From: Mangrovibacterium lignilyticum
GTDB lineage: Bacteria > Bacteroidota > Bacteroidia > Bacteroidales > Prolixibacteraceae
DNA: 64,000 nucleotides
Reading direction: 5' to 3'
Assembly: GCF_010882175.1 (NCBI RefSeq)
Contig: NZ_WKLH01000001.1
Coordinates: forward strand, 62,001 to 126,000
Each line of letters begins with the position of its first letter. Within the stretch, counting starts at the first letter, position 1. The position numbers were made by a program, and so were the translations under genes. The notes below the pieces were generated by a model, which saw only the letters and a program-made list of their open reading frames with translations, was not told the origin of the DNA and did no database searches. Shown in pieces: positions 1 through 64,000 of this stretch.

Positions 1-651
<651 letters not shown>

Positions 652-722
652 TTATTTGTAGTGCAATATTTGAGGCTACAAAGTAAATAAATTTATTCTT
701 AAAAGTTACAGGAGGGTTAGTT

Positions 723-2204
723 ATGAAAGCAAAAGTTACACTTATCTCGGCATTGGCACTATTACTTGGTGCTTGTACCACCGGGACCTATGTAACCGAT
801 CGGTACGATGATATCTATTTCACTCCCGGAGATGTACCTCCACCGGTTGTTGTAGACCCGGTTCCTGTTGATCAAAGCATGCAGAATTCAAAAGCTGCAC
901 CGCTTGTCATGCAAGAACAAAGCATTACCGATTCGGGAGATCAAACCTATACCAACCACGTATTTACCACTGATAATCCGGATGCAGACATGCATCTTTA
1001 CGACATGTCGGGCATGCAATTAGTTGAGTCTGATACGACAGCGTTGGAGAATGATGATAATGTGAATTATATCATTAATAACTATTACGATTCGAATGAT
1101 CTGGATTTTAGTTATCGTATAAATCGATTCCACCGCTATGGCTACTATTCGCCATACAGCTGGTACTATGATCCCTATTTCTACGATCCTTTCTACTACG
1201 ATTACTGGTATTCTCCTGGTTGGAGCATTAGCTTTGGATGGGGATGGGGTTATCCTTACGGAGGTTATTGGGGTAATTCCTGGTGCTGGGGTGGTGGCTA
1301 CTGGGGTAGCGGTTATTGGGGAGGCGGCTACTGGGGAGGATATTATCCCCCATATTACGGTCATGGTCCTTCCTATCCGATCTATAACAGTGACAACTAC
1401 AGTTATGGACACCGTCGTTCAAACTACGGAACTGTAAGCAGAAACTATGGAAGTAGAAATTCGAACACCGTTACAAGCAGAAGGTCGTCAACAACAGTTA
1501 GTCCTTCAAATAGAAGCGCAGTAGCCGGAACCACCACATCGAGACGTTCTGTTTCAGGAACAACTACTAGAACTGGTAGTTTAACAACCAAAAGTGCTAC
1601 TATCATGGACAAACGTCGTGATGCCTCAACCAATGGAGTAAGTTCAACCGGAAGAAGAAGTATTTCTTCAACAAACAGAAGTTATACCGGAAACATTGGG
1701 ACTAGTCAAACTCCGGCAGTAAGGCAAGGAACGCAAACTCGCAGTGCAGCGACCAGTAGTTCGACAAATGGAAGCAGGTATACTGCGCCGAGTCAAACCC
1801 GGACTTACACACCTAGTTATACGAAGCCACGTACTGTAACGCGTTCGAGCTATAACAACAGTTCATACAAATCATCATCAGGTTCTTCATATTCGAAACC
1901 TGCAACAACAAATAACAATCAGCAAAGGTCGACTTACAGAAGTACTTACAGCACGAAATCGACTTACCAGAAAGGTTCCAGTTCGAGTACGCCTAGCAGA
2001 TCATCCAGTTACAGCACTCCCTCACGAAGCAGTAGTCCGGCCTATCGTTCTTCCGGTAGTTCATCAACCTACCGTTCGTCAGGAAGCAGTAGTTCTAGTA
2101 GGTCTTCCTACTCGTCAGGAAGCAGTTCAAGGAGCTCTTCAGGATCATCAGGAAGCAGCTCAAGGAGTTCATCCGGTAGCAGCAGAGGCAGCGGCCGTCG
2201 ATAA
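723..2204 (+). CDS. Low-complexity lipoprotein (Tyr/Trp/Gly-rich then Ser/Arg-rich)
   Basis: A 493-residue predicted lipoprotein: a short hydrophobic signal ends in the lipobox LLLGAC at about residues 13-18, so Cys18 is the likely lipidated residue. After an acidic spacer, residues 130-225 are extremely rich in Tyr, Trp, Gly and Pro, with short GGYWG-type repeats. From about 230 to the end the chain is Ser/Arg/Thr/Tyr-rich and ends in SSS/SGSS runs; it is basic and probably disordered. The product lies directly upstream of an outer-membrane porin in the same direction (50-base gap), which suggests co-expression and an envelope location. I do not recognise a named domain; a surface or structural role is inference only. 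Confidence 0.75.
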   Translation: MKAKVTLISALALLLGACTTGTYVTDRYDDIYFTPGDVPPPVVVDPVPVDQSMQNSKAAPLVMQEQSITDSGDQTYTNHVFTTDNPDADMHLYDMSGMQLVESDTTALENDDNVNYIINNYYDSNDLDFSYRINRFHRYGYYSPYSWYYDPYFYDPFYYDYWYSPGWSISFGWGWGYPYGGYWGNSWCWGGGYWGSGYWGGGYWGGYYPPYYGHGPSYPIYNSDNYSYGHRRSNYGTVSRNYGSRNSNTVTSRRSSTTVSPSNRSAVAGTTTSRRSVSGTTTRTGSLTTKSATIMDKRRDASTNGVSSTGRRSISSTNRSYTGNIGTSQTPAVRQGTQTRSAATSSSTNGSRYTAPSQTRTYTPSYTKPRTVTRSSYNNSSYKSSSGSSYSKPATTNNNQQRSTYRSTYSTKSTYQKGSSSSTPSRSSSYSTPSRSSSPAYRSSGSSSTYRSSGSSSSSRSSYSSGSSSRSSSGSSGSSSRSSSGSSRGSGRR

Positions 2205-2254
2205 GTCTTTTTCACTAAGCGATAGAATAATTAGCTCATAAATTTAAGATAATT

Positions 2255-3826
2255 ATGAAAAAATTTCTTTATACACTCATGTTTCTGGCAGCTGTGTCAA
2301 CAGCCTTTGCTCAGAATATGGTAGATGCTTTACGGCTGTCAGATGTTAGAATTCAGGGAACAGCCCGATCAACTGCCATGGGTAATGCTTTTGGAGCATT
2401 AGGTGGAGATTTCACTTCATCAAGTATCAATCCTGCCGGAATGGGCTTATATAGAAGCAGTGAATTTGTACTTACGACGCAGATAGGTAAAACTGCTGTC
2501 GATGCAAATTATTTAGGAACCAATTCCTCCGATTCCAAGTTTAATCTGAGTGTACCCAGCATTGGTTATGTGGTTACTTTTCCATCAGCACCAAACAGTA
2601 CCAGTTCATTGGTTAGTTTCAGTATGGGCCTTGGTTATAACCGGATGAATAACTTCAATGTGAAGCAATTGGTTGTGGGTCGCGGGGCAACTTCTTCCAT
2701 GATGGACCAATTTGCGGTTAATTCGGATGGAACCGATCCCTGGAATCTGGATCCTTTTTATGAAGCTTTAGCTGCCTATGATCCATCTGACGACTACGGA
2801 GCTGATGTGATTTATTATTACGACGGCGACCCAAGTAAGACTTATTACCACGACATGCTTGTCGATCATAATGATCCGGGTAATTTGACGAATTTCCCAC
2901 ACGATCAGCGGAAATCATTTTCACAAAAAGGAAGTTTAGATGAGTACACAATTTCTTTTGCCGCTAATTTCAACCATAAAGTGTATTTAGGTGCCACCAT
3001 TGGCATCCACGATGTATACTTTAAAGAAACAACCACTTTAACAGAGTACAACATTGATTACCAAGGCAACAACGACTTCAATCGTTACCTGAATGAATAT
3101 GATTTCAACTCCTATTTGAGAACAACCGGTTCCGGATTCAATTTTAAATTTGGCGCTATTTTCAAACCCATCGATCAATTGCGTCTGGGCGTGGCTTTCC
3201 ATACGCCAACATTCTATGACTTGCACGACAGTTATGACAATAGCATGTATTCAGATGTCGATTACCTGAATGACCAAGGTGGATATAACAACTATCAAAC
3301 AACAAGCTATTCACCATACGGAGATTACGACTACAAAATGGAAACTCCATTGAAAGCCGTTTTAAGTGCCGCCTATGTAATTGGGAAATCCGGGTTGATC
3401 AGTGTTGATTACGAATACGTTGATTACTCAACAATGAAACTGAGAGATGGTGGCGACGGGTACGATTTCTACGACGAAAATATGGATATTAAGGACGCAT
3501 ACAAAGCTGTTGGCAACCTGAGGGTCGGCGGCGAATATCGCGTGAACAATCTCTTCAGTTTGCGAGGCGGATATGAGTATTTCCCAAGTGCATATAATAC
3601 AAACGCCTTTGGAACAACACAAATGAACGCCAACTCGGACACCCACACTTACTCTGCCGGATTTGGTATCAAAAGTGGCGGATTCTTTTTCGACGCAGCC
3701 TACAAACACATTGACAATACAAACTACCTGGAGCTTTACGAGGTTCCAAGTGGTGTAACTTCGCCAATGGCTAAGTTAGATTACAAAAATAACTATGTGA
3801 CATTCACACTAGGGTTTAGATTTTAA
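2255..3826 (+). CDS. OmpP1/FadL/TodX-family outer membrane transport protein
   Basis: A 523-residue protein with a signal peptide ending at AFAQ. The start of the mature protein (residues about 30-70) has the family hallmark: DVRIQGTARSTAMGNAFGALGGDFTS followed by SINPAGMGLYRSSEF, matching the N-terminal NPAG block of FadL/TodX-type long-chain fatty acid or hydrophobic compound channels. The rest alternates short amphipathic strands and ends LGFRF, with a C-terminal Phe as usual for beta-barrels. Substrate is not predictable. It follows the low-complexity lipoprotein on the same strand and is closed by a hairpin terminator at 3833-3861. Confidence 0.85.
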   Translation: MKKFLYTLMFLAAVSTAFAQNMVDALRLSDVRIQGTARSTAMGNAFGALGGDFTSSSINPAGMGLYRSSEFVLTTQIGKTAVDANYLGTNSSDSKFNLSVPSIGYVVTFPSAPNSTSSLVSFSMGLGYNRMNNFNVKQLVVGRGATSSMMDQFAVNSDGTDPWNLDPFYEALAAYDPSDDYGADVIYYYDGDPSKTYYHDMLVDHNDPGNLTNFPHDQRKSFSQKGSLDEYTISFAANFNHKVYLGATIGIHDVYFKETTTLTEYNIDYQGNNDFNRYLNEYDFNSYLRTTGSGFNFKFGAIFKPIDQLRLGVAFHTPTFYDLHDSYDNSMYSDVDYLNDQGGYNNYQTTSYSPYGDYDYKMETPLKAVLSAAYVIGKSGLISVDYEYVDYSTMKLRDGGDGYDFYDENMDIKDAYKAVGNLRVGGEYRVNNLFSLRGGYEYFPSAYNTNAFGTTQMNANSDTHTYSAGFGIKSGGFFFDAAYKHIDNTNYLELYEVPSGVTSPMAKLDYKNNYVTFTLGFRF

Positions 3827-3832
3827 ACGATG

Positions 3833-3861
3833 AGCGCTCCAACTGGGGCGCTTTTCTTTTG
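3833..3861 (+). terminator. Rho-independent terminator after the OmpP1-like gene
   Basis: Stem AGCGCTCC/GGGGCGCT (one G-U pair) with a 4-base loop, followed by TTTTCTTTT. It starts 7 bases after the stop codon. Confidence 0.8.
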
Positions 3862-3977
3862 TCCAGTCAAAACAGCGTTTCCCTATTCGTTTTGCATTCA
3901 TTCGTAAAATTTTTCACTTTTTCCATTTTTCAAACACGATTTTGCCGTAACTTGTATCTCGTTGAAGGGACTACATT

Positions 3978-4253
3978 ATGGATCAATTTAAGTATATCGA
4001 TTATATTTCTTCGCTTGAAATCTTCAAAAAAGCTGAAGTATTAGGTCGTCGTTTAAGGCTGGGGGAATTCAATACGTCCTGTTGGCTTCAAAAGGAAAAT
4101 ATTAAATTGGATGATATCAAGTCAATTTCCCGCAACTTTCCTGATTTACGCATTGTCATTATTGGTGAAGGAGAGTTTGAAGGATTTTACATTTATTCTC
4201 AAAAGAAAGAAACTTGTTTTAAATTTGAGGCTTCAATATTGAATTTGAAATAG
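3978..4253 (+). CDS. Hypothetical protein, 91 aa
   Basis: A small soluble protein (MDQFKYIDYISSLEIFKKAE...) with no signal peptide or membrane segment and no domain I recognise. The alternation of hydrophobic stretches (LRIVIIGEGEFEGFYIY) suggests a small alpha/beta fold. It ends 16 bases before the methyltransferase gene and points the same way, so it is likely the first gene of that transcription unit. An ATG at 3978 was chosen; an upstream overlapping frame at 3859 looks spurious. Confidence 0.55.
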   Translation: MDQFKYIDYISSLEIFKKAEVLGRRLRLGEFNTSCWLQKENIKLDDIKSISRNFPDLRIVIIGEGEFEGFYIYSQKKETCFKFEASILNLK

Positions 4254-4269
4254 CCTTTAATTTTTAAAC

Positions 4270-4983
4270 ATGTTATCATCCGATCCAATTGGACAAGCAG
4301 TTCATAATTTCCATTTTAAACGAATTGACTCACCTGTGACTATCTATGCAGATGGGTTCGATCCTGATTTGGTTAATCCTTCCTATTTCTTCCGCTCATT
4401 CAAACAAATGCCAAAACTTGAGCGATTAGCATTGGAAAAAGCACAGGGTAAGATTTTAGATGTCGGTGCCTGTGCCGGGTGCCACAGTGTATACTTGCAG
4501 GAAAAAGGTTTTGAGGTTACCGCGCTTGAACAATCGGCACTCTGTTGTCAGGTACTAAAAGATCGAAAACTGAAAACTGTCGTTCACCAGGATCTTTTCC
4601 AATTTGCTTCTCAAAAATTTGACACCATATTGCTGTTGATGAACGGAACAGGAATAGCCGGAACACTTCAGAATTTCAATCCATTCCTGTTACATCTTAA
4701 AAAGCTACTCAATCCCGGCGGACAAATCCTGATCGATTCATCAGATTTAATTTATCTTTACATGGAGGAGGATGGGTCTGCGTTAGTCAATCTTAACGCA
4801 TCTGATTACTACGGTGAACTAACCTATCAGACAGAATACAACGGAAGTAGAGGAAATAAATTTCCGTGGTTGTACCTGGATCGTGATAATCTGGCCAAAG
4901 AAGCTAAAAATGCTGGTCTGAAAATTGAGACATTTGATCATGGTAATCACTTTGACTATCTGGCAACATTGAAACACGCTTAA
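4270..4983 (+). CDS. Class I SAM-dependent methyltransferase
   Basis: A 237-residue Rossmann-type methyltransferase. Motif I is ILDVGACAGCHSVYLQ (about residues 58-73), motif II an acidic TALEQS after the second strand, and FDTILLLMNGTGIAG matches the motif IV region; NPGGQILIDSSD follows. The substrate is unknown. The stop codon TAA shares its last base with the ATG of the next gene (4983), so the two are translationally coupled. Linkage to the DUF4954 protein and NagB hints at a sugar- or envelope-related substrate, which is inference. Confidence 0.85.
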   Translation: MLSSDPIGQAVHNFHFKRIDSPVTIYADGFDPDLVNPSYFFRSFKQMPKLERLALEKAQGKILDVGACAGCHSVYLQEKGFEVTALEQSALCCQVLKDRKLKTVVHQDLFQFASQKFDTILLLMNGTGIAGTLQNFNPFLLHLKKLLNPGGQILIDSSDLIYLYMEEDGSALVNLNASDYYGELTYQTEYNGSRGNKFPWLYLDRDNLAKEAKNAGLKIETFDHGNHFDYLATLKHA

Positions 4984-7001
4984 TGATGAAAAAACAACTG
5001 TATCGTTCGCTTACCGGCGAAGAGATCGAAATTCTCGAGAAACAATGCTGTACGGCCGACAATTGGGACGCTGTTCGAATTGCGACTGAATTTGATCCGA
5101 GCCGCTATAGCAACACGCAATTTAGCGGTAGTATTCGCATTGGCGTTCAAAATGCGGAGATTGAATTATATGGGGGTGTTAAAAAGAAATGTGGTATTTA
5201 TCACGCACACCTGCATAATTGTGTCATTGGAAACAATGTCTACATCAACCACATTAAAAACTATATTGCCAATTACAACATTGAAGATGGTGTCGTCATT
5301 GACAATTCAGATATTTGCGCTGTAGATGGCACCAGCTCATTTGGTAACGGTACTCAGGTTGAAGTGCTGGACGAAACAGGCGGACGAAAGGTTGTTATTT
5401 TCGACGAACTATCGGCTCATTTAGCCTATATGCTTGCTTTTTACAAACACCGCCATAAGGTTGTTTGCAAGCTTGAAACGATGATTGACAGCTACTGCCG
5501 GTCAATCCGTTCAGACAAAGGTGTGATAGGCACCAATACACGCATTTTCAACTGCCGCGAGATCCGGAATGTAAAGATTGGAGCATATACCCTGATTAAC
5601 GGAGCCAGTGTTCTGGAGAATGGTACAATCAACTCCAACCAATCAGCACCGGTGTTAATCGGGCACGACGCCAATTTGAAGAACTTCATCGTTTCGTCAG
5701 GTTCTGAGATCTCCGATGGAGCAATAATTTCAGACTGTTTTATTGGACAAGGCTGTACCCTCGGAGCGCAGTATTCGGCTCAGCATTCACTGTTCTTTGC
5801 GAACTGCCAGGGATTTCATGGCGAGGCCTGTGCTGTTTTTGGAGGTCCGTACACAGTTACACACCACAAATCGACCTTATTAATTGCCGGCATGTTCTCA
5901 TTCTGTAATGCCGGAAGTGGATCGAACCAAAGTAACCACATGTACAAGTTGGGACCGATTCATCACGGAATTGCTGAACGCGGTACAAAAACCACCAGCG
6001 ATTCCTATTTGTTATGGCCGGCCCGAATTGGGGCGTTCACCCTTGTCATGGGGCGTCACTATAAAAACTCTGACACTTCGGATATGCCTTTCTCCTACCT
6101 CATCGAAAATAATGACGAGAGTTGGTTGGTTCCCGGTGTAAACTTAAGAAGTGTCGGAACAATCCGCGATGTATTGAAATGGCCGAAACGTGATAAACGA
6201 TCAGACCCGCACAAACTGGATTGTATCAATTTCAACCTGCTGAGTCCGTTTACCATTCAGAAAATGGATCATGCCATCCGGATCTTACATCAAATTCAGA
6301 AAATATCCGGAGAAACAACCGACGTATTTTCATATAATAACACGAAGATTAAGCGCGACGCCCTTCTAAAGGGGCTGAAACTCTATCATATGGCCATCAT
6401 GAAATTTATCGGCAACTCCATTATTACCCGCTTAAATAAAGGTCATCTGCATTCTCCTGAAGAAATTACCCATTACTTGAAGCCAACAAGTAAAATAGGT
6501 CTGGGCGATTGGATTGATCTTGCCGGATTAATTGCTCCCAAGAATGAAATTGTAAAATTGATGGAAGGAATTGAACGGGAAGAGATAACCAGCTTGGTTG
6601 AGATCGATCACAAATTCAGGGAACTGCATGCTAACTATTATGAATACGAATGGAACTGGACTGCCCAGTTCATTGAACACTATTTGAGAAAACCAATTAC
6701 TAACTTCTCGATTGATGAATTAATTACTGTTGTAAAGACCTGGCGGGAAAGTGTTGTGGAGATGGATCAGATGCTGTATGACGATGCCCGCAAAGAGTTC
6801 CGAATCGATGTAATGACCGGATTCGGAATTGATGGCGACAAACAAATAAAACAACGCGATTTTGAAAGCGTTCGAGGCAAATTCGAAGAAAACGACTTTG
6901 TAAAAGAAATTCTTCATCATATCGAGCGTAAAACAAAACTGGGAGAACGTGTAGTACAGCAATTACATTTAGCGACCAAAAAATTAAAAAACGAAAGATG
7001 A
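4983..7001 (+). CDS. DUF4954 family left-handed beta-helix protein
   Basis: A 672-residue protein whose residues about 50-400 are built of hexapeptide-like repeats (for example [78 protein letters not shown]), the signature of a left-handed beta-helix as in GlmU and LpxA-type acyl/nucleotidyl transferases. The C-terminal 250 residues are helical. This matches the large Bacteroidota/Spirochaete family DUF4954, whose activity is not established to my knowledge. It overlaps both its neighbours: 1 base with the methyltransferase and 4 bases (ATGA) with nagB, so the three are one operon. Overlap with nagB makes an amino-sugar or UDP-sugar link plausible, but that is inference. Confidence 0.85.
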
Positions 7002-7825
7002 GACTGATTATCCAGGAAAATTACGAGCAGCTGTCGAAATGGGCAGCCAATTATATTGCCCGAAAAATACAATTAGCTGTGCCAACAGCCGAAAAACCAT
7101 TTGTACTGGGCCTCCCAACCGGATCATCACCGCTGGGTGTTTACAAAGAACTGATCAAACTGCATCAAATCGGGGTTGTGAGCTTTAAGCACGTCATCAC
7201 CTTCAATATGGACGAATACGTGGGCATTCCCAAAGAACACCCGCAGAGCTATTACACTTTCATGTGGGATAATTTCTTCAGCCACATTGATATTCCGGCT
7301 GAGAATGTCAACATCCTGAACGGAAATCCGGAGAACCTGAAAGAAGAATGCGCCCGATACGAAGCTAAAATGAAGGAAGTTGGCGGCATCGATTTGTTCC
7401 TTGGAGGTATTGGTCCTGATGGGCATATTGCCTTTAACGAGCCGGGATCGTCGCTGGCATCGCGTACCCGCGACAAAGAATTGAACTACGACACCATTGT
7501 TGCCAACTCGCGTTTCTTCGAAAACGACGTCAATAAAGTGCCCAAATTAGCATTGACTGTTGGCGTAGCAACCGTGATGGATGCGAAAGAAGTATTGATC
7601 ATCGTTAACGGGCTGAATAAAGCCCGGGCGCTGAAACATGCCGTGGAAGAAGGTGTAAACCACATGTGGACCATCAGCGCGCTGCAGTTGCACCCCAAGG
7701 GCATGATTGTATGCGACGAACACGCTATCTACGAGTTAAAGGTGGGAACTTACAAACATTTCAAATCAATTGAGAATGCCAACCTGGATGCCGCGAAACT
7801 TTTAGGCAGCAACCTGGTTTGGTAA
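6998..7825 (+). CDS. nagB: Glucosamine-6-phosphate deaminase
   Basis: Converts glucosamine-6-phosphate to fructose-6-phosphate and ammonia, linking amino-sugar catabolism to glycolysis. The 275-residue length is typical. Recognisable blocks are [17 protein letters not shown] (phosphate-binding loop), [21 protein letters not shown] with the catalytic Asp-Glu pair, and [23 protein letters not shown], which carries the catalytic Asp and His. The start ATG overlaps the DUF4954 stop by four bases (ATGA). A strong terminator follows at 7850-7885. Confidence 0.96.
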
Positions 7826-7849
7826 ACCTTCATTTCACCTTAAAAAAAG

Positions 7850-7886
7850 CAAAAGCCACAATCCGATAAATTGTGGCTTTTGTTTT
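7850..7886 (+). terminator. Terminator after nagB
   Basis: A 13-bp stem (CAAAAGCCACAAT/ATTGTGGCTTTTG) with a 7-base loop and a T-rich tail (TTTTAG). Its symmetry would also allow it to act on leftward transcripts from 7987. Confidence 0.85.
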
Positions 7887-7986
7887 AGCATTTTTCAAGC
7901 TATTGTAGAAGCCTTTTCACTTAATCCAGACGAAGCACCGGAACACGAACTCCAATGAGCAACGTTAAATGATCAGTGAAATAGTC

Positions 7987-8205
7987 TTATACCCAAATTC
8001 CTTTTTTAGGAGGGTTGCCGTACGAATCAAACGAATCACTGTTTTCGCGCAACACCTCTTTCAGCTCCTCTACTGTAAAATCGAAACCATCTTCTTTGGC
8101 AAGTTCTACAAATTTTTCCTCTGAAAAAGTGTTATCGTACTTCACACGAAATTGTCTGTCATCGGCACCTTTGTCCAATAAATCTAAAACGGCTTTTTTT
8201 GACAT
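7987..8205 (-). CDS. Nif11-like small protein
   Basis: A 72-residue acidic protein beginning MSKKAVLDLLDKGADDRQF. The middle, FVELAKEDGFDFTVEELKEVL, is the core signature of the Nif11 / Nif11-like leader peptide family (a short helix, AKE-GFDFT-EEL). In that family many members are N-terminal leaders of ribosomally made, modified peptides, ending in a GG or similar cleavage site and a variable core. Here there is no GG motif; the tail is NSDSFDSYGNPPKKGIWV. No modification enzyme or peptidase-containing ABC transporter is nearby, so it may be a stand-alone Nif11-domain protein. A TATATTTG box at 8237-8244 sits about 30 bases upstream. Confidence 0.7.
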   Translation of the reverse strand: MSKKAVLDLLDKGADDRQFRVKYDNTFSEEKFVELAKEDGFDFTVEELKEVLRENSDSFDSYGNPPKKGIWV

Positions 8206-8236
8206 CTTTTTATAGTTTTAAACGTTAGTGATTGTT

Positions 8237-8244
8237 CAAATATA
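8237..8244 (-). promoter_or_regulatory. Bacteroidota-type -7 box for the Nif11-like gene
   Basis: Reads TATATTTG on the minus strand, an exact TAnnTTTG match, about 31 bases upstream of the ATG at 8205. No convincing -33 TTTG at the usual spacing was found, so this is a partial match. Confidence 0.45.
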
Positions 8245-8361
8245 GCAACAAATGAATTTTGACATTTAGATACCCAATCAAAATTCATGCTATCAATAAG
8301 AAAATTTAACACTCATCGCACGATCATTTAATCATTCTATGCCCCAATATAAAGACAAATA

Positions 8362-8655
8362 ATTCTTCCGGTCATTTCCACCGGTTCTCGTTGGCCTTTC
8401 CGCAGGCATAGCAGACACTTACTTTTCCTGAGCAGGCATTTCCTCCCCCCGGGCAAGGCTCTCCTCCACTTTCGCAATAACTTCCGCTTCGTTAGCTGCC
8501 TGTTCCCCTGCTTCAGTGGACCTTTTCGCTCGTTTGGCAGACTCTTACCCGGCTGTATTCGCCTTGTTCGCGTCTTTAGCAATGTTTCCCTCATCGTTAG
8601 CAACCATTTCCTCCACTTTCGCGACCATTTTCTCGCCTTTCGCTGCCATTTCCTC
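8362..8655 (-). repeat. Degenerate 21-bp tandem repeat, about 14 units
   Basis: Read on the minus strand, the sequence from 8655 to 8362 divides without gaps into fourteen 21-base units resembling GAGGAAATGGTTGCGAAAGTG; the best units are 8635-8655, 8614-8634, 8593-8613 and 8467-8487. Position-specific conservation (purine-rich GAGGAA start, GCGAAA near the end) persists through the array while units drift. In one frame it would encode heptads such as EKMVAKV and EEMVAND, but that frame is broken by two in-phase stops, so it is unlikely to be a functional coiled-coil gene. It lies in the gap between the PFOR terminator and the Nif11-like gene. Confidence 0.8.
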
Positions 8656-8764
8656 AAATGTAAAAAGCTTGCTAAAACAGTGAATGATATGGACCGTGAG
8701 GAGTATATCGGGGAATAAGGGCAGCTTTCGAAAACTCCCGTAAACCGAGCCTGCACAGGCCAAT

Positions 8765-8797
8765 AAAAAAGCCACCATCCTTTCGGACAGTGGCTTT
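8765..8797 (-). terminator. Terminator downstream of PFOR
   Basis: Minus-strand RNA forms a 13-bp stem AAAGCCACTGTCC / GGATGGTGGCTTT (two G-U pairs) closed by a GAAA tetraloop and followed by six U, 25 bases after the PFOR stop. Confidence 0.88.
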
Positions 8798-8821
8798 TGC
8801 TATATAATAAACGGTTTTTTT

Positions 8822-11800
8822 TTATTCTGCAGAAGCTTCTTCTTTTGCAGCAGTGAAGTCCATTGCAGCCAAACGCTTGTAACCAGCCAAACGCCATTTT
8901 GCATTTTCTTCAGCAGCAGCAAACAATTCAGCAGCTTGCTCAGGGAACGATTTCTTCAAAGAAGTATAACGTACTTCGCCATTCAAGAATGCCTGGAACT
9001 TGCTCCAATCAGGTTCTTTGGAATCCAATACGAATGGGTTTTTACCTTCTGCTTCTAACATTGGGTTGTAACGGTACATTGACCAGTAACCTGCTTCAAC
9101 AGCTTTTTTCTCTTCATCTTGAGATTTACCCATGCTTGCACGCAAACCGTGGTTAATACAAGGAGAATAAGCAATAATCAAAGATGGTCCTGGGTAAGCC
9201 TCAGCTTCGCGCAACGCTTTCAGGTATTGTCCCTGGTTAGCACCCATGGCAACCTGAGCTACATAAACGTAACCGTAAGACATCGCCATCATACCCAAGT
9301 CTTTTTTGCGGATTTTCTTACCTGAAGCGGCAAATTTAGCAACCGCACCAACCGGAGTCGATTTAGATGCCTGGCCACCTGTGTTCGAGTAAACCTCGGT
9401 ATCCATAACCAAAATGTTTACATCTTCACCAGAAGCCAATACGTGGTCAACACCACCGTAACCGATGTCGTATGCCCAACCGTCGCCACCGAATACCCAA
9501 ACTGATTTCTTCAACAGGTATTGCTTCAGGCTAACAATTGTTTTTGCATATTCAGCATCGTTACCGGCTAATACTTCCATTACTTTTGCAGACACTTCTT
9601 TGGTTGCGTTACCATCATCTTTGGCAGCAATCCAGGCGTTGAAAGCTTCAGCTTCAGCAGCGCTAACACCGGCAGCAATCGCTTCAGTCATTACGCTTTC
9701 GATACGGTCGCGTTGTGCGTTCACACCTTCTGACATACCGAAACCATATTCAGCGTTGTCTTCGAAAAGTGAGTTCGCCCAAGCTGGTCCGTGTCCGCTT
9801 TCATTGTGTTTGCAATATGGAGTAGCAGGAGCAGATCCACCATAGATTGAAGAACAACCTGTAGCGTTAGCAACCATCATACGTTCACCATATAATTGTG
9901 TGATCAGTTTCACATATGGAGTTTCACCACAACCGGCACAAGCTCCGGAGAACTCGAACAATGGTTGAGCAAACTGTGAGTTTTTAACCGATTTGTTTTT
10001 GTCAACAACCGTTTCTTTGTAAGTCACGTTTTTAGACATATAGTCCCAACGAGCCACTTGATCTTCTTGTGTTCCGAGAGGCTTCATCTCCAAAGCTTTT
10101 TGTTTTGAAGGACAAACGTCGGCACAGTTACCACATCCAGTACAGTCGAGAACTGATACTTGAATACGGAAGTTCAAACCATCGAATTGTTTAGATGGTG
10201 TAGCTACACGGGTTTCTGTTCCGGCAGGAGCAGCTTCAATTTCTGCTTTATCCATTAAGAATGGACGAATAGCAGCGTGAGGACAAACGTAAGCACATTG
10301 GTTACATTGGATACAGTTGTCAGCTTGCCATTCAGGAACGTTAACAGCGATACCACGTTTTTCGAAAGCAGAAGTACCTTGCTCGAATGTACCGTCTTCG
10401 TATCCTAGGAATGTAGAAACAGGAAGGTCGTTACCTCTTTGAGCGTTGATTACATCAACAAATTTGCTGATATATTCAGGACGGTCAGTGGCAGCAGCTT
10501 CTTCTTCCAATTTAATTTCTTTCCACTCAGCAGGAACAGCAACTTCAACAACATTAACACCACCGGCGTCAACTGCAGCAAAGTTCATGTTTACAATTTT
10601 CTCTCCTTTGTTACCATACGATTTTACGATGGCTTTCTTCATTTCTTCAACAGCTTGTTCGTAAGGAATTACACCGGTAATTTTGAAGAATGCCGATTGC
10701 ATGATTGTATTGGTACGAGTTCCCAAACCAAGTTCTTCACCCAACTTAGTACCGTTGATGATATAGAATTTGATCTCGTTTTTAGCCAAGTAACGTTTCA
10801 TGCTGTTTGGTAAACGTTTCTTAGTTTCTTCTTCGTCCCAGATAGAGTTCAACAGGAATGAACCACCTTTTTTCAACCCTTTTAATACGTCGTATAAGTT
10901 GATGTAAGCAGGAACGTGACATGCAACAAAGTCAGGCGTTGTTACCAAATAGGTAGAACGGATTTTGCTGTCGCCAAAACGCAAGTGAGAACAGGTGAAA
11001 CCACCTGACTTTTTTGAGTCATATTCGAAGTATCCCTGACAAGATTTGTCAGTAGATCCACCGATGATTTTGATTGAGTTTTTGTTTGCACCTACCGTAC
11101 CATCAGAACCTAAACCATAGAATTTAGCTTCGTAGATGTTTTCAGGAGAAATTTTGATTTCTTCTTTCAATGGCAATGACTTGAATGTCACATCATCAAC
11201 AATACCCAATGTGAAACCGTTTTTAGGCTCAGCCATTTCCAAGTTTTCGTAAACGGCCAAAATTTGAGATGGAGTAGTGTCTTTTGAACCTAAACCATAA
11301 CGACCACCAACGATAACAGGCGCATTTTCTTTTCCGTAGAACAAGTCTTTAACATCCAGATACAGTGGTTCGCCGTTAGCTCCCGGCTCTTTACTGCGGT
11401 CAAGAACAGCAATACGTTTTACCGATTTAGGCAATACGTTCATGAAATATTTAGCACTGAACGGACGATACAGGTGAACTGACAACAAACCAACTTTTTT
11501 ACCTTGAGAAGCTAAATAGTCGATAGATTCTTTAATTGTTTCAGTTACAGACCCCATAGCGATAACGATGTTTTCAGCATCTTCAGCACCATAGTAGGTG
11601 AATGGGTGATATTCGCGACCAGTCAATTTGCTGATTTCAGCCATGTAACCTTCTACGATATCAGGAACTGCATCATAGAATGGGTTTGAAGCTTCACGAG
11701 CCTGGAAGAAAATATCAGGGTTTTGAGCAGTACCACGAGTTACTGGTTTTTCAGGATTCAAAGCTCCGTTACGGAATGCTTCAATTGTGCTCATATCAAC

Positions 11801-12388
11801 CAATGGGCGGATATCTTCCTGATCCAAATATTCAATTTTTTGAATTTCGTGAGACGTACGGAATCCGTCGAAGAAAGACATGAAAGGTACACGAGACTTC
11901 AATGTAGCCAGGTGAGAAACACCAGCCAAGTCCATTTCTTCTTGTACTGAACCTGCAGCCAACATCGCGAAACCAGTTTGACGGGCAGCGTACACGTCAG
12001 AGTGATCACCGAAAATTGATAATGCATGAGATGCCAATGCACGGGCACTAACGTGGAATACTGTAGGCAATAACTCGCCTGCAATTTTATACATGTTAGG
12101 GATCATCAACAATAATCCCTGAGATGCAGTATAGGTTGAAGTCAAAGCACCTGACTGCAACGCACCGTGAACAGCACCGGCTGCACCAGCTTCACTCTGC
12201 ATTTCGGCCAAACGTACCGGACGTCCGAACAAGTTTTTCTTTCCTTTTGCAGCCCATTCATCTACATATTCAGCCATCGTTGATGATGGTGTGATTGGGT
12301 AGATACAGGCAACTTCACTAAACATGTAACTCATATACGCTGCTGCGTAGTTTCCGTCACATGTAATAAACTTTTTTTCCTTTGCCAT
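8822..12388 (-). CDS. nifJ: Pyruvate:ferredoxin (flavodoxin) oxidoreductase, single chain
   Basis: Oxidatively decarboxylates pyruvate to acetyl-CoA and CO2, reducing ferredoxin or flavodoxin; a core enzyme of anaerobic metabolism. The 1188-residue chain has the full domain order of homodimeric PFOR: N-terminal pyrimidine-binding domain (CDGNYAAAYMSYMFSEV and TASQGLLLMIPNMYKIAGEL), gamma-type domain (GLGSDGTVGANKNSIKIIG), two 4Fe-4S motifs (CIQCNQCAYVCP and CTGCGNCADVCP, about residues 690-760) and the TPP domain (CAGCGETPYVKLITQLYG, then GDGWAYDIGYGGVDHVLASG and DTEVYSNTGGQASKSTP). It appears complete, is followed by its own terminator, and is probably highly expressed. Confidence 0.97.
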   Translation of the reverse strand: MAKEKKFITCDGNYAAAYMSYMFSEVACIYPITPSSTMAEYVDEWAAKGKKNLFGRPVRLAEMQSEAGAAGAVHGALQSGALTSTYTASQGLLLMIPNMYKIAGELLPTVFHVSARALASHALSIFGDHSDVYAARQTGFAMLAAGSVQEEMDLAGVSHLATLKSRVPFMSFFDGFRTSHEIQKIEYLDQEDIRPLVDMSTIEAFRNGALNPEKPVTRGTAQNPDIFFQAREASNPFYDAVPDIVEGYMAEISKLTGREYHPFTYYGAEDAENIVIAMGSVTETIKESIDYLASQGKKVGLLSVHLYRPFSAKYFMNVLPKSVKRIAVLDRSKEPGANGEPLYLDVKDLFYGKENAPVIVGGRYGLGSKDTTPSQILAVYENLEMAEPKNGFTLGIVDDVTFKSLPLKEEIKISPENIYEAKFYGLGSDGTVGANKNSIKIIGGSTDKSCQGYFEYDSKKSGGFTCSHLRFGDSKIRSTYLVTTPDFVACHVPAYINLYDVLKGLKKGGSFLLNSIWDEEETKKRLPNSMKRYLAKNEIKFYIINGTKLGEELGLGTRTNTIMQSAFFKITGVIPYEQAVEEMKKAIVKSYGNKGEKIVNMNFAAVDAGGVNVVEVAVPAEWKEIKLEEEAAATDRPEYISKFVDVINAQRGNDLPVSTFLGYEDGTFEQGTSAFEKRGIAVNVPEWQADNCIQCNQCAYVCPHAAIRPFLMDKAEIEAAPAGTETRVATPSKQFDGLNFRIQVSVLDCTGCGNCADVCPSKQKALEMKPLGTQEDQVARWDYMSKNVTYKETVVDKNKSVKNSQFAQPLFEFSGACAGCGETPYVKLITQLYGERMMVANATGCSSIYGGSAPATPYCKHNESGHGPAWANSLFEDNAEYGFGMSEGVNAQRDRIESVMTEAIAAGVSAAEAEAFNAWIAAKDDGNATKEVSAKVMEVLAGNDAEYAKTIVSLKQYLLKKSVWVFGGDGWAYDIGYGGVDHVLASGEDVNILVMDTEVYSNTGGQASKSTPVGAVAKFAASGKKIRKKDLGMMAMSYGYVYVAQVAMGANQGQYLKALREAEAYPGPSLIIAYSPCINHGLRASMGKSQDEEKKAVEAGYWSMYRYNPMLEAEGKNPFVLDSKEPDWSKFQAFLNGEVRYTSLKKSFPEQAAELFAAAEENAKWRLAGYKRLAAMDFTAAKEEASAE

Positions 12389-12437
12389 TTTTATTCAAAT
12401 TAATTTTTAGATTTATTTTATTTTCAATTCTCAATTT

Positions 12438-13616
12438 CTAATACAAAAAACCAAAGAGCCAAAGTGGAATAGTATTCCCCCTGCCCTCTTCAATCATATC
12501 GGCGGCAGCATAACTTTCGTTATCAACTGGCTCCGTATATTTACCGCCAACGATAAAATCGTACTTATTTTCTACCTTAAAATCAGCCTTAGCAGAACTT
12601 TTAACCACATGCTTGGTATAGACCTGATTGTAAAAGAAAGTGGTCCGAAGATTCCGGTTATTGATATTTTCCGGATCAACAGCATATAAAATATTGGTAT
12701 TATGTGCATATACCAAGTCGGGTTTTTTCAACTGATCCTCATCACCATTCGAGTATAGCAAGTTTATCAGTCGCGCATTTTTTAGGTAGCGCAAATAATT
12801 CATAATGGTTGCTCTCGATGTTTCCACATCGGTACTTAGTTTACTCACATTGGGTGAAAAAGGAACCTGACTACAAATAATTTGCAGGAGCTTGCGAAGC
12901 TTTGGTAAATATTTCAACTCAATTTGGTTCAGATAAGTCACATCAATTTCCAACGCCAGATTAACATGCTTCAGCAATGATTCGAAATAAAACATTTTGC
13001 TGTTCAGGAAATAAGGATAATAACCGGTTTGCAGGTATTCATTAAAATAGGCCAGTGGTTTTACTGAATTGGTAATCTCGGCTGCAATCTCTCGATGGTG
13101 GACTAAAATATCTTCCAATTTATAGGTCGGGAAATTACATTGTCCTTTGTAGTTCAGGTATTCGCGAAAGGACAATCCAACCAAATGATAAACCCGAACT
13201 AACCCTTTCAGTTCATCATGCCCTTCAATAACCCTCAATACAGGCGATGATGAAAAAATAATCTGAAGTCCAGGGAAATTGTAGTAGCAATCGCGGAGTT
13301 CTGAATCCCATTCCGGATACTTATGAATTTGATCGAGAATAAGAACCTTGCCACCTTTTTTGTAGAATTCATCAGCGAAATTGTAAATCTTTCGCTTCGT
13401 AAAATAAAAGTTATTCAGGTTGACATATAAACAGGATTTGTCATCGCTGAATCGTTCCTTAACAATGTCTAATAGGAAAGTGGTTTTACCCACGCCACGG
13501 AAGCCTTTAATACAGATTAAACGTTCAGTCCAATCAATCTCATCCATTAGTCCCCTGCGAAGGAACTCTTTGGGAGTATCGGTCAATGACTGGTGTATCT
13601 GAAGCAGGTTTTCCAT
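12438..13616 (-). CDS. AAA-type ATPase with DUF4143 C-terminal domain
   Basis: A 392-residue member of the AAA_14/DUF4143 family, widespread in anaerobes and of unclear function. Walker A is GFRGVGKTTF at about residues 38-47. The Walker B region reads VLILDQIHKYPEWD (about 91-104): the usual catalytic Glu after Asp is Gln here, so ATP hydrolysis may be weak. LGLS-type segment VGLSFREYLNYKG and a C-terminal domain with YLRYLKNARLINLLY (winged-helix-like) and VYAHNTNILYAV follow. It stands alone upstream of PFOR on the same strand (49-base gap), with its own -7 box and a dyad at 13661-13688 upstream. Confidence 0.82.
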   Translation of the reverse strand: MENLLQIHQSLTDTPKEFLRRGLMDEIDWTERLICIKGFRGVGKTTFLLDIVKERFSDDKSCLYVNLNNFYFTKRKIYNFADEFYKKGGKVLILDQIHKYPEWDSELRDCYYNFPGLQIIFSSSPVLRVIEGHDELKGLVRVYHLVGLSFREYLNYKGQCNFPTYKLEDILVHHREIAAEITNSVKPLAYFNEYLQTGYYPYFLNSKMFYFESLLKHVNLALEIDVTYLNQIELKYLPKLRKLLQIICSQVPFSPNVSKLSTDVETSRATIMNYLRYLKNARLINLLYSNGDEDQLKKPDLVYAHNTNILYAVDPENINNRNLRTTFFYNQVYTKHVVKSSAKADFKVENKYDFIVGGKYTEPVDNESYAAADMIEEGRGNTIPLWLFGFLY

Positions 13617-13638
13617 CCTTTTACTCTATTTATGCAAA

Positions 13639-13646
13639 CAAAAGTA
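13639..13646 (-). promoter_or_regulatory. Bacteroidota-type -7 box for the AAA ATPase gene
   Basis: Reads TACTTTTG on the minus strand (TAnnTTTG), 22 bases before the ATG at 13616. Confidence 0.5.
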
Positions 13647-13660
13647 GACAGAAAAACATT

Positions 13661-13688
13661 CATTTTGCTATCTAGAGATAACAAAATG
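13661..13688. promoter_or_regulatory. Operator-like inverted repeat upstream of the AAA ATPase
   Basis: Arms CATTTTGCTATCT and AGATAACAAAATG match at 12 of 13 positions around a 2-base centre. The dyad begins 15 bases upstream of the -7 box and so would cover the -33 region, a position suited to a repressor. The binding protein is unknown. Confidence 0.4.
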
Positions 13689-14252
13689 AACTCCTAGCTG
13701 TAATTTATAATTATTAAAAATAAGCCAAAAATGCAAAGAGGACAAAGCAGTCTGATTTTAGAGCCTTGTTTTTCAGACGGATAATATTCTACAAACCAGC
13801 TCTACCGTTATCGCAAACGGGATTTACATAGCTTTCCATAACGCATAACTACCGGCATAGCAAAGTCATTTTCAGACAGGAAATCTGAAATATACTGAAG
13901 TGTTGTTGATTTGAAAAATCGCCGAAACCGTAAGTCGGGCTGCGATTCGCAAAACAACTTTTTTTCGCGTCCAATGCCTACTATTTAATTACCAATGGAT
14001 TTTGTTCCGGCACTCGATCTGGTGCTGTCTGTCTTGGTAATGTTTGCCAGTGTAGATCTTCAGAGCCAAGATCTCATCACCAGGCAAGGGTAAATCACAT
14101 TCCGCCTGATCGATAGGTTACAAAGTATAACAGGTTACAACTTCGCATCGCCGTGACCTGTCCCTAAAATCGATACGGAATGATCATTCCACCTGGATCG
14201 ATCAAACAAGTTATAAGCTAAAAACAAAGAAGTTTCAGTTTTTGGACGGTCC
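13689..14252. other. Gene-poor gap with no convincing gene
   Basis: About 560 bases without an ORF I can defend. On the minus strand 13989-14117 is an open stretch of 42 codons with protein-like composition (DLPLPGDEILALKIY, GKHYQDRQHQIEC) and a stop at 13989, but it lacks a start and is preceded by stops, so it may be the end of a decayed gene. No tRNA, repeat array or terminator was recognised. A non-coding RNA cannot be excluded. Confidence 0.4.
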
Positions 14253-15077
14253 TTAAAACTCAGCAACGAGGTAACTCAGCGGACTGGGATATTTGAACCG
14301 GTAGTCAAGGTATCTGATTAATTTGCTGCTATCGACAATTTTATACGGTTCTGGTTCATCCGAAAAACGAGGAGCCGGAATACCCGAAACCGCAGAGGCT
14401 TTCATATAAAAATCTTTTCGCGAAGGATGCTCAGGGCAACAAGCATTAAATGTCTCGCCCCAGGCATTCTGCCTGATTATTTCCTTTATAATAGATATAC
14501 AGTCATCCTGATGAATCAGGTTCACCGGTTTACTTCCACTAACAGCGGGAGACTTGCGACTTAAAAACCGGGCCGGATTACGATCGGCTCCAATCAATCC
14601 TCCAAAGCGAATAATGGTCGTTTTAAAATGATGGTTCAACCGAAACAGGTTTTCAGCATCCAGCAAGGCCTTTCCCGAAGCTTTCTCAGGCAATAAAACA
14701 TCCGTTTCCTTCGCAACTCCTGAAGTTTCCGGATAAACCGAAGTTGACGAAATGAAAATCACTTTCTTCACTTCGGCCTGCTCCAATCTGCGGATCAAAT
14801 GTTTAATCTGTGCCGGAAAAACTTCTTCAACGTCCGCCGTACGACGAGGAGGAATTGAAATAATTAATACATCAGTATCAAAAAAAGCCGGATTATCGAG
14901 CCGAAGACCGTCCTTTGTCAGCAACAGTTGAAAAGGCCAAATTGCTGTCTGTTGCAACATTTCCATCTTCCCTTCGGACGTTACAGAACCTTTCACTTTA
15001 TAACCATTACTGATCAACTTTCGGGCTAAAGGTAAACCCAACCAACCAACACCTAATATGGAAATTGTACGCATCAT
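14253..15077 (-). CDS. NAD(P)-binding Rossmann protein, YeeZ-like epimerase/dehydratase family
   Basis: A 274-residue protein starting MMRTISILGVGWLGLPLARKLI, a GxGxxGxP dinucleotide-binding fingerprint at the N-terminus. The SDR-like STSVYPETSGVAKE stretch (about 110-123) holds the Ser and Tyr of an extended SDR, and HPSRKDFYMKA is seen in sugar-epimerase-like proteins. It resembles the E. coli YeeZ group, whose substrate is unknown. It lies 93 bases downstream of hemD on the same strand and may be read through from the sulfite-reduction operon. Confidence 0.75.
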   Translation of the reverse strand: MMRTISILGVGWLGLPLARKLISNGYKVKGSVTSEGKMEMLQQTAIWPFQLLLTKDGLRLDNPAFFDTDVLIISIPPRRTADVEEVFPAQIKHLIRRLEQAEVKKVIFISSTSVYPETSGVAKETDVLLPEKASGKALLDAENLFRLNHHFKTTIIRFGGLIGADRNPARFLSRKSPAVSGSKPVNLIHQDDCISIIKEIIRQNAWGETFNACCPEHPSRKDFYMKASAVSGIPAPRFSDEPEPYKIVDSSKLIRYLDYRFKYPSPLSYLVAEF

Positions 15078-15170
15078 TCAAATTATAACAAACCAAATGC
15101 TGGCTGGTTGTGCTGAACTGTAAAAAGCAATTATCTTTTCAAAAGAACAGAAATATCCCCTCAAATAATA

Positions 15171-15935
15171 TCAATCTGTCACCATTCCTTTGAATTCCGG
15201 CTCACTCAATTTCTTTTGTAACCGGTCAATCGAGAATTGCACAAACGATAGTTCTTCCTGCTCTCTTGAAACATTAACCTCATTCGGAAAAACCTTCCAG
15301 GCCATCATCGCTGTGCTATCTCCAACAGCCATAATTTGCCCTTTGGGAGCGGGGAAATTTCCGGAGGCTTTATATGTTTCAATTGAATTGGGATTGAAGA
15401 ACAAGTAGGCATCAAAAGTCTGATTCAACCACTTCTCAATCGGAGTATTCTTATAAACCTCCAACTCGACTGGTCGAATACCGTGACTAAAAAGCTGCTC
15501 ATACAAATCATTCAACGGTTTGTTTCCGCGCAGATAAACCACCTTCTGCCCCGTGTTCTGACTGGCAATCAACTCACTTAGCGAAAAGATATTTGGTTCT
15601 TTGGAACGATGAATTTTCATTCGGGTCTTCTTCAAAATAGCTTCCTGTTTCGAACTCAGGCAAAAGACCTCATGCTGACTCCGTAGGCCAAAATGATGGC
15701 GAAAGCGTGCCAGCCAATGTGCTGCATAGCTACTGGTCACAACCAGGCTGACTTTCTCATCGCGGACACTAGCCAGAAATTCGACTTTAGGCTTGCGAAA
15801 CTGAATACGAAACAACGGTTGTTCGATAAAACGAACAGGTTGGCTTTTTAGCCATTGCCGGGTTTTTTCCGACAAACTTCTTCCAATAAATACTGAGGGT
15901 AATTCCATCTCTTTAATGTTTAAACTCTTTTCCAT
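15171..15935 (-). CDS. hemD: Uroporphyrinogen-III synthase
   Basis: Cyclises hydroxymethylbilane to uroporphyrinogen III, the branch point to haem, siroheme and corrinoids. The 254-residue protein has the loosely conserved HemD architecture: SVFIGRSLSEKTRQWL start, VVTSSYAAHWLARFR, KVVYLRGNKPLNDLYEQLFSHGIRPVELEVYKN, and DAYLFFNPNSIETYK with AVGDSTAMMAWK. Its start overlaps the cysI stop by 23 bases (an alternative ATG lies at 15905, MELPSVF), so it is coupled to cysI. That fits supply of the siroheme needed by sulfite reductase. No cysG-type methyltransferase is present in the window. Confidence 0.83.
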   Translation of the reverse strand: MEKSLNIKEMELPSVFIGRSLSEKTRQWLKSQPVRFIEQPLFRIQFRKPKVEFLASVRDEKVSLVVTSSYAAHWLARFRHHFGLRSQHEVFCLSSKQEAILKKTRMKIHRSKEPNIFSLSELIASQNTGQKVVYLRGNKPLNDLYEQLFSHGIRPVELEVYKNTPIEKWLNQTFDAYLFFNPNSIETYKASGNFPAPKGQIMAVGDSTAMMAWKVFPNEVNVSREQEELSFVQFSIDRLQKKLSEPEFKGMVTD

Positions 15936-17607
15936 GAACTATTTCCTTCACATATCCTTTCCGAACAACAAAATCACCAAATCCTTCACCGTCCGTGCGA
16001 TCTTTTGCATAGTCAGCAATAAGCGGCCGAAGCTCATTCAATATTCCTTCTTCGGAAAGCGTTTCTTTATAGAGAGTATTCAAGCGGGTTCCATTACGGT
16101 TACCACCCAAGTATAGATTATAATGACCAGCTGATTTCCCGATGAAACCAATTTCCGCCAAATAAGGACGTCCACATCCATTCGGGCAACCAGTCATTCG
16201 AATAACAATATCTTCCTGTAGCAAGCCATGTTCGTCCAGAATAGCTTCAATCTTCGTCATCATATCAGGCAGGTATCTTTCAGCTTCGGCAAAAGCCAAG
16301 CTACAAGTATTCAACGCGACACAAGCAATCGAATTCTGCCGCAAACCCGATAGGTTCAAAGGCCAAACACTATATTTTTTCAGAATTTGGGCAACTCTTT
16401 CCTTTTGATCAGTATTGGCAATAATCAGGTTCTGATTACCTGTCAAAATGAATTGCGCATCAACCTGCTCGGCTACCTCACGCAAAGCTGTTTTCAACTT
16501 CAAACTATCAGTGTCTTTGACACGACCACCTTCGATAAACAAGTTGAGATTCCATTTGCCGTTTTTCCCTTTTACCCAACCAAAACGATCGCCATTCCGG
16601 GTAAAATGGTACGGACGAGCTTCTTCCAATTCATATCCCAGGTATTTATTCACCTCGGCTTTGAACCAATCCAAGCCTTTGTGATCAATCGTATATTTCA
16701 ACCGGGCTTGCTTCCGGTTCTGGCGGTTCCCATTGTCCTTTTGTACCAAAACAATTTTTTCGGCTACATCTACAGCCTGCTCTGGTTTACAAAAACCAAT
16801 CACATCGCCCAAACGCGGATAAGTTTCCGGCATACCGAAAGTAGTACCGAAACCACCACCGGCAACGACATTATAACCAACAAGTTTTCCTTTTTCCTGA
16901 ATGGCAATAAATCCCAAATCCTGAGAAAACACGTCCACATCGTTGTAAGGAGGAACAGCTACGCCAATTTTAAACTTCCGGGGCAAATAGCGATCACCAT
17001 AAATCGGCTCAACATCTTTTTTGCCGTCAACCAATAATTTCTGATCCAACCAAATTTCGTGGTAGGCAGTTGTTTGCGGCGTTAAATGAGCCGAAATTTC
17101 TCCTGCCAACTTATACGCCTGATCATGGATTTCGGATTCTTCCGGATTCGCAAATGACATCACGTTCCGGTTTACATCGCCACAAGCTGCGATCGTATCC
17201 ATCAGCGCTTCGTTAATTCCCTGAATCGTTGATTTCAGCTTATTTTTAAAAACACCATGTAATTGAAATGCCTGGCGAGTTGTTAATTTCAATGTTCCGT
17301 TGGCATGTGTATCAGCCAATTTATCCATTTGTAACCACTGCTCTCTCGAGGCAATTCCTCCGGGCAAACGAACGCGGATTAAAAAAGACCAGGCTGGCTC
17401 AAGCTTTTGCTGCTTCCGCTCTTTTTCCAGGTCACGGTCGTGTTGCTGATAGATCCCGTGGAATTTGGACATTTGTGTATCTCCGTCAGCAATCGCTCCT
17501 GTTACCGGATCAGCCAAACTTTCAACCAATGTACCTCGCAGATAGTTGCTATCGTATTTTAATTTCTCTACTTCTGACAATTTGCTCCAATCAATTTGCT
17601 CACTCAT
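15913..17607 (-). CDS. cysI: Sulfite reductase hemoprotein (beta) subunit
   Basis: Six-electron reduction of sulfite to sulfide at a coupled siroheme-4Fe-4S centre. The 564-residue length is that of CysI. The two ferredoxin-like/siroheme half-repeats are visible (RLPGGIASREQWLQMDKLAD... and the region around RNGDRFGWVKGKNGKWNL). The cluster cysteines lie in ACVALNTCSLAFAEAERYL and in RMTGCPNGCGRPYLAEIG near residues 425-490, with the Cys proximal to siroheme in TGCPNGC. It sits between cysJ (147 bases upstream) and hemD (overlapping) and belongs to the attenuator-controlled operon. Confidence 0.96.
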   Translation of the reverse strand: MSEQIDWSKLSEVEKLKYDSNYLRGTLVESLADPVTGAIADGDTQMSKFHGIYQQHDRDLEKERKQQKLEPAWSFLIRVRLPGGIASREQWLQMDKLADTHANGTLKLTTRQAFQLHGVFKNKLKSTIQGINEALMDTIAACGDVNRNVMSFANPEESEIHDQAYKLAGEISAHLTPQTTAYHEIWLDQKLLVDGKKDVEPIYGDRYLPRKFKIGVAVPPYNDVDVFSQDLGFIAIQEKGKLVGYNVVAGGGFGTTFGMPETYPRLGDVIGFCKPEQAVDVAEKIVLVQKDNGNRQNRKQARLKYTIDHKGLDWFKAEVNKYLGYELEEARPYHFTRNGDRFGWVKGKNGKWNLNLFIEGGRVKDTDSLKLKTALREVAEQVDAQFILTGNQNLIIANTDQKERVAQILKKYSVWPLNLSGLRQNSIACVALNTCSLAFAEAERYLPDMMTKIEAILDEHGLLQEDIVIRMTGCPNGCGRPYLAEIGFIGKSAGHYNLYLGGNRNGTRLNTLYKETLSEEGILNELRPLIADYAKDRTDGEGFGDFVVRKGYVKEIVHGKEFKH

Positions 17608-17754
17608 GATTTCTTTATTTTAGTCAGATAAGTATTTATACCCACAAATTAAGTATTTACACTTACCAAATCAAGATTTTCTTTTGTTTTTAATGTTTTA
17701 TTAAGGAATTTAACCTTTTAATGTCTTTTTTAGCTTGAACTGCCTTACCTCAGC

Positions 17755-19548
17755 TTAATAAACATCAGCCTGGTAACGTTTCTCCTTTTTCAACTTCTTG
17801 AAATAATCACGTGCCTGCTCTTCACTCATTCCACCTTGTGTTTGAATAATCTCCAACAAAGTTTTCTGAACATCCTTGGCCATGTATTTCATATCGCCAC
17901 AGAGGTAGAAGCTGGCTCCATTTTCTAACCAATCGAATACTTCGGCTTGCTTCTCCGCCAAACGATGTTGCACATAAATTTTTTCGTCCTGATCACGTGA
18001 GAATGCCAAATCAATTTTTCCAAGAACTCCTTTTTTCAGGAACTTTTGCCACTCAATCTGGTAGAGGAAATCAGAATAAAAACGACGTTCACCGAAGAAC
18101 AACCAACTTTTCCCTTTACGTTTTTGAACTTCACTTTGCTGAACAAAGGCACGGAATGGAGCAATTCCTGTTCCGGCACCAACCATGATAATTGGTGTTT
18201 CGTCGTTCTCCGGTAAACGGAATCCGGGGTTGCGTTCAATGTAAACAGGAACTTCCTCTTCAATCTCAATGCGGTCGGCCAAATAAGTAGAAGCTGCTCC
18301 TTCACGGTTGCGACCTTTATTTTCATACCGAACTGTTGCAACGGTAACATGCACTTCATCACCTACTGAATCCTGGCTGGAAGATATGCTGTACAAACGG
18401 GCAGGCAACGTACGAAGTAAGTCAATCAGCTCCTGTGCTGTCAGAGTTGAAGGGAACTCCACCAGCAAATCGAGGATATCATTGCCCCACAGGTAACTAT
18501 CCAGCAACTTGTCATCTTCCAGAATTTTAGCGACAGCCTCAATTCCTGTTTTCTCCGCATATTTTTGAATCACATCGCGCGTTAAGAGCGTAATCTCAAC
18601 TTGATGACGAAGCGCCACCTGAAGTGAATATTCCGTCTTCTTAACCACAACCGGACTCTCTGCATCCAAGTTCAATTGAGCTATAATGCCATCGACTAAA
18701 GCAGGCGGATTATCAGTCAAAACACCAACTGAGTCACCAGGTTGATATGAAATTCCCGATCCTGCCAAGTCCAATTCAACGTGATAAACTTCTTTATCCG
18801 AGTCGCGACCGGTAATTTTCACTTTGTCGATTACTGTAGCTCGGAATGGATTTTTCTGATTGTAAACAACAAGCTCTTCCGGTTTAGCTGTTGCAACCTC
18901 TGCGCTGGCTCCGATTGGGTGCAATTCAGCCAGTTTCCGCAGAATGGCATTCATCCAGGTATTCGAATCTTCTTCATAATCCACATCGCAGGTTACAATT
19001 GGGAAAAGTTCTTTAGCGCCGGCATTTTTCAGTGCGTGATCAATATCCAGCCCGGTCTGGCAGAAAAGCTTGTAACTTTTGTCCCCCAAGGCCAATACCG
19101 AAAAATTCAGGTTCGGTAATTTAGGTGCCCGTTTACCTGTAATGAAACGGTGAAAATCTTCAGCCATTTCAGGTGGTTCTCCTTCGCCGTGGGTACTCAC
19201 GATAATCAACACGTTCTCTTCTTTCTCCAATTGCTTTGGATTATAATCATCCATGGCAAAAACGCCTGCGCTAATTGATTTCTCGCCAAGTAAGCCTGAC
19301 AACTTGTTTGCAATACCCTCGCTCCGACCGGTGTGCGAACCGTACAAAATAGTCAACTTTAAATGTGATGCGGCGACAACCGCTGCGGGTGTTTGAACGG
19401 CTGCGCCAATAGACGGTTTGTTGTGCGCCACTGTTAGCCCCTGAAAATATCCGCTTAACCAGATCAACTGTTCGGGTCCTGCACCTTCCAACAAAATTTC
19501 TAAAGCTTTGGACTGCGCTTCACTTAAGGGATTTAATTTAATGCTCAT
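17755..19548 (-). CDS. cysJ: Sulfite reductase flavoprotein (alpha) subunit
   Basis: Passes electrons from NADPH through FAD and FMN to CysI. The 597-residue chain has an N-terminal linker, a flavodoxin domain (LYGSHTGRSEGIANKLSG at about residues 69-86; STHGEGEPPEMAEDF; LALGDKSYKLFC), a connecting FAD domain (RLYSISSSQDSVGDEVHVTV and GAASTYLADRI) and an NADPH domain (MVGAGTGIAPFRAFVQQSE; FFGERRFYSDFLYQIEW), ending RYQADVY as is typical of CysJ. It is the second structural gene of the operon, 48 bases after the DUF2061 gene. Confidence 0.96.
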   Translation of the reverse strand: MSIKLNPLSEAQSKALEILLEGAGPEQLIWLSGYFQGLTVAHNKPSIGAAVQTPAAVVAASHLKLTILYGSHTGRSEGIANKLSGLLGEKSISAGVFAMDDYNPKQLEKEENVLIIVSTHGEGEPPEMAEDFHRFITGKRAPKLPNLNFSVLALGDKSYKLFCQTGLDIDHALKNAGAKELFPIVTCDVDYEEDSNTWMNAILRKLAELHPIGASAEVATAKPEELVVYNQKNPFRATVIDKVKITGRDSDKEVYHVELDLAGSGISYQPGDSVGVLTDNPPALVDGIIAQLNLDAESPVVVKKTEYSLQVALRHQVEITLLTRDVIQKYAEKTGIEAVAKILEDDKLLDSYLWGNDILDLLVEFPSTLTAQELIDLLRTLPARLYSISSSQDSVGDEVHVTVATVRYENKGRNREGAASTYLADRIEIEEEVPVYIERNPGFRLPENDETPIIMVGAGTGIAPFRAFVQQSEVQKRKGKSWLFFGERRFYSDFLYQIEWQKFLKKGVLGKIDLAFSRDQDEKIYVQHRLAEKQAEVFDWLENGASFYLCGDMKYMAKDVQKTLLEIIQTQGGMSEEQARDYFKKLKKEKRYQADVY

Positions 19549-19596
19549 TTGTTCTATTATTATTTTTTTGAATATTCGTTTTAATAAATGCCTGGA

Positions 19597-19827
19597 TTAG
19601 ATTTGATATTCAATGTCAGAATCGTCAATTCGACCAAACTTGATGCGATTCCAAGTCCTTTCGTGCATGTAATACAGAAACATCTTTGTGAATAATTCGA
19701 CACCGCCAATTGTTACGGCAAACTCCAGCTGCCCTGTTACCAACCAGGCAATCATCATCGTGTCTATAGTCCCGACTGTTCTCCACGAAATCGACTTGAC
19801 AATGCTGCGATAAGGTTTTTCTCTCAT
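19597..19827 (-). CDS. DUF2061 small membrane protein
   Basis: A 76-residue protein matching DUF2061: RSIVKSISWRTVGTIDTMMIAW, then VTGQLEFAVTIGGVELFTKMFLYYMHERTWNRI. It has two predicted hydrophobic segments (about 17-33 and 38-55) and the family's charged HERTW end. DUF2061 genes are often found beside assimilatory sulfate genes, but the molecular role is not known to me. It is the first gene after the leader-peptide attenuator (49 bases after the U-tract) and so is the direct target of that control. Confidence 0.85.
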   Translation of the reverse strand: MREKPYRSIVKSISWRTVGTIDTMMIAWLVTGQLEFAVTIGGVELFTKMFLYYMHERTWNRIKFGRIDDSDIEYQI

Positions 19828-19876
19828 GATGGATATGTATTTTTTTATTTAAAATTTCTGTTTCTAAAAACGGGGC

Positions 19877-19910
19877 AAAAAAAAGCCCCTCTGCGGTTTG
19901 CAGAAGGGCT
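19877..19910 (-). terminator. Attenuator terminator in the sulfite reductase leader
   Basis: Minus-strand RNA folds an 11-bp stem AGCCCTTCTGC / GCAGAGGGGCT (one G-U pair) with a 5-base loop AAACC, followed by eight U (19884-19877). It precedes rather than follows the operon genes. Bases 19897-19907 of its 5' arm and loop are exactly complementary to 19957-19967 inside the leader ORF, giving a mutually exclusive antiterminator. Confidence 0.92.
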
Positions 19911-19945
19911 CTTGGTTTTTATCGTTTCGTTATGCTATAACAATA

Positions 19946-20002
19946 TCAACTTCTTTCCTTCTGCAAAAAAGAACCACAACACATACACATGCACATCATC
20001 AT
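19946..20002 (-). CDS. Cys/Met-rich leader peptide (attenuation uORF)
   Basis: An 18-codon ORF encoding MMMCMCMCCGSFLQKERS, stop TGA at 19948-19946. Five of the first seven codons are Met and four of the first nine are Cys. The last codons contain 19957-19967 (codons for F-L-Q-K), an 11-nt segment complementary to the terminator's 5' arm and loop. Inference by analogy with trp/his attenuators: when charged Cys- or Met-tRNA is scarce, ribosomes stall on the codon run, the antiterminator forms and the DUF2061-cysJIhemD genes are transcribed. When supply is ample the ribosome reaches the stop, masks 19957-19967 and the terminator forms. It is far too short for standard gene calling. Confidence 0.85.
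   Translation of the reverse strand: MMMCMCMCCGSFLQKERS
19957..19967 (-). promoter_or_regulatory. Antiterminator segment inside the leader ORF
   Basis: RNA TTTGCAGAAGG (as DNA, minus strand) pairs over 11 of 11 bases with CCTTCTGCAAA at 19907-19897, which otherwise forms the 5' arm and loop of the intrinsic terminator. Confidence 0.85.
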
Positions 20003-20173
20003 GTTTACGTTACGCGGGCTAATATTTACAGAAGTTGTCTTTTTCATTATCTTTGAATCTACTTCAATTTCTTTTCTGATCGTTCAATTTATATTTTAAT
20101 TGAACTTGCTTTCCGGGGTTTATTCACCTCTTTTGCATTAACAGATAAAGAACTCTTTTTGTTATCTATTGTG

Positions 20174-20181
20174 CAAATATA
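20174..20181 (-). promoter_or_regulatory. Bacteroidota-type -7 box for the sulfite reductase operon
   Basis: Reads TATATTTG on the minus strand, an exact TAnnTTTG match, giving a 5' leader of roughly 165 bases before the leader ORF at 20002. A weak TTTC lies near the expected -33 position. Confidence 0.5.
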
Positions 20182-20320
20182 GAGGTTAAATCGACATTTC
20201 GAAATACTTCGATGTAAAAAAAACATTAATTTAAAACACGATTTATCTTAAGATCCTAAAAACCACCCACCTATTAAATGATGAATTATCACAAATTGTT
20301 TCACGTTAATTACATTTTAT

Positions 20321-20328
20321 TATTTTTG
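20321..20328 (+). promoter_or_regulatory. Bacteroidota-type -7 box for the chorismate mutase-like gene
   Basis: TATTTTTG (TAnnTTTG) with a TTG at 20296-20298, 22 bases upstream, and the ATG at 20348 close downstream. Confidence 0.5.
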
Positions 20329-20347
20329 TGACAAAAATCAGACAATA

Positions 20348-20641
20348 ATGAAAGATGCAAAATCCTGTACATCGATTGAGGAAGTTCGGCAAGAAATTGA
20401 CCGGATCGACCGTGAGGTGATGGAGCTGTTGGCAAAACGTCAGGACTATGTGTGCGAGATTATCCGGTTTAAAAAAGACAAGGAAAGTATTGTAGCGCAA
20501 AACCGTCAGGATCAATTGTATGAGCAGCGCCGAATTTGGGCTGAAGAACTGAGGCTATCACCTGAAATGATTGAAGAGGTTTACAAGACAATGGTTCGCC
20601 ACAACATTCAGAAAGAGATGGAATTGCACAAAGGAATCTAA
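20348..20641 (+). CDS. Chorismate mutase type II / PchB-like protein
   Basis: A 97-residue all-helical AroQ-fold protein: IEEVRQEIDRIDREVMELLAKRQDYVCEI gives the first long helix with the N-terminal Arg, and RFKKDKESI supplies the Lys/Asp pair of the active site; VYKTMVRHNIQKEMELH is the C-terminal helix. The family covers free chorismate mutases (chorismate to prephenate) and isochorismate pyruvate-lyases of the PchB type; the short length and IDRIDREVMELLAKR pattern are close to PchB. It is followed 18 bases later by an HMGL-type aldolase on the same strand, so the pair probably share a transcript. No menaquinone or siderophore genes adjoin it. Confidence 0.78.
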   Translation: MKDAKSCTSIEEVRQEIDRIDREVMELLAKRQDYVCEIIRFKKDKESIVAQNRQDQLYEQRRIWAEELRLSPEMIEEVYKTMVRHNIQKEMELHKGI

Positions 20642-20659
20642 AATAAGTTAGCAACAAAC

Positions 20660-21601
20660 ATGTATAAAGCAGACATTAAAGTAGTGGATTGTACCGTTCG
20701 CGATGGCGGATTGATGAATAAGTGGCAATTCGACGACAAATTTGTAAAAGGAGTTTATGACGCTTGTGTTGAAGCAGGTGTTGATTATATGGAAATTGGC
20801 TACATCAGTAGCGAAAAATCTTTCAGTCGGGATGAAGTTGGTCCCTGGAAATTTTGCGCCGATAAAGATTTGCGTCGCATTATGGGCAACAACGATACCA
20901 ACCTGAAAATATCGGCCATGGCAGACATCGGCCGCATTGACTTTGACGATATTCCACCGGCAAGCGAAAGTTTAATCGATATGATGCGGGTTGCTTGCTA
21001 TGCACACCAAACCGACAAAGCGATTGAATTGGCCCACCACTGCATGGATAAAGGTTATGAAACGACTATTAACTTAATGGCTGTTTCGAAAGTGAATGAG
21101 CGTGATTTAGACGAAGCACTTTCTGATATTGCCAAATCTCGTGTTCCTGTATTTTATCTGGTCGACAGTTTTGGAAGCATGTATTGCGAAACAATCGAGC
21201 ATTTGCTAAAAAAATACAAAGCCGCTTTGCCTGATAAGGAAATCGGTATTCATGCACACAACAATATGCAGTTGGCCATGAGCAACACCATCACCTCGCT
21301 GATGGGTGGAGCAACTTACCTGGATGCAACCCTGCTTGGCATGGGGCGCGGAGCCGGTAACTGCCCGATAGAAATTTTGACAGCATTTTTGAAAAACCCG
21401 AAATACCGTTTATTACCCTTGTTGAAAGCTATTCAGGAGCAAGTACGTCCCTGGCAGGAAAAGATCGACTGGGGATACCATATTCCCTACTTGGTAACAG
21501 GTTCATTAAACGAACACCCTCGTAGCGCGATGGCATGGATGGACTCGGAACGAAAAGAAGACTATGTCGCTTTCATGAGAGAAATGCACGACTACGAATA
21601 A
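20660..21601 (+). CDS. HMGL-like aldolase, 4-hydroxy-2-oxovalerate aldolase type
   Basis: A 313-residue TIM-barrel of the DRE/HMGL metallolyase superfamily. The first strand reads VVDCTVRDGGLMNKW (Arg-Asp for enolate and metal binding), YMEIGYISSEKSF follows, and the late metal-binding motif is IGIHAHNNMQLAMSNT (His-x-His) with GMGRGAGNCPIEIL closing the barrel. These features fit the 4-hydroxy-2-oxovalerate aldolase-like branch, but the usual partner acylating aldehyde dehydrogenase is absent, so the real substrate is unknown. The gene forms a pair with the chorismate mutase-like protein and ends at a terminator at 21651-21680. Confidence 0.8.
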   Translation: MYKADIKVVDCTVRDGGLMNKWQFDDKFVKGVYDACVEAGVDYMEIGYISSEKSFSRDEVGPWKFCADKDLRRIMGNNDTNLKISAMADIGRIDFDDIPPASESLIDMMRVACYAHQTDKAIELAHHCMDKGYETTINLMAVSKVNERDLDEALSDIAKSRVPVFYLVDSFGSMYCETIEHLLKKYKAALPDKEIGIHAHNNMQLAMSNTITSLMGGATYLDATLLGMGRGAGNCPIEILTAFLKNPKYRLLPLLKAIQEQVRPWQEKIDWGYHIPYLVTGSLNEHPRSAMAWMDSERKEDYVAFMREMHDYE

Positions 21602-21650
21602 AATCAGAACCTTTTCTCACATCTCACATAAACCACAAACTGAGTATTAA

Positions 21651-21684
21651 AAAAACCCTTCTCTAACCCGAAGGGTTTTTTATT
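21651..21684 (+). terminator. Terminator after the aldolase gene
   Basis: AAAAACCCTT / AAGGGTTTTT stem with a 10-base loop and a T-rich tail, 50 bases past the stop. Confidence 0.8.
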
Positions 21685-21830
21685 TCGGGTAGGTTATCAT
21701 CAGAGAACTGATAATCCCGATAAACTTTTTCGCCCGAAACTTGTCCTATTGACAGATTAATAAATAATGCCCTGCGGGGAAATTATTTGGTATTTTCAAT
21801 CGTTTAAATATCAAATTCAAAAATAAAACC

Positions 21831-22601
21831 ATGAAAAAAGTAACGCTCTTCCTTCTCCTGTTTATAGGAATCAACAGCTTAAATGTTCAAGCACAACTGT
21901 TCAAGCAGCTCAAAAGTATTGTTGCCCCTGAAACAACTGAGACCGACTCAACACAAACAACAACAGCAACAAGTACGGCCGATTCGACAGAATCAGTAAA
22001 CTTCACCGAAAGCGAGGCCGACTCGGGAATTAAACAAGCCTTGATCAATGGAGTCACCAAAGGTGTTGAGATGGTTTCGCAAGAGGATGGTTATTTTGGC
22101 GACGAACTTATAAAAATCCCATTTCCGGAGGAAGTAGACTTTGTAGCCAGTAAATTACGTGCCGTTGGAATGGGAAGTCTGGTCGACAAAGCTGTACTTA
22201 CCATGAACCGTGCCGCTGAAGACGCTGCTTCTACTGCAACAGACATTTTTGTTGGTGCCATCAAAGAAATGACAATCAATGACGCCATTAACCTTGTAAC
22301 CGGAGAAGAAAACGCAGCGACACAATACCTGCAAGAACACACCACCGATGAGCTAACGGAGCAGTTCAGCCCGATCATTGACAGTTCCCTCCAAAAGGTA
22401 GATGCCACGAAATATTGGGACGATGTGATGACCAACTACAATAAACTTCCAATGGTGAAAAAAGTAAATCCTGATTTAACCGAGTATGTAACACAAAAGG
22501 CCATTGACGGCTTATTTGTAAAAATTGCGGACCAGGAAAAAGCTATTCGCGAAGACCCGATTGAGCGGACAACTGATTTACTGAAGAAGGTTTTCAATTA
22601 G
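21831..22601 (+). CDS. DUF4197 domain secreted protein
   Basis: A 256-residue protein with a signal peptide (MKKVTLFLLLFIGINSLNVQAQ), a Thr/Ser/Glu-rich linker to about residue 65, and then the DUF4197 core: GIKQALINGVTKGVEMVSQEDGYFGDELIKIPFPEE, AEDAASTATDIFVGAIKEMTINDA and YVTQKAIDGLFVKIADQEKAIREDP. The family is predicted periplasmic and of unknown function. The gene is monocistronic, between two terminators. The Thr/Ser linker is longer than I would expect for the family. Confidence 0.85.
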   Translation: MKKVTLFLLLFIGINSLNVQAQLFKQLKSIVAPETTETDSTQTTTATSTADSTESVNFTESEADSGIKQALINGVTKGVEMVSQEDGYFGDELIKIPFPEEVDFVASKLRAVGMGSLVDKAVLTMNRAAEDAASTATDIFVGAIKEMTINDAINLVTGEENAATQYLQEHTTDELTEQFSPIIDSSLQKVDATKYWDDVMTNYNKLPMVKKVNPDLTEYVTQKAIDGLFVKIADQEKAIREDPIERTTDLLKKVFN

Positions 22602-22621
22602 ATTTCAGATCAACATAGATG

Positions 22622-22650
22622 AATGCGGAGTTGTACTCCGCATTTTTTAT
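22622..22650 (+). terminator. Terminator after the DUF4197 gene
   Basis: AATGCGGAG / CTCCGCATT perfect 9-bp stem with a 5-base loop and TTTTT tail. Confidence 0.9.
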
Positions 22651-22854
22651 TTCCCACACTTAAATTTTCATCCAAAATCCTAATACCGACAATTCCTGCT
22701 GTATAAAATCAAGATCTTCAGACCATACAAATTTACGGGAACGAAATAGCAAGAATCCTGATCAGTTCTAGTTCAAGTCAGTATTCGAAGAACAAAAAAA
22801 AACGGAGCCGATCAACATCAGCCCCGCCCTTAACCAGCAGTTATTCTCTCTTTT

Positions 22855-22892
22855 GCAAATTGCAGAATTCGAACCGAATTCTGTCAATTTGC
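22855..22892. repeat. Long imperfect inverted repeat (hairpin)
   Basis: Arms GCAAATTGCAGAATTCG (22855-22871) and CGAATTCTGTCAATTTGC (22875-22892) pair fully apart from a single bulged base, around a 3-base loop. There is no T-tract on either side, so it is not an ordinary terminator. The rest of 22660-23020 contains no gene I can support. Confidence 0.7.
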
Positions 22893-23021
22893 GTTCACTC
22901 ATTACACGAACTTCTCTCTCACTTCCTCGCAAATATCTATTTCGTCTTCCAATCCAACTTTCACTGATCTATACTTGGAGCCAAAACTATTCTCAAAAAA
23001 AAATACAATCATAAACTTCAC

Positions 23022-23423
23022 CTAATTGACCGGATCAAATTGTAAACCAAGACTTTTTTTATACTTGGTCATAAAATCGCACACAAAATGCTTCAGGTCA
23101 TCAACGCATACAGGCTTTTGCAAAAACTTTTGCGCTGAATGGTTATAAGCTTCCTGATTGTAGGTATCACACGAACTAACCATGGCCAATTCGAATCTCC
23201 TGTCGCTCAAACTATCCAACAACTCGAAACCGGTACCATCCGGCATTTCTACGTCCAAAAAAACCAAATCCGGATCAAGAGTTCGAATCATCTCCAATCC
23301 GCGTTGTACACCATCCGCTTTCCCGACGATATCAATGTCTGTAAAATTTTGCTTCAAAATTGAAATCAACAATTTCGCAGCAATCGGATCATCATCAATT
23401 ATTAAAGTCGATACCATTTTCAT
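23022..23423 (-). CDS. Stand-alone response regulator (receiver domain only)
   Basis: A 133-residue CheY-like receiver with no output domain. The acidic pair is in LIIDDDPIAAKLL, the phospho-acceptor Asp in DLVFLDVEMPDGTGFELL, the switch Ser/Thr in AMVSSCDTY, and the conserved Lys in KFLQKPVCVDDL. The start was placed at 23423 (MKMVSTLIIDDD) because the 19 codons upstream do not look like protein of this family. No kinase adjoins it, so its partner is elsewhere. Confidence 0.85.
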   Translation of the reverse strand: MKMVSTLIIDDDPIAAKLLISILKQNFTDIDIVGKADGVQRGLEMIRTLDPDLVFLDVEMPDGTGFELLDSLSDRRFELAMVSSCDTYNQEAYNHSAQKFLQKPVCVDDLKHFVCDFMTKYKKSLGLQFDPVN

Positions 23424-23743
23424 TTCAAGATTATTGCTCCTTGAAAACCAAACCACGTGCCATTCCAAATCCCCAAGCACATAATTAACATCTATAAAAA
23501 ACGACTACTCTCATTTCCCGTTGCCGAACACGACTTTTGCGATAATAGCATCTCATCAACAAAACATAAACTCCTACAAACTCACTTGCGCCGGAAAAAG
23601 AATTCATTCGCAAAATGTTTTTGCATTTAATCAAATTGATAAATATTAGTGAGGGCTTCTGTATAATTACAACCGAAAGCTTATTTTTGGAAACAAGCAA
23701 GCGGGTCTCCACAAACACACTCGCTTTTATAAACACAATTTTC

Positions 23744-24682
23744 ATGAAACGAACACTGAAAGAATACCTGTTGGTTACTTTAAAAGGGATGGGCATGGGA
23801 GCTGCCGATGTAGTTCCGGGAGTTTCGGGTGGCACAATTGCCTTTATTACAGGTATTTACCACGAACTGATAGACTCCATCAAGGCAGTCAATCTGAAAA
23901 CTGTTAGGCTGTTGTTTGGCGGTCAGTTTAAAGCATTTTGGGAGGCCATTAACGGTACCTTTCTGGTTAGCTTGTTACTTGGCATTGGAATCAGTGTATT
24001 ATCGCTGGCAAAAGGGTTGAAATATCTGCTGGAGAATCATCCCATACTGGTATGGTCCTTCTTTTTCGGACTTATTGTTGCCTCTGCGATCTACGTTGCT
24101 AAAGATATCAAGGAGTGGAAAACAGGCACCTACATTTCGTTGATTATCGGAGTCATTATCGCATACCTTATTACCGTGGTTACACCTGCCGAAGCCAATA
24201 CCGCTTACCCTTTTATCTTTTTATCGGGAGCTATTGCTATTTGCGCTATGATTTTACCAGGTATTTCGGGAAGTTTTATCCTCGTATTGCTGGGGATGTA
24301 TAAATTCATCCTGGGTTCATTGTCCGAGTTGAATCTTCCGGTTATCGGTGTTTTTCTGGTTGGAGCGGCAGTTGGCATTATTAGTTTTTCCAATGTTCTA
24401 TCGTGGTTGCTCAAACGGTACTACAACCAAACCATTGCTTTGCTGGCTGGCTTCATGATTGGATCGCTCAATAAAGTATGGCCATGGAAACAGGTGTTGG
24501 AAACCTTTGTTGACCGCCACGGGGAAGTTCGCCCGCTGATCGAAACAAACATTCTGCCCGGCAACTACCTCGCACTTACCGGGCAAAACGCTCAATTGGC
24601 TTATGCCCTCATGTTGGCGGCAGCCGGTTTTGCACTTATCTTTGTGGTCGAAGGATTGACGAAGAATCTGAAAAAAGCGTAA
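23744..24682 (+). CDS. DUF368 family membrane protein
   Basis: A 312-residue polytopic membrane protein with about eight to nine hydrophobic segments. The family hallmark, an inverted pair of glycine-rich motifs, is present: GAADVVPGVSGGTIAFITGIYHEL near the N-terminus and ICAMILPGISGSFILVLLGMY near residue 170. DUF368/PopT-type proteins have been proposed to carry polyprenyl phosphates across the membrane. The start at 23744 (MKRTLKEYLL) matches the family; the longer in-frame extension upstream is not membrane-like. aroE follows 26 bases later. Confidence 0.88.
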   Translation: MKRTLKEYLLVTLKGMGMGAADVVPGVSGGTIAFITGIYHELIDSIKAVNLKTVRLLFGGQFKAFWEAINGTFLVSLLLGIGISVLSLAKGLKYLLENHPILVWSFFFGLIVASAIYVAKDIKEWKTGTYISLIIGVIIAYLITVVTPAEANTAYPFIFLSGAIAICAMILPGISGSFILVLLGMYKFILGSLSELNLPVIGVFLVGAAVGIISFSNVLSWLLKRYYNQTIALLAGFMIGSLNKVWPWKQVLETFVDRHGEVRPLIETNILPGNYLALTGQNAQLAYALMLAAAGFALIFVVEGLTKNLKKA

Positions 24683-24708
24683 ACAATAGATTATAAAAAA
24701 TAGATAGA

Positions 24709-25458
24709 ATGAAAACCTACGGACTGATTGGTTATCGACTGGGCTATTCCTTTTCAAAGGGATTTTTTACAGAGAAATTTGAAAAAGAAAATTTAGATGC
24801 ACACGAATATGTGAATTTCGAACTGGATTCGATTGATGAATTTCTGGGAATTTTTGAAGCGAACGATCATATCGCCGGGCTGAATTGCACAATCCCTTAC
24901 AAACAGCAAATCATGCCTTTTTTGGATGAAATTGACGAAGAAGCCGCAGTTGTGGGAGCAATCAACACAGTTAAAATTATTCGCAGCGAAAGCGGCGTGA
25001 AACTGAAAGGCTATAATACCGATATTTATGGTTTTGAAAACGCGCTGAAGCCCATGCTGAATGAGAAACACAAAAAAGCATTGATTTTGGGTACCGGAGG
25101 TGCTTCAAAAGCCATCAAATACATTCTTAATAAATTGGGGCTGGAATATGTATCAGCTTCTATTGAAGAACAGTTGAACGAAGGCGAAATCCGATACGAT
25201 CAAATCGATGAAACTTTATTGCAGGAATACCTGGTTGTAATTAATGCTACGCCGCTGGGAACTTTCCCCAAAGTTGACAGCTGCCCTTCTATCCCATACG
25301 AATGTATTACAGCCGATCATGTCTTGTTCGACCTTGTATATAACCCGGAAGAAACACTCTTCATGAAAAAAGGTAAAGCTCAGGGAGCAGCCGTTAAAAA
25401 TGGGTTGGAAATGCTGCACGGACAAGCAATTAAAGCTTGGGAGATTTGGAATTCCTAG
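24709..25458 (+). CDS. aroE: Shikimate dehydrogenase
   Basis: NADPH-dependent reduction of 3-dehydroshikimate to shikimate in aromatic amino acid synthesis. The 249-residue chain has the substrate-binding GYRLGYSFSKGFF, the catalytic-Lys block GLNCTIPYKQQIMPFLDE, AINTVKI, NTDIYGFENAL and the nucleotide-binding loop LILGTGGASKAIKYIL, ending with NGLEMLHGQAIKAWEIW. It is on the short side, as in Bacteroidota. A terminator lies at 25487-25520. Confidence 0.95.
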   Translation: MKTYGLIGYRLGYSFSKGFFTEKFEKENLDAHEYVNFELDSIDEFLGIFEANDHIAGLNCTIPYKQQIMPFLDEIDEEAAVVGAINTVKIIRSESGVKLKGYNTDIYGFENALKPMLNEKHKKALILGTGGASKAIKYILNKLGLEYVSASIEEQLNEGEIRYDQIDETLLQEYLVVINATPLGTFPKVDSCPSIPYECITADHVLFDLVYNPEETLFMKKGKAQGAAVKNGLEMLHGQAIKAWEIWNS

Positions 25459-25486
25459 ACAGTCAGCAAACACCTAATAAAAAGTA

Positions 25487-25522
25487 AAAGCCGAACAATC
25501 TCTCAACTTTGTTCGGCTTTAT
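25487..25522 (+). terminator. Terminator between aroE and the converging gene
   Basis: AAAGCCGAACAA / TTGTTCGGCTTT perfect 12-bp stem with a 10-base loop. It sits between convergent genes and could serve both. Confidence 0.8.
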
Positions 25523-25543
25523 TCTTGGTGTATAGCTACATTT

Positions 25544-25858
25544 CTATGAGGGAAAAAAGAGAATGTCGATTTCTTCGGAGTCTTCTTTTTGCTTCAGCGT
25601 AAATTTTCCGCAAGGAGTCAGACTCATTTTACGTTTTTCAACATAGGGTAATAATTTCTTTTTCTCAGCTTCAGCCTGTGCATCTCCAATTTCAGTATTG
25701 AAATAGATTTTCAGGTTCGATTTATTCTCATCATCAAACTGAATGAGATAAGCCGTGTGTTCTACAAAAATTAAATCGTCGAAGGCATAGCTAATATCCG
25801 TTCCTGCATCTTCCAGAATCATTTTTACCTCGGATAGTGGTCTGAATGGAATCGTCAT
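25544..25858 (-). CDS. Hypothetical protein, 104 aa
   Basis: A small soluble, Lys/Glu-rich protein (MTIPFRPLSEVKMILEDAGTDIS...) without signal peptide or known motif. Predicted mixed alpha/beta pattern (TAYLIQFDDENKSNLKIYFN). It lies 47 bases downstream of the NifX-like gene on the same strand and is probably co-transcribed with it. Function not recognised. Confidence 0.6.
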   Translation of the reverse strand: MTIPFRPLSEVKMILEDAGTDISYAFDDLIFVEHTAYLIQFDDENKSNLKIYFNTEIGDAQAEAEKKKLLPYVEKRKMSLTPCGKFTLKQKEDSEEIDILFFPS

Positions 25859-25905
25859 AATTTGTCTTTTTTTGAAAGTGAATAAATGGTAATGGTTTTG
25901 CGGGA

Positions 25906-26307
25906 CTATTTACAGGTCTTTGATGAACAACTACCGCAGCTCAAACCACAGGCGGACGGATCTTCGACAGAGTAAATGTCGTGCTCCTTCAGTTGCTCTT
26001 CCTTGTACAACTTAATATTTTCGTCAACCAACTTGCTGGTAGGCCGGAAAACCTTAATATCATTATCTTTCAAAATCTTGAAAGCCATTGGCCGCACATT
26101 CGGACTGATGATCGCCCGCACGATATCATCCTCTCCTCCTTTGCGCAAATCAAGACCAAAACGCATCATTAACTCGGGTTTGCTAAAAATTTCACTGTCG
26201 CCTTTTACAACATCGTGTACACAGTAAAAATTAGCTTTGTAAAAATCATCTGCTAAAATATTTACTAATGCGGCGTTCTTTCCAATAATGGGCATACAAA
26301 TCTTCAT
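25906..26307 (-). CDS. NifX/NifB-type iron-molybdenum cofactor-binding domain protein
   Basis: A 133-residue protein of the dinitrogenase FeMo-cofactor biosynthesis superfamily (ribonuclease H-like fold): MKICMPIIGKNAALVNILADDFYKANFYCVHD, a Gly-rich LRKGGEDDIVRAIISPNVRPMAFKILKDNDIKVFRP, and an added C-terminal Cys cluster CGLSCGSCSSKTC that could bind an iron-sulfur cluster or a metal. No nitrogenase genes are present, so a general metallocluster role is more likely than nitrogen fixation; this is inference. Confidence 0.75.
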   Translation of the reverse strand: MKICMPIIGKNAALVNILADDFYKANFYCVHDVVKGDSEIFSKPELMMRFGLDLRKGGEDDIVRAIISPNVRPMAFKILKDNDIKVFRPTSKLVDENIKLYKEEQLKEHDIYSVEDPSACGLSCGSCSSKTCK

Positions 26308-26550
26308 AATGTTCTCTTTTTGGGTTTAACATGAACTGCTCGCAAACAGCCGGTATGCCGCAAGCATATCAAATCATATACCCAAATAGAAAAACAACTG
26401 ATTAACAAACGAATAAGATTTTAGAAAGGAAATATTTCTGACATTTATGTAGGAAAAAAGAGGGGAAATACACAAAAATGTGTTTTTCAACATAAAATTA
26501 AATCGTCAATTACAGTACGCAAAACTCCAATGTAAAAAAGCCATTCGATC

Positions 26551-29535
26551 CTACAGATGAATCAAAGCTTCCCGTTTCCGGCCGTCCATCAAAATGGTCA
26601 AATCATCCGAAAACCGAATGTGTTTCACGTAGTTAAGCTCTTCAACCACCTCCCCTTGCCTTAATATATCTGGGTTCAACCACGCATCACGGGATTTACA
26701 CGGAATTGAAAAATATCCCACATTCATCGAGGTAACATTGTGGAAAAAATGAGAGCCCAGCGAACCGTCGAGCGGGAAATCAGGCAAGCCAATTTCAACA
26801 ATCACCCGTGCTCTTGATATTTGCGCCCATCTGACCGGAATGCCAGTAAATGGATCACGCGTTCCCCAGCGCCCCGGACCGATCAATAAATATTCCTTAC
26901 CGATAATATCCATTTGGCGATTGAACTGGCTGACTTCTTCTGCAATCGCACTGGTCTTTACTTTATCAAAGGTTTCACCGGAAACATAAATCACGTCCCG
27001 AATTCCTTCAACCCGACCATTTCCCATACCACGCCTGGCATACAAAAGCGCTTCGTCTTTATTCACTTCTCCCAAGTCAATTTCGAGCTCCTGCTCATGC
27101 CTGATCAAAGGCTTTATTTGTAGCAGATAAAAGGTAGGAACACCGTTCTCCCCCTTATCCAAATCAATCGAATATTCCATTTCAACCGGCGATCCCATGG
27201 CTTCTTTAAACAACCGCAATAAAAAACTAATTGTCTCGGCCATTGGAATCATATTATATTTCAAGAGGTTGGCAAAATTAACAACCCTTGTTCCCCGAAC
27301 CGACAAATCGGTAATCAGATCGTCATTCTCCGAATCGTACACCGACGCACAGTGATCCAATACGCCATCTTTCTCCGCTTCACGGATTGACATTTTCAAA
27401 ATTCCGGCGTCTTCACCAACTTGTACCAAATCGGCCTGACTACGATTCATATCGAGGGCATAAAAGTCACGCTGAGAATCGCGAATCTGATCCTTCAGAC
27501 TGCTGGGATTAATCTGGGGGTAGCGCGGGCAAAAACGATAAGCACTTTCTCCACCAACAACATACATGCCCAATCCAACGGCCGCCACTGCAAACCCATC
27601 TTCAGGCTCCATATACGAAACCGGATAGTAATTATACGACTGTGCAACTCCGCTAACTGTTGGGTAAAACCGACCATGATGCTCGTGCCCAACCAATTCC
27701 TGGATGACAATTGCCATGCGTTCCTCTTCAATCTTATAATTGACCGCATCGAAATAGGAAACTGCTGAATCCGTAAAAATACTGGCGTAAACCAACTTTA
27801 CTGCTGTTTCCAGCTGCGTGAATCTTACCTGGATGTCGGGATCAATATTCGGAAGAATATAAGTTGCATAAACACCGGAAAATGGCTGTAATAAGGAGTC
27901 TTCAAACAAGCCGGAAGAACGAACAGCCAAAGGACGGGCAATCTTTTCGACAAATTTCATCAGTTTATGCTGCAGCGAATCACTGAGGTGAGAATCAACA
28001 AAAACCGACTTAATGCGCTCATAATCGTTCGAGTTGTACACTTCTTCATACAGGTTATTGATTTCAATAAATTTCTCGAACTCAATAGTTCCAATAATTG
28101 CTGTTGCGGGAATGCGAATATTAATGTTTGGAATGACCTTTTTAAAATCGATGTTCTCGATAAAATTACACATGAACGCCACACCACGGCCTTTGCCCCC
28201 CAACGACCCTTTTCCCATTCGAACGATGTAGCGTTCGTTTCCAAGCAATTGCTGATCGAAATTGATAATCAACCCCCGAAGCTTTTTGATTCGGACGCGC
28301 TCAAAAACATTGAGACAGAAATTGCGTAACTCTTCAGAATCTTTAAAATCTTCAAGCTGATAAGGCAACAGTTGTTCGGCAATATTAATCTCTCCGCGAG
28401 CCATTAGCCAGGTCGAGAATGAATTTCTCCTTCCATGATAAGCCAATGCCTCTGTCGGAATAACCTTAAACATTTCCTGAAATTCCTGCAGGTTGTGCGC
28501 AACCATTATCGGACTTCCTTTTTCATCTTTAAAGACAAAACTTCCGAAGCCCAGTCGTTTAAAAATAAAGTTGTGAATATCCATCGACAGGCTTTCGGAG
28601 TTTTTGTTGATGAACTCAGCCCCTATTTCATTTGCCCGTGCTGCGTTCCGAATATCATGGCTTTGCAGTAATAGCGGAATGGGAAACCGGAGAATTTGTT
28701 TGGCATAGCGCAACAACTCAATGCCCGAATTTTCATCCTCTACACCATTGCGTTGAAACTTGACATCGGAAATAACCGTCAACAGGTAATCGCGGTATTT
28801 ATTCATCACTTCAACAGCATCTTCGTAATTACTCACCAAAATTACTTTCGGACGAGCCCGCATTTTCAAGATCATGTGCAACTCATCAGCTGCTTCATCC
28901 TGCACCAAATTTTGCGTTTGAGTCATGATGTTGGTGTACAACATCGGTAGGTAGCGGGAGTAATATTGAATGGAATCCTCGACCAGTAAAATCACCCTTA
29001 CATTCCCGTTTTGAGTATCGGCCTCTATATTATTCTTGTCTTCAATATATTTCACCATTGCCAGGAAAACATTGGAGTTGCCGTTCCACACAAACACCCG
29101 ATCGATGGATTGAAACTTGTCAGCCGTTTCCTGGAAATATCGTAAGTCTCCATTGTTGTTTACCAGCAAAAGAATTGGAAGATCTTTTTTAACCGCATAA
29201 ATACTGTCGGCCATCTTTATCGGCATATTTTTGTCGACCCCTACCATGATAATAACCAAATCGAAATCGCGCTTTTTGATTATCTCGTGGGCTTGTGACT
29301 CCGAATTGACGCTTGTAAAACGCGGATAGGTATAAAGGTTCAACTGAAGAAATTCACCGAAAATTTTATCCGTAAACTGTCCCTCACGGACGATGGAATA
29401 ACTGTCGTAAAGTGTCGCTATCAAAAGTACTTCCTTCACTTTAGTCGGCATCAATTCCTCAAAAATATCCCGGTCGTTTTTTTTATGTTTATAGATTGAT
29501 GTTAGGGTAATATTTTCCAGTTGATCCATAATCAT
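26551..29535 (-). CDS. REC-like domains fused to PEP/pyruvate-binding (PPDK N-terminal) domain
   Basis: A 994-residue protein. Residues about 30-165 and 175-335 look like two receiver-type domains; the second has VILLVEDS, VISDVKF, LLLQS and FINKNS, matching the acidic pair, phospho-acceptor Asp, Ser/Thr and Lys of response regulators. From about 440 on it has the ATP-grasp domain of PEP synthase/PPDK: GSLGGKGRGVAFM, AVRSSGLFEDSLLQPFSGVY, and LLQIKPLIRHE. The phosphohistidine and PEP-barrel domains of true PEP synthase are missing, so it is not PpsA. Family members are common in Bacteroidota. An alternative ATG at 29529 would remove two residues. The korBA operon lies just upstream on the same strand. 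Confidence 0.8.
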   Translation of the reverse strand: MIMDQLENITLTSIYKHKKNDRDIFEELMPTKVKEVLLIATLYDSYSIVREGQFTDKIFGEFLQLNLYTYPRFTSVNSESQAHEIIKKRDFDLVIIMVGVDKNMPIKMADSIYAVKKDLPILLLVNNNGDLRYFQETADKFQSIDRVFVWNGNSNVFLAMVKYIEDKNNIEADTQNGNVRVILLVEDSIQYYSRYLPMLYTNIMTQTQNLVQDEAADELHMILKMRARPKVILVSNYEDAVEVMNKYRDYLLTVISDVKFQRNGVEDENSGIELLRYAKQILRFPIPLLLQSHDIRNAARANEIGAEFINKNSESLSMDIHNFIFKRLGFGSFVFKDEKGSPIMVAHNLQEFQEMFKVIPTEALAYHGRRNSFSTWLMARGEINIAEQLLPYQLEDFKDSEELRNFCLNVFERVRIKKLRGLIINFDQQLLGNERYIVRMGKGSLGGKGRGVAFMCNFIENIDFKKVIPNINIRIPATAIIGTIEFEKFIEINNLYEEVYNSNDYERIKSVFVDSHLSDSLQHKLMKFVEKIARPLAVRSSGLFEDSLLQPFSGVYATYILPNIDPDIQVRFTQLETAVKLVYASIFTDSAVSYFDAVNYKIEEERMAIVIQELVGHEHHGRFYPTVSGVAQSYNYYPVSYMEPEDGFAVAAVGLGMYVVGGESAYRFCPRYPQINPSSLKDQIRDSQRDFYALDMNRSQADLVQVGEDAGILKMSIREAEKDGVLDHCASVYDSENDDLITDLSVRGTRVVNFANLLKYNMIPMAETISFLLRLFKEAMGSPVEMEYSIDLDKGENGVPTFYLLQIKPLIRHEQELEIDLGEVNKDEALLYARRGMGNGRVEGIRDVIYVSGETFDKVKTSAIAEEVSQFNRQMDIIGKEYLLIGPGRWGTRDPFTGIPVRWAQISRARVIVEIGLPDFPLDGSLGSHFFHNVTSMNVGYFSIPCKSRDAWLNPDILRQGEVVEELNYVKHIRFSDDLTILMDGRKREALIHL

Positions 29536-29627
29536 TCAGTTTGAGAACGGCAGATGTGATCTTAAACATCAAAATCCGCTCCTCTTATTGGTTTGTTGAA
29601 ATTAGGAAAAATCCGCTTTCAGCTAAC

Positions 29628-29656
29628 AAAAAAAGGAGGCCAAAGCCTCCTTTTTT
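29628..29656 (-). terminator. Terminator after korB
   Basis: Nine-base stem AAAGGAGGC / GCCTCCTTT with a CAAA loop, flanked by A and T tracts on both sides, 20 bases downstream of the korB stop. Confidence 0.88.
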
Positions 29657-29677
29657 GAAACATATATACTTGTTATC

Positions 29678-30751
29678 TTATTCTTGAGCAAGTGTACATC
29701 TTTTTTTGAAGAATGGAACCGGGTCACTGCTGGTAGGCTCATTCACCTCCCATGTATTTCCGGAACGCAACAATTCATCTACTTTTGAGATCTTACGAGT
29801 GGCCTGAACCTCATTGATCTGACGGGTAACCTCCTGATCGTAAACAAGCGCTTCAACACTGCGAATAACGCCCATTGCAACCGGGAAATCAGGCAGCGCC
29901 ATGTTGATCAGTGCCAAATGCAGAGTTGGATCCGAAGTCTTGGCATCATGCACCAAAATATCGTCCAACGTATAGCCGTCTTCACCAATTTTAACCACTT
30001 TCAAGCGGCCTTTATCGAACACCAAACCTTTATCTTTTTCGTTTCCAAACACCATGGGTTTTCCATGTTCCAGAAAGAGTTGACGTTCGTTTCTAAATTT
30101 CGGATCAGCAATTTCCTCATGTATTCCATCATTGAAAATCACACAATTTTGGAGCACTTCAACAACTGATGTACCCGCATGTTGAGCTGCTTCTTTCAAA
30201 ACCTGTTGGGTATGCTTCACATTGCTATCGACAGCACGGGCGAAGAAGTTTCCGCTGGCTCCCAAAACCAATTGACCGGGAACAAAAGGATCTTCAACAG
30301 TACCAAATGGCGAAGTTTTAGTCACCACTCCACGAGCTGAAGTTGGTGAATATTGTCCTTTGGTCAGCCCGTAAATCTTATTGTTGAAAAGCACCAGGTT
30401 AACGTCAATATTCCTACGTACCAAATGAATGAAATGGTTACCACCGATCGCTAAAGAATCACCGTCACCGGTTATTACCCATACATTCAAATCGGGGTTT
30501 GCTGTTTTCACTCCCGAAGCAATTGCTGTTGCACGCCCGTGAATGGTGTGAAAACCGAAAGTACTCATATAGTATGGAAAACGAGAAGAACAGCCGATAC
30601 CTGAAATCACCGCGAATTTCTCGTGTGGAATATTCATTTCAGCCATAGTCCGCTGAACCGAGTTCATAATCGCGTAGTCGCCACAACCGGGGCACCAGCG
30701 TACTTCGTTTTCACTCTTAAAGTTTTTTGCAGTATAATTGAAATCAGTCAT
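29678..30751 (-). CDS. korB: 2-oxoacid:ferredoxin oxidoreductase, beta subunit
   Basis: The TPP-binding subunit of a 2-oxoglutarate (or related 2-oxoacid) ferredoxin oxidoreductase, making acyl-CoA, CO2 and reduced ferredoxin. The 357-residue chain has WCPGCGDYAIMNSVQRT, GIGCSSRFPYYM, HGRATAIASGVK and the TPP/Mg motif ITGDGDSLAIGGNHFIHLVRRN with LFNNKIYGLTKGQYSPTS. The gene lies 3 bases downstream of korA, so it is co-transcribed. The exact 2-oxoacid cannot be read from sequence; 2-oxoglutarate is the usual substrate for this pair. Confidence 0.92.
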   Translation of the reverse strand: MTDFNYTAKNFKSENEVRWCPGCGDYAIMNSVQRTMAEMNIPHEKFAVISGIGCSSRFPYYMSTFGFHTIHGRATAIASGVKTANPDLNVWVITGDGDSLAIGGNHFIHLVRRNIDVNLVLFNNKIYGLTKGQYSPTSARGVVTKTSPFGTVEDPFVPGQLVLGASGNFFARAVDSNVKHTQQVLKEAAQHAGTSVVEVLQNCVIFNDGIHEEIADPKFRNERQLFLEHGKPMVFGNEKDKGLVFDKGRLKVVKIGEDGYTLDDILVHDAKTSDPTLHLALINMALPDFPVAMGVIRSVEALVYDQEVTRQINEVQATRKISKVDELLRSGNTWEVNEPTSSDPVPFFKKRCTLAQE

Positions 30752-30754
30752 TGA

Positions 30755-32593
30755 TTAGTCCTCCAGCAATTTGTTAAAGTTTTGTTTCAGCTCCAATACG
30801 GTGAACGGCAAACCTTTTACCTTATTCACTTGGTTGTAAGTAAAACCGGGCAGTTTATCGCGCAGGTAAGCGGAAAATTGTCCCATGTTCAGTTCACACA
30901 CCACGATTTTCTTGAATCGGCTGAAAACTTCCTCTGTATTCTTCGGGAGGGGCTTAATGAAGTTGAAATGAGCAAGCGAAACACTTTTGCCTTCTTCCTT
31001 CAATTCACGAACAGCACTTAAAGTATGTCCGTAAGTACCACCCCAGCTCACAACCAGCAAATCGCCTGATTCGTCACCACAAACGTCCAACTGCGGAAGC
31101 ATATCTGCAACACGCTCCACTTTCTCGGCACGCTGTTCTGTAAGGCGTTGGTGATTTTCCGGATCGTGACTTACAGCGCCATCAATGTTTTTCTCCAAAC
31201 CTCCTACGCGGTGTTGGAAACCGTCCATACCCGGAATAGCCCATTCTCTGGCCAAGGTTTCTTCATCGCGTTTATAGGGCTTATAAGTGTCTTTATTTTT
31301 AGCAATACGAGGTTTAATCTCCGGCAACTCATCCATCGACGGCACACGCCATGGCTCGCTACCATTACCAAGGAAACCATCGGTAAGCAAGACCACCGGA
31401 ACCATGCGTTCCACTGCAATTTTAGCTGCTAAGAATGCGTAGTAAAAACAATCGGAGGGAGTGCTGGCAGCAATCACAACAACCGGGCTTTCGCCATTAC
31501 GGCCGTATAGGGTCTGCAATAAATCGGATTGCTCTGTTTTTGTTGGCAGACCGGTTGACGGGCCTCCACGTTGTACGTTTACTACAACCAAAGGAAGCTC
31601 AGTCATAACTGAAAGTCCAAGTGCTTCCGCTTTCAAAGCCAAACCTGGTCCCGAAGTCGTCGTGATTGCTAAATCGCCTGCAAACGCAGCTCCAATAGCT
31701 GTACAAATACCGGCAATCTCATCTTCAGCCTGAAATGTTTTCACCCCTAAATCTTTGCGTTCAGCCAAGGCAGAAAGAATGTCGGTAGCCGGAGTGATTG
31801 GATAAGATCCCTGGAAAAGATTCAAGCCCGACTTTTCAGCAGCAGCTAAAAATCCCCAGGCAGTAGCCTGGTTTCCGTTTATATTTCGATAGATCCCACG
31901 TTCGATAGCAGCAGCATGAACCATGTAGCGAGGAGTCATGTGTTGCATATTCATACCGTAGTTATAACCATCGTGCAACACTTTTAGGTTGGTTTCAACA
32001 ACCAAAGGCTTCTTCGCAAATTTCTTCTTAATGTAGCCTTCGATATAATCGAGCGGACGACCAAACATCCAGCAGACCAGCCCAAGGGCGAACATATTTT
32101 TACTCCGCAGAACCGATTTATTGTCTAAGCCGTAATCCTTCAGACTCTCACGAGTCATGCTTGTAATTGGAACTGCGATCTTCGCATAATCGACCAAATT
32201 ACATTCAGTGAACGGATCATCGGTTTTAAAATTAGCTTTATCCAGGTTTTTCTGGGTGAACGAATCCGCATCAAAAATGATGGTTCCTCCCGGATTCATG
32301 AATGTGGCATTCGCTTTAACAGCTGCCGGATTCATCGCGATAAGCACATGGGCATAATCACCAGGAGTATTCACTTGTTTTTTTCCAAATTGCACCTGAA
32401 ACCCGGATACACCTCCGACCGTTCCTTGCGGTGCACGAATTTCAGAGGGGTAATCGGGAAAGGTGGAGATGTCGTTCCCGAACAAGGCAGAAGCGTCTGA
32501 AAATAAGGTCCCGGTTAATTGCATACCGTCTCCCGAATCTCCTGAAAATCTAATAGCGACTTCTTCAAGTTCAATAACTTTAGCGTCTTTCAT
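30755..32593 (-). CDS. korA: 2-oxoacid:ferredoxin oxidoreductase, alpha subunit (gamma-alpha fusion)
   Basis: A 612-residue chain joining a gamma-type domain (IRFSGDSGDGMQLTGTLFSDA, residues 11-190) to the alpha domain (QGSYPITPATDILSALAERKD, QAEDEIAGICTAIGAAFAG, TTTSGPGLALKAEALGLSVM, VVVNVQRGGPSTGLPTKTEQSDLLQ), the pattern of KorA-type enzymes. It partners KorB. A TATTTTTG box at 32714-32721 with a TTG 21 bases upstream is a good promoter candidate about 120 bases before the ATG. Confidence 0.93.
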   Translation of the reverse strand: MKDAKVIELEEVAIRFSGDSGDGMQLTGTLFSDASALFGNDISTFPDYPSEIRAPQGTVGGVSGFQVQFGKKQVNTPGDYAHVLIAMNPAAVKANATFMNPGGTIIFDADSFTQKNLDKANFKTDDPFTECNLVDYAKIAVPITSMTRESLKDYGLDNKSVLRSKNMFALGLVCWMFGRPLDYIEGYIKKKFAKKPLVVETNLKVLHDGYNYGMNMQHMTPRYMVHAAAIERGIYRNINGNQATAWGFLAAAEKSGLNLFQGSYPITPATDILSALAERKDLGVKTFQAEDEIAGICTAIGAAFAGDLAITTTSGPGLALKAEALGLSVMTELPLVVVNVQRGGPSTGLPTKTEQSDLLQTLYGRNGESPVVVIAASTPSDCFYYAFLAAKIAVERMVPVVLLTDGFLGNGSEPWRVPSMDELPEIKPRIAKNKDTYKPYKRDEETLAREWAIPGMDGFQHRVGGLEKNIDGAVSHDPENHQRLTEQRAEKVERVADMLPQLDVCGDESGDLLVVSWGGTYGHTLSAVRELKEEGKSVSLAHFNFIKPLPKNTEEVFSRFKKIVVCELNMGQFSAYLRDKLPGFTYNQVNKVKGLPFTVLELKQNFNKLLED

Positions 32594-32713
32594 GTGACAA
32601 ATATTTTAGATACCTACAATAATTCCTATAATCTTAAAAAAAAGGAGGCCTAAAAGTAACAAATTAACATTTGACACTCCCCTCTGAACGTTTACCCCGC
32701 CAAGGGTGGTAAG

Positions 32714-32721
32714 CAAAAATA
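32714..32721 (-). promoter_or_regulatory. Bacteroidota-type promoter for korAB
   Basis: Minus-strand TATTTTTG (TAnnTTTG) with TTG separated by 21 bases upstream, matching the -7/-33 arrangement; 120 bases before the korA ATG. Confidence 0.5.
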
Positions 32722-32808
32722 ACCATTTATTAATAAGCTGTTCAAGATCCTATTAATAATTTAGAGGGTTTCTTATCTTTACAAATCAATTTAAAATGAA
32801 TACAGATA

Positions 32809-33348
32809 ATGGCACTTATAAGGACACTTAAGGGAAAGACTCCGGTCATCGGAGAAAACTGTTTTTTAGCTGAAAACGCAGCAATTATTGGCGATGTAGA
32901 AATGGGTAACGACTGCAGTGTTTGGTACAGCGCTGTTATTCGCGGAGATGTACATTCGATCCGGATTGGCAATAATACCAACATTCAGGACTGCGCTGTC
33001 ATCCATGCTACTTATCAAAAATCACCAACAAATATCGGAAGTAATGTGATCATCGCACACGGTGCCATTATACATGGATGCACCATCAAAGATCATGTTA
33101 TGATTGGAATGAATGCCGTGATTTTAGATAATGCGATTGTCAGCAGCAATACCATTATCGCGGCAGGATCGGTTGTAACCAAAGGGACACTTGTTGAACC
33201 GAACAGCGTTTATGCAGGTATCCCGGCACAAAAAATCAAAGCGCTGAGCCCGGAGTTGGCCGAAGGCGAGCTGCACCGCATTGCAAATGCCTACAGCACC
33301 TATGCCGGCTGGTATAAGGAAGATGATCAACCGCAAGAAGTAAAATAA
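32809..33348 (+). CDS. Gamma carbonic anhydrase family protein
   Basis: A 179-residue left-handed beta-helix protein of the gamma-class carbonic anhydrase/YrdA family. Hexapeptide repeats run from about 12 to 145 (VIGENCFLAENAAIIGDVEMGNDCSVWYSAVIRGDVHSIRIGNNTNIQD), with zinc-ligand His residues in AVIHATYQ and IIAHGAIIHGCTI. The end NSVYAGIPAQKIKALSPE is characteristic. Actual carbonic anhydrase activity is variable in the family. It is divergent from korA and precedes the nucleotidyltransferase by 22 bases. Confidence 0.9.
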   Translation: MALIRTLKGKTPVIGENCFLAENAAIIGDVEMGNDCSVWYSAVIRGDVHSIRIGNNTNIQDCAVIHATYQKSPTNIGSNVIIAHGAIIHGCTIKDHVMIGMNAVILDNAIVSSNTIIAAGSVVTKGTLVEPNSVYAGIPAQKIKALSPELAEGELHRIANAYSTYAGWYKEDDQPQEVK

Positions 33349-33370
33349 TTAAGAAAGCTAAAAAACAAGC

Positions 33371-34270
33371 ATGAAACCTACCTTACTAATCCTCGCGGCG
33401 GGAATGGGAAGCCGCTATGGAGGATTGAAACAGATTGACCCCTTTGGACCAAGCGGAGAAACTATTTTGGAATATTCGGTTTTCGACGCTATTCGTGCCG
33501 GATTCGGGAAAGTCGTATTCGTGATCCGCGAAAGTTTCGCCGACGAATTTAAATCGCGCTTTGATGAAAAACTTAAAGGCAAAATTGAAGTTGAATACGT
33601 TTACCAGGAATTAACAAAGCTCCCCGAAGGCTACCTTTGTCCTGAAGATCGTGAAAAACCGTGGGGAACGGGCCATGCGATCCTGATGGCTAAAGATGTG
33701 ATAAGCGAACCGTTTGCAGCAATAAATGCTGACGACTTTTACGGCGCTCCGGCTTTTCAAATCATGGCTGACTTTTTCGAAAACAAAGTTTCGGAAACCA
33801 CCTACAGCATGGTCGGCTATTTGCTGAAAAATACCTTATCGGAAAACGGCACTGTCAGCCGCGGTATTTGTAAAACCGATGCCGATCAGAATTTGATTGA
33901 AATTACCGAGCGACACCAAATTGGTCGATCCGGAAATTCGATTGTTTTTGTGGATGAGGCCGACAACCAAGTGGAAGTTGGTGAAAACACTCCCGCATCA
34001 ATGAATTTTTGGGGATTTCACCCAAGCTTGTTTCAACACCTGGAAAACCAGTTCAAAGCTTTCCTGGACGAAAAGATGCAGTTACCAAAATCTGAATTCT
34101 ACATCCCGAGTGTAGTTTTCGAACTCATAAAATCGGGTAAAGTAAACACCAAGGTTTTGCAAGCCGATTCGCCCTGGTTTGGTGTCACCTATACCGACGA
34201 CAAAGCTTATGTGGTTGAGCAAATCCAAAAACTGACTGATGCGGGTGTTTACCCCTCTAAATTGTGGTAG
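33371..34270 (+). CDS. Sugar-phosphate nucleotidyltransferase family protein
   Basis: A 299-residue nucleotidyltransferase (GT-A-like fold). The N-terminus LLILAAGMGSRYGGLKQIDPFGPSGETILEYS is the nucleotide-binding loop with the catalytic Arg and Lys; PWGTGHAILMA and AINADDFYGAPAFQ supply the base-binding Gly and metal-binding Asp. Bacteroidota homologues often neighbour sugar kinase-like genes; here it is probably co-transcribed with the gamma carbonic anhydrase-like gene, and the sugar is not predictable. A terminator follows at 34303-34332. Confidence 0.85.
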   Translation: MKPTLLILAAGMGSRYGGLKQIDPFGPSGETILEYSVFDAIRAGFGKVVFVIRESFADEFKSRFDEKLKGKIEVEYVYQELTKLPEGYLCPEDREKPWGTGHAILMAKDVISEPFAAINADDFYGAPAFQIMADFFENKVSETTYSMVGYLLKNTLSENGTVSRGICKTDADQNLIEITERHQIGRSGNSIVFVDEADNQVEVGENTPASMNFWGFHPSLFQHLENQFKAFLDEKMQLPKSEFYIPSVVFELIKSGKVNTKVLQADSPWFGVTYTDDKAYVVEQIQKLTDAGVYPSKLW

Positions 34271-34302
34271 CAACCGCTCGTTCAGCAATACAATCTATAC
34301 CA

Positions 34303-34332
34303 AAAGGAAGGCTTGATGTCTTCCTTTTTTTT
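34303..34332 (+). terminator. Terminator after the nucleotidyltransferase
   Basis: AAGGAAG / CTTCCTT stem, about 9-base loop, followed by eight T. Confidence 0.8.
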
Positions 34333-34442
34333 GTTGATGTGGGGAGCCACAAAGGCGGTCTTTTCTTCCGGCTGGTATTGTGGGTACCCACACAAAACGC
34401 GGGGATTTGTAATGATGGGAATAACGGTGAAACCGAAAAGGC

Positions 34443-35279
34443 TTACAGATGTATTTTCCGGGCTTTCACCGGTTGTCCCATAAACTGTTCAGCCCGTGCC
34501 TCGAATAATTCAACTTGCTCGGTCGTCAGGTAGGCCACCTGGCTTTGTTTGCTGCAGACAGCTTCTATTTCCGGATGACGATTCAGGTAGTCTTTCAAAC
34601 TTGCCGCGACAATTTTTCCTTGTTCTACGACTTCGACCCCCGATTTAGGAAGGTATTTCCGAATGCTGTCAATCAAAAGCGGGTAATGCGTACAACCCAG
34701 AATTACCGTGTCAATATTGTTGTCCTTTTGAAAAAGCTGCTGCAAATCCTTTTCAATAAAATAATCGGCGCCGGCTGTCCCAATTTCGTTATTTTCGACG
34801 ATGGGCACCCACATAGGACAAGCTTGCTGGGTGGTTTGCCGCACCTTGCCGTCCGACCATTTTTCCAACTCAATCGGGTACGAATCGGAAGCAACGGTTC
34901 CTGAAGTCGCCAAAACACCAACGTGGCCGGTTTCACTTATTTGCGAGGCGTATTCGACACTGGGCCTGATAACTCCCAGAACGCGCTTATCCGGCGCCAA
35001 TGTTGGCAGATCGCGTTGCTGAATGGTCCGTAGCGCTTTGGCCGAGGCCGTATTACAGGCCAGGATCACTAAATGACATCCCCTGTCAAACAATTCCTTC
35101 ACTGCTTCAAGTGTATATTCGTAAACGACGTCGAACGATCGGGTTCCGTAAGGCGTGCGGGCATTATCGCCTAAATACAGGAAATCGTATTCCGGCAGAT
35201 GATTTCGAAACTCTTTCAAAACCGTTAAACCTCCATAGCCGGAGTCGAACACACCAATGGGATGATAGTCGGGCAACAT
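34443..35279 (-). CDS. murI: Glutamate racemase
   Basis: Makes D-glutamate for peptidoglycan. The 278-residue protein has both catalytic-cysteine motifs: VILACNTASAKALR (about residue 75) and VILGCTHYPLLID (about 190), plus IGVFDSGYGGLTVLKEF and LYLGDNARTPYGTRS. It is the last gene of the envelope block, separated from the ompH genes by a hairpin at 35308-35332. Confidence 0.96.
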   Translation of the reverse strand: MLPDYHPIGVFDSGYGGLTVLKEFRNHLPEYDFLYLGDNARTPYGTRSFDVVYEYTLEAVKELFDRGCHLVILACNTASAKALRTIQQRDLPTLAPDKRVLGVIRPSVEYASQISETGHVGVLATSGTVASDSYPIELEKWSDGKVRQTTQQACPMWVPIVENNEIGTAGADYFIEKDLQQLFQKDNNIDTVILGCTHYPLLIDSIRKYLPKSGVEVVEQGKIVAASLKDYLNRHPEIEAVCSKQSQVAYLTTEQVELFEARAEQFMGQPVKARKIHL

Positions 35280-35304
35280 AGCTTTTGCTTTTAAACAAAA
35301 ATAA

Positions 35305-35335
35305 GAAAAGCCACCTGAATCAGGTGGCTTTCGCT
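35305..35335 (-). terminator. Terminator between ompH and murI
   Basis: Perfect stem AAAGCCACCTGA / TCAGGTGGCTTT with a minimal loop; A-rich sequence on its left side gives U-rich RNA for leftward transcripts ending after ompH. Confidence 0.8.
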
Positions 35336-35352
35336 AAAATATCGGAGTAAAA

Positions 35353-35859
35353 TTAAATTCCCAATTTCGTTTTTACCAAAGGCAACAAATCAATACTTTG
35401 ATTAGATTTGTAAAGAACCGCATTGCTATCGAAAACGTAAATAACGCCTTGTTCTTTCGCAACTACTTCGATTGTTTGGTTTGCTTTGTCGAAGATTGGT
35501 TGCATCAACTCAGCTTGTTTTTGCTGTAATTTTTGCTGCGCACTTTGGTTGAACGTTTGAATACGTTGTTGCAAATTTTGCAAATCTTCTTCTTTTGCAG
35601 AACGAACGATATCGGTTAATGAATCCGCCTTTTGGGTATATTCTGCCAATTTAGTTTGAAATTCTTTTTGCATGCTTGCCAATTGATCTTCGAGACCCTT
35701 GGCCTGTTGTTCCAGCGTTTTTTGAGCAGCTGTTGTTTCAGGCATCGCTTGAACTAAAGCTTGAGAATCGATATGAGCAAACTTCAAAGTTTGAGCTTTA
35801 ACCATTCCGGCTGAAACCAACATGATCGCTACCAAACAAATTTTTAAAACACTTTTCAT
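35353..35859 (-). CDS. OmpH/Skp-family periplasmic chaperone
   Basis: A 168-residue Skp-like chaperone for outer-membrane proteins. Signal peptide to about residue 22 (SAGMVKAQ), FAHIDSQALVQAMPETTAAQKTLEQQAK, then a long coiled-coil rich in Gln, Lys and Glu (residues about 40-125), and the closing strand VIYVFDSNAVLYKS. It is the second of two tandem ompH genes 42 bases apart, downstream of bamA. Confidence 0.92.
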   Translation of the reverse strand: MKSVLKICLVAIMLVSAGMVKAQTLKFAHIDSQALVQAMPETTAAQKTLEQQAKGLEDQLASMQKEFQTKLAEYTQKADSLTDIVRSAKEEDLQNLQQRIQTFNQSAQQKLQQKQAELMQPIFDKANQTIEVVAKEQGVIYVFDSNAVLYKSNQSIDLLPLVKTKLGI

Positions 35860-35901
35860 GATCTTCTATTGATTTTAATTTTGGTTGACAAATATAGAAT
35901 A

Positions 35902-36414
35902 TTAATTCTTATAACCAAGCTTTTGCAGCACCTGGTCGCTTAAGTCAAATTTGGGGTTTGTGTACAACATAGACATGCCTCCCGCCTTGTCAAATATCAC
36001 TGCGTAACCACCTTCATTGGCGATATCCTGGACTGCATTGAAAATGTCATCCTGAATTGGTGCAACCAACCCTTCCCGCTTCTGATACAAGTCCCCTTCG
36101 GGACCAAAATACTGACGTTGCAGTGACTTGTAATCTTTCTCTTTCGTAATGATCACGTCTTCCCGCTTGCGTTTCATATCGTCCGATAACAACACAGCTT
36201 CAGATTGGTAATCGCTGTACATTTTTTCAAGTTCCGCGTGCATAGCTTCCAGCTCTTTTTGATATTGCTGGGAAATTTGATCCAGTTGTTCTTGAGCTGC
36301 CGTATAGGCTGGAATATTCTCTAAAATATATTCGGTATCAACAAAAGCATATTTCTGTGCCATTGTCGCTCCTGCAACAACCAGAAAGGCAACAATAAAT
36401 AAAATCTTTTTCAT
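35902..36414 (-). CDS. OmpH/Skp-family periplasmic chaperone
   Basis: A 170-residue paralogue of the next gene: signal peptide (MKKILFIVAFLVVAGATMAQ), KYAFVDTEYILENIPAYTAAQEQLDQISQ, a coiled-coil stretch to about residue 130, and GGYAVIFDKAGGMSMLYTNP. It lies 67 bases after bamA in the same operon, which fits a role in feeding unfolded barrels to the BAM complex. Confidence 0.93.
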   Translation of the reverse strand: MKKILFIVAFLVVAGATMAQKYAFVDTEYILENIPAYTAAQEQLDQISQQYQKELEAMHAELEKMYSDYQSEAVLLSDDMKRKREDVIITKEKDYKSLQRQYFGPEGDLYQKREGLVAPIQDDIFNAVQDIANEGGYAVIFDKAGGMSMLYTNPKFDLSDQVLQKLGYKN

Positions 36415-36481
36415 GCGTTCTAAAATTAATTGTTACTACTGAATGCTATTTTAAACAAAATCCAAGCCAAAGCTGTAATCA

Positions 36482-39079
36482 TCAGAACTGCTGACCGATA
36501 ACAAAGTGGAATTGACTTCCTGACACTGAACTATCGCCGTTAACGTCGTCAAATCCATATCCCCAGTCGATTCCCATCAAACCAAACATTGGAAGGAAGA
36601 TTCGTACACCCATACCAGCTGAACGTTTCAAATTAAACGGGTTGTAGTCTTCGAAATTCATAAAGGCATTACCACCTTCCATAAATCCTAACACATAAAT
36701 CGTAGCTGACGGTTTTAAAGTTACAGGGTAACGTAACTCGACAGTCACTTTATCATACATATTTGAACCGGTTGTTGGACTCAAACTGTAATCCTGGTAA
36801 CCGCGCAAAGCAATGATGTCGGCACCATAGAAGTTGTAACCAGACATCCCCGATCCTCCAACACGGAAGCGCTCGAACGGCGAACGACGGTTTTTGTCGT
36901 AATATCCTAAGAAACCAAATTCAACATTGGTGTGCAAAACCAGGTTTCTGTTTTTTGATATCGGCGAGTACCAACCACCTTTAAATTTCCATTTGTGATA
37001 TTCGATCCATTTATAACGTTCTTCACTCGTTAACGAAGCGTTACTGTAATCTACTCCGTTGAATAAAGAGAACGGAGGTGTAAATTGTAAAGACAGTGAA
37101 AATTCGGAACCACTACGAGGGTAAAGTGGTTGATCGACCGAGTTCCTTCCAAATGTAGTTTTGAAACTCAGGTTGTTGAATTCACCGTTTCCATCGTCAT
37201 TGTCATCACTCAAGAAATAATAGTAGTTAGCCATATTTCTCAACTTATAGTGCTCCAACGAGACTTCGTGATACATGGTAAAGAAGTCATCCGGCCATTT
37301 TAACCGATAACCATAACCAATAGCAACAGACGAAGTAACCTGAATTTGATCATCTTCGGTGTTTGTATCTGTAGTCCCATAATTATAACCATAGCTGGAA
37401 CCATAGCCATAACTTGAGCCATAACCGTAGTAACCACTTCCATAAGGACTGTATGAACTGTTGTAATAATTATTCGCCGTGTAATTTACTCTCGAACGGG
37501 AGAATGAAACCGATAATGAGTTCGGCTTTTTACCTCCCAGCCACGGTTCTACAAATGACAAGCTATAGGAGTTATAAAACTTACCACTCGTTTGAGCCCT
37601 GATACTTAAAGTCTGACCATCACCTGTAGGCAGCGGTCTCCAGGCTTCTTTATTTAAAATATTACGAACCGAGAAGTTTGAAAATCTCAAACCAACCGTT
37701 CCCACGAACATACGGGCACCCCAACCACCGGATAATTCAATCTGGTCGTTCGCTTTTTCCTGCAATTCGTATTTAATATCTACCGTGCCATCTTCCGGAT
37801 GAGGAATTGGAACAGGGTTAATAGCTTCCGGGTCAAAGTGTCCAAGCTGCGAAAGTTCGCGGACCGAACGAATAATCAATGATTTGCTAAACAAATCGCC
37901 TGGGTAGGTACGCAGTTCGCGACGGGCAACGTGCTCGTGCGTTTTGGTATTACCTTCAATAATAACCCGGTTAATAGTTGCCTGGTTACCTTCGTAGATT
38001 CTCATCTCGAAGTTGATCGTATCTTGATCGATGCTGGCTTCTACCGGTTCAAGGTTGAAAAACAAGTATCCGTTATCTAAATACAGGTTACTAACTGCAT
38101 CTTCATCTTCGTTCAATCGTTTATCCAAGGTCTTTTGGTCGAAAACATCTCCTTTTCCAACACCTAAAACAGCATTCAGATAATCAGCCGGATAAACCGT
38201 ATTCCCCATCCAGCGAACATCACCAAAATAGTATTTATCCCCTTCATCGAGGTAAATATCAAGCTTCACACGACCATTCGCTAATGGTGTAATTGTGTCA
38301 GCCACAATTGTCGCATCACGATATCCCTTTTCGTTATACTTATCGATAATGTTTCCTTTATCTTCTTTGTATTTGTCTTCGAGGAATTTTTTCGTTTTGA
38401 AGAAGTTCTTGATACCACGCTCGTTGGTTTTTTTCATCGCCTTATTCAATACCCCGGATTTCATATTTTCCAAACCATGATAGGCGATTTCTTCAATTTT
38501 AACTTTTTCCTTTTTGTCGACATTAATATCCAGAATCACGCTATTAACCTGAGCGGTATCATCACGTTGCACAATATTGACGACAGTATTCAAGTACCCC
38601 TTCTCATGAAAGATGCCTGCAATAATACGCTCAGCATTGTTCAACTGGTTATCGGTTACCTGGCTTCCTTTCAGCAGCAGCACTTTTTCTGTAATATCGT
38701 TCTTTTCTGATTTACTGACACCGAAGAAGTTGACATCAGCGAGTCTTGGCCGTTCTTGGAGGTGAATTGTCAACCAAATTTGGTCGCCAATAACTTTCGT
38801 TGCTTCAATTTTCACATCAGAAAACATTTGGTTTCCCCACAACTTTTTAATGGCATTGGAGATGTCTTCTCCGGGAACCATTATTTCCTCACCAACATTT
38901 AAACCTGATATTTGAATTAACACATCGGTATCCAAATAACGAATTCCCACAACATCAATACCGGCAATCGTATATTTTTTCGGACTTGAATAGTAGATTG
39001 AAAAATTTGTCCCTTCCTCTTGAGCAAAGGTCGACAAGCTCACGATAAAGAATACAAAGAAAATTTTGAGTTTACGCAT
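36482..39079 (-). CDS. bamA: Outer membrane protein assembly factor BamA
   Basis: The central barrel of the BAM complex. The 865-residue protein has a signal peptide (to about 19), five POTRA domains (about 35-440, for example IAGIDVVGIRYLDTDVLIQISGLNVGEEI and INRVIIEGNTKTHEHVARRELRTYPGD) and a C-terminal 16-strand Omp85 barrel (GGWGARMFVGTVGLRFSNF to FHFVIGQQF, with terminal Phe). The VRGF-type loop-6 motif corresponds to ALRGYQDYSLSP. Residues about 535-568 (37376-37477) form a Tyr/Gly/Ser-rich insertion with GYGSSYGY repeats between early barrel strands. It follows uppS and precedes two ompH genes. Confidence 0.96.
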   Translation of the reverse strand: MRKLKIFFVFFIVSLSTFAQEEGTNFSIYYSSPKKYTIAGIDVVGIRYLDTDVLIQISGLNVGEEIMVPGEDISNAIKKLWGNQMFSDVKIEATKVIGDQIWLTIHLQERPRLADVNFFGVSKSEKNDITEKVLLLKGSQVTDNQLNNAERIIAGIFHEKGYLNTVVNIVQRDDTAQVNSVILDINVDKKEKVKIEEIAYHGLENMKSGVLNKAMKKTNERGIKNFFKTKKFLEDKYKEDKGNIIDKYNEKGYRDATIVADTITPLANGRVKLDIYLDEGDKYYFGDVRWMGNTVYPADYLNAVLGVGKGDVFDQKTLDKRLNEDEDAVSNLYLDNGYLFFNLEPVEASIDQDTINFEMRIYEGNQATINRVIIEGNTKTHEHVARRELRTYPGDLFSKSLIIRSVRELSQLGHFDPEAINPVPIPHPEDGTVDIKYELQEKANDQIELSGGWGARMFVGTVGLRFSNFSVRNILNKEAWRPLPTGDGQTLSIRAQTSGKFYNSYSLSFVEPWLGGKKPNSLSVSFSRSRVNYTANNYYNSSYSPYGSGYYGYGSSYGYGSSYGYNYGTTDTNTEDDQIQVTSSVAIGYGYRLKWPDDFFTMYHEVSLEHYKLRNMANYYYFLSDDNDDGNGEFNNLSFKTTFGRNSVDQPLYPRSGSEFSLSLQFTPPFSLFNGVDYSNASLTSEERYKWIEYHKWKFKGGWYSPISKNRNLVLHTNVEFGFLGYYDKNRRSPFERFRVGGSGMSGYNFYGADIIALRGYQDYSLSPTTGSNMYDKVTVELRYPVTLKPSATIYVLGFMEGGNAFMNFEDYNPFNLKRSAGMGVRIFLPMFGLMGIDWGYGFDDVNGDSSVSGSQFHFVIGQQF

Positions 39080-39093
39080 TTCCTGATTATTGT

Positions 39094-39837
39094 TTAGCTC
39101 ACAATTTGTTGACTGGTTTTTCCAAAGCGACGTTCTCTGTTTTGAAAATCATAAACAGCTTCAAACAAGCTTTCCTTGGTGAAGTCCGGCCAGAGCACCG
39201 GAGTAAAATAGAACTCGGAATAGGCGACTTGCCAAAGCAAGAAGTTACTTATCCGCGTTTCTCCACTGGTACGGATCAGTAATTCCGGATCAGGGATACC
39301 ATTTGTGGCTAAATATTTATCGATTAGTTCCTTATTGATATCTTCGGGCTGGAGTTTCCCGTCTTTTATCTCAACAGCGATTTTGCGCACCGCCTCGGTT
39401 ATTTCCCATTTGGAACTGTAGCTCAGAGCAAGAACGAGTCTAACTCCTGTACAATCTTTGAGTTCCTGAATCGACCAATTTAATTTCTCCTGAACTTCCG
39501 CTGGAAGACTATCAAAATCACCGATCATACTCAAACTTACATTCTTCTCTTTCAGCGATTCTGTCTCATTATTAATGGCATGAACCAAAAGGCCCATCAG
39601 AGCATCTACCTCCTCTTTGGGACGAGACCAGTTTTCGGTTGAGAAAGCATACAATGTCAGGTATTTAATCCCGATTTCGCTAGCACCTTCCAAAACCGAC
39701 CGAACCGATTCAACACCTTGTTCATGTCCAAAGAATCGCTCGTTTCCGTGTTGAGCAGCCCATCTGCCGTTGCCATCCATAATGATAGCGACATGTTCGG
39801 GAATCTTACTAGCATTCAATTTATCTTTCAGCGTCAT
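39094..39837 (-). CDS. uppS: Isoprenyl (undecaprenyl) diphosphate synthase
   Basis: Elongates farnesyl diphosphate to the C55 lipid carrier for cell-wall glycans. The 247-residue protein carries HVAIIMDGNGRWAAQHGNERFFGHEQG (catalytic Asp), YLTLYAFSTENWSRPKEEV, and the C-terminal LLIRTSGETRISNFLLWQVAYSEFYFTPVLWPDF, all canonical. One base separates it from the DUF6089 gene upstream and 14 from bamA downstream. Confidence 0.97.
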   Translation of the reverse strand: MTLKDKLNASKIPEHVAIIMDGNGRWAAQHGNERFFGHEQGVESVRSVLEGASEIGIKYLTLYAFSTENWSRPKEEVDALMGLLVHAINNETESLKEKNVSLSMIGDFDSLPAEVQEKLNWSIQELKDCTGVRLVLALSYSSKWEITEAVRKIAVEIKDGKLQPEDINKELIDKYLATNGIPDPELLIRTSGETRISNFLLWQVAYSEFYFTPVLWPDFTKESLFEAVYDFQNRERRFGKTSQQIVS

Positions 39838-39838
39838 T

Positions 39839-40570
39839 CTAATTTATATTATCATATGCGGGACATTTTTTGCCACCCTGATAAAAGCGGTAGCAAACAT
39901 GCACACCCAAATGATAGGTCCAATCATTATTATGAAGGGGACTCGTATATTCAGTCAAAACGCCGGTTGTTAGATTTATATTCGCTCTTGGATCATCCAG
40001 ATTATCCATTTTATCGTCGAAATATTTGCGGAACTGACTTTCCAGCCCTACGCTCCATCTTTCGCCGATATTGAATTTAAACCCAAACCCAAAAGGCATA
40101 TTTAAAGCAGTCACATTTTTATTATCACCGGCCGGATCAACGTAGGCCCCTATGGCATCTAGTGCAGCAGGGTCAAAGTCGTACGGATAAAAACTCACAC
40201 CTAAACCACCAATTAAATAGGTCGTAATGCTGTGCTTGCTACTTCCGATGATATACTTAAAAAAATTGAATTCAAACATCGCTGATACATCTGTAACTGT
40301 TTTACTGAACTCCCAGGCTGATGATTCAAATTCACCGGTTGCTTTAATTCTCTCCAACATGATGGTTCCCCGAACAGAATAACGCGGGTTAAAATTATAC
40401 CGCACAAATAATCCGCCAGCAGGTCCCAAAGAACTTTTTGTTTCGACCAAAGTCATATCTCCTGAGTAGGTTCCCAGGCCTCCCCAAAGGCCAATGTCAG
40501 CTGTTTGTTGTTGTGCTTGCGCAACTTGCAATAACATCATGCTTAGAGCAACCAAAAGCAATCTTTTCAT
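39839..40570 (-). CDS. DUF6089 family outer-membrane beta-barrel protein
   Basis: A 243-residue secreted protein: signal peptide MKRLLLVALSMMLLQVAQAQQQ, then DIGLWGGLGTYSGDMTL, alternating amphipathic strands (GPAGGLFVRYNFNPRYSVRGTIMLERI; MPFGFGFKFNIGERWSVGLESQFRKYF) and an end HLGVHVCYRFY. The family is Bacteroidota-specific and almost always sits before uppS-bamA, so an envelope-assembly role is likely. The start at 40570 was chosen because the 16 codons upstream precede a canonical signal peptide. Confidence 0.88.
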   Translation of the reverse strand: MKRLLLVALSMMLLQVAQAQQQTADIGLWGGLGTYSGDMTLVETKSSLGPAGGLFVRYNFNPRYSVRGTIMLERIKATGEFESSAWEFSKTVTDVSAMFEFNFFKYIIGSSKHSITTYLIGGLGVSFYPYDFDPAALDAIGAYVDPAGDNKNVTALNMPFGFGFKFNIGERWSVGLESQFRKYFDDKMDNLDDPRANINLTTGVLTEYTSPLHNNDWTYHLGVHVCYRFYQGGKKCPAYDNIN

Positions 40571-40669
40571 TTCCAATCTTTTTACGTGAAAGGGTTGATT
40601 AAAAAGACAGCATTGCAACTTGTTTTGGCATCAATATTAACATCTGAACATAACACCTTTCAAAGGCTA

Positions 40670-40677
40670 CAAATGTA
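40670..40677 (-). promoter_or_regulatory. Possible -7 box for the DUF6089-uppS-bamA operon
   Basis: Minus-strand TACATTTG (TAnnTTTG) about 100 bases before the DUF6089 ATG. No clear -33 partner. Confidence 0.35.
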
Positions 40678-40753
40678 ATATAATTCTCAAAACATCATGC
40701 GTGCCGCCTACTATAAAACCCAAATTGAGGTTAAAAATTGTTAAGTGAGAAAA

Positions 40754-41635
40754 TTAATTTCGGCGGTCGGTTCCCCACATGAGTTTATTACGTAAAGTAC
40801 TGAAAAACCCGTGTCCCGGTAGCTTCACCGTTTTGACAGAAAAATTGGCTTTGCTGATGACTAATTTGCCGGGGAAGTTTACGGCCTCGGAACGGGAATC
40901 GAGAGAGCATAAAAATTGCTGTCCGCGTCCTTCAACACTGAGACTAATCCGGTTATCATCGGGAACGACAATCGGACGCATAGTCAGGTTATGGGGAGCA
41001 ATTGGCGTAATGACAAAACTCTTTGAATTGGGAGGCAGAATTGGTCCGCCTACACTTAGCGAATAGGCAGTTGATCCGGTAGGCGTGCTGATGATTAATC
41101 CGTCGGCCCAGTAGGTCGTAAGATATTCATCATTCAAATAGGTATGAATTTTAATCATGGATGAGCTATCCATCTTGGTCACCGTGATTTCATTCAGCGC
41201 GTAATTAAAATCACCAAATAAATCGGTTCCGTCTTCAAACTGAAGTACCGATCTTTCTTCTATATCGTAGCGGTCACTCAATAATAGTTGAATGGCTTCT
41301 TCCAGATCGCCGCGCGAAATGGCCGATAGAAACCCCAGCCGCCCGGTATTGATTCCGATTACAGGTAATGACTTATTCTTTAGCGTCAGAATTGATTTCA
41401 GTAAAGTACCATCTCCCCCGATGCTAACCAGAAATCGAACTGACTCGGGCAATTCGTACCCAAATGTGAAAAAACCGGCGATATCCGGCATCTTATCACA
41501 GCGGCTTTTTATCGAATCGAAGAACGGCTTATATATGTAGATTTTTTCATCTTGCTGATGGAGTAATAAAAACAGCCTGCTCAAATCAGGCATAAACGAA
41601 GAATCGATACTGAGACCAAAAACAGCAACACTCAT
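40754..41635 (-). CDS. nadK: NAD kinase
   Basis: Phosphorylates NAD to NADP. The 293-residue protein has the signature FLVSIGGDGTLLKSI (GGDG motif, about residue 70), GINTGRLGFLSAI, and the C-terminal GLIISTPTGSTAYSLSVGGPILPP and ITPIAPHNLTMRPIVVPD blocks. It lies 15 bases downstream of the CBS-domain gene, in the order usual for this phylum. Confidence 0.96.
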   Translation of the reverse strand: MSVAVFGLSIDSSFMPDLSRLFLLLHQQDEKIYIYKPFFDSIKSRCDKMPDIAGFFTFGYELPESVRFLVSIGGDGTLLKSILTLKNKSLPVIGINTGRLGFLSAISRGDLEEAIQLLLSDRYDIEERSVLQFEDGTDLFGDFNYALNEITVTKMDSSSMIKIHTYLNDEYLTTYWADGLIISTPTGSTAYSLSVGGPILPPNSKSFVITPIAPHNLTMRPIVVPDDNRISLSVEGRGQQFLCSLDSRSEAVNFPGKLVISKANFSVKTVKLPGHGFFSTLRNKLMWGTDRRN

Positions 41636-41650
41636 AACTGATTGAATAAG

Positions 41651-42316
41651 CTAAATATTCATGTATTTCATCAATAATTCAAACCGGTCATCATACATGT
41701 GCTTTAAAACGCTCTCATCCATAAATACCGACCGAATTGAATAATTATATCGTACAAAGGTTTGAATTATTCCGGACAAATCCATCTGGTTGACTTTCAA
41801 TGTCACTGTAATTTCGTTTGTATTTGCTGATTTAGAAACGTAAAAGCTCAGAATTTTAGCATCATTCCCTTCAACAATACGGGCAATTTCCGAAAGCGAA
41901 TAATCATACGGATTCAGATCCAAAACCAAAACCCCACCGGGCTCCTTAACTGCCACAAGGTCGGCGAATTTGTGCGCCAGATCATTCACGGTAATCACGC
42001 CCTTGTACAAATGCTCTTCATCCAACACCGGAACGACCGAAAGTTTCAATTCCGATGCAATCGATACAACTTCGTATATATGTTGATTTTGGTGAACATG
42101 TGGAAGCAACATGTGATCGCGGCAGTCTTCCATCAAAACCTCGTTCAAATTGAGGTCATAAATGGTTTTATCGGTGATCAGACCAATATATTTATGATCG
42201 TCCACTACCGGCAAATGCGATATGCGGAAAATTTCCATCCAATTCAATGCTTTCTGCCCGTCATCAGTCAGTCGCAAGGAAGGAATAACATCTGATATGA
42301 GTTCGTTTGCTAACAA
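41651..42316 (-). CDS. CBS-domain pair protein
   Basis: A 221-residue protein with two CBS domains: MLANELISDVIPSLRLTDDGQKALNWMEIFRISHLPVVDDHKYIGLITD (1-55) and HVHQNQHIYEVVSIASELKLSVVPVLDEEHLYKGVITVNDL (75-115), followed by an ACT-like C-terminal half. CBS pairs usually bind adenosyl nucleotides. The family protein normally starts exactly at this MLA-x-x-LISDVIP position and only TTG is available there, so it most likely uses a TTG start at 42316. It is divergent from pdxJ and upstream of nadK. Confidence 0.85.
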   Translation of the reverse strand: MLANELISDVIPSLRLTDDGQKALNWMEIFRISHLPVVDDHKYIGLITDKTIYDLNLNEVLMEDCRDHMLLPHVHQNQHIYEVVSIASELKLSVVPVLDEEHLYKGVITVNDLAHKFADLVAVKEPGGVLVLDLNPYDYSLSEIARIVEGNDAKILSFYVSKSANTNEITVTLKVNQMDLSGIIQTFVRYNYSIRSVFMDESVLKHMYDDRFELLMKYMNI

Positions 42317-42355
42317 ATCTTTATTCTTAATTTTCTACTTCAAACAATTATATTG

Positions 42356-42363
42356 TAACTTTG
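42356..42363 (+). promoter_or_regulatory. -7 box of the pdxJ promoter
   Basis: TAACTTTG (TAnnTTTG) followed by CAGCCC, 18 bases before the pdxJ ATG; the mRNA leader would be only about a dozen bases. No clear -33 partner was identified. Confidence 0.55.
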
Positions 42364-42381
42364 CAGCCCTATTTAATTGTT

Positions 42382-43098
42382 ATGACCAGACTAAGTGTAA
42401 ATATAAACAAAATAGCAACACTGAGAAACTCGCGCGGCGGATCAGTACCCAGTGTTGTTGATGCTGCAATAAACTGTCAAAAGTTTGGTGCAGAAGGCAT
42501 TACCATCCACCCAAGACCAGACGAAAGGCACATCCGCAGGCAAGATGTTTATGATATTAAACCACACATTTACACAGAATTAAACATCGAAGGTTATCCG
42601 AGTGATGATTTTTTAAAATTAGTTATTGACGTGAAGGCCGACCAAGCCACGCTTGTGCCGGACAAACCGGGACAATTAACTTCGGATCATGGATGGAATA
42701 CCATTGAAAATGAAGATTTTCTTGTTGACGTTATCAATGAGTTAAAAAAACATGGTATCCGATCGTCCATATTTGTCGACCCTGATGTAAAAATGGTTGA
42801 AGGTGCCAAACGGGTCGGGGCCAATCGTATTGAGCTTTACACCGAGCCTTACGCCGCGAACTACATGAAAGATCCGGAAAAAGCGATTGCGCCGTTCATT
42901 GAAGCAGCTAAACTGGCTAAAAACCTCGGTCTGGGCATCAATGCCGGTCATGACCTGAGTTTAAAGAATCTAAAATACTTCGTCGATATGATTCCTTACA
43001 TTGATGAAGTTTCCATCGGTCACGCGCTAATCTCAGACGCGCTTTATATGGGACTTCACAACACCATTAAGGAATACCTCGAGTGCATTAAACCATAA
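42382..43098 (+). CDS. pdxJ: Pyridoxine 5'-phosphate synthase
   Basis: Condenses 1-deoxyxylulose 5-phosphate with 3-amino-2-oxopropyl phosphate to form pyridoxine 5'-phosphate. The 238-residue protein is a typical PdxJ: RLSVNINKIATLRNSRGG, ITIHPRPDERHIRRQDVYDI, QATLVPDKPGQLTSDHGWN, and IGHALISDALYMGL at the C-terminal phosphate site. The ATG at 42382 was preferred over an in-frame TTG at 42361, because the family starts MTRLSVN and because the -7 box overlaps that TTG. The next gene starts 3 bases after its stop. Confidence 0.96.
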   Translation: MTRLSVNINKIATLRNSRGGSVPSVVDAAINCQKFGAEGITIHPRPDERHIRRQDVYDIKPHIYTELNIEGYPSDDFLKLVIDVKADQATLVPDKPGQLTSDHGWNTIENEDFLVDVINELKKHGIRSSIFVDPDVKMVEGAKRVGANRIELYTEPYAANYMKDPEKAIAPFIEAAKLAKNLGLGINAGHDLSLKNLKYFVDMIPYIDEVSIGHALISDALYMGLHNTIKEYLECIKP

Positions 43099-43101
43099 TC
43101 A

Positions 43102-43914
43102 ATGGAATTATTTTTCAGGGAAGAAGGCACGCAGGGAAAGAAAATAGTCATCGTTCACGGCCTCTACGGGTCTTCGGACAATTGGCTCACTGTGGGCAAA
43201 AAGTTAGGCATGAACCATCATGTTTACCTGATTGATCAGCGTAACCACGGTCGTTCGCTAAACGCTGACGAGCATACCTACGAAATGATGAAAGAAGATT
43301 TGGCGGAATTTTTTGAACGTCAACAAATCGACAAAGCCATTGTCATCGGTCATAGCATGGGAGGAAAAACTGCGATGTATTTCGCGGCCGAATATCCTGA
43401 AAAGATTGAAAAGCTGATTATCGCCGACATTGCTCCGAAAGACTACCTGGAACTGGGCGAAAGCAGTCAATACTACCAGCATCAACTCATTCTGCAAAGT
43501 TTGATTGAGTTGCAAAACAATTGCACCGACTACAAATCACGCGATGAAATTGCTGAGTTTCTGATGTTAAAACTGGGAAGTCAGGATTTGGTCATGTTCC
43601 TGCTCAAAAGTATTTACCTGGATAAGGAAACAAAACATTTCAAATGCCGCGTTAACGTGGAAGTTCTGTATGACTCGCTCGACGAAGTCATTAGCGGGAT
43701 GAATTATCGCTGGCTCGAAGACCGGATCCCAATACTCGCCTATCCCGTTTTGTTTGTCCGGGGCGCGAAATCGGATTACCTGGGCGAAGAAGATATTAAG
43801 ATGGTGAAAGAAATTTATCCGGAAGCCAGGATCGAAACTATTCCCAATGCCGGCCACTGGTTACACGCCGAACAGCCCAAGCTTTTCATGGAGGCACTGG
43901 TTCGGTTTATTTGA
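43102..43914 (+). CDS. Alpha/beta hydrolase, YbfF-like esterase
   Basis: A 270-residue alpha/beta hydrolase: the oxyanion motif IVHGLYGSSDNW (about 15-26), QRNHGRS, nucleophile elbow VIGHSMGGKTAMYFA (Ser at about 86), and the catalytic His in NAGHWLHAEQPKLF near the C-terminus. This matches the YbfF/Abhd11 group of acyl esterases with unassigned substrate. It follows pdxJ by 3 bases, so they are co-transcribed. Confidence 0.9.
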   Translation: MELFFREEGTQGKKIVIVHGLYGSSDNWLTVGKKLGMNHHVYLIDQRNHGRSLNADEHTYEMMKEDLAEFFERQQIDKAIVIGHSMGGKTAMYFAAEYPEKIEKLIIADIAPKDYLELGESSQYYQHQLILQSLIELQNNCTDYKSRDEIAEFLMLKLGSQDLVMFLLKSIYLDKETKHFKCRVNVEVLYDSLDEVISGMNYRWLEDRIPILAYPVLFVRGAKSDYLGEEDIKMVKEIYPEARIETIPNAGHWLHAEQPKLFMEALVRFI

Positions 43915-43942
43915 ACAGCACGCCCTTTCTGCTAAGCCCGAA

Positions 43943-44005
43943 ACCATCTCAACGAAGATTCCCGCACCGTCTACGAAAACTCCAGCGTGACTTGCGAAAA
44001 CTCCC
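43943..44005 (-). repeat. Short 21-bp tandem repeat (three units)
   Basis: Units 43985-44005, 43964-43984 and 43943-43963, read on the minus strand, resemble GGGAGTTTTCGCAAGTCACGC, with a partial fourth unit to the left. They directly abut the decayed recN 3' fragment and would encode heptads such as AGVFASH and AGVFVDG if read through it. Period and the TTTCGCAA core are shared with the array at 8362-8655. Confidence 0.7.
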
Positions 44006-44027
44006 GCACGAGCTGCGCCCCCCGCAC

Positions 44028-44172
44028 CATTGGCACCACTCTGCATTTGAGCCAGCTCTTCAATACGTTCATTACCGCCTAGCTGCGAATAGATGTGTAG
44101 GTCCGATCAGCCTCATCAAACTTATACACTTTAAAATGATGTTCTCCTTTACCGGTAATTTGCAGCAAGTGC
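44028..44172 (-). pseudogene. Decayed copy of the recN 3' end
   Basis: This stretch aligns with recN positions 47723-47868 in the same orientation. A 40-base block (44111-44150) is identical to 47807-47846, and the match extends on both sides with substitutions and a one-base deletion (TAGCTGCGAAT against TAGCTGGCGAAT) that shifts the frame. The matching part of RecN is its C-terminal region (around HHFKVYKFDEADRTYTSIRQLG to LSGANA). Only the last 50 or so codons are represented and there is no start, so it is a remnant. It lies left of the two glycosylation genes while intact recN lies right of them. Confidence 0.9.
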
Positions 44173-44311
44173 TAAAGTTCTTGTGACCAATGGTAGCGAT
44201 GACTATATTTATATCTCTTTTCATTCGGATTACATTATCAGGCTCTCACCATCCTTTTGTTAAAAACAGCAAGCTATTGTTTACTATTTTACGCCAAAGC
44301 CATATATTTAT

Positions 44312-46192
44312 ATGGCTAAATACAACAGAATGAAAAAGAACGATGCAGGAAAAGAATCTTCGGATCTAAAAATAAAAAGGTTCATTTCTAACCATATTAA
44401 CTACATCTATCTACTGGCTCTAATTTTTTCACTGGTAATCATCTATAAACTATTCGATATCAAAGTTAATCTGGCAGGAGACGACTCTGCTTATATTTTA
44501 CGGGCCTACGAATTGTTGCACAATGGTCGTTTCCCAAGCTGGCAGGGACCGCTGTATCCAATGGCATTGTCGGTTTTTGTTGCAATTTTCGGAATATCCG
44601 TTCCGATACTAAAAATCACATCGGGAATTTTTCTTCTAACATCGTTTTACATCCTGTTTCGAGCCCTAAGAGACAGAATAAGCAATTTCCTACTAATCTT
44701 CACCATCTTCGCTGTTTCTCTTAATTCGTTCTTATTATACTACGGCTACTATACGTTCAGCGAAGCCTTTTATATGTTGGTCCAAGCCGCCCTGTTCCTT
44801 GTGCTGTTTAAAACGATTAGCTCCGAACAAGGCTCGAGCATCCGGGTATTAGTACTAACCGGCGTATTGGCGTATATGCTTTACCTGACGCGTACTGTAG
44901 GAATAGCCGGCATTTTAGCTATTGTTCTTTATTTTATTACTAAGAATGACTTTAAAAAATTAGGGATTACAATTGCTTCCTTTGGCGGAGCTCATGCGCT
45001 TTTCAGCCTGTCCAAAAGACTTATTTGGGGAAGCCAGGGCATCCAATTCAACGGACAGCTAAACTCCCTGTTGCAAAAGAATGCCTATAATCCGGCGATG
45101 GGCAATGAAGATCTGATGGGGTTTCTGGGCCGCCTGGTCGATAATTCAAATCTCTACATTTCAAAGCATATCTTTCGTTTTTTAAGCCTTCGGTCATTAA
45201 CTGCAAACACCATAGAACCTATTCTAACCATTCTTGTGTACCTGATTCTTTTGGTTGGTTTTATTTATGCTGCCAGAAAAAGCAAATTCCTCCTTTTCCT
45301 TTTTTTGTACACCGGTGCTTTTTGTCTGATAACCTTTGTTTCCCTGCAAAAATCATGGGATCAAGATCGGCTGATAGCGCCTATTTTTCCTGTAATGGTT
45401 CTACTTTTAGCTTATAGTCTGCTTTCCATTTTTGAATTTAAATGGCTAAAAAATCTCCGCTTTATCCCTTATATCTTTCTAATCGCATTACCCTTCCTGA
45501 TATTAAAAACGTCAGGTACGCGAATAAGTCTAAGTCAGCGTGTACACGAGGAAAGCATGAAGGGAAACCAGTTTTTCGGATATACACCAGACTGGGAAAA
45601 TTATTTGCGGATGAGCCAATATGCCGGGAAGATAGCAGGTGATGATCTAGTTGCATGTCGCAAGCCAGCCAATTCATTTATATACGCTAAAAAAATATTC
45701 AAGGGAATTTACACCGTTCCAATACTCGAGAAGGACTCCGTTTTCCGACCCAACATGACTTACTACAGCTTGATGCTAAGTGATAAAAACGCTCGCTTCT
45801 TCAACCGCAGCATGATTAAGGCTGTATTTTCAGGAACTGCAGCAACTGATAACTTCAAATCGAATCGGGCTTATTATTTATTTGAGACTAACAGCACGAG
45901 TCCGGTTCAATCTTTAGATACATATAAAATTAACCGGCAAATTTTTGAGGAAAGTTTCTCAGCGGTTACACTGTATTCCCCCGATCAGCTGGTAAATGAG
46001 TTGAAGCATACCAACACGCGTTATATTATTTCGGCCAATTTAAGAAGGAACCCAATGAAAAAAACAAGCAATACGATTGACACTGTAGAAAGGTATATTC
46101 AAATCATATCAACCAAATACCCTCACTTTTTCACCAAAGTACATGAGATAGGAAAAGATGAAAAGGCTTTCCTATACAAATTGAATTACTAA
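44312..46192 (+). CDS. Membrane glycosyltransferase, GT-C / PMT-like (GT39/ArnT type)
   Basis: A 626-residue integral membrane protein with roughly ten to twelve hydrophobic helices from residue 32 to about 400 and a soluble C-terminal domain of about 200 residues. After the first helix comes DIKVNLAGDDSAYILRAYELLHNG, whose Asp pair matches the catalytic acidic motif in the first extracytoplasmic loop of GT-C enzymes; FPSWQGPLYPMALSVFVAIFG follows as in ArnT/PMT-like proteins. Such enzymes take sugars from polyprenyl-phosphate. The next gene encodes a plausible polyprenyl-phosphate sugar synthase, giving a two-gene pathway. The start overlaps an inverted repeat (44298-44317); a second ATG lies at 44330. 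Confidence 0.82.
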   Translation: MAKYNRMKKNDAGKESSDLKIKRFISNHINYIYLLALIFSLVIIYKLFDIKVNLAGDDSAYILRAYELLHNGRFPSWQGPLYPMALSVFVAIFGISVPILKITSGIFLLTSFYILFRALRDRISNFLLIFTIFAVSLNSFLLYYGYYTFSEAFYMLVQAALFLVLFKTISSEQGSSIRVLVLTGVLAYMLYLTRTVGIAGILAIVLYFITKNDFKKLGITIASFGGAHALFSLSKRLIWGSQGIQFNGQLNSLLQKNAYNPAMGNEDLMGFLGRLVDNSNLYISKHIFRFLSLRSLTANTIEPILTILVYLILLVGFIYAARKSKFLLFLFLYTGAFCLITFVSLQKSWDQDRLIAPIFPVMVLLLAYSLLSIFEFKWLKNLRFIPYIFLIALPFLILKTSGTRISLSQRVHEESMKGNQFFGYTPDWENYLRMSQYAGKIAGDDLVACRKPANSFIYAKKIFKGIYTVPILEKDSVFRPNMTYYSLMLSDKNARFFNRSMIKAVFSGTAATDNFKSNRAYYLFETNSTSPVQSLDTYKINRQIFEESFSAVTLYSPDQLVNELKHTNTRYIISANLRRNPMKKTSNTIDTVERYIQIISTKYPHFFTKVHEIGKDEKAFLYKLNY

Positions 46193-46228
46193 TTACTTTG
46201 CTTTTTGCGAACAACTAACTAACACGGA

Positions 46229-47665
46229 ATGAAAGCTAACACACTAACAAGAGAAGACTACCAATCGTATTTTGACAGAGTTGCCGTTGATCGTGTAAAA
46301 TACCGCCGAGGCAAACGGTACTATTGGGATAGTATCACCCGTTATTGTAACTTTTTCATAGAACCAACTGCTACTGTTCTGGAGATTGGCTGCGGAACCG
46401 GCGAACTAATTGCCGATATAAAAGGAAGTAACAAGGTCGGAATTGATTTCAGTGCTGCCATGATTGAAAAAGCTCGAAAACAGTTCCCTCAAATTGAGTT
46501 TATCAACTGTGCAGCTGAAGAGATAAGTACGACGCAAAAATTCGATGTGATAATCTTATCAAACCTCATTGGGTTTCTGGAAGATATCCAACTTGTATTT
46601 AACAAGCTTCATAAAGTCTGTCATGCTGATACAAAGATTATCATCACTCACTTCAATCACTTTTGGGAGCCACTGATTAAGATGGCCGAATTTTTACATC
46701 TAAAGAAAAAAGAGCCACGCCAAAGCTGGATCTCGAAAAAAGACCTGACCAATTTATTATACCTGGCTGACTTCGAAGTATATCGTCAAAACTCATCGAT
46801 GCTTTTTCCTTATTATATCCCAATTGTCTCCTCATTCCTCAATAAATTTATTTCAAGGTTACCGCTATTTAACGCGTTGGCTATAAACCAATATACTTTT
46901 GCCCGCCCAAACGTCCGTGCAAATAAAGAATCGGCCGCTGAAAAATATTCTACAACGATCGTTATTCCTGCACGAAATGAAAGTGGAAATATTGAAAACG
47001 CGATTAAACGAATCCCTAAATTCGGCAAACATATTGAGATCATTTTTGTAGAAGGTAATTCGACTGACGACACCTGGGAACGTATATTGGAGGTTGAGAA
47101 CAAATATAAAGATACTCATTGCATAAAAGCGATCAGGCAACCGGGAAAGGGAAAAGGAGATGCGGTCAGAGCTGGCTATCAAATTGCCACGGGTGATATT
47201 TTAATGATATTGGATGCTGATTTAACTGTGCCACCAGAACAACTGCCGAAGTTCTATGAAGCGCTGGCTCTCAACAAAGGCGATTTCATAAATGGAACGC
47301 GGCTAATTTATCCTTTGGAAAAAAATGCGATGCGCTTTTTAAATACGGTAGGAAATAAGTTTTTCAGTGTCGCATTTAGCTGGCTGATGGAACAGCCGAT
47401 AAAAGATACGTTATGCGGGACAAAAGTGATGTTTCGCAAAGACTATTTGAAGCTTGTTGACAATCGAAGCTATTTTGGAGACTTCGATCCATTCGGTGAT
47501 TTCGATTTGTTGTTTGGCGCCTTCAAACTAAACCTGAAAATTATTGATATGCCCATCCGCTACCAGGAGCGAACATACGGAGACACCAATATTTCACGAT
47601 TCAAGCATGGACTACTTTTACTTCGAATGTGGATTTTCGCATTGCTTAAAATCAAATTTAAATAG
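46229..47665 (+). CDS. Fusion of SAM methyltransferase and GT2 glycosyltransferase (DPM1-like)
   Basis: A 478-residue two-domain protein. Residues about 25-225 form a class I methyltransferase: VLEIGCGTGELIADI (motif I), GIDFSAAMIEKARKQ, FDVIILSNLIGFLEDI. Residues about 238-478 form a GT2 transferase of the dolichyl-phosphate mannose synthase type: TIVIPARNESGNIENAI, IIFVEGNSTDDTWERIL, RQPGKGKGDAVRAGYQIATGDILMILDADLTVPPEQL (DAD metal motif), LCGTKVMFRKDYLKL and RYQERTYGDTNISRFKHG. No transmembrane helices are obvious at the end. It follows the GT-C gene by 36 bases, suggesting it makes the lipid-linked sugar donor that the GT-C enzyme uses. Confidence 0.87.
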   Translation: MKANTLTREDYQSYFDRVAVDRVKYRRGKRYYWDSITRYCNFFIEPTATVLEIGCGTGELIADIKGSNKVGIDFSAAMIEKARKQFPQIEFINCAAEEISTTQKFDVIILSNLIGFLEDIQLVFNKLHKVCHADTKIIITHFNHFWEPLIKMAEFLHLKKKEPRQSWISKKDLTNLLYLADFEVYRQNSSMLFPYYIPIVSSFLNKFISRLPLFNALAINQYTFARPNVRANKESAAEKYSTTIVIPARNESGNIENAIKRIPKFGKHIEIIFVEGNSTDDTWERILEVENKYKDTHCIKAIRQPGKGKGDAVRAGYQIATGDILMILDADLTVPPEQLPKFYEALALNKGDFINGTRLIYPLEKNAMRFLNTVGNKFFSVAFSWLMEQPIKDTLCGTKVMFRKDYLKLVDNRSYFGDFDPFGDFDLLFGAFKLNLKIIDMPIRYQERTYGDTNISRFKHGLLLLRMWIFALLKIKFK

Positions 47666-47678
47666 CCAAGAAAAGTTT

Positions 47679-49331
47679 CTACCCCAACAGTTCTCTTGCA
47701 GTTTTCCGAGCAGTTTCCGAAGCATTGGCACCACTCAACATCTGGGCCAGTTCTTCAATGCGTTCATCAGCGCCTAGCTGGCGAATAGATGTGTAGGTCC
47801 GGTCGGCCTCATCAAACTTATACACTTTAAAATGATGTTCTCCTTTTCCGGCAATTTGTGGCAAGTGCGTAATATTGATAATCTGCACATTCGCAGACAT
47901 TTCCTTCAAAATACCCCCCATTTTCAAAGCAACCTCTCCGGAAATACCGGTGTCAATTTCATCGAAAATGATTGTTGGAAGCGCTTTACTATCGGTAATC
48001 AGTGTTTTCAATGCTAACATAACCCGTGAGATTTCACCACCCGATGCGATTTTAGCAATGTCCTGTGGTTGTCCGTTTTTATTGGCTGAGAAAGCAAAAC
48101 TCAGATCATCGAGACCACTCGGACCTGCATGTTCCATGGGGTTAAAACGAAGCTTGAAAACAGCATTCACCATTCCGAGTTTTTGCAGAACCTCTTCCAC
48201 CGAACCGGTAATCCTACCGGCAACAGCATTGCGTCGTTTACTCAGCTCTTCAGCTTGTTTGTTGACTTCAGCTTGTAGCACCACCAAATTCTTTTCGGCG
48301 TCTTCAATCTCATCATCAAAAGAGGCAATCTGTCCAATTTTTTGATCGTACTCGTCTTTAAGAGCCAACAACTCTTCGACTGAGCCCACTCGGAATTTCT
48401 GTTGCAATGCGTAAATCATATCCAAACGCTCCGAAACAAGCTGAATGCGCTCGGGATCATGCTCGGCCCGCTCAGCCACGTCTGCACAGTCGGCAACAAG
48501 GTCTTTCAACTCCAGGTAACAAGACTCCAGCCGTTCAGCAACCTCCTTGCCCTTAGGCATTACTTCGGCCAATTTCCCGAACTGACCAACGTATTCTTTC
48601 AACCGAATCAACAGGCCCAGTTCCTCACCGTCCATATCTTCGCCAAACTGACCAAAGGTTGTTTTAATTTCCTCGGCATGTTCCAATGTGGCTTGTTCGA
48701 GTTCGAGCTCCTGCTGCTCATTTTCCTTCAACTTCGCTTCATCCAGTTGTTGAAACTGAAATTGAAAATAATCCAGGTCTGCCCGTGCTTTTTCTGCTTC
48801 GTTTTGTAAATCGTGCAGAATCTTCGATTGCTTTTGGCTGGCCCGGAACGTCTTTCCATACTCCACAAGTAGCTTCCCGTTTTCGGCAACCATATCAACC
48901 AGGTTGAGTTGAAAAGAATGATTTCCCAATTCCAGGTTTTGGTGCTGCGAGTGAATGTCAATCAGCCGCAAAGCAAGCTCCTGCAGAACTTTAATCGTCA
49001 CGGGAGTATCATTAATAAATGCTCGTGATTTTCCTGCCGGGCTAATCTCCCGTCGCAGAATTGTTTGATCGTCGTAATCCAATTCTTCGCGTTCAAAAAA
49101 CTCCTGCAACTGGTAATCCTTAATGTTGAACAAAGCTTCAACCGTACATTTCCGGTCTTTCACCTGCAACACATTCAGATCGGCACGCTGGCCCATAACC
49201 AATCCCAAAGCCCCCAACACAATTGACTTTCCGGCACCGGTTTCTCCTGTGATAATATTGAAGCCCTTGTAAAATTGAATGTGTAGCTTATCAATCAGGG
49301 CATAATTTGAAATATGCAGTTCTAAAAGCAC
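47679..49331 (-). CDS. recN: DNA repair protein RecN
   Basis: An SMC-like ATPase of double-strand break repair. The 550-residue protein starts MLLELHISNYALIDKLHIQFYKGFNIITGETGAGKSIVLGAL (Walker A), has long coiled-coils (about 155-240 and 290-360), and ends with SGGEISRVMLALKTLI (signature), TIIFDEIDTGISGEVALKMG (Walker B) and ITHLPQIAGKGEHHF. It appears intact. Its 3' end is duplicated in decayed form at 44028-44172, on the far side of the glycosylation genes. Confidence 0.96.
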   Translation of the reverse strand: MLLELHISNYALIDKLHIQFYKGFNIITGETGAGKSIVLGALGLVMGQRADLNVLQVKDRKCTVEALFNIKDYQLQEFFEREELDYDDQTILRREISPAGKSRAFINDTPVTIKVLQELALRLIDIHSQHQNLELGNHSFQLNLVDMVAENGKLLVEYGKTFRASQKQSKILHDLQNEAEKARADLDYFQFQFQQLDEAKLKENEQQELELEQATLEHAEEIKTTFGQFGEDMDGEELGLLIRLKEYVGQFGKLAEVMPKGKEVAERLESCYLELKDLVADCADVAERAEHDPERIQLVSERLDMIYALQQKFRVGSVEELLALKDEYDQKIGQIASFDDEIEDAEKNLVVLQAEVNKQAEELSKRRNAVAGRITGSVEEVLQKLGMVNAVFKLRFNPMEHAGPSGLDDLSFAFSANKNGQPQDIAKIASGGEISRVMLALKTLITDSKALPTIIFDEIDTGISGEVALKMGGILKEMSANVQIINITHLPQIAGKGEHHFKVYKFDEADRTYTSIRQLGADERIEELAQMLSGANASETARKTARELLG

Positions 49332-49343
49332 GAGGTGTAATGT

Positions 49344-50267
49344 TTATTCGTTTTCTAAATTGAAGGTATTGTCCTCTTTGATCTTCTCGTATTTCGTTCC
49401 GTTCGAAGGATCGATCTCTGTCAAAATCGCCAACACACGGTTTTTCTCATCCGGATAGGATCCTGAAAAGATATTAACCAACTCATCCGCTTTGGCATCA
49501 AAGAAAATCGGGAAAATATAGAGGTTTGGTCGGTTCCGGAATATCCGTTGCAACAATCTCAGCGTTTCAGCAATCTCCGATCTCCCTTCTTCCAGTTTAT
49601 CACTCATCTTATCAAGACCAAGTCTGTGATAGCGGTAAATACACTGTCGAAATCCTGCATACGAGCGATTCATTATATTTTCGATCAACCAGTAGCGGTT
49701 ACGTTCACTTTCGTACGCCTTCCATCCGGCATAAATCGAATTTTGCGAATTGTTGACAATCTGCTGCGCCTTCTGGTAATATTCGGTTCCGCCTTCCGGA
49801 GCAAAAGAGTCATAGTCCATACCTAAAATAATATAGGCATAATAAGCCATGATGTTGGTAAGATTATCCCTGTTTGATGTTTCGTTGAACTCCATCGGTT
49901 GAAATTCAACATAGCGAACGTGGAAATCTTTGTCCTTAATATTCAGCAAAGCCGTTTCGTAAGACGAATTGAAGACCGGACGTCGCAGCTGTACGGTCAT
50001 CGATCCTTTAAACTCGTCGGAAGAAACCTGTTCGTCCAATTGAATGAAGATGTTACATTCTATGCGCTCATCAATATCGTACACATGATCGGTCCACTTT
50101 CGGTTATTCATAAACTCATACAAGTCGGCCTGCATGGTTCGAAATACATTGCGATTTGCACCCTGAATCTTTGAGGATGAAATACTGATGTTACAACGCA
50201 ATTCCTGAGCCGAAACAAGTGTGATACCGATAAGAAATACGACAAGCAGACTAAGCAACTTCTTCAT
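49344..50267 (-). CDS. DUF4835 family secreted protein
   Basis: A 307-residue periplasmic protein: signal peptide MKKLLSLLVVFLIGITLVSAQ, then ELRCNISISSSKIQGANRNVFRTMQADLYEFMNNRKWTDHVYDIDERIECNIFIQL, GSMTVQLRRPVFNSSYETALLNIKDKDFHVRYVEFQPMEFNE, and YAYIILGMDYDSFAPEGG, all characteristic of DUF4835. The family is Bacteroidota-specific, usually located between coaBC and recN as here, and its function is unknown. Confidence 0.92.
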   Translation of the reverse strand: MKKLLSLLVVFLIGITLVSAQELRCNISISSSKIQGANRNVFRTMQADLYEFMNNRKWTDHVYDIDERIECNIFIQLDEQVSSDEFKGSMTVQLRRPVFNSSYETALLNIKDKDFHVRYVEFQPMEFNETSNRDNLTNIMAYYAYIILGMDYDSFAPEGGTEYYQKAQQIVNNSQNSIYAGWKAYESERNRYWLIENIMNRSYAGFRQCIYRYHRLGLDKMSDKLEEGRSEIAETLRLLQRIFRNRPNLYIFPIFFDAKADELVNIFSGSYPDEKNRVLAILTEIDPSNGTKYEKIKEDNTFNLENE

Positions 50268-50327
50268 AGCAGATCATTAAGGCGATGAAGTAAAATTAAA
50301 ATAAAAACCGGAAGTCTTAAAGCTTTT

Positions 50328-51527
50328 TTAGAAGCTCAATGAAATTTGCTCCACAATATCGCGGGCAACTTCCGTCTTCATCTTTAACTGAAAATCAGTT
50401 GCTTTATTGTCTTTGGTCAGGATGGTAATCTTGTTCGTGTCCACGCCAAATCCAGCCCCTTTGTCCTGCAAGGAGTTCAATACGATGAAGTCCAGATTCT
50501 TGCGCTTCATTTTATCCAGGGCATTCGATTTTTCATCCTGAGTTTCGAGCGCAAAACCAACCAACAATTGCGTTTCTGTTTTTAGTCGTCCCAAACAAGC
50601 AGCAATGTCTTCATTGGCTTCCAGCTCAATGGACAAATCTTCAGAAGTACGTTTGATCTTTTGATCGGCCGGATATTTTGGGCGATAATCAGCTACCGCG
50701 GCACACATCACTGCTCCATCCACCTCGGGAAAAACAGCCAACGATGCTTGTTTCATCTCTTCAGCTGAAACAACATCAATGCGTTTAATATTTGGATGAA
50801 GACACTGCAAACTAACCGGTCCACTCACCAAAGTCACTTTGGCGCCTTGTTCAGCCAATTCCTCAGCTAAAGCATAGCCCATTTTCCCGGATGAGTAATT
50901 ACCAATGAAGCGAACCGGATCAATTTTCTCATGAGTTGGTCCCGCAGTGACCAAAAAATGTTTATTCAGAAGTTTTTTTTTTGAGTTGAAGAAAGCGAAA
51001 ACTTCTTCAACAATCTGCTCCGGCTCCTGCATTCGGCCCTTACCATGAAGGCCACTAGCCAACTCCCCTTCTCCCGGTTCTAAAATGATATTTCCGAAAG
51101 ATTGAAGCATTTCCAGATTCCGCAGTGTGGATGCATGCTGAAACATGTCTAAATCCATGGCAGGAGCAATCATCACCGGGCATTTGGCCGACATATAGGT
51201 CGTAACCAACAAGTTATCGGCAATACCGGTAACCATTTTCCCCATGGTTGCAGCAGTAACCGGTGCAATAAGCATCAGGTCAGCCCACTGTCCCATGTCG
51301 ACATGCGAATGCCAGGTACCATCGTTGGCTGCGAAAAACTCCGAAGCAACTGGCTTTGTCGACAAAGCACTCATGGTAACCGGGGTAATAAATTCTTTGG
51401 CAGCAGGGGTCATCACCACCTGCACCTCAGCTCCCTCTTTGACAAGTAACCTTAAAAGATAAGCTGCCTTGTAGGCAGCTATACTTCCGGTCACACCTAA
51501 AATGATATGTTTTCCGTTAAGCCTCAT
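50328..51527 (-). CDS. coaBC: Bifunctional phosphopantothenoylcysteine decarboxylase / phosphopantothenate-cysteine ligase
   Basis: Two consecutive steps of coenzyme A synthesis. The 399-residue protein has the FMN decarboxylase half (IILGVTGSIAAYKAAYLLRLL, catalytic His in WHSHVDMGQWADLMLIAPVTAATMGK, MIAPAMDLDMF) and the ligase half (FLVTAGPTHEKIDPVRFIGNYSSGKMGYALAEE, GAVMCAAVADYRP, KIKRT, LLVGFALET). It is next to the omega-like gene (15 bases), as is common in this phylum. Confidence 0.96.
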   Translation of the reverse strand: MRLNGKHIILGVTGSIAAYKAAYLLRLLVKEGAEVQVVMTPAAKEFITPVTMSALSTKPVASEFFAANDGTWHSHVDMGQWADLMLIAPVTAATMGKMVTGIADNLLVTTYMSAKCPVMIAPAMDLDMFQHASTLRNLEMLQSFGNIILEPGEGELASGLHGKGRMQEPEQIVEEVFAFFNSKKKLLNKHFLVTAGPTHEKIDPVRFIGNYSSGKMGYALAEELAEQGAKVTLVSGPVSLQCLHPNIKRIDVVSAEEMKQASLAVFPEVDGAVMCAAVADYRPKYPADQKIKRTSEDLSIELEANEDIAACLGRLKTETQLLVGFALETQDEKSNALDKMKRKNLDFIVLNSLQDKGAGFGVDTNKITILTKDNKATDFQLKMKTEVARDIVEQISLSF

Positions 51528-51542
51528 GAAGGCTGATATTTT

Positions 51543-51881
51543 TTAAGATAATCCTTTGCGGTTTTCTTTGGCAGGATTACGGTGATAAATCTGTTTTTGT
51601 TTGTATTCTTCGCAAGCAATTAAGGTTGGTTTTGGCAACCTTTCGTAGTACTTAGAAATTTCGATTTGCTCGCGGTTTTCAAAAACCTCTTCCAGATTAT
51701 CAGAGTATGAAGCGAATTCCTGCAACTTTTGACTCAGCTCTTCTTTCATTTCTGAAGAAATCTGATTCGCACGTTTTGCAAGAATCATCACAGTTTCGTA
51801 AACATTTCCGGTTTGCTCTTCCAGACCTGACAAGTCACGTGGAACAGTTGTACCTTCAGCTTTGATCTTTTTGAAATCCAT
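51543..51881 (-). CDS. rpoZ: RNA polymerase omega-like (RpoZ/Rpb6) protein
   Basis: A 112-residue protein with the Bacteroidota-type omega signature: VPRDLSGLEEQTGNVYETVMILAKRANQISSEMKEELSQKL, matching the Rpb6/omega helix pattern, then EIEISKYYERLPKPTLIACEEYKQKQIYHRNPA. It lies between bamD (9-base gap) and coaBC, the typical order. Assignment as omega follows the family; the sequence is far from the E. coli protein. Confidence 0.82.
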   Translation of the reverse strand: MDFKKIKAEGTTVPRDLSGLEEQTGNVYETVMILAKRANQISSEMKEELSQKLQEFASYSDNLEEVFENREQIEISKYYERLPKPTLIACEEYKQKQIYHRNPAKENRKGLS

Positions 51882-51890
51882 ATTCTAATA

Positions 51891-52706
51891 TTAATTAATA
51901 TCTTCTTCGTAATGTAATTCATCAGCCACCGTTTCATAGAACTTTTCGGCTTCTTTCCGGTACTTACTATCCGGATATTCGTCGACAAAGGTAAAATATT
52001 CATCCAAGGCATCGCTCAAACGAAGATCTTTTTTTTCCTCTACACTTCTGATTGCCAGATAATATTTCGCCCGCAACAGCATAAACATTAGATCTTCACG
52101 ATATTTTGTGTCCGGAAAATCTTTTAACGAATTGGTCAATGCAATGGTTGCAGCTTTGTAATTTTCAAGGTCGTAATACAATTTACCGGTCAAAAATGAT
52201 TTGTAAACCAGCTTATCGCGAAGCTCAATAATCAGTCGGTTAGCCTCTTCAACTTTGTCACTATTGGGGTACAAGTTAATAAACAGCTGCAAGGCATCGA
52301 TCGCCTTTTGTGTTACCTGTTGATCCAAACGGGGCTTCGGAGACTCCTCATAGAAGCAGTAGCCGATTAAATATTGTGACTCTTCTGCATACTTACTTCT
52401 GGGAAATTCATTGATTAATGTCCTAAACCAATGGCCGGCCATCATGAAATCCTTCATTCCGAAGTAACTTTTTGCATAGTAATAATAAACCTCATCTGCC
52501 TTACTGGTTCCTCGGTAAATGCTTACCAACTCTTTCAACAAGGTTGATGAACGTACAAACTCTCCGTCTTCATAATACTCCAAGGCCTTTTTGTATTTGA
52601 ATTCGTAGTCAGTACTTTTCACGATTTTATTAAAATCGCTACAGGCCGTTGTCAACAGGATTAACAACAAAGCAACAGGTGCGTATTTCTTAATACTTTT
52701 TAGCAT
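51891..52706 (-). CDS. bamD: Outer membrane assembly lipoprotein BamD
   Basis: A 271-residue lipoprotein of the BAM complex: signal peptide with lipobox LLTTAC (Cys at about 22), then TPR-like helical repeats (YKKALEYYEDGEFVRSSTLLKELVSIYRGTSKADEVYYYYAKSYFGMKDFMMAGHWFRTLINEFPRSKYAEESQYLIGYCFYEESPKPRLDQQVTQKAIDAL), the classic BamD pattern. It is transcribed away from the alpha-oxoamine synthase gene. A TATCTTTG box ends only five bases before its ATG, so its transcript would have almost no leader. Confidence 0.93.
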   Translation of the reverse strand: MLKSIKKYAPVALLLILLTTACSDFNKIVKSTDYEFKYKKALEYYEDGEFVRSSTLLKELVSIYRGTSKADEVYYYYAKSYFGMKDFMMAGHWFRTLINEFPRSKYAEESQYLIGYCFYEESPKPRLDQQVTQKAIDALQLFINLYPNSDKVEEANRLIIELRDKLVYKSFLTGKLYYDLENYKAATIALTNSLKDFPDTKYREDLMFMLLRAKYYLAIRSVEEKKDLRLSDALDEYFTFVDEYPDSKYRKEAEKFYETVADELHYEEDIN

Positions 52707-52711
52707 GGCCG

Positions 52712-52719
52712 CAAAGATA
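52712..52719 (-). promoter_or_regulatory. -7 box immediately before bamD
   Basis: Minus-strand TATCTTTG (TAnnTTTG) with only CGGCC between it and the ATG at 52706; implies a leaderless or nearly leaderless mRNA. Confidence 0.55.
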
Positions 52720-52819
52720 CATTTTTATTGAAAAATTGAGTGGTAAATTAAATAAGAAAAGTCATTGATTGGAACGCTTTAGTATAATTTAACAGATTTG
52801 GAGTGTGATTAAAAAAAAT

Positions 52820-52827
52820 TACTTTTG
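52820..52827 (+). promoter_or_regulatory. -7 box for the alpha-oxoamine synthase gene
   Basis: TACTTTTG (TAnnTTTG), 27 bases before the GTG start at 52855. It supports the GTG start, because an upstream in-frame TTG at 52825 lies inside the box. Confidence 0.55.
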
Positions 52828-52854
52828 TATCGTTTAATTTTAAAGGAAATAGAA

Positions 52855-54105
52855 GTGGATATTTTTGATAAGTTTACATCTAACAAAGGAAATATCGGCC
52901 AGTATATGCAGCGCGCACATGGCTATTTTGCATTCCCAAAACTGGAAGGTGAAATTGGTGCACGCATGAAATTCAGGGGTAAGGAAGTGCTTACCTGGAG
53001 TTTGAACAATTATATTGGATTAGCCAATCATCCTGAAGTCCGCAAAGCTGATGCACAAGCAGCTGCTGATTGGGGACTTGCTTACCCAATGGGTGCCCGC
53101 ATGATGTCGGGACAAACTGATTACCACGAAACATTAGAGCGTGATCTAGCCTCATTTGTCGGCAAAGAAGATGCGTTCCTGTTGAACTTCGGTTACCAGG
53201 GAATGGTGTCTATTATTGATGCTATTTGTGGCCGTAACGACGTAATTGTTTACGATAGTGAAGCACACGCTTGTATCTTGGATGGTGTTCGTTTGCATAT
53301 GGGGAAACGATACGTATTCCCGCACAACGATATTGAAAACCTGAAAAAGCAATTGGAACGTGCAACCAAATTAGCCGAAAAACAAGGCGGTGGTATTTTA
53401 GTTATTACTGAAGGTGTTTTTGGTATGTCTGGTGACTTGGGGAAACTCGACGAGATTGCTGCCCTGAAAAAAGATTTCAACTTCCGCTTACTGGTTGATG
53501 ATGCTCACGGTTTTGGAACCATGGGTGCTACCGGTGCCGGTTCTCCTGAACATTTCGGTGTGATGGACCAGGTTGATATCCTGTTCTGTACTTTTGCCAA
53601 ATCAATGGCATCAATCGGTGCATTTGTAGCTGCCGAGCGTGAAGTGGTCAACTACCTTCGCTACAACATGCGTTCACAAACATTTGCGAAATCGTTGCCA
53701 ATGCCACTAGTTATCGGTGCAATGAAACGTTTGGAATTGTTGAAAAACAGTCCTGAATTACGCGAAAAACTTTGGACAATTGTAAACGCACTGCAAGGTG
53801 GATTGAAAGCTGCCGGTTTCGACCTTGGCCGTACCAATACACCTGTAACTCCGGTTTACATGAAGGGTGGCGTTGTTGAAGCAACCAATGTTGTTGTTGA
53901 CCTGCGCGAGAAATATGAAATTTTCTGTTCGGTGGTTGTTTATCCGGTAATCCCGAAAGGTGAAATCATCTTGCGTTTAATCCCAACATCAGAACATTCA
54001 TTGGAAGATGTTGAGTACACCATCAAAGCCTTCAAAGAAGTGCGTGATAAACTGGCTAACGGCGATTATGCCGGTGAAGAAATTCAAGCCATGGGCGTTC
54101 TTTAA
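52855..54105 (+). CDS. Alpha-oxoamine synthase (serine palmitoyltransferase / KBL-like)
   Basis: A 416-residue PLP enzyme that condenses an amino acid with an acyl-CoA. Motifs: LTWSLNNYIGLANHPEV, MGARMMSGQTDYHETLERDLA, EAHACILDG, VITEGVFGMSGDLG, LLVDDAHGFGTMG (Asp and His for PLP) and the Schiff-base Lys in TFAKSMASIGAF. Close groups are serine palmitoyltransferase (sphingolipids), cysteate acyltransferase (sulfonolipids), KBL and BioF. Absence of biotin or threonine genes favours a lipid role, but the amino acid substrate is not certain. GTG start chosen for the MDIFDKF N-terminus. A terminator follows at 54135-54166. Confidence 0.85.
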   Translation: MDIFDKFTSNKGNIGQYMQRAHGYFAFPKLEGEIGARMKFRGKEVLTWSLNNYIGLANHPEVRKADAQAAADWGLAYPMGARMMSGQTDYHETLERDLASFVGKEDAFLLNFGYQGMVSIIDAICGRNDVIVYDSEAHACILDGVRLHMGKRYVFPHNDIENLKKQLERATKLAEKQGGGILVITEGVFGMSGDLGKLDEIAALKKDFNFRLLVDDAHGFGTMGATGAGSPEHFGVMDQVDILFCTFAKSMASIGAFVAAEREVVNYLRYNMRSQTFAKSLPMPLVIGAMKRLELLKNSPELREKLWTIVNALQGGLKAAGFDLGRTNTPVTPVYMKGGVVEATNVVVDLREKYEIFCSVVVYPVIPKGEIILRLIPTSEHSLEDVEYTIKAFKEVRDKLANGDYAGEEIQAMGVL

Positions 54106-54134
54106 TTAGAAGATATTTTATCTCAAAATAAAAA

Positions 54135-54166
54135 AAATCCCTTCGTCAATCGACGAAGGGATTTTT
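54135..54166. terminator. Bidirectional terminator between converging genes
   Basis: Perfect 13-bp stem AAATCCCTTCGTC / GACGAAGGGATTT with a 4-base loop, A-tract on the left and T-tract on the right. It serves the alpha-oxoamine synthase and trxB. Confidence 0.93.
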
Positions 54167-54211
54167 TGTTGGCTGAAGTCTCAGCCTACCCGCTTGGATG
54201 TCCAGACGGGC

Positions 54212-55210
54212 TTATGAATTTTTCTCAGATAAATAACGTTCAGCATCCATGGCTGCCATACAACCAGAACCGGCCGCAGTAACCGCCTGCCGATAATGTG
54301 AGTCCTGTACATCACCGCAGGCAAATACACCAGCCACATTTGTTTTCGATGTTCCCGGAACCGTTTTGATATAGCCAACTTCATCGGTATCCAAATATTC
54401 AGCAACAAAATCTGAATTTGGTTTGTGTCCGATAGCCAGGAAGAAACCGTCAATTTTAAGAGTTACTTCTTCCTCATTAGCTTCACCTTTGTTTTTCCAC
54501 AAAACAGCCCCTTCAACAACACCATCTCCCAGTAGTCCTTTGGTCTGATGTTTCCAAAGAATTTCAACATTCGGAGTCTTCATAACACGTTCAGCCATCA
54601 CTTTCGAAGCACGCAACTCATCGCGACGGACAATCAAGTAAACTTTTTTCGCTAATCCTGCCAGGTACATAGCCTCTTCAGCAGCAGTATCGCCACCACC
54701 AACGACAGCAACGTCTTTTCCGCGATAGAAGAATCCATCGCAAGTAGCACAGGCAGAAACACCACCTCCGGCATATTTTTGTTCATCAGGTATACCCAGG
54801 TATTTGGCAGTAGCCCCGGTAGCTAAAATCACTGTTTCAGCCTCAAGCAGTTTTTTCCCATCAATCCAAACTTTATGAACATCACCTGAAAAATCAACTT
54901 TAGTGGCATAACCAAAGCGCACATCAGTTCCAAAACGAACCGCTTGCTTTTTCAAGTCCTCCATCATTTCAGGCCCTGTAATTCCTTCCGGATATCCGGG
55001 AAAGTTTTCCACCTCAGTAGTTGTGGTCAACTGACCTCCAGGCTGAAGTCCTTCGTACATTACCGGGCTAAGATTGGCACGGGCAGCATATATAGCGGCT
55101 GTATAACCTGCTGGGCCAGAACCAATAATTAAGCATTTTACTTTTTCGGCTTCACCTCCAGGGGTGTTATTTGATTTTTCGTTTTCGTTAAGATCTAATG
55201 ACTTGAACAT
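54212..55210 (-). CDS. trxB: Thioredoxin-disulfide reductase
   Basis: NADPH-dependent reduction of thioredoxin. The 332-residue flavoprotein has CLIIGSGPAGYTAAIYAARANLSP (FAD site), the redox-active CATCDGFFYRGKDVAVVGGGDTAAEEAMYLA (Cys-x-x-Cys then NADP loop), and GVFACGDVQDSHYRQAVTAAGSGCMAAMDAERYL at the end. About 25 extra N-terminal residues precede the usual start. The ATG at 55210 (MFKSLDLNE) was preferred; an upstream one at 55240 is possible. Confidence 0.95.
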   Translation of the reverse strand: MFKSLDLNENEKSNNTPGGEAEKVKCLIIGSGPAGYTAAIYAARANLSPVMYEGLQPGGQLTTTTEVENFPGYPEGITGPEMMEDLKKQAVRFGTDVRFGYATKVDFSGDVHKVWIDGKKLLEAETVILATGATAKYLGIPDEQKYAGGGVSACATCDGFFYRGKDVAVVGGGDTAAEEAMYLAGLAKKVYLIVRRDELRASKVMAERVMKTPNVEILWKHQTKGLLGDGVVEGAVLWKNKGEANEEEVTLKIDGFFLAIGHKPNSDFVAEYLDTDEVGYIKTVPGTSKTNVAGVFACGDVQDSHYRQAVTAAGSGCMAAMDAERYLSEKNS

Positions 55211-55391
55211 GATATATACCTTATTTAAGATTTTAGTCACAAAAATACATTTCAGTACGCTAATATCATCATTTATAACTTCAATAATATTTAATATCCG
55301 ATAGATTCAGACTATACGAATAAGAACTAATCTATTTTAAAAAATTATTTTGAAGTCATGTTCGGAATGTTTATTTTCGCAGCACCAAAAT

Positions 55392-55465
55392 CGGGATGTA
55401 GCGCAGCCTGGTAGCGCACTCGTCTGGGGGGCGAGGGGTCGCAAGTTCAAATCTTGTCATCCCGA
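55392..55465 (+). tRNA. tRNA-Pro (anticodon GGG)
   Basis: A full cloverleaf: acceptor CGGGATG/CATCCCG (7 perfect pairs), D stem GCGC/GCGC, anticodon stem CTCGT/GCGAG with loop CTGGGGG (anticodon GGG), T arm GCAAG-TTCAAAT-CTTGT, and A73. CCA is not encoded. A hairpin terminator follows at once. Confidence 0.95.
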
Positions 55466-55478
55466 CAATTGAAATACA

Positions 55479-55508
55479 AGGAGTTAGATCACATCTAGCT
55501 CCTTTTTC
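55479..55508 (+). terminator. Terminator after tRNA-Pro
   Basis: AGGAGTTAGAT / ATCTAGCTCCT stem (one G-U) with a CAC loop and a TTTT tail. Confidence 0.9.
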
Positions 55509-55513
55509 ATTTT

Positions 55514-55730
55514 CATCAGGTGCAACATAGGTGCAACAATCAATAGGGGCAGATATTAAAAATTCACTCTTCAGACCCTATACTTTTCAAATACTTCTCC
55601 GTTTTTAAGAGCCAATATTTAAAATTGTTGAGCATTTAGATTCCAAGAAAGGCAAACTAAACAAATTTACTCTTTCATTTTCATATATCTTCGGCAAAGG
55701 GTCTTCTGGGTATTCTCTCTATCTTCGAGA
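55514..55730. other. AT-rich stretch beside the tRNA with a doubled AGGTGCAACA
   Basis: Two copies of AGGTGCAACA lie one base apart near 55516-55537, a pattern I associate from memory with the flanks of tyrosine-integrase genes in Bacteroidota. No integrase ORF is present. It is therefore at most the residue of a former insertion at the tRNA gene. Confidence 0.35.
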
Positions 55731-56300
55731 TTGACTAATTTTATTGGAACTAAATATTCCATTGTGAAAAACGATCTGTTTTGGGAGATTCCTTCGTCTC
55801 TAGATATGAGCGAGATTTTGAGTAAACATCCGCCTGAGTTCAAGTATCATATTGACAAATTCTACTATATTCTTGACTATCTCTCAAGAGGCATGGATTT
55901 GGAGGATTTGGACAACAACGAGGGCTTCATTAACCTAAACGCTCAAAAGCTTCAGGAAGCGGTACACGACTATCGAAAATACCTAGATTACCTCCTCAAG
56001 AGGGGAATAATCAGCACAGATATGGAGTATGTTGTTGGGAAAAAATCGAAAGGTTACTTTTTACAAAGCTACGCCCGGATTCACAAGGTCGATATTCAAA
56101 AGATACCGATTACCTCTTGGCCAATGATCAAGCGAAAACGTAAAGTGGATATGCAACAAAATTCTGTACGGCGAATTAAGAGTTATGCCGCTATTCTTTG
56201 CTTATTGCTTAGTTGTTCAAAGTCCTTCATCAAATATATTCAAGCTATACTGAAAGATGAATTGGTGGACAAGAAGAAAAGCTACGATATTTTCAACTGA
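55731..56300 (+). CDS. Hypothetical protein, possibly a truncated mobile-element gene
   Basis: A 189-residue ORF with a TTG start (next ATG at 55806, MSEILSKH). Residues 25-145 are convincing soluble, charged protein (FKYHIDKFYYILDYLSRGMDLEDL; KYLDYLLKRGIISTDMEYVVGKKSKGYFLQSYA), resembling a winged-helix-like segment seen in unnamed proteins of Bacteroidota mobile elements, from memory. After about residue 148 the character changes abruptly to a Cys/Leu/Ser-rich stretch, suggesting a frameshift and loss of the true C-terminus. AT-rich and isolated next to a tRNA gene. Confidence 0.45.
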   Translation: MTNFIGTKYSIVKNDLFWEIPSSLDMSEILSKHPPEFKYHIDKFYYILDYLSRGMDLEDLDNNEGFINLNAQKLQEAVHDYRKYLDYLLKRGIISTDMEYVVGKKSKGYFLQSYARIHKVDIQKIPITSWPMIKRKRKVDMQQNSVRRIKSYAAILCLLLSCSKSFIKYIQAILKDELVDKKKSYDIFN

Positions 56301-56405
56301 AATATTCTAAGGAGACAAATTTGCTCTCCACAGGAACCTTCTAATTTCAATTAATTCAATTGCGAGGAAGATATTAGCCATGTAATTAACGGCCCAAGCT
56401 TCTCT

Positions 56406-56484
56406 TTATTCCACCGTAATGATCACTCGCTGGCAGCGTGTTAATGTAGGTTCTCCGAAATCTGCAACTTCGCAAACCATTTTG
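56406..56484 (-). pseudogene. Remnant of a second DUF1593 gene (3' end)
   Basis: On the minus strand it encodes KMVCEVADFGEPTLTRCQRV then IITVE and a stop. This corresponds residue by residue to the last 25 residues of the intact gene at 59284-60702 (HMVCEVSDSGEPSLTRYQRV, IITVR). Nothing upstream continues the homology, so only the tail of a paralogue survives, on the other side of the GH95 gene. Confidence 0.8.
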
Positions 56485-56518
56485 AATAAGTTCTTATTTG
56501 ATCCTATTTTGAATGCAG

Positions 56519-56552
56519 AGAAGAGTAATGATCCTCAGATCATTACTCTTCT
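56519..56552. repeat. Perfect 15-bp inverted repeat
   Basis: AGAAGAGTAATGATC / GATCATTACTCTTCT around a CTCA loop. There is no T-tract, so a Rho-independent terminator is doubtful, although it lies just downstream of the GH95 gene and could act as an mRNA 3' stabiliser. Confidence 0.75.
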
Positions 56553-56593
56553 TGCGAGCACTACTGCTAAGTTTTAAATAAAACGGCAAATTA

Positions 56594-59068
56594 CTATTTC
56601 GCGGTAAAATGATAGGTCACTCCAGCTTCGGTAGCAAAATCAAACAGCTGTGTTGGTATCAATTGTACGGCTTTCAGCTCGGCTTTTTCGCTAACCAAAG
56701 GCTTTTTGATGGCTGCCGTTTTGAAAAGCGGGTTGCTGTTTGCTGTTCCTTCTTCAACTTTGGTCAGGTCAACATCGCCGGTTAACTCGCTAGCCAAACG
56801 TAAACGGCAATTTCCTCCAATTGAAGAATATATCGTCAAATCCTTCACCTGCCCTTTTTCCCAACTCAGATCGATTGTGAAACCTCCGCGGGCACGCAGG
56901 CCTTTAACCTGACCAGATTGCCATTTTAACGGTATTGCCGGTAATAGAAAGATGTCTCCATCGTGACTTTGCACGAGCATTTCGGAAATACCTGCCGTAC
57001 AACCAAAGTTACCATCAATTTGGAAGGGCGGGTGTGCATCGAATAAGTTCGGGTAAGTACCACCTTTTTCACCTTGCTTTTCGAGTGGCGATGGCGTCAA
57101 CTGATCTGCAATCAGCTTATAAGCGCGTTCACCATTCAGCAAACGTGCCCAGAAGTTCACTTTCCATCCCATTGACCATCCTGTTGATTTATCGCCACGA
57201 TACTCGAGGGTATTTTGAGCCGCCTGAAATAACTCTGGTGATCCAAATGGTGATACCTGGTTACTCGGATACAAGCCATACAAATGAGAAACATGACGGT
57301 GCTTGTCATCCACCCGATCCCAATCTTCCAGCCATTCCTGTAATTGTGTATGCTGACCAATTTGCATCGGAGCTAAACGGGCCTTCATCGCCTGCACCGT
57401 ATCGGCAAATGCCTGATCGGTATCTAATACAGAAGATGCCTCAACTAAATTTGAAAACACATCGAAAACCAACTGGTTATCCATTGTTGTTCCGGCTGTC
57501 ATTGAGGTTCCTCCGGGATGACGATTCTCAGGTGACATTGATGGGCTTACAACCATCCAGTGGTGTTTTGGCTCTTCCTGTAACACATCGACATAGTAAA
57601 CAGCGATTCCTTTCAATACCGGGTAAACAACAGCCAGAAATTTTTTATCGCCAGTAAACAGATAATGCTGCCAAATATGTTGACTCAACCAAGCACCTCC
57701 CATTGGCCACATGCCGTAAAAAGCACCGTCAATCATCCCGGTAATCCGCCAAATATCCGTATTATGATGCATCATCCAGCCACGAGCGCCGTACATTTCG
57801 CGAGCCGATTGCTGCCCTGTTTCAGAAAGATCCCTCACCATTGCAAACAAAGGTTCGTGCATCTCCGACAGGTTTGTCACTTCTGCCGGCCAGTAGTTCA
57901 TCTCCGTATTAATATTCACCGTGTATTTGCTATCCCACGATGGATTCAGCTGATGATTCCATATACCTTGTAAGTTGGCAGGTTGTGTTCCCGGACGTGA
58001 TGATGAAATGAGTAAATAACGACCAAATTGAAAATACAACGACACTAACTGCGGATCGTTTGCTGTAGCAAAATCGGCAATGCGCTGATCGGTTGTATTT
58101 TTCACAGAGTCGGTTACCCCCAAATCCAGCCCAACGCGGTTAAAATAAGTTTGATAGTCGGCGATATGATCAGCTTTTAGCACTTCGAAGCTTTTCGTTC
58201 CTGCTTTAGCCAAATAAGCTTTCGCAATCGTTTCTGCATCGACCCCCAAATCCTCGTAATTCCTGAAGTTGGTGCCAATGGAGATTAACACAGTCGCTGC
58301 ATCTGCTCCTTCAACTTGCAGAATAGTATCATTTTTCACTAAGCTTCCACCTTCCAATACCGGGTAAAAGCGAGCATTATATTCAATCTTCCCTTCTTTA
58401 TTGTCAACAGCTTCTCCTTTTCCGTCCATCACTAACTGGTCTCCGTCAACATAAACATGATTGACAGTGTGCGGACTTGAAGCTTTCATCTTAAAGGTGA
58501 TTTTTCCCTTTTCGCTGGCCGTCAGTCGAACGGCAATCACCTGATCGACTGCAGTTGAAAGAAATTCCCTTTTGTAGTTCACACCATCAGCAGCATAGGT
58601 GACTGAGCTAACTGCATTCTTCAGATCCAAATCGCGATAATAATTTGCTACCGAACCCTGATCTGGAAACTCGAAATACAGGTCGCCCACTGTTTGGTAA
58701 GGCATCCCATAATTGTTATCGGCAGGAGCATGGCGAGGAACACGGCTCATCACCAGCTGTTCTGCTTCTTTGTATTTACCATCGAAAATGAGCTTACGAA
58801 CCTCTGGCAAAATTTCCTTGAATCCTTTGGGCAAATTATTACCCGGCTCACCGGCCCAAACAGTTTCTTCGTTAACCTGGAGGTGCTCCTCTTGCGGGGA
58901 ACCGAAAACCATAGCCCCTAAACGACCATTTCCAATGGGCAAAGCTTCTTCCCAATATTCAGCCGGTTTATCATACCATAGTTTTAACAGATTTTCATTT
59001 GAGGCAGGCGTTGTACTGCACGCAAACAACATAAAAGCGATGGGCAGTATCCATAAATTCTTCATCAT
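56594..59068 (-). CDS. Glycoside hydrolase family 95 (alpha-L-fucosidase / galactosidase type)
   Basis: An 824-residue lipoprotein (signal MMKNLWILPIAFMLFACS, lipobox Cys at about 17). GH95 marks are LWYDKPAEYWEEALPIGNGRLGAMVFG at the N-terminus, EETVWAGEPGNN, the block TVNINTEMNYWPAEVTNLSEMHEPLF holding the Asn pair that in this family assists catalysis, MHHNTDIWRITGMIDGA, RHVSHLYGLYPSNQVSPF, and FQIDGNFGCTAGISEMLVQSHDG. It would remove alpha-linked fucose or L-galactose from plant or algal glycans at the cell surface. The start at 59068 restores the signal peptide. It is the last gene of the carbohydrate cluster on this strand. Confidence 0.93.
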   Translation of the reverse strand: MMKNLWILPIAFMLFACSTTPASNENLLKLWYDKPAEYWEEALPIGNGRLGAMVFGSPQEEHLQVNEETVWAGEPGNNLPKGFKEILPEVRKLIFDGKYKEAEQLVMSRVPRHAPADNNYGMPYQTVGDLYFEFPDQGSVANYYRDLDLKNAVSSVTYAADGVNYKREFLSTAVDQVIAVRLTASEKGKITFKMKASSPHTVNHVYVDGDQLVMDGKGEAVDNKEGKIEYNARFYPVLEGGSLVKNDTILQVEGADAATVLISIGTNFRNYEDLGVDAETIAKAYLAKAGTKSFEVLKADHIADYQTYFNRVGLDLGVTDSVKNTTDQRIADFATANDPQLVSLYFQFGRYLLISSSRPGTQPANLQGIWNHQLNPSWDSKYTVNINTEMNYWPAEVTNLSEMHEPLFAMVRDLSETGQQSAREMYGARGWMMHHNTDIWRITGMIDGAFYGMWPMGGAWLSQHIWQHYLFTGDKKFLAVVYPVLKGIAVYYVDVLQEEPKHHWMVVSPSMSPENRHPGGTSMTAGTTMDNQLVFDVFSNLVEASSVLDTDQAFADTVQAMKARLAPMQIGQHTQLQEWLEDWDRVDDKHRHVSHLYGLYPSNQVSPFGSPELFQAAQNTLEYRGDKSTGWSMGWKVNFWARLLNGERAYKLIADQLTPSPLEKQGEKGGTYPNLFDAHPPFQIDGNFGCTAGISEMLVQSHDGDIFLLPAIPLKWQSGQVKGLRARGGFTIDLSWEKGQVKDLTIYSSIGGNCRLRLASELTGDVDLTKVEEGTANSNPLFKTAAIKKPLVSEKAELKAVQLIPTQLFDFATEAGVTYHFTAK

Positions 59069-59283
59069 AAGTAGTAGGTTGATTTGTTGAAATTCGATTG
59101 TCAAAAATAAACTTGCAGATCCTTTTTAATAGAGGTCATTTTGATTTATCAGGGGGGATATTCTCTCAAAAGACAAGTATTCCATACTTTAGCCATAGCC
59201 AAATATTTTGTGAACGAGAAAAAAACATCTCCTACAATTAAAAAAGCGGTACAGGTCGAATAGCTTTTGAAATTCGTATTTCA

Positions 59284-60702
59284 CTATCTCACCGTAATGA
59301 TCACCCGCTGGTAACGCGTTAACGAAGGTTCACCGGAATCGCTCACCTCACAAACCATATGAAATGTTTCCCCGTCTTTTGCGTCTTCCTGGATCCGAAT
59401 GGTCGTTTTTGCCGTTTCCGACGTTGCAATCGTATCTCCATCATAAGTTCCGGCTTCAACATAGTGCCACCACTTAAATGAGAGTTGATCGCCATCCGGA
59501 TCAGTCGTAGCCGAAGCATCCAGTTTAACCTTCGATCCTGGCTTGGCAATAATATTTAAAGGTGTGTTTTTCAAACGTACCACCGGATGATGATTTGCGG
59601 AAGCGTAATCTTTCACGCACCAAGCTGCACGCGCTGCAAAATCATTCTGAACAGCTGGCAACCAACGCCAGATCGGCTTGAAGTAGTGTGTCCGGATCGG
59701 ACGCTTAACTGTCGTAGTATCATGTTCCATCTTTTTCGACCAGCTATTACTGAAGCCCCAACGGCCATCCGGGTGTTTATAGGTCGAATCCGGTAGCGGG
59801 TCCATCCATACATTGTTACGAACGTTAACATAGCGACCTCCCCACCCACCGTTGCCGGGCGATTCCATGCTCCGCAAACCGGTTGGAACATTATACAGAA
59901 ATGACGGCGTATCACCTTCGGCATTGAACGCACCTTGGTTGTTTTCATACGCACTGCAAAGCGGGCCATGCCCCTGCAGAATATTTTTGGTCATCCAGTC
60001 GGCTTCAAAATAAGTCTTCACCTGCTCAGGCAACACTTTCGGCCAGATATAGGCCATGCAATCAAACTGGTCGGAAATAATGGTTGGAATATTGAACTGC
60101 TCCCAGTTAGGGCGGATGTACTCCTGGTAGCTTTCGTCCTGTTCCCAAATCAGGAAAAGGCGCATCTTACCGGCTACCTCGGCCATTCTTTCGGGTTCGT
60201 CTTCCTGGATTATTTTTAGCGCCCGGGCAATCGTGTTACAGCCTCCCCACGCCTGTATCCACACTGGCCCTGCATCGCTTTTATCCAGCAAAACGCGGGC
60301 AATCAACTCTGCACCTTCGGTACGAATCGAATCCACTCCTACTCCGTTAATGTTGCCAACTTTCCATTTACTCAACAAATATTCAGGAGCGGGATAAGCA
60401 GGATCGTGCAATAACAAATTCTGGTATACCTGCGCATAAAGTGCAATATAATCCTTTACCCAATCCACTGGATGAAAGGCATTCCAGCCCTCACCTCCAA
60501 CCCAATGGAACTGGGAACTACTATTGATGATGCCCTCGACGTCGAACTCGTTTGATGTCAGCAGAAAACGAACCATAGACGCCCGATCGTCCGCTTCACC
60601 ATCAGTCGTGACAATGACACGGGGTCTGGTACTTTGACTAAAAGTCTTTATGCTCCCAGCAAACAGCAGGACTAAAAGGAGCAAAATCATTTTTCTATTC
60701 AT
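59284..60702 (-). CDS. DUF1593 nucleoside-hydrolase-like secreted protein
   Basis: A 472-residue protein with a signal peptide (MNRKMILLLLVLLFAGSIKTFSQ). The N-terminal two-thirds is the DUF1593 domain: RPRVIVTTDGEADDRASMVRFLLTSNEFDVEGIINSSSQFHW has the acidic Asp cluster of the nucleoside-hydrolase fold; PVWIQAWGGCNTIARAL follows. The last 110 residues form an immunoglobulin-like PKD/cellulose-binding-type module (KLDASATTDPDGDQLSFKWWHY ... FHMVCEVSDSGEPSLTRYQRV). Homologues occur in plant-polysaccharide clusters; the reaction is uncertain to me. A decayed tail of a paralogue lies at 56406-56484. Confidence 0.88.
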   Translation of the reverse strand: MNRKMILLLLVLLFAGSIKTFSQSTRPRVIVTTDGEADDRASMVRFLLTSNEFDVEGIINSSSQFHWVGGEGWNAFHPVDWVKDYIALYAQVYQNLLLHDPAYPAPEYLLSKWKVGNINGVGVDSIRTEGAELIARVLLDKSDAGPVWIQAWGGCNTIARALKIIQEDEPERMAEVAGKMRLFLIWEQDESYQEYIRPNWEQFNIPTIISDQFDCMAYIWPKVLPEQVKTYFEADWMTKNILQGHGPLCSAYENNQGAFNAEGDTPSFLYNVPTGLRSMESPGNGGWGGRYVNVRNNVWMDPLPDSTYKHPDGRWGFSNSWSKKMEHDTTTVKRPIRTHYFKPIWRWLPAVQNDFAARAAWCVKDYASANHHPVVRLKNTPLNIIAKPGSKVKLDASATTDPDGDQLSFKWWHYVEAGTYDGDTIATSETAKTTIRIQEDAKDGETFHMVCEVSDSGEPSLTRYQRVIITVR

Positions 60703-60848
60703 CCGCTATTGCTTTATTATTCATCCGTTTTTATTTGCACCCATTTCTAATATCTAAATATAACAAATAGAAAAACAGCGTTTCTGATTTCGGAAAAGCA
60801 TCCGTCAGAAAACACTGTTTTCAGGTTGAAAAATGCTACGGCAATTTC

Positions 60849-61823
60849 TTACTGTGGGACCACTCCTTCGGTTGTCATTTGTACTCTTTTCAGGGTTCCA
60901 TCAGGATTATAATATAATCGATCAATACACACCGAACGTAAATAACTTCCTCCCGCAGTCGGAATAGAACCATTGTGATAGACAAAGTACCAATTGCCTT
61001 TGTACTCCACAATCGACTGGTGATTGGTGTTACTGTTACCAGCCACCTCGTTCAATATTCCTTTGTACTCCCATGGTCCCTCAATGCTTTTACTCATCGC
61101 ATAGCAAATCTTTTCGGGGAACCAGGCAGCATAAGAGAGATAATACCAGTCGCCATGTTTATGAATCCACGGAGCTTCTGTAAAATCTGGCAAATTGAAG
61201 GTCTTTATCTCACTATCCAGCTCAATCATATTATCCTTGAGTTTGGCGTAATAACAACAAGTATTCCCCCAAATCAGGTAGGCCTGTCCGTCATCATCAA
61301 TCCACACGGTCGGATCAATATCGTCCCATGAAATACTGGTACAATCCTTCGTCATATCATTGGTAACCAAAGCAGAACTGCGGGCATCAACAAAAGGTCC
61401 TGTTGGGCTATCTGAGACTGCAACACCAATCGCTTTTCCACCGGTTTGATGTTCGGTGGAAACATACCAGTAGAACTTGCCATTCCGTTCGATCACCTGA
61501 GCGGCCCACGAACTGTGATCCTTTGCCCACTTGAAGTCACCTGTTTTCATGGGAACCGGGTATTCTTTCCAAGTCTTAAAATCCTGGGTTGAGAAAACCA
61601 ACCAATTGGGCATATTATACCATTTACCATCACCGGTATCCTGGCCGGCATACACATAAAATACATCGTTGTGCACAAAAGCTGCCGGATCGGCTGTATA
61701 CTTATGTGTAATTACCGGGTTTCCGGTCGCTTCGAACTGGTATACCGAGTCAAATTGCGCATGCGCAGAGCAAGACCACATCACAATTGCGATCAACATA
61801 CAGAGTTGATATACTTTTCTCAT
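60849..61823 (-). CDS. Glycoside hydrolase family 43 (arabinosidase/xylosidase type)
   Basis: A 324-residue secreted five-bladed beta-propeller. Signal peptide MRKVYQLCMLIAIVMWSCSAHAQ. The catalytic triad positions of GH43 can be read: the base Asp in HKYTADPAAFVHNDVFYVYAG, the pKa-modulating Asp in SWDDIDPTVWIDDDGQAYLIWG, and the acid Glu in FNLPDFTEAPWIHKHGDWYYLSYA. Substrates of the family are arabinan, arabinoxylan or related side chains. The start at 61823 was chosen for the signal peptide. It belongs with the GH95, DUF1593 and GH2 genes. Confidence 0.93.
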   Translation of the reverse strand: MRKVYQLCMLIAIVMWSCSAHAQFDSVYQFEATGNPVITHKYTADPAAFVHNDVFYVYAGQDTGDGKWYNMPNWLVFSTQDFKTWKEYPVPMKTGDFKWAKDHSSWAAQVIERNGKFYWYVSTEHQTGGKAIGVAVSDSPTGPFVDARSSALVTNDMTKDCTSISWDDIDPTVWIDDDGQAYLIWGNTCCYYAKLKDNMIELDSEIKTFNLPDFTEAPWIHKHGDWYYLSYAAWFPEKICYAMSKSIEGPWEYKGILNEVAGNSNTNHQSIVEYKGNWYFVYHNGSIPTAGGSYLRSVCIDRLYYNPDGTLKRVQMTTEGVVPQ

Positions 61824-61910
61824 TTCTTTTGTTTTTTTTAAAGAATTTAAAATCTCTCGGCATTGGGTTTTAACCAATAGGGAGAGATTTTCACTCTAAT
61901 TTAACCGATG

Positions 61911-62042
61911 CTAGGCTAATTCATACTGTATTTCCCGATAACGACCTACATTGTCGTAAAAAACTAAATTTTCAAAAGCAAGCCGACTCATTTCAGACTT
62001 TTCACCTGTTTCCTGATCCATTACAATTACTCTTTCTTCCAT
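61911..62042 (-). CDS. Small ORF, 43 aa, hypothetical
   Basis: Begins with ATG at 62042 and stops with TAG at 61911. It would encode an acidic, soluble 43-residue peptide starting MEERVIVMDQETGEKSEMSR and ending RYREIQYELA. The composition is clearly protein-like (charged helix, few rare residues) and a purine-rich GGAAAGGATAAGAAG sits directly before the ATG. It lies between the GH2 and GH43 genes on their strand. No homology is recognised. Confidence 0.5.
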   Translation of the reverse strand: MEERVIVMDQETGEKSEMSRLAFENLVFYDNVGRYREIQYELA

Positions 62043-62256
62043 CTTCTTATCCTTTCCTTATTTATCCGTTAAAATTTCATCCCAAAAGATTCTTGTTAGA
62101 CCTTTGTCAATAAATATCATAGAGGAAGTATGTGTTTCCATTTTATTTAATCAGCCACATACACCTAATCTATTTCACCTTTTATCAGCGAATTACATTG
62201 ACCAACCAAATAACAAGATCACTTTCAGAACCTTGCCATTTGCCTCTTATTTACTT
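62043..62256. other. Gap between the GH2 gene and the small ORF
   Basis: AT-rich, no ORF, repeat or terminator-like hairpin that I can support; presumably contains the promoter of the small ORF and GH43 gene. Confidence 0.4.
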
Positions 62257-64000
62257 TTATTTGACTTCAAATTTCGTTTCCACCGGTTCTAACCAGGCGG
62301 CTGAAAATTTCACGTTGACTTCACCCGATTTTTCTCCGGCACGAATATAGGCAATTAAGCGCCCGTGAAATACCCGTTGTTTGTTGTCGGTATAGTCACC
62401 CATATCTTCGTTATTACTGGCCTCTAAACCTAGCAATTTGGCATTACCCAGAATCTGGCAGGTAATATCTTCGTCCGACAACATCACCGGCACACCATTC
62501 TCGTCAACAACCTGGATCGCAATCTGCGCAACACCATTTTTAGCAACCGACGTTTCTTCCTCAATCAATTTGATGGCATACGGACGACCTGAAGATTCAA
62601 TTGTATTGCTGCTCACTTGTTTGCCGTCGGCATCCATTCCAACAACTTCGAGCTTACCATCCCGGTAAGGAATGTCCCAGTAGATGATCCCTGTCTGGTC
62701 GTCGTAAGGCTTTTTCTCGCCTACCACTTTGCCATTCAGCAGCAATTCAGCCTGTGCTGCATTCGTATAGCAAACCACACGAATCAATTCCCCTTCCTGA
62801 TAGTTCCAGACTGGCCAGGCATCCATCGAAGGTACTTTCTCTTCGTAATCTCCACTGGCATTTTCAGCATCCAGTTGCGACCAAACATCTTTCATCTGGC
62901 TTTTGCTACCGTGGCCGGGTGTTGAGTAGGTTCCCAGGTAAGCCATTGGCTTGTCCGACCACAGAGACTGACGGTAGTAACCTCGCGGTTTAATGAAGCC
63001 GCCAAAATCGAGTAGACCGGAATAAAAACCGCGCGAAGGCCAACTACCGGATTCCCCCAAGTAGTCAATACCTGTCCACAAAAACTGTCCGAAAACAAAA
63101 TCACGCGATGTCACGGCTTTCCATGCGGCAAAGTCATGACGGTTCTCGCTGCCGAAAAGAACCCGGGTAGGATATTCGGCGTGGTCGTGATCGTACAAAC
63201 TTTCGGTATAGTTATAACCGGTAACGTCCAATGCAAAAGGATAACCGGTTTGGTTTGACATGGCCACACCGGCTAAACCTGCTGTAGTTGGGCGCGATTG
63301 GTCGTATTGTTTCACCACCTTAACCAAGCGCTCTGCAATCTCACCAAGCTGTTTGGCATCGGGCGCTTCTTTTTTGTACCCACCGAAAATAGGTTGCGTA
63401 AAGCCGGTTTCTGCTCCGCCAGCCAATACCGGGTGTGAATACGGATCGTTCGGGTAATCTACTTCGTTACCAATACTCCAGGCAAAAATAGAAAGATGGT
63501 TGCGATCACGCTTCACCTGGTCTGCCAAGTCCCGTTCTCCCCATTCGTCAAAAAAGTCGAACGTTCCCTGGAAACCCGGTGTCCCAACATTCCAGCCTTG
63601 TAACCACTTGCGTTTTGGGTATTCCCACTCATCAAACGCTTCATCTAAAACAAGCAAACCAAGCTCGTCGCACAAATCATATAAATCCGAAGCTTGCGGA
63701 TTATGACTCGTACGAATGGCGTTCACGCCAACTTCTTTCAATGTCAATAGTCTTCTCTTCCACACTTCGCGAGGTACGGCCGATCCCAACACGCCTCCAT
63801 CGTGATGCAAACAAACACCTTTCACTTTTATCGACTCACCATTGAGTGCAAAACCTTTATTCGGATCGAATGTGAAATGGCGAAAACCAGTTGTTGTTGT
63901 CGCTTCGTCAATTAAATCGCCTCCACGGTAAACGGAAGTTTTCAGTGAATATAAATTCGGAGTCTCAAGCGACCAAAGTTCCGGATTAGTCACTTTAAGT
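62257..64000 (-). CDS. Glycoside hydrolase family 2 (beta-galactosidase type), C-terminal part
   Basis: The gene runs off the right edge; 580 codons are present, reading in frame to the last bases. It starts within the sandwich domain (PELWSLETPNLYSLKTSVYRGGDLIDE), followed by FRHFTFDPNKGFALNGESIKVKGVCLHHDGGVLG, VNAIRTSHNPQASDLYDLCDELGLLVLDEAFDEWE, the acid/base Glu in HLSIFAWSIGNEVDYP and the nucleophile Glu in RVLFGSENRHDFAAWK. C-terminal Big/DUF4982-type modules follow (YNQEGELIRVVCYTNAAQAELLLNGK). It would cleave beta-linked galactose or related sugars; linkage to GH95 and GH43 suggests a branched plant or algal glycan. Confidence 0.93.
   Translation of the reverse strand, partial: LKVTNPELWSLETPNLYSLKTSVYRGGDLIDEATTTTGFRHFTFDPNKGFALNGESIKVKGVCLHHDGGVLGSAVPREVWKRRLLTLKEVGVNAIRTSHNPQASDLYDLCDELGLLVLDEAFDEWEYPKRKWLQGWNVGTPGFQGTFDFFDEWGERDLADQVKRDRNHLSIFAWSIGNEVDYPNDPYSHPVLAGGAETGFTQPIFGGYKKEAPDAKQLGEIAERLVKVVKQYDQSRPTTAGLAGVAMSNQTGYPFALDVTGYNYTESLYDHDHAEYPTRVLFGSENRHDFAAWKAVTSRDFVFGQFLWTGIDYLGESGSWPSRGFYSGLLDFGGFIKPRGYYRQSLWSDKPMAYLGTYSTPGHGSKSQMKDVWSQLDAENASGDYEEKVPSMDAWPVWNYQEGELIRVVCYTNAAQAELLLNGKVVGEKKPYDDQTGIIYWDIPYRDGKLEVVGMDADGKQVSSNTIESSGRPYAIKLIEEETSVAKNGVAQIAIQVVDENGVPVMLSDEDITCQILGNAKLLGLEASNNEDMGDYTDNKQRVFHGRLIAYIRAGEKSGEVNVKFSAAWLEPVETKFEVK

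Follow-up and report, generated by a model that had tools for sequence, protein, structure and literature searches.

A methionine/cysteine leader peptide with the features of a transcription attenuator is conserved upstream of sulfite reductase operons in Mangrovibacterium lignilyticum and other Prolixibacteraceae

The trp, his, thr, and ilv operons of Enterobacteria are preceded by attenuators in which a short ORF with a run of regulatory codons is combined with three mutually exclusive hairpins and an intrinsic terminator ahead of the biosynthetic genes. In the trp leader, the regulatory codons overlap segment 1. Leaders rich in Cys codons have been described in other phyla, and the papers on them are cited here from excerpts of their text. 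Runs of Cys codons occur in short ORFs before cys operons of Mycobacterium, Propionibacterium, and Bifidobacterium, for which the excerpted text describes no conserved terminator hairpin (PMC1262725), and a further paper cites Canestrari 2020 regarding cysteine leader peptides (PMC13236596, excerpt). In Rhodobacterales, the uORFC-8-2 motif before cysS is predicted to act by ribosome-mediated attenuation (PMC8632094, excerpt). Within Bacteroidota, excerpts report clues of leader-peptide attenuation before amino-acid biosynthesis operons of Flavobacterium psychrophilum (PMC9723704) and short ORFs within long 5′ UTRs of Bacteroides thetaiotaomicron (PMC7366714); the excerpted text of an analysis of premature terminators contains no Bacteroid- or sulfite terms (PMC2965389). 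No Bacteroidota Met/Cys attenuator was found in open-licence PubMed Central titles and abstracts. To that extent, this literature is consistent with the first-pass annotation of the DNA studied here, which knew of no described counterpart in sulfite reductase operons of Bacteroidota.

We analyzed a 64,000-nucleotide stretch (the window) of the 5.6-Mb M. lignilyticum assembly. The operon of interest lies on the minus strand, as do all features listed below unless stated otherwise. Its first structural gene encodes a DUF2061 small membrane protein (19597..19827; PF09834, 77.1 bits). This is followed by cysJ for the NADPH sulfite reductase flavoprotein (17755..19548; TIGR01931, 748 bits, above cut-off), cysI for the hemoprotein (15913..17607; TIGR02041, 785 bits, above cut-off), and a hemD-like gene for uroporphyrinogen-III synthase, which serves siroheme supply (15171..15935; PF02602, 43 bits, above cut-off). 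These profile matches bear out the order DUF2061-cysJ-cysI-hemD that had been proposed behind the leader. The plus-strand neighbour, a chorismate mutase gene, reads away from the leader, and we therefore assigned the leader to the sulfur operon.

Upstream of DUF2061, the sequence, a five-locus alignment, and related leaders define a leader peptide ORF, MKKTTSVNISPRNVNMMMCMCMCCGSFLQKERS, of 33 codons plus a stop (19946..20047; codons 20047-19949). The first-pass annotation had given the leader 18 codons; this length did not hold, as an in-frame ATG at 20047 extends the ORF upstream and the 18 codons are its 3′ portion. The ATG is conserved in all five aligned loci, which are the closest relatives, and in this alignment gaps between ATG and stop consist of whole codons only, with a ragged 5′ UTR. 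Codons 16-24 form the regulatory run MMMCMCMCC (19976..20002, read 20002-19976), which confirms the five Met and four Cys in nine successive codons noted earlier and is echoed in the run composition of relatives. In the window leader, the last Cys codon is nine codons ahead of the ORF end.

The remaining elements are pairing segments. Segment 2, the antiterminator strand (TTTGCAGAAGG, 19957..19967), occupies the last leader codons and forms 11 bp with segment 3 (CCTTCTGCAAA, 19897..19907), which pairs either with segment 2 or within the 5′ arm and loop of the terminator. The terminator hairpin 3:4, AGCCCTTCTGC-AAACC-GCAGAGGGGCT (19884..19910), was recognized in the sequence and in the window and consensus folds. 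Its 11-bp stem joins 19910-19900 to 19894-19884 with one G-U pair and runs into a tract of eight T (19877..19884), the first of which closes the stem. Thus, both the terminator with its U8 and the full complementarity of segments 2 and 3 over 11 bases stood as first described. A pairing element absent from that description is the protector arm, segment 1 (CTTCTGTAAA, 20025..20034), within codons 5-8, which appears in the minimum-energy fold, the consensus fold, and the swap test described below. Because these early codons supply the protector arm, the four segments known from trp-type attenuators can all be recognized (pairings 1:2, 2:3, and 3:4), and a trp-like mechanism is better supported than before.

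The 172-nt window leader had a minimum energy of −55.2 kcal/mol (z = −6.1), which none of 200 shuffles equalled in stability, and this fold contained the 1:2 and 3:4 stems. In shuffle tests on the window, p was 0.010 for 2:3 and only 0.070 for 1:2. A rival hairpin, GGGGC-T8-GCCCC, overlaps the 3′ side of the terminator and counts against the model. The terminator scan of the window reported a shorter overlapping hairpin, not the full one. In the window as in relatives, where it is conserved, the intrinsic terminator sits between the leader ORF and the first structural gene.

We consider it highly likely that this locus controls DUF2061-cysJ-cysI-hemD by ribosome-mediated transcription attenuation in the manner of the trp and his leaders, with sulfur amino acids as its signal; the conserved leader, codon run, antiterminator, terminator, and protector arm all support the attenuation reading of the first-pass annotation. 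When Cys-tRNA, and probably Met-tRNA, is ample, the ribosome would cross MMMCMCMCC to the stop codon and cover segment 2; after it departs, segment 2 would re-pair with segment 1. Whether segment 2 is covered or held by segment 1, nothing would keep segment 3 from the 3:4 hairpin, and transcription would terminate near 19877. A shortage of charged Cys- or Met-tRNA would stall the ribosome in the run, which lies in the loop that segments 1 and 2 enclose. Segment 2 would then be open to pair with segment 3, no terminator would form, and sulfite reductase would be made. We infer the stalling signal, the read-through, and the counting of Met beside Cys. The elements themselves, their mutually exclusive pairings, their conservation, their partner-specific pairing, and their gene context are observed.

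This arrangement resembles the trp, his, thr, and ilv leaders in its short ORF with regulatory codons, three exclusive hairpins, and terminator before a biosynthetic operon. It differs in that the codons are those for Cys and Met and the run follows segment 1, in the loop: segment 1 (codons 5-8) is 5′ of the run (codons 16-24), and the two do not overlap. No sequence kinship with these leaders is expected. The position of the run outside segment 1 is a difference in layout and not a defining feature of leader-peptide attenuators. Since the regulatory codons are in the loop after segment 1, the separation of segments 1 and 2 by a stalled ribosome would presumably be steric, a point against the model. 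As in the actinobacterial cysteine leaders, a short ORF ahead of cys genes carries a Cys-codon run near its stop codon; unlike those leaders as excerpted, the present one combines Met codons in its run with an antiterminator and a conserved intrinsic terminator (PMC1262725). It shares with uORFC-8-2 a predicted ribosome-mediated attenuation through Cys codons, whereas that motif, according to the excerpt, has two tandem Cys codons, a tRNA synthetase gene behind it, and an alphaproteobacterial host (PMC8632094).

For comparative tests, we assembled 72 leaders, from which four out-of-frame duplicate ORFs and the doubtful L175 had been removed beforehand. All 72 keep what appears to be a short translated ORF with a codon cluster for the pathway product. 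Against shuffles (p ≤ 0.05), 2:3 pairing was significant in 62 and 1:2 pairing in 45 of them. In a swap test on 46 representatives, native 2:3 partners had a mean pairing energy of −14.08 and swapped partners one of −11.31 (0 of 20,000 permutations), with the native pair beating its own median swap in 42 of the 46. For 1:2 the values were −16.97 and −12.98 (0 of 20,000 permutations), and the native pair won in 37 of 46. In these pairing tests, dropping near-identical sequences was the sole correction for relatedness. The Prolixibacter and OsmC-type leaders have different segment sequences that still pair with each other. Hence the leader ORF and the 11-nt complement, on whose conservation the first-pass annotation had staked its reading, are kept in relatives, with the pairing maintained across Prolixibacteraceae.

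Thirty-seven leaders were also tabulated without gaps, aligned on the core motif. The core 2:3 pairs hold partly by construction because the motif anchors the table; the free flanking positions −2, −1, and 6 were paired in 34, 35, and 32 of the 37, respectively, and double changes there include G-C to T-A. Pairing stopped at −3 (19/37) and 7 (5/37). Beyond the core, 1:2 was weak in this table (21/36 at offset 0 and 15/36 at −1), and longer 1:2 stems require bulges. RNAalifold, run on 27 leaders with no structure supplied, returned a five-pair 1:2 stem and a 13-pair 3:4 stem, with changes on both sides in 6 of the 18 pairs; for 1:2, a double change was seen in only one of the five pairs, in one sequence.

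The spacing of the elements was also examined in the 72 leaders. The distance from the last Cys codon to segment 2 had a median of 15 nt (6-23), that from segment 2 to the stop a median of 9 nt (−13 to 16, with segment 2 past the stop in four), and that from the stop to the terminator a median of 32 nt. The footprint of a ribosome extends roughly 12-15 nt downstream of its A site. The spacing fits the geometry that the mechanism would need, in which segment 2 is exposed by a ribosome stalled in the run and masked by one that has reached the stop codon. Furthermore, ORFs with a Cys/Met run plus a terminator were sought on both strands of 265 loci (1.18 Mb); there were 138 matches, out-of-frame duplicates included, versus 0 in each of five shuffled copies that roughly preserve dinucleotides; the 265 loci are redundant, and some were retrieved via leader similarity.

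Cysteine is a likely signal for the leader, and its codon content suggests dual sensing of Cys and Met. The same attenuator could instead sense cysteine only, with the Met codons serving an unstructured loop, ribosome speed, or spacing; this overlaps the dual reading and is a possibility that we hold to be real, if short of even. It agrees with the fact that sulfite reduction feeds cysteine first, and in a peptide alignment of 22 leaders the sole invariant column was Cys (adjacent Met-Cys occurred in at least 90%). Cys-rich, Met-poor short ORFs also precede DUF2061 in other families (L246, L261, and L175/L255), and published cysteine leaders are described, in the excerpts at hand, by their Cys codons with Met unmentioned. 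Nevertheless, among 402 run codons of the 46 representatives, whose runs were bounded by Cys codons, 145 were Met and 175 Cys, compared with 1.3-6.6% Met and 0-1.1% Cys in the four operon proteins. At least two Met were present in the run of every one of the 72 leaders (the scan itself demanded one), and Met is retained in leader types whose peptides otherwise have little sequence in common. Given this Met share, far above that of the operon proteins, and the two or more Met in 72 of 72, selection appears to have kept Met as part of the signal.

Metal binding by the peptide has been proposed for some Cys-containing upstream ORFs, and sequences of the MCMCC type could bind soft metals. The nascent or released Met/Cys-rich peptide might thus itself be the sensor, for example of copper or zinc, or act in trans, as reported for one leader peptide (PMC7298713, excerpt). 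We regard this as very improbable, as the peptide beyond the run varies while the RNA pairing persists, and leaders with inspected downstream genes mostly precede sulfur-metabolism genes. In L221 and L224, the motif GCAGARGA is held in a different reading frame, encoding AEE and not QK, so that the RNA is preserved where the peptide is not. Still less probable is an incidental ORF behind a 5′ leader element, either a riboswitch or a protein site, that controls the terminator. If the promoter is placed correctly, such an element would have about 120 nt ahead of the ORF at its disposal, and there is a conserved box at the promoter; yet the stretch from promoter to ORF is unconserved in the five closest loci, and the constant feature is the ORF with its codon run.

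Rfam searches returned no described leader family. At gathering thresholds, tRNA was the sole family over threshold in the window and none was found at the leader. In a relaxed search of the leader region on the same strand, the best matches were PyrR (29.6 of 54 bits) and Phe_leader (24.5 of 55 bits). The described Rfam leader families were rejected, as none exceeded its threshold at the leader and no match fitted.

The promoter region was assigned from sequence. A −7-like box, TATATTTG (20174..20181), retains TAnATTTG in the five aligned loci and matches the Bacteroidota promoter consensus TAnnTTTG, placing a putative transcription start near 20167; a sigma-70 scan of the region was uninformative. 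Just 5′ of this element, a second box, TCGAAGTATTTCGAAATGTCGA (20191..20212), is largely conserved in the five-locus alignment and could serve a regulator that works in addition to attenuation. The region from these boxes to the ORF was not conserved in the same alignment.

To place the leader within the family, we searched for DUF2061 independently of it, which gave 79 places in 67 of 140 Prolixibacteraceae genomes, 72 of which were examined. A Met/Cys leader was present at the operon head in 62 of these 72 loci. It was immediately upstream in 54, of which 47 passed a strict rule including the terminator and seven were assigned by eye (L034, L037, L051, L062, L071, L072, and L073), and it headed a longer operon in eight. 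In L038, L063, L065, and L082, a glutamyl-tRNA-reductase-like gene lies between leader and DUF2061 (supported by Pfam in the genome of L082 only). L084 and L086 have a Prolixibacter-type leader at the operon head, traced via L138 and L234, and for L061 and L090 the leaders (in L289 and L288) precede an operon with OsmC, Cys/Met-enzyme, and sulfite-reductase-like genes. L091 and L095, of the OsmC/Cys-Met enzyme operon type, run into contig ends, which stopped the tracing. At E ≤ 0.001, a leader-peptide profile built from Prolixibacteraceae leaders matched 57 places among the 140 genomes.

No Met/Cys leader was found in the roughly 4-6 kb of upstream DNA searched in eight loci (L088, L089, L092, L093, and L096-L099), and the leader is therefore not universal to Prolixibacteraceae sulfur operons. 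These loci (with L280-L287) adjoin APS-kinase/CysD/CysH-type genes, as indicated by Pfam on two proteins. Since DUF2061 genes beside such genes have no leader, sulfate activation seems to be under other control in this family.

Leaders of other shapes were also found. In the M. lignilyticum genome, cysK (contig C8, ~902,520), outside the window, is preceded by a Met/Cys leader, MNQNFFYMCMCCCMKMQNGEGMCQHQ, with its own terminator (C8 ~902,350-902,500; L275), which is unlike the cysJI leader. A similar leader precedes cysK in a genus-mate (G003, L274), and the second cysK-like gene of the M. lignilyticum genome has no Met/Cys leader. A second leader shape in relatives, for example MSKSLSINNMMCMCCCMLTQHVES with a terminator that is typically GCCCTTCAC..GTGAAGGGC, was found nine times (L220, L225, L228, L230-L233, L288, and L289). 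It precedes OsmC in L225 (Pfam), cysteine-synthase-like and sulfite-reductase-like genes in L220, and genes for a Cys/Met PLP enzyme and ThiF in L231. A third shape (L227, with L226 as its sister) precedes carbonic anhydrase and OsmC. In Marinifilum and Labilibaculum, two Met/Cys leader-terminator units stand in series before the same operon (L127:3610-3980 and L139:3600-3980), the second, downstream leaders showing weak 1:2 and 2:3 pairing.

We give an even chance to a broader reading, in which a dual Cys and Met attenuator commands a small regulon of unlinked operons through differently shaped leaders with a common codon signal. Its members would be cysJI, cysK, and an operon of OsmC, Cys/Met PLP enzyme, ThiF, TusA, and sulfite-reductase-like genes, sometimes with tandem leaders. 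If so, this part of the phylum would use an RNA code in the place that a protein regulator gene holds in Flavobacteriaceae. As a separate observation, OsmC-family genes lead several leader-controlled sulfur operons (L225, L228, L230-L233, L288, and L289). Because they head such operons together with sulfur genes, this suggests that the OsmC group has a role in sulfur supply.

The leader itself is real and conserved, and very probably works as an attenuator; the kind is already known, the setting and the codon signature are new, and no new principle is added. If dual sensing is correct, sulfur assimilation in these Bacteroidota would be controlled without a protein regulator by reading the charging of two sulfur amino-acid tRNAs together, and it becomes testable whether one leader can integrate two amino acids of one pathway. 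The attenuator would also explain the ORFs of about 30 codons ahead of cys operons throughout the family. The approximately 70 natural variants could inform attenuator design, and the leader would supply a cysteine-responsive part for Bacteroidota genetics.

In a named set of 80 loci, the leader was present in Mangrovibacterium, Gaoshiqia, Sunxiuqinia, Draconibacterium, Maribellus, and Prolixibacter, and in tandem in Marinifilum and Labilibaculum. The profile missed the leaders of Marinifilum, Labilibaculum, and Prolixibacter and is thus unfit to measure breadth; in 393 genomes of the order it recovered the window's own leader plus five weak matches at chance level (E 0.015-0.046). A strict DNA pattern, which is specific and far too narrow, found only the window's own leader in 395 genomes of the class. 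In a survey of the order, DUF2061 places occurred in 74 of 393 genomes; the 30 best-scoring were drawn, and among the 27 that could be analyzed, a directly upstream leader of the window type with a strong terminator was found at the window's own locus only. At one further locus (L252), a Met/Cys short ORF with a terminator lies some 1 kb upstream.

Short ORFs rich in Cys codons (GCCSCCCCS, CCCMCSFCCCSS, and similar) lie ahead of DUF2061 at L246, L255, and L261, which belong to other families of the order. No good hairpin accompanies those of L246 and L261, and that of L255, whose peptide is identical to that of L175, has an imperfect one (−12.4 kcal/mol). Perhaps these are translational or Rho-linked versions of the leader. 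For Campylobacterota and Lentisphaerae, the scan of the named set found no short ORF of the Met/Cys leader kind within 450 nt of DUF2061, and in a few loci Cys-rich short ORFs lie more than 2 kb away.

In six annotated flavobacterial loci (L164, L168, L181, L184, L186, and L187), an Rrf2-type gene, identified by Pfam in three of them, is located upstream of DUF2061, and our scans found no Met/Cys leader. The gene occupies the position before the DUF2061 sulfur operon that corresponds to that of the leader here; these loci differ in having a protein regulator gene instead of an RNA attenuator. This Rrf2-type gene may regulate the flavobacterial operon.

Eight contigs from a viral collection (L102-L109) encode DUF2061 proteins 52-55% identical to that of the window, which means either that phages carry these sulfur genes or that the contigs are bacterial and were misassigned.
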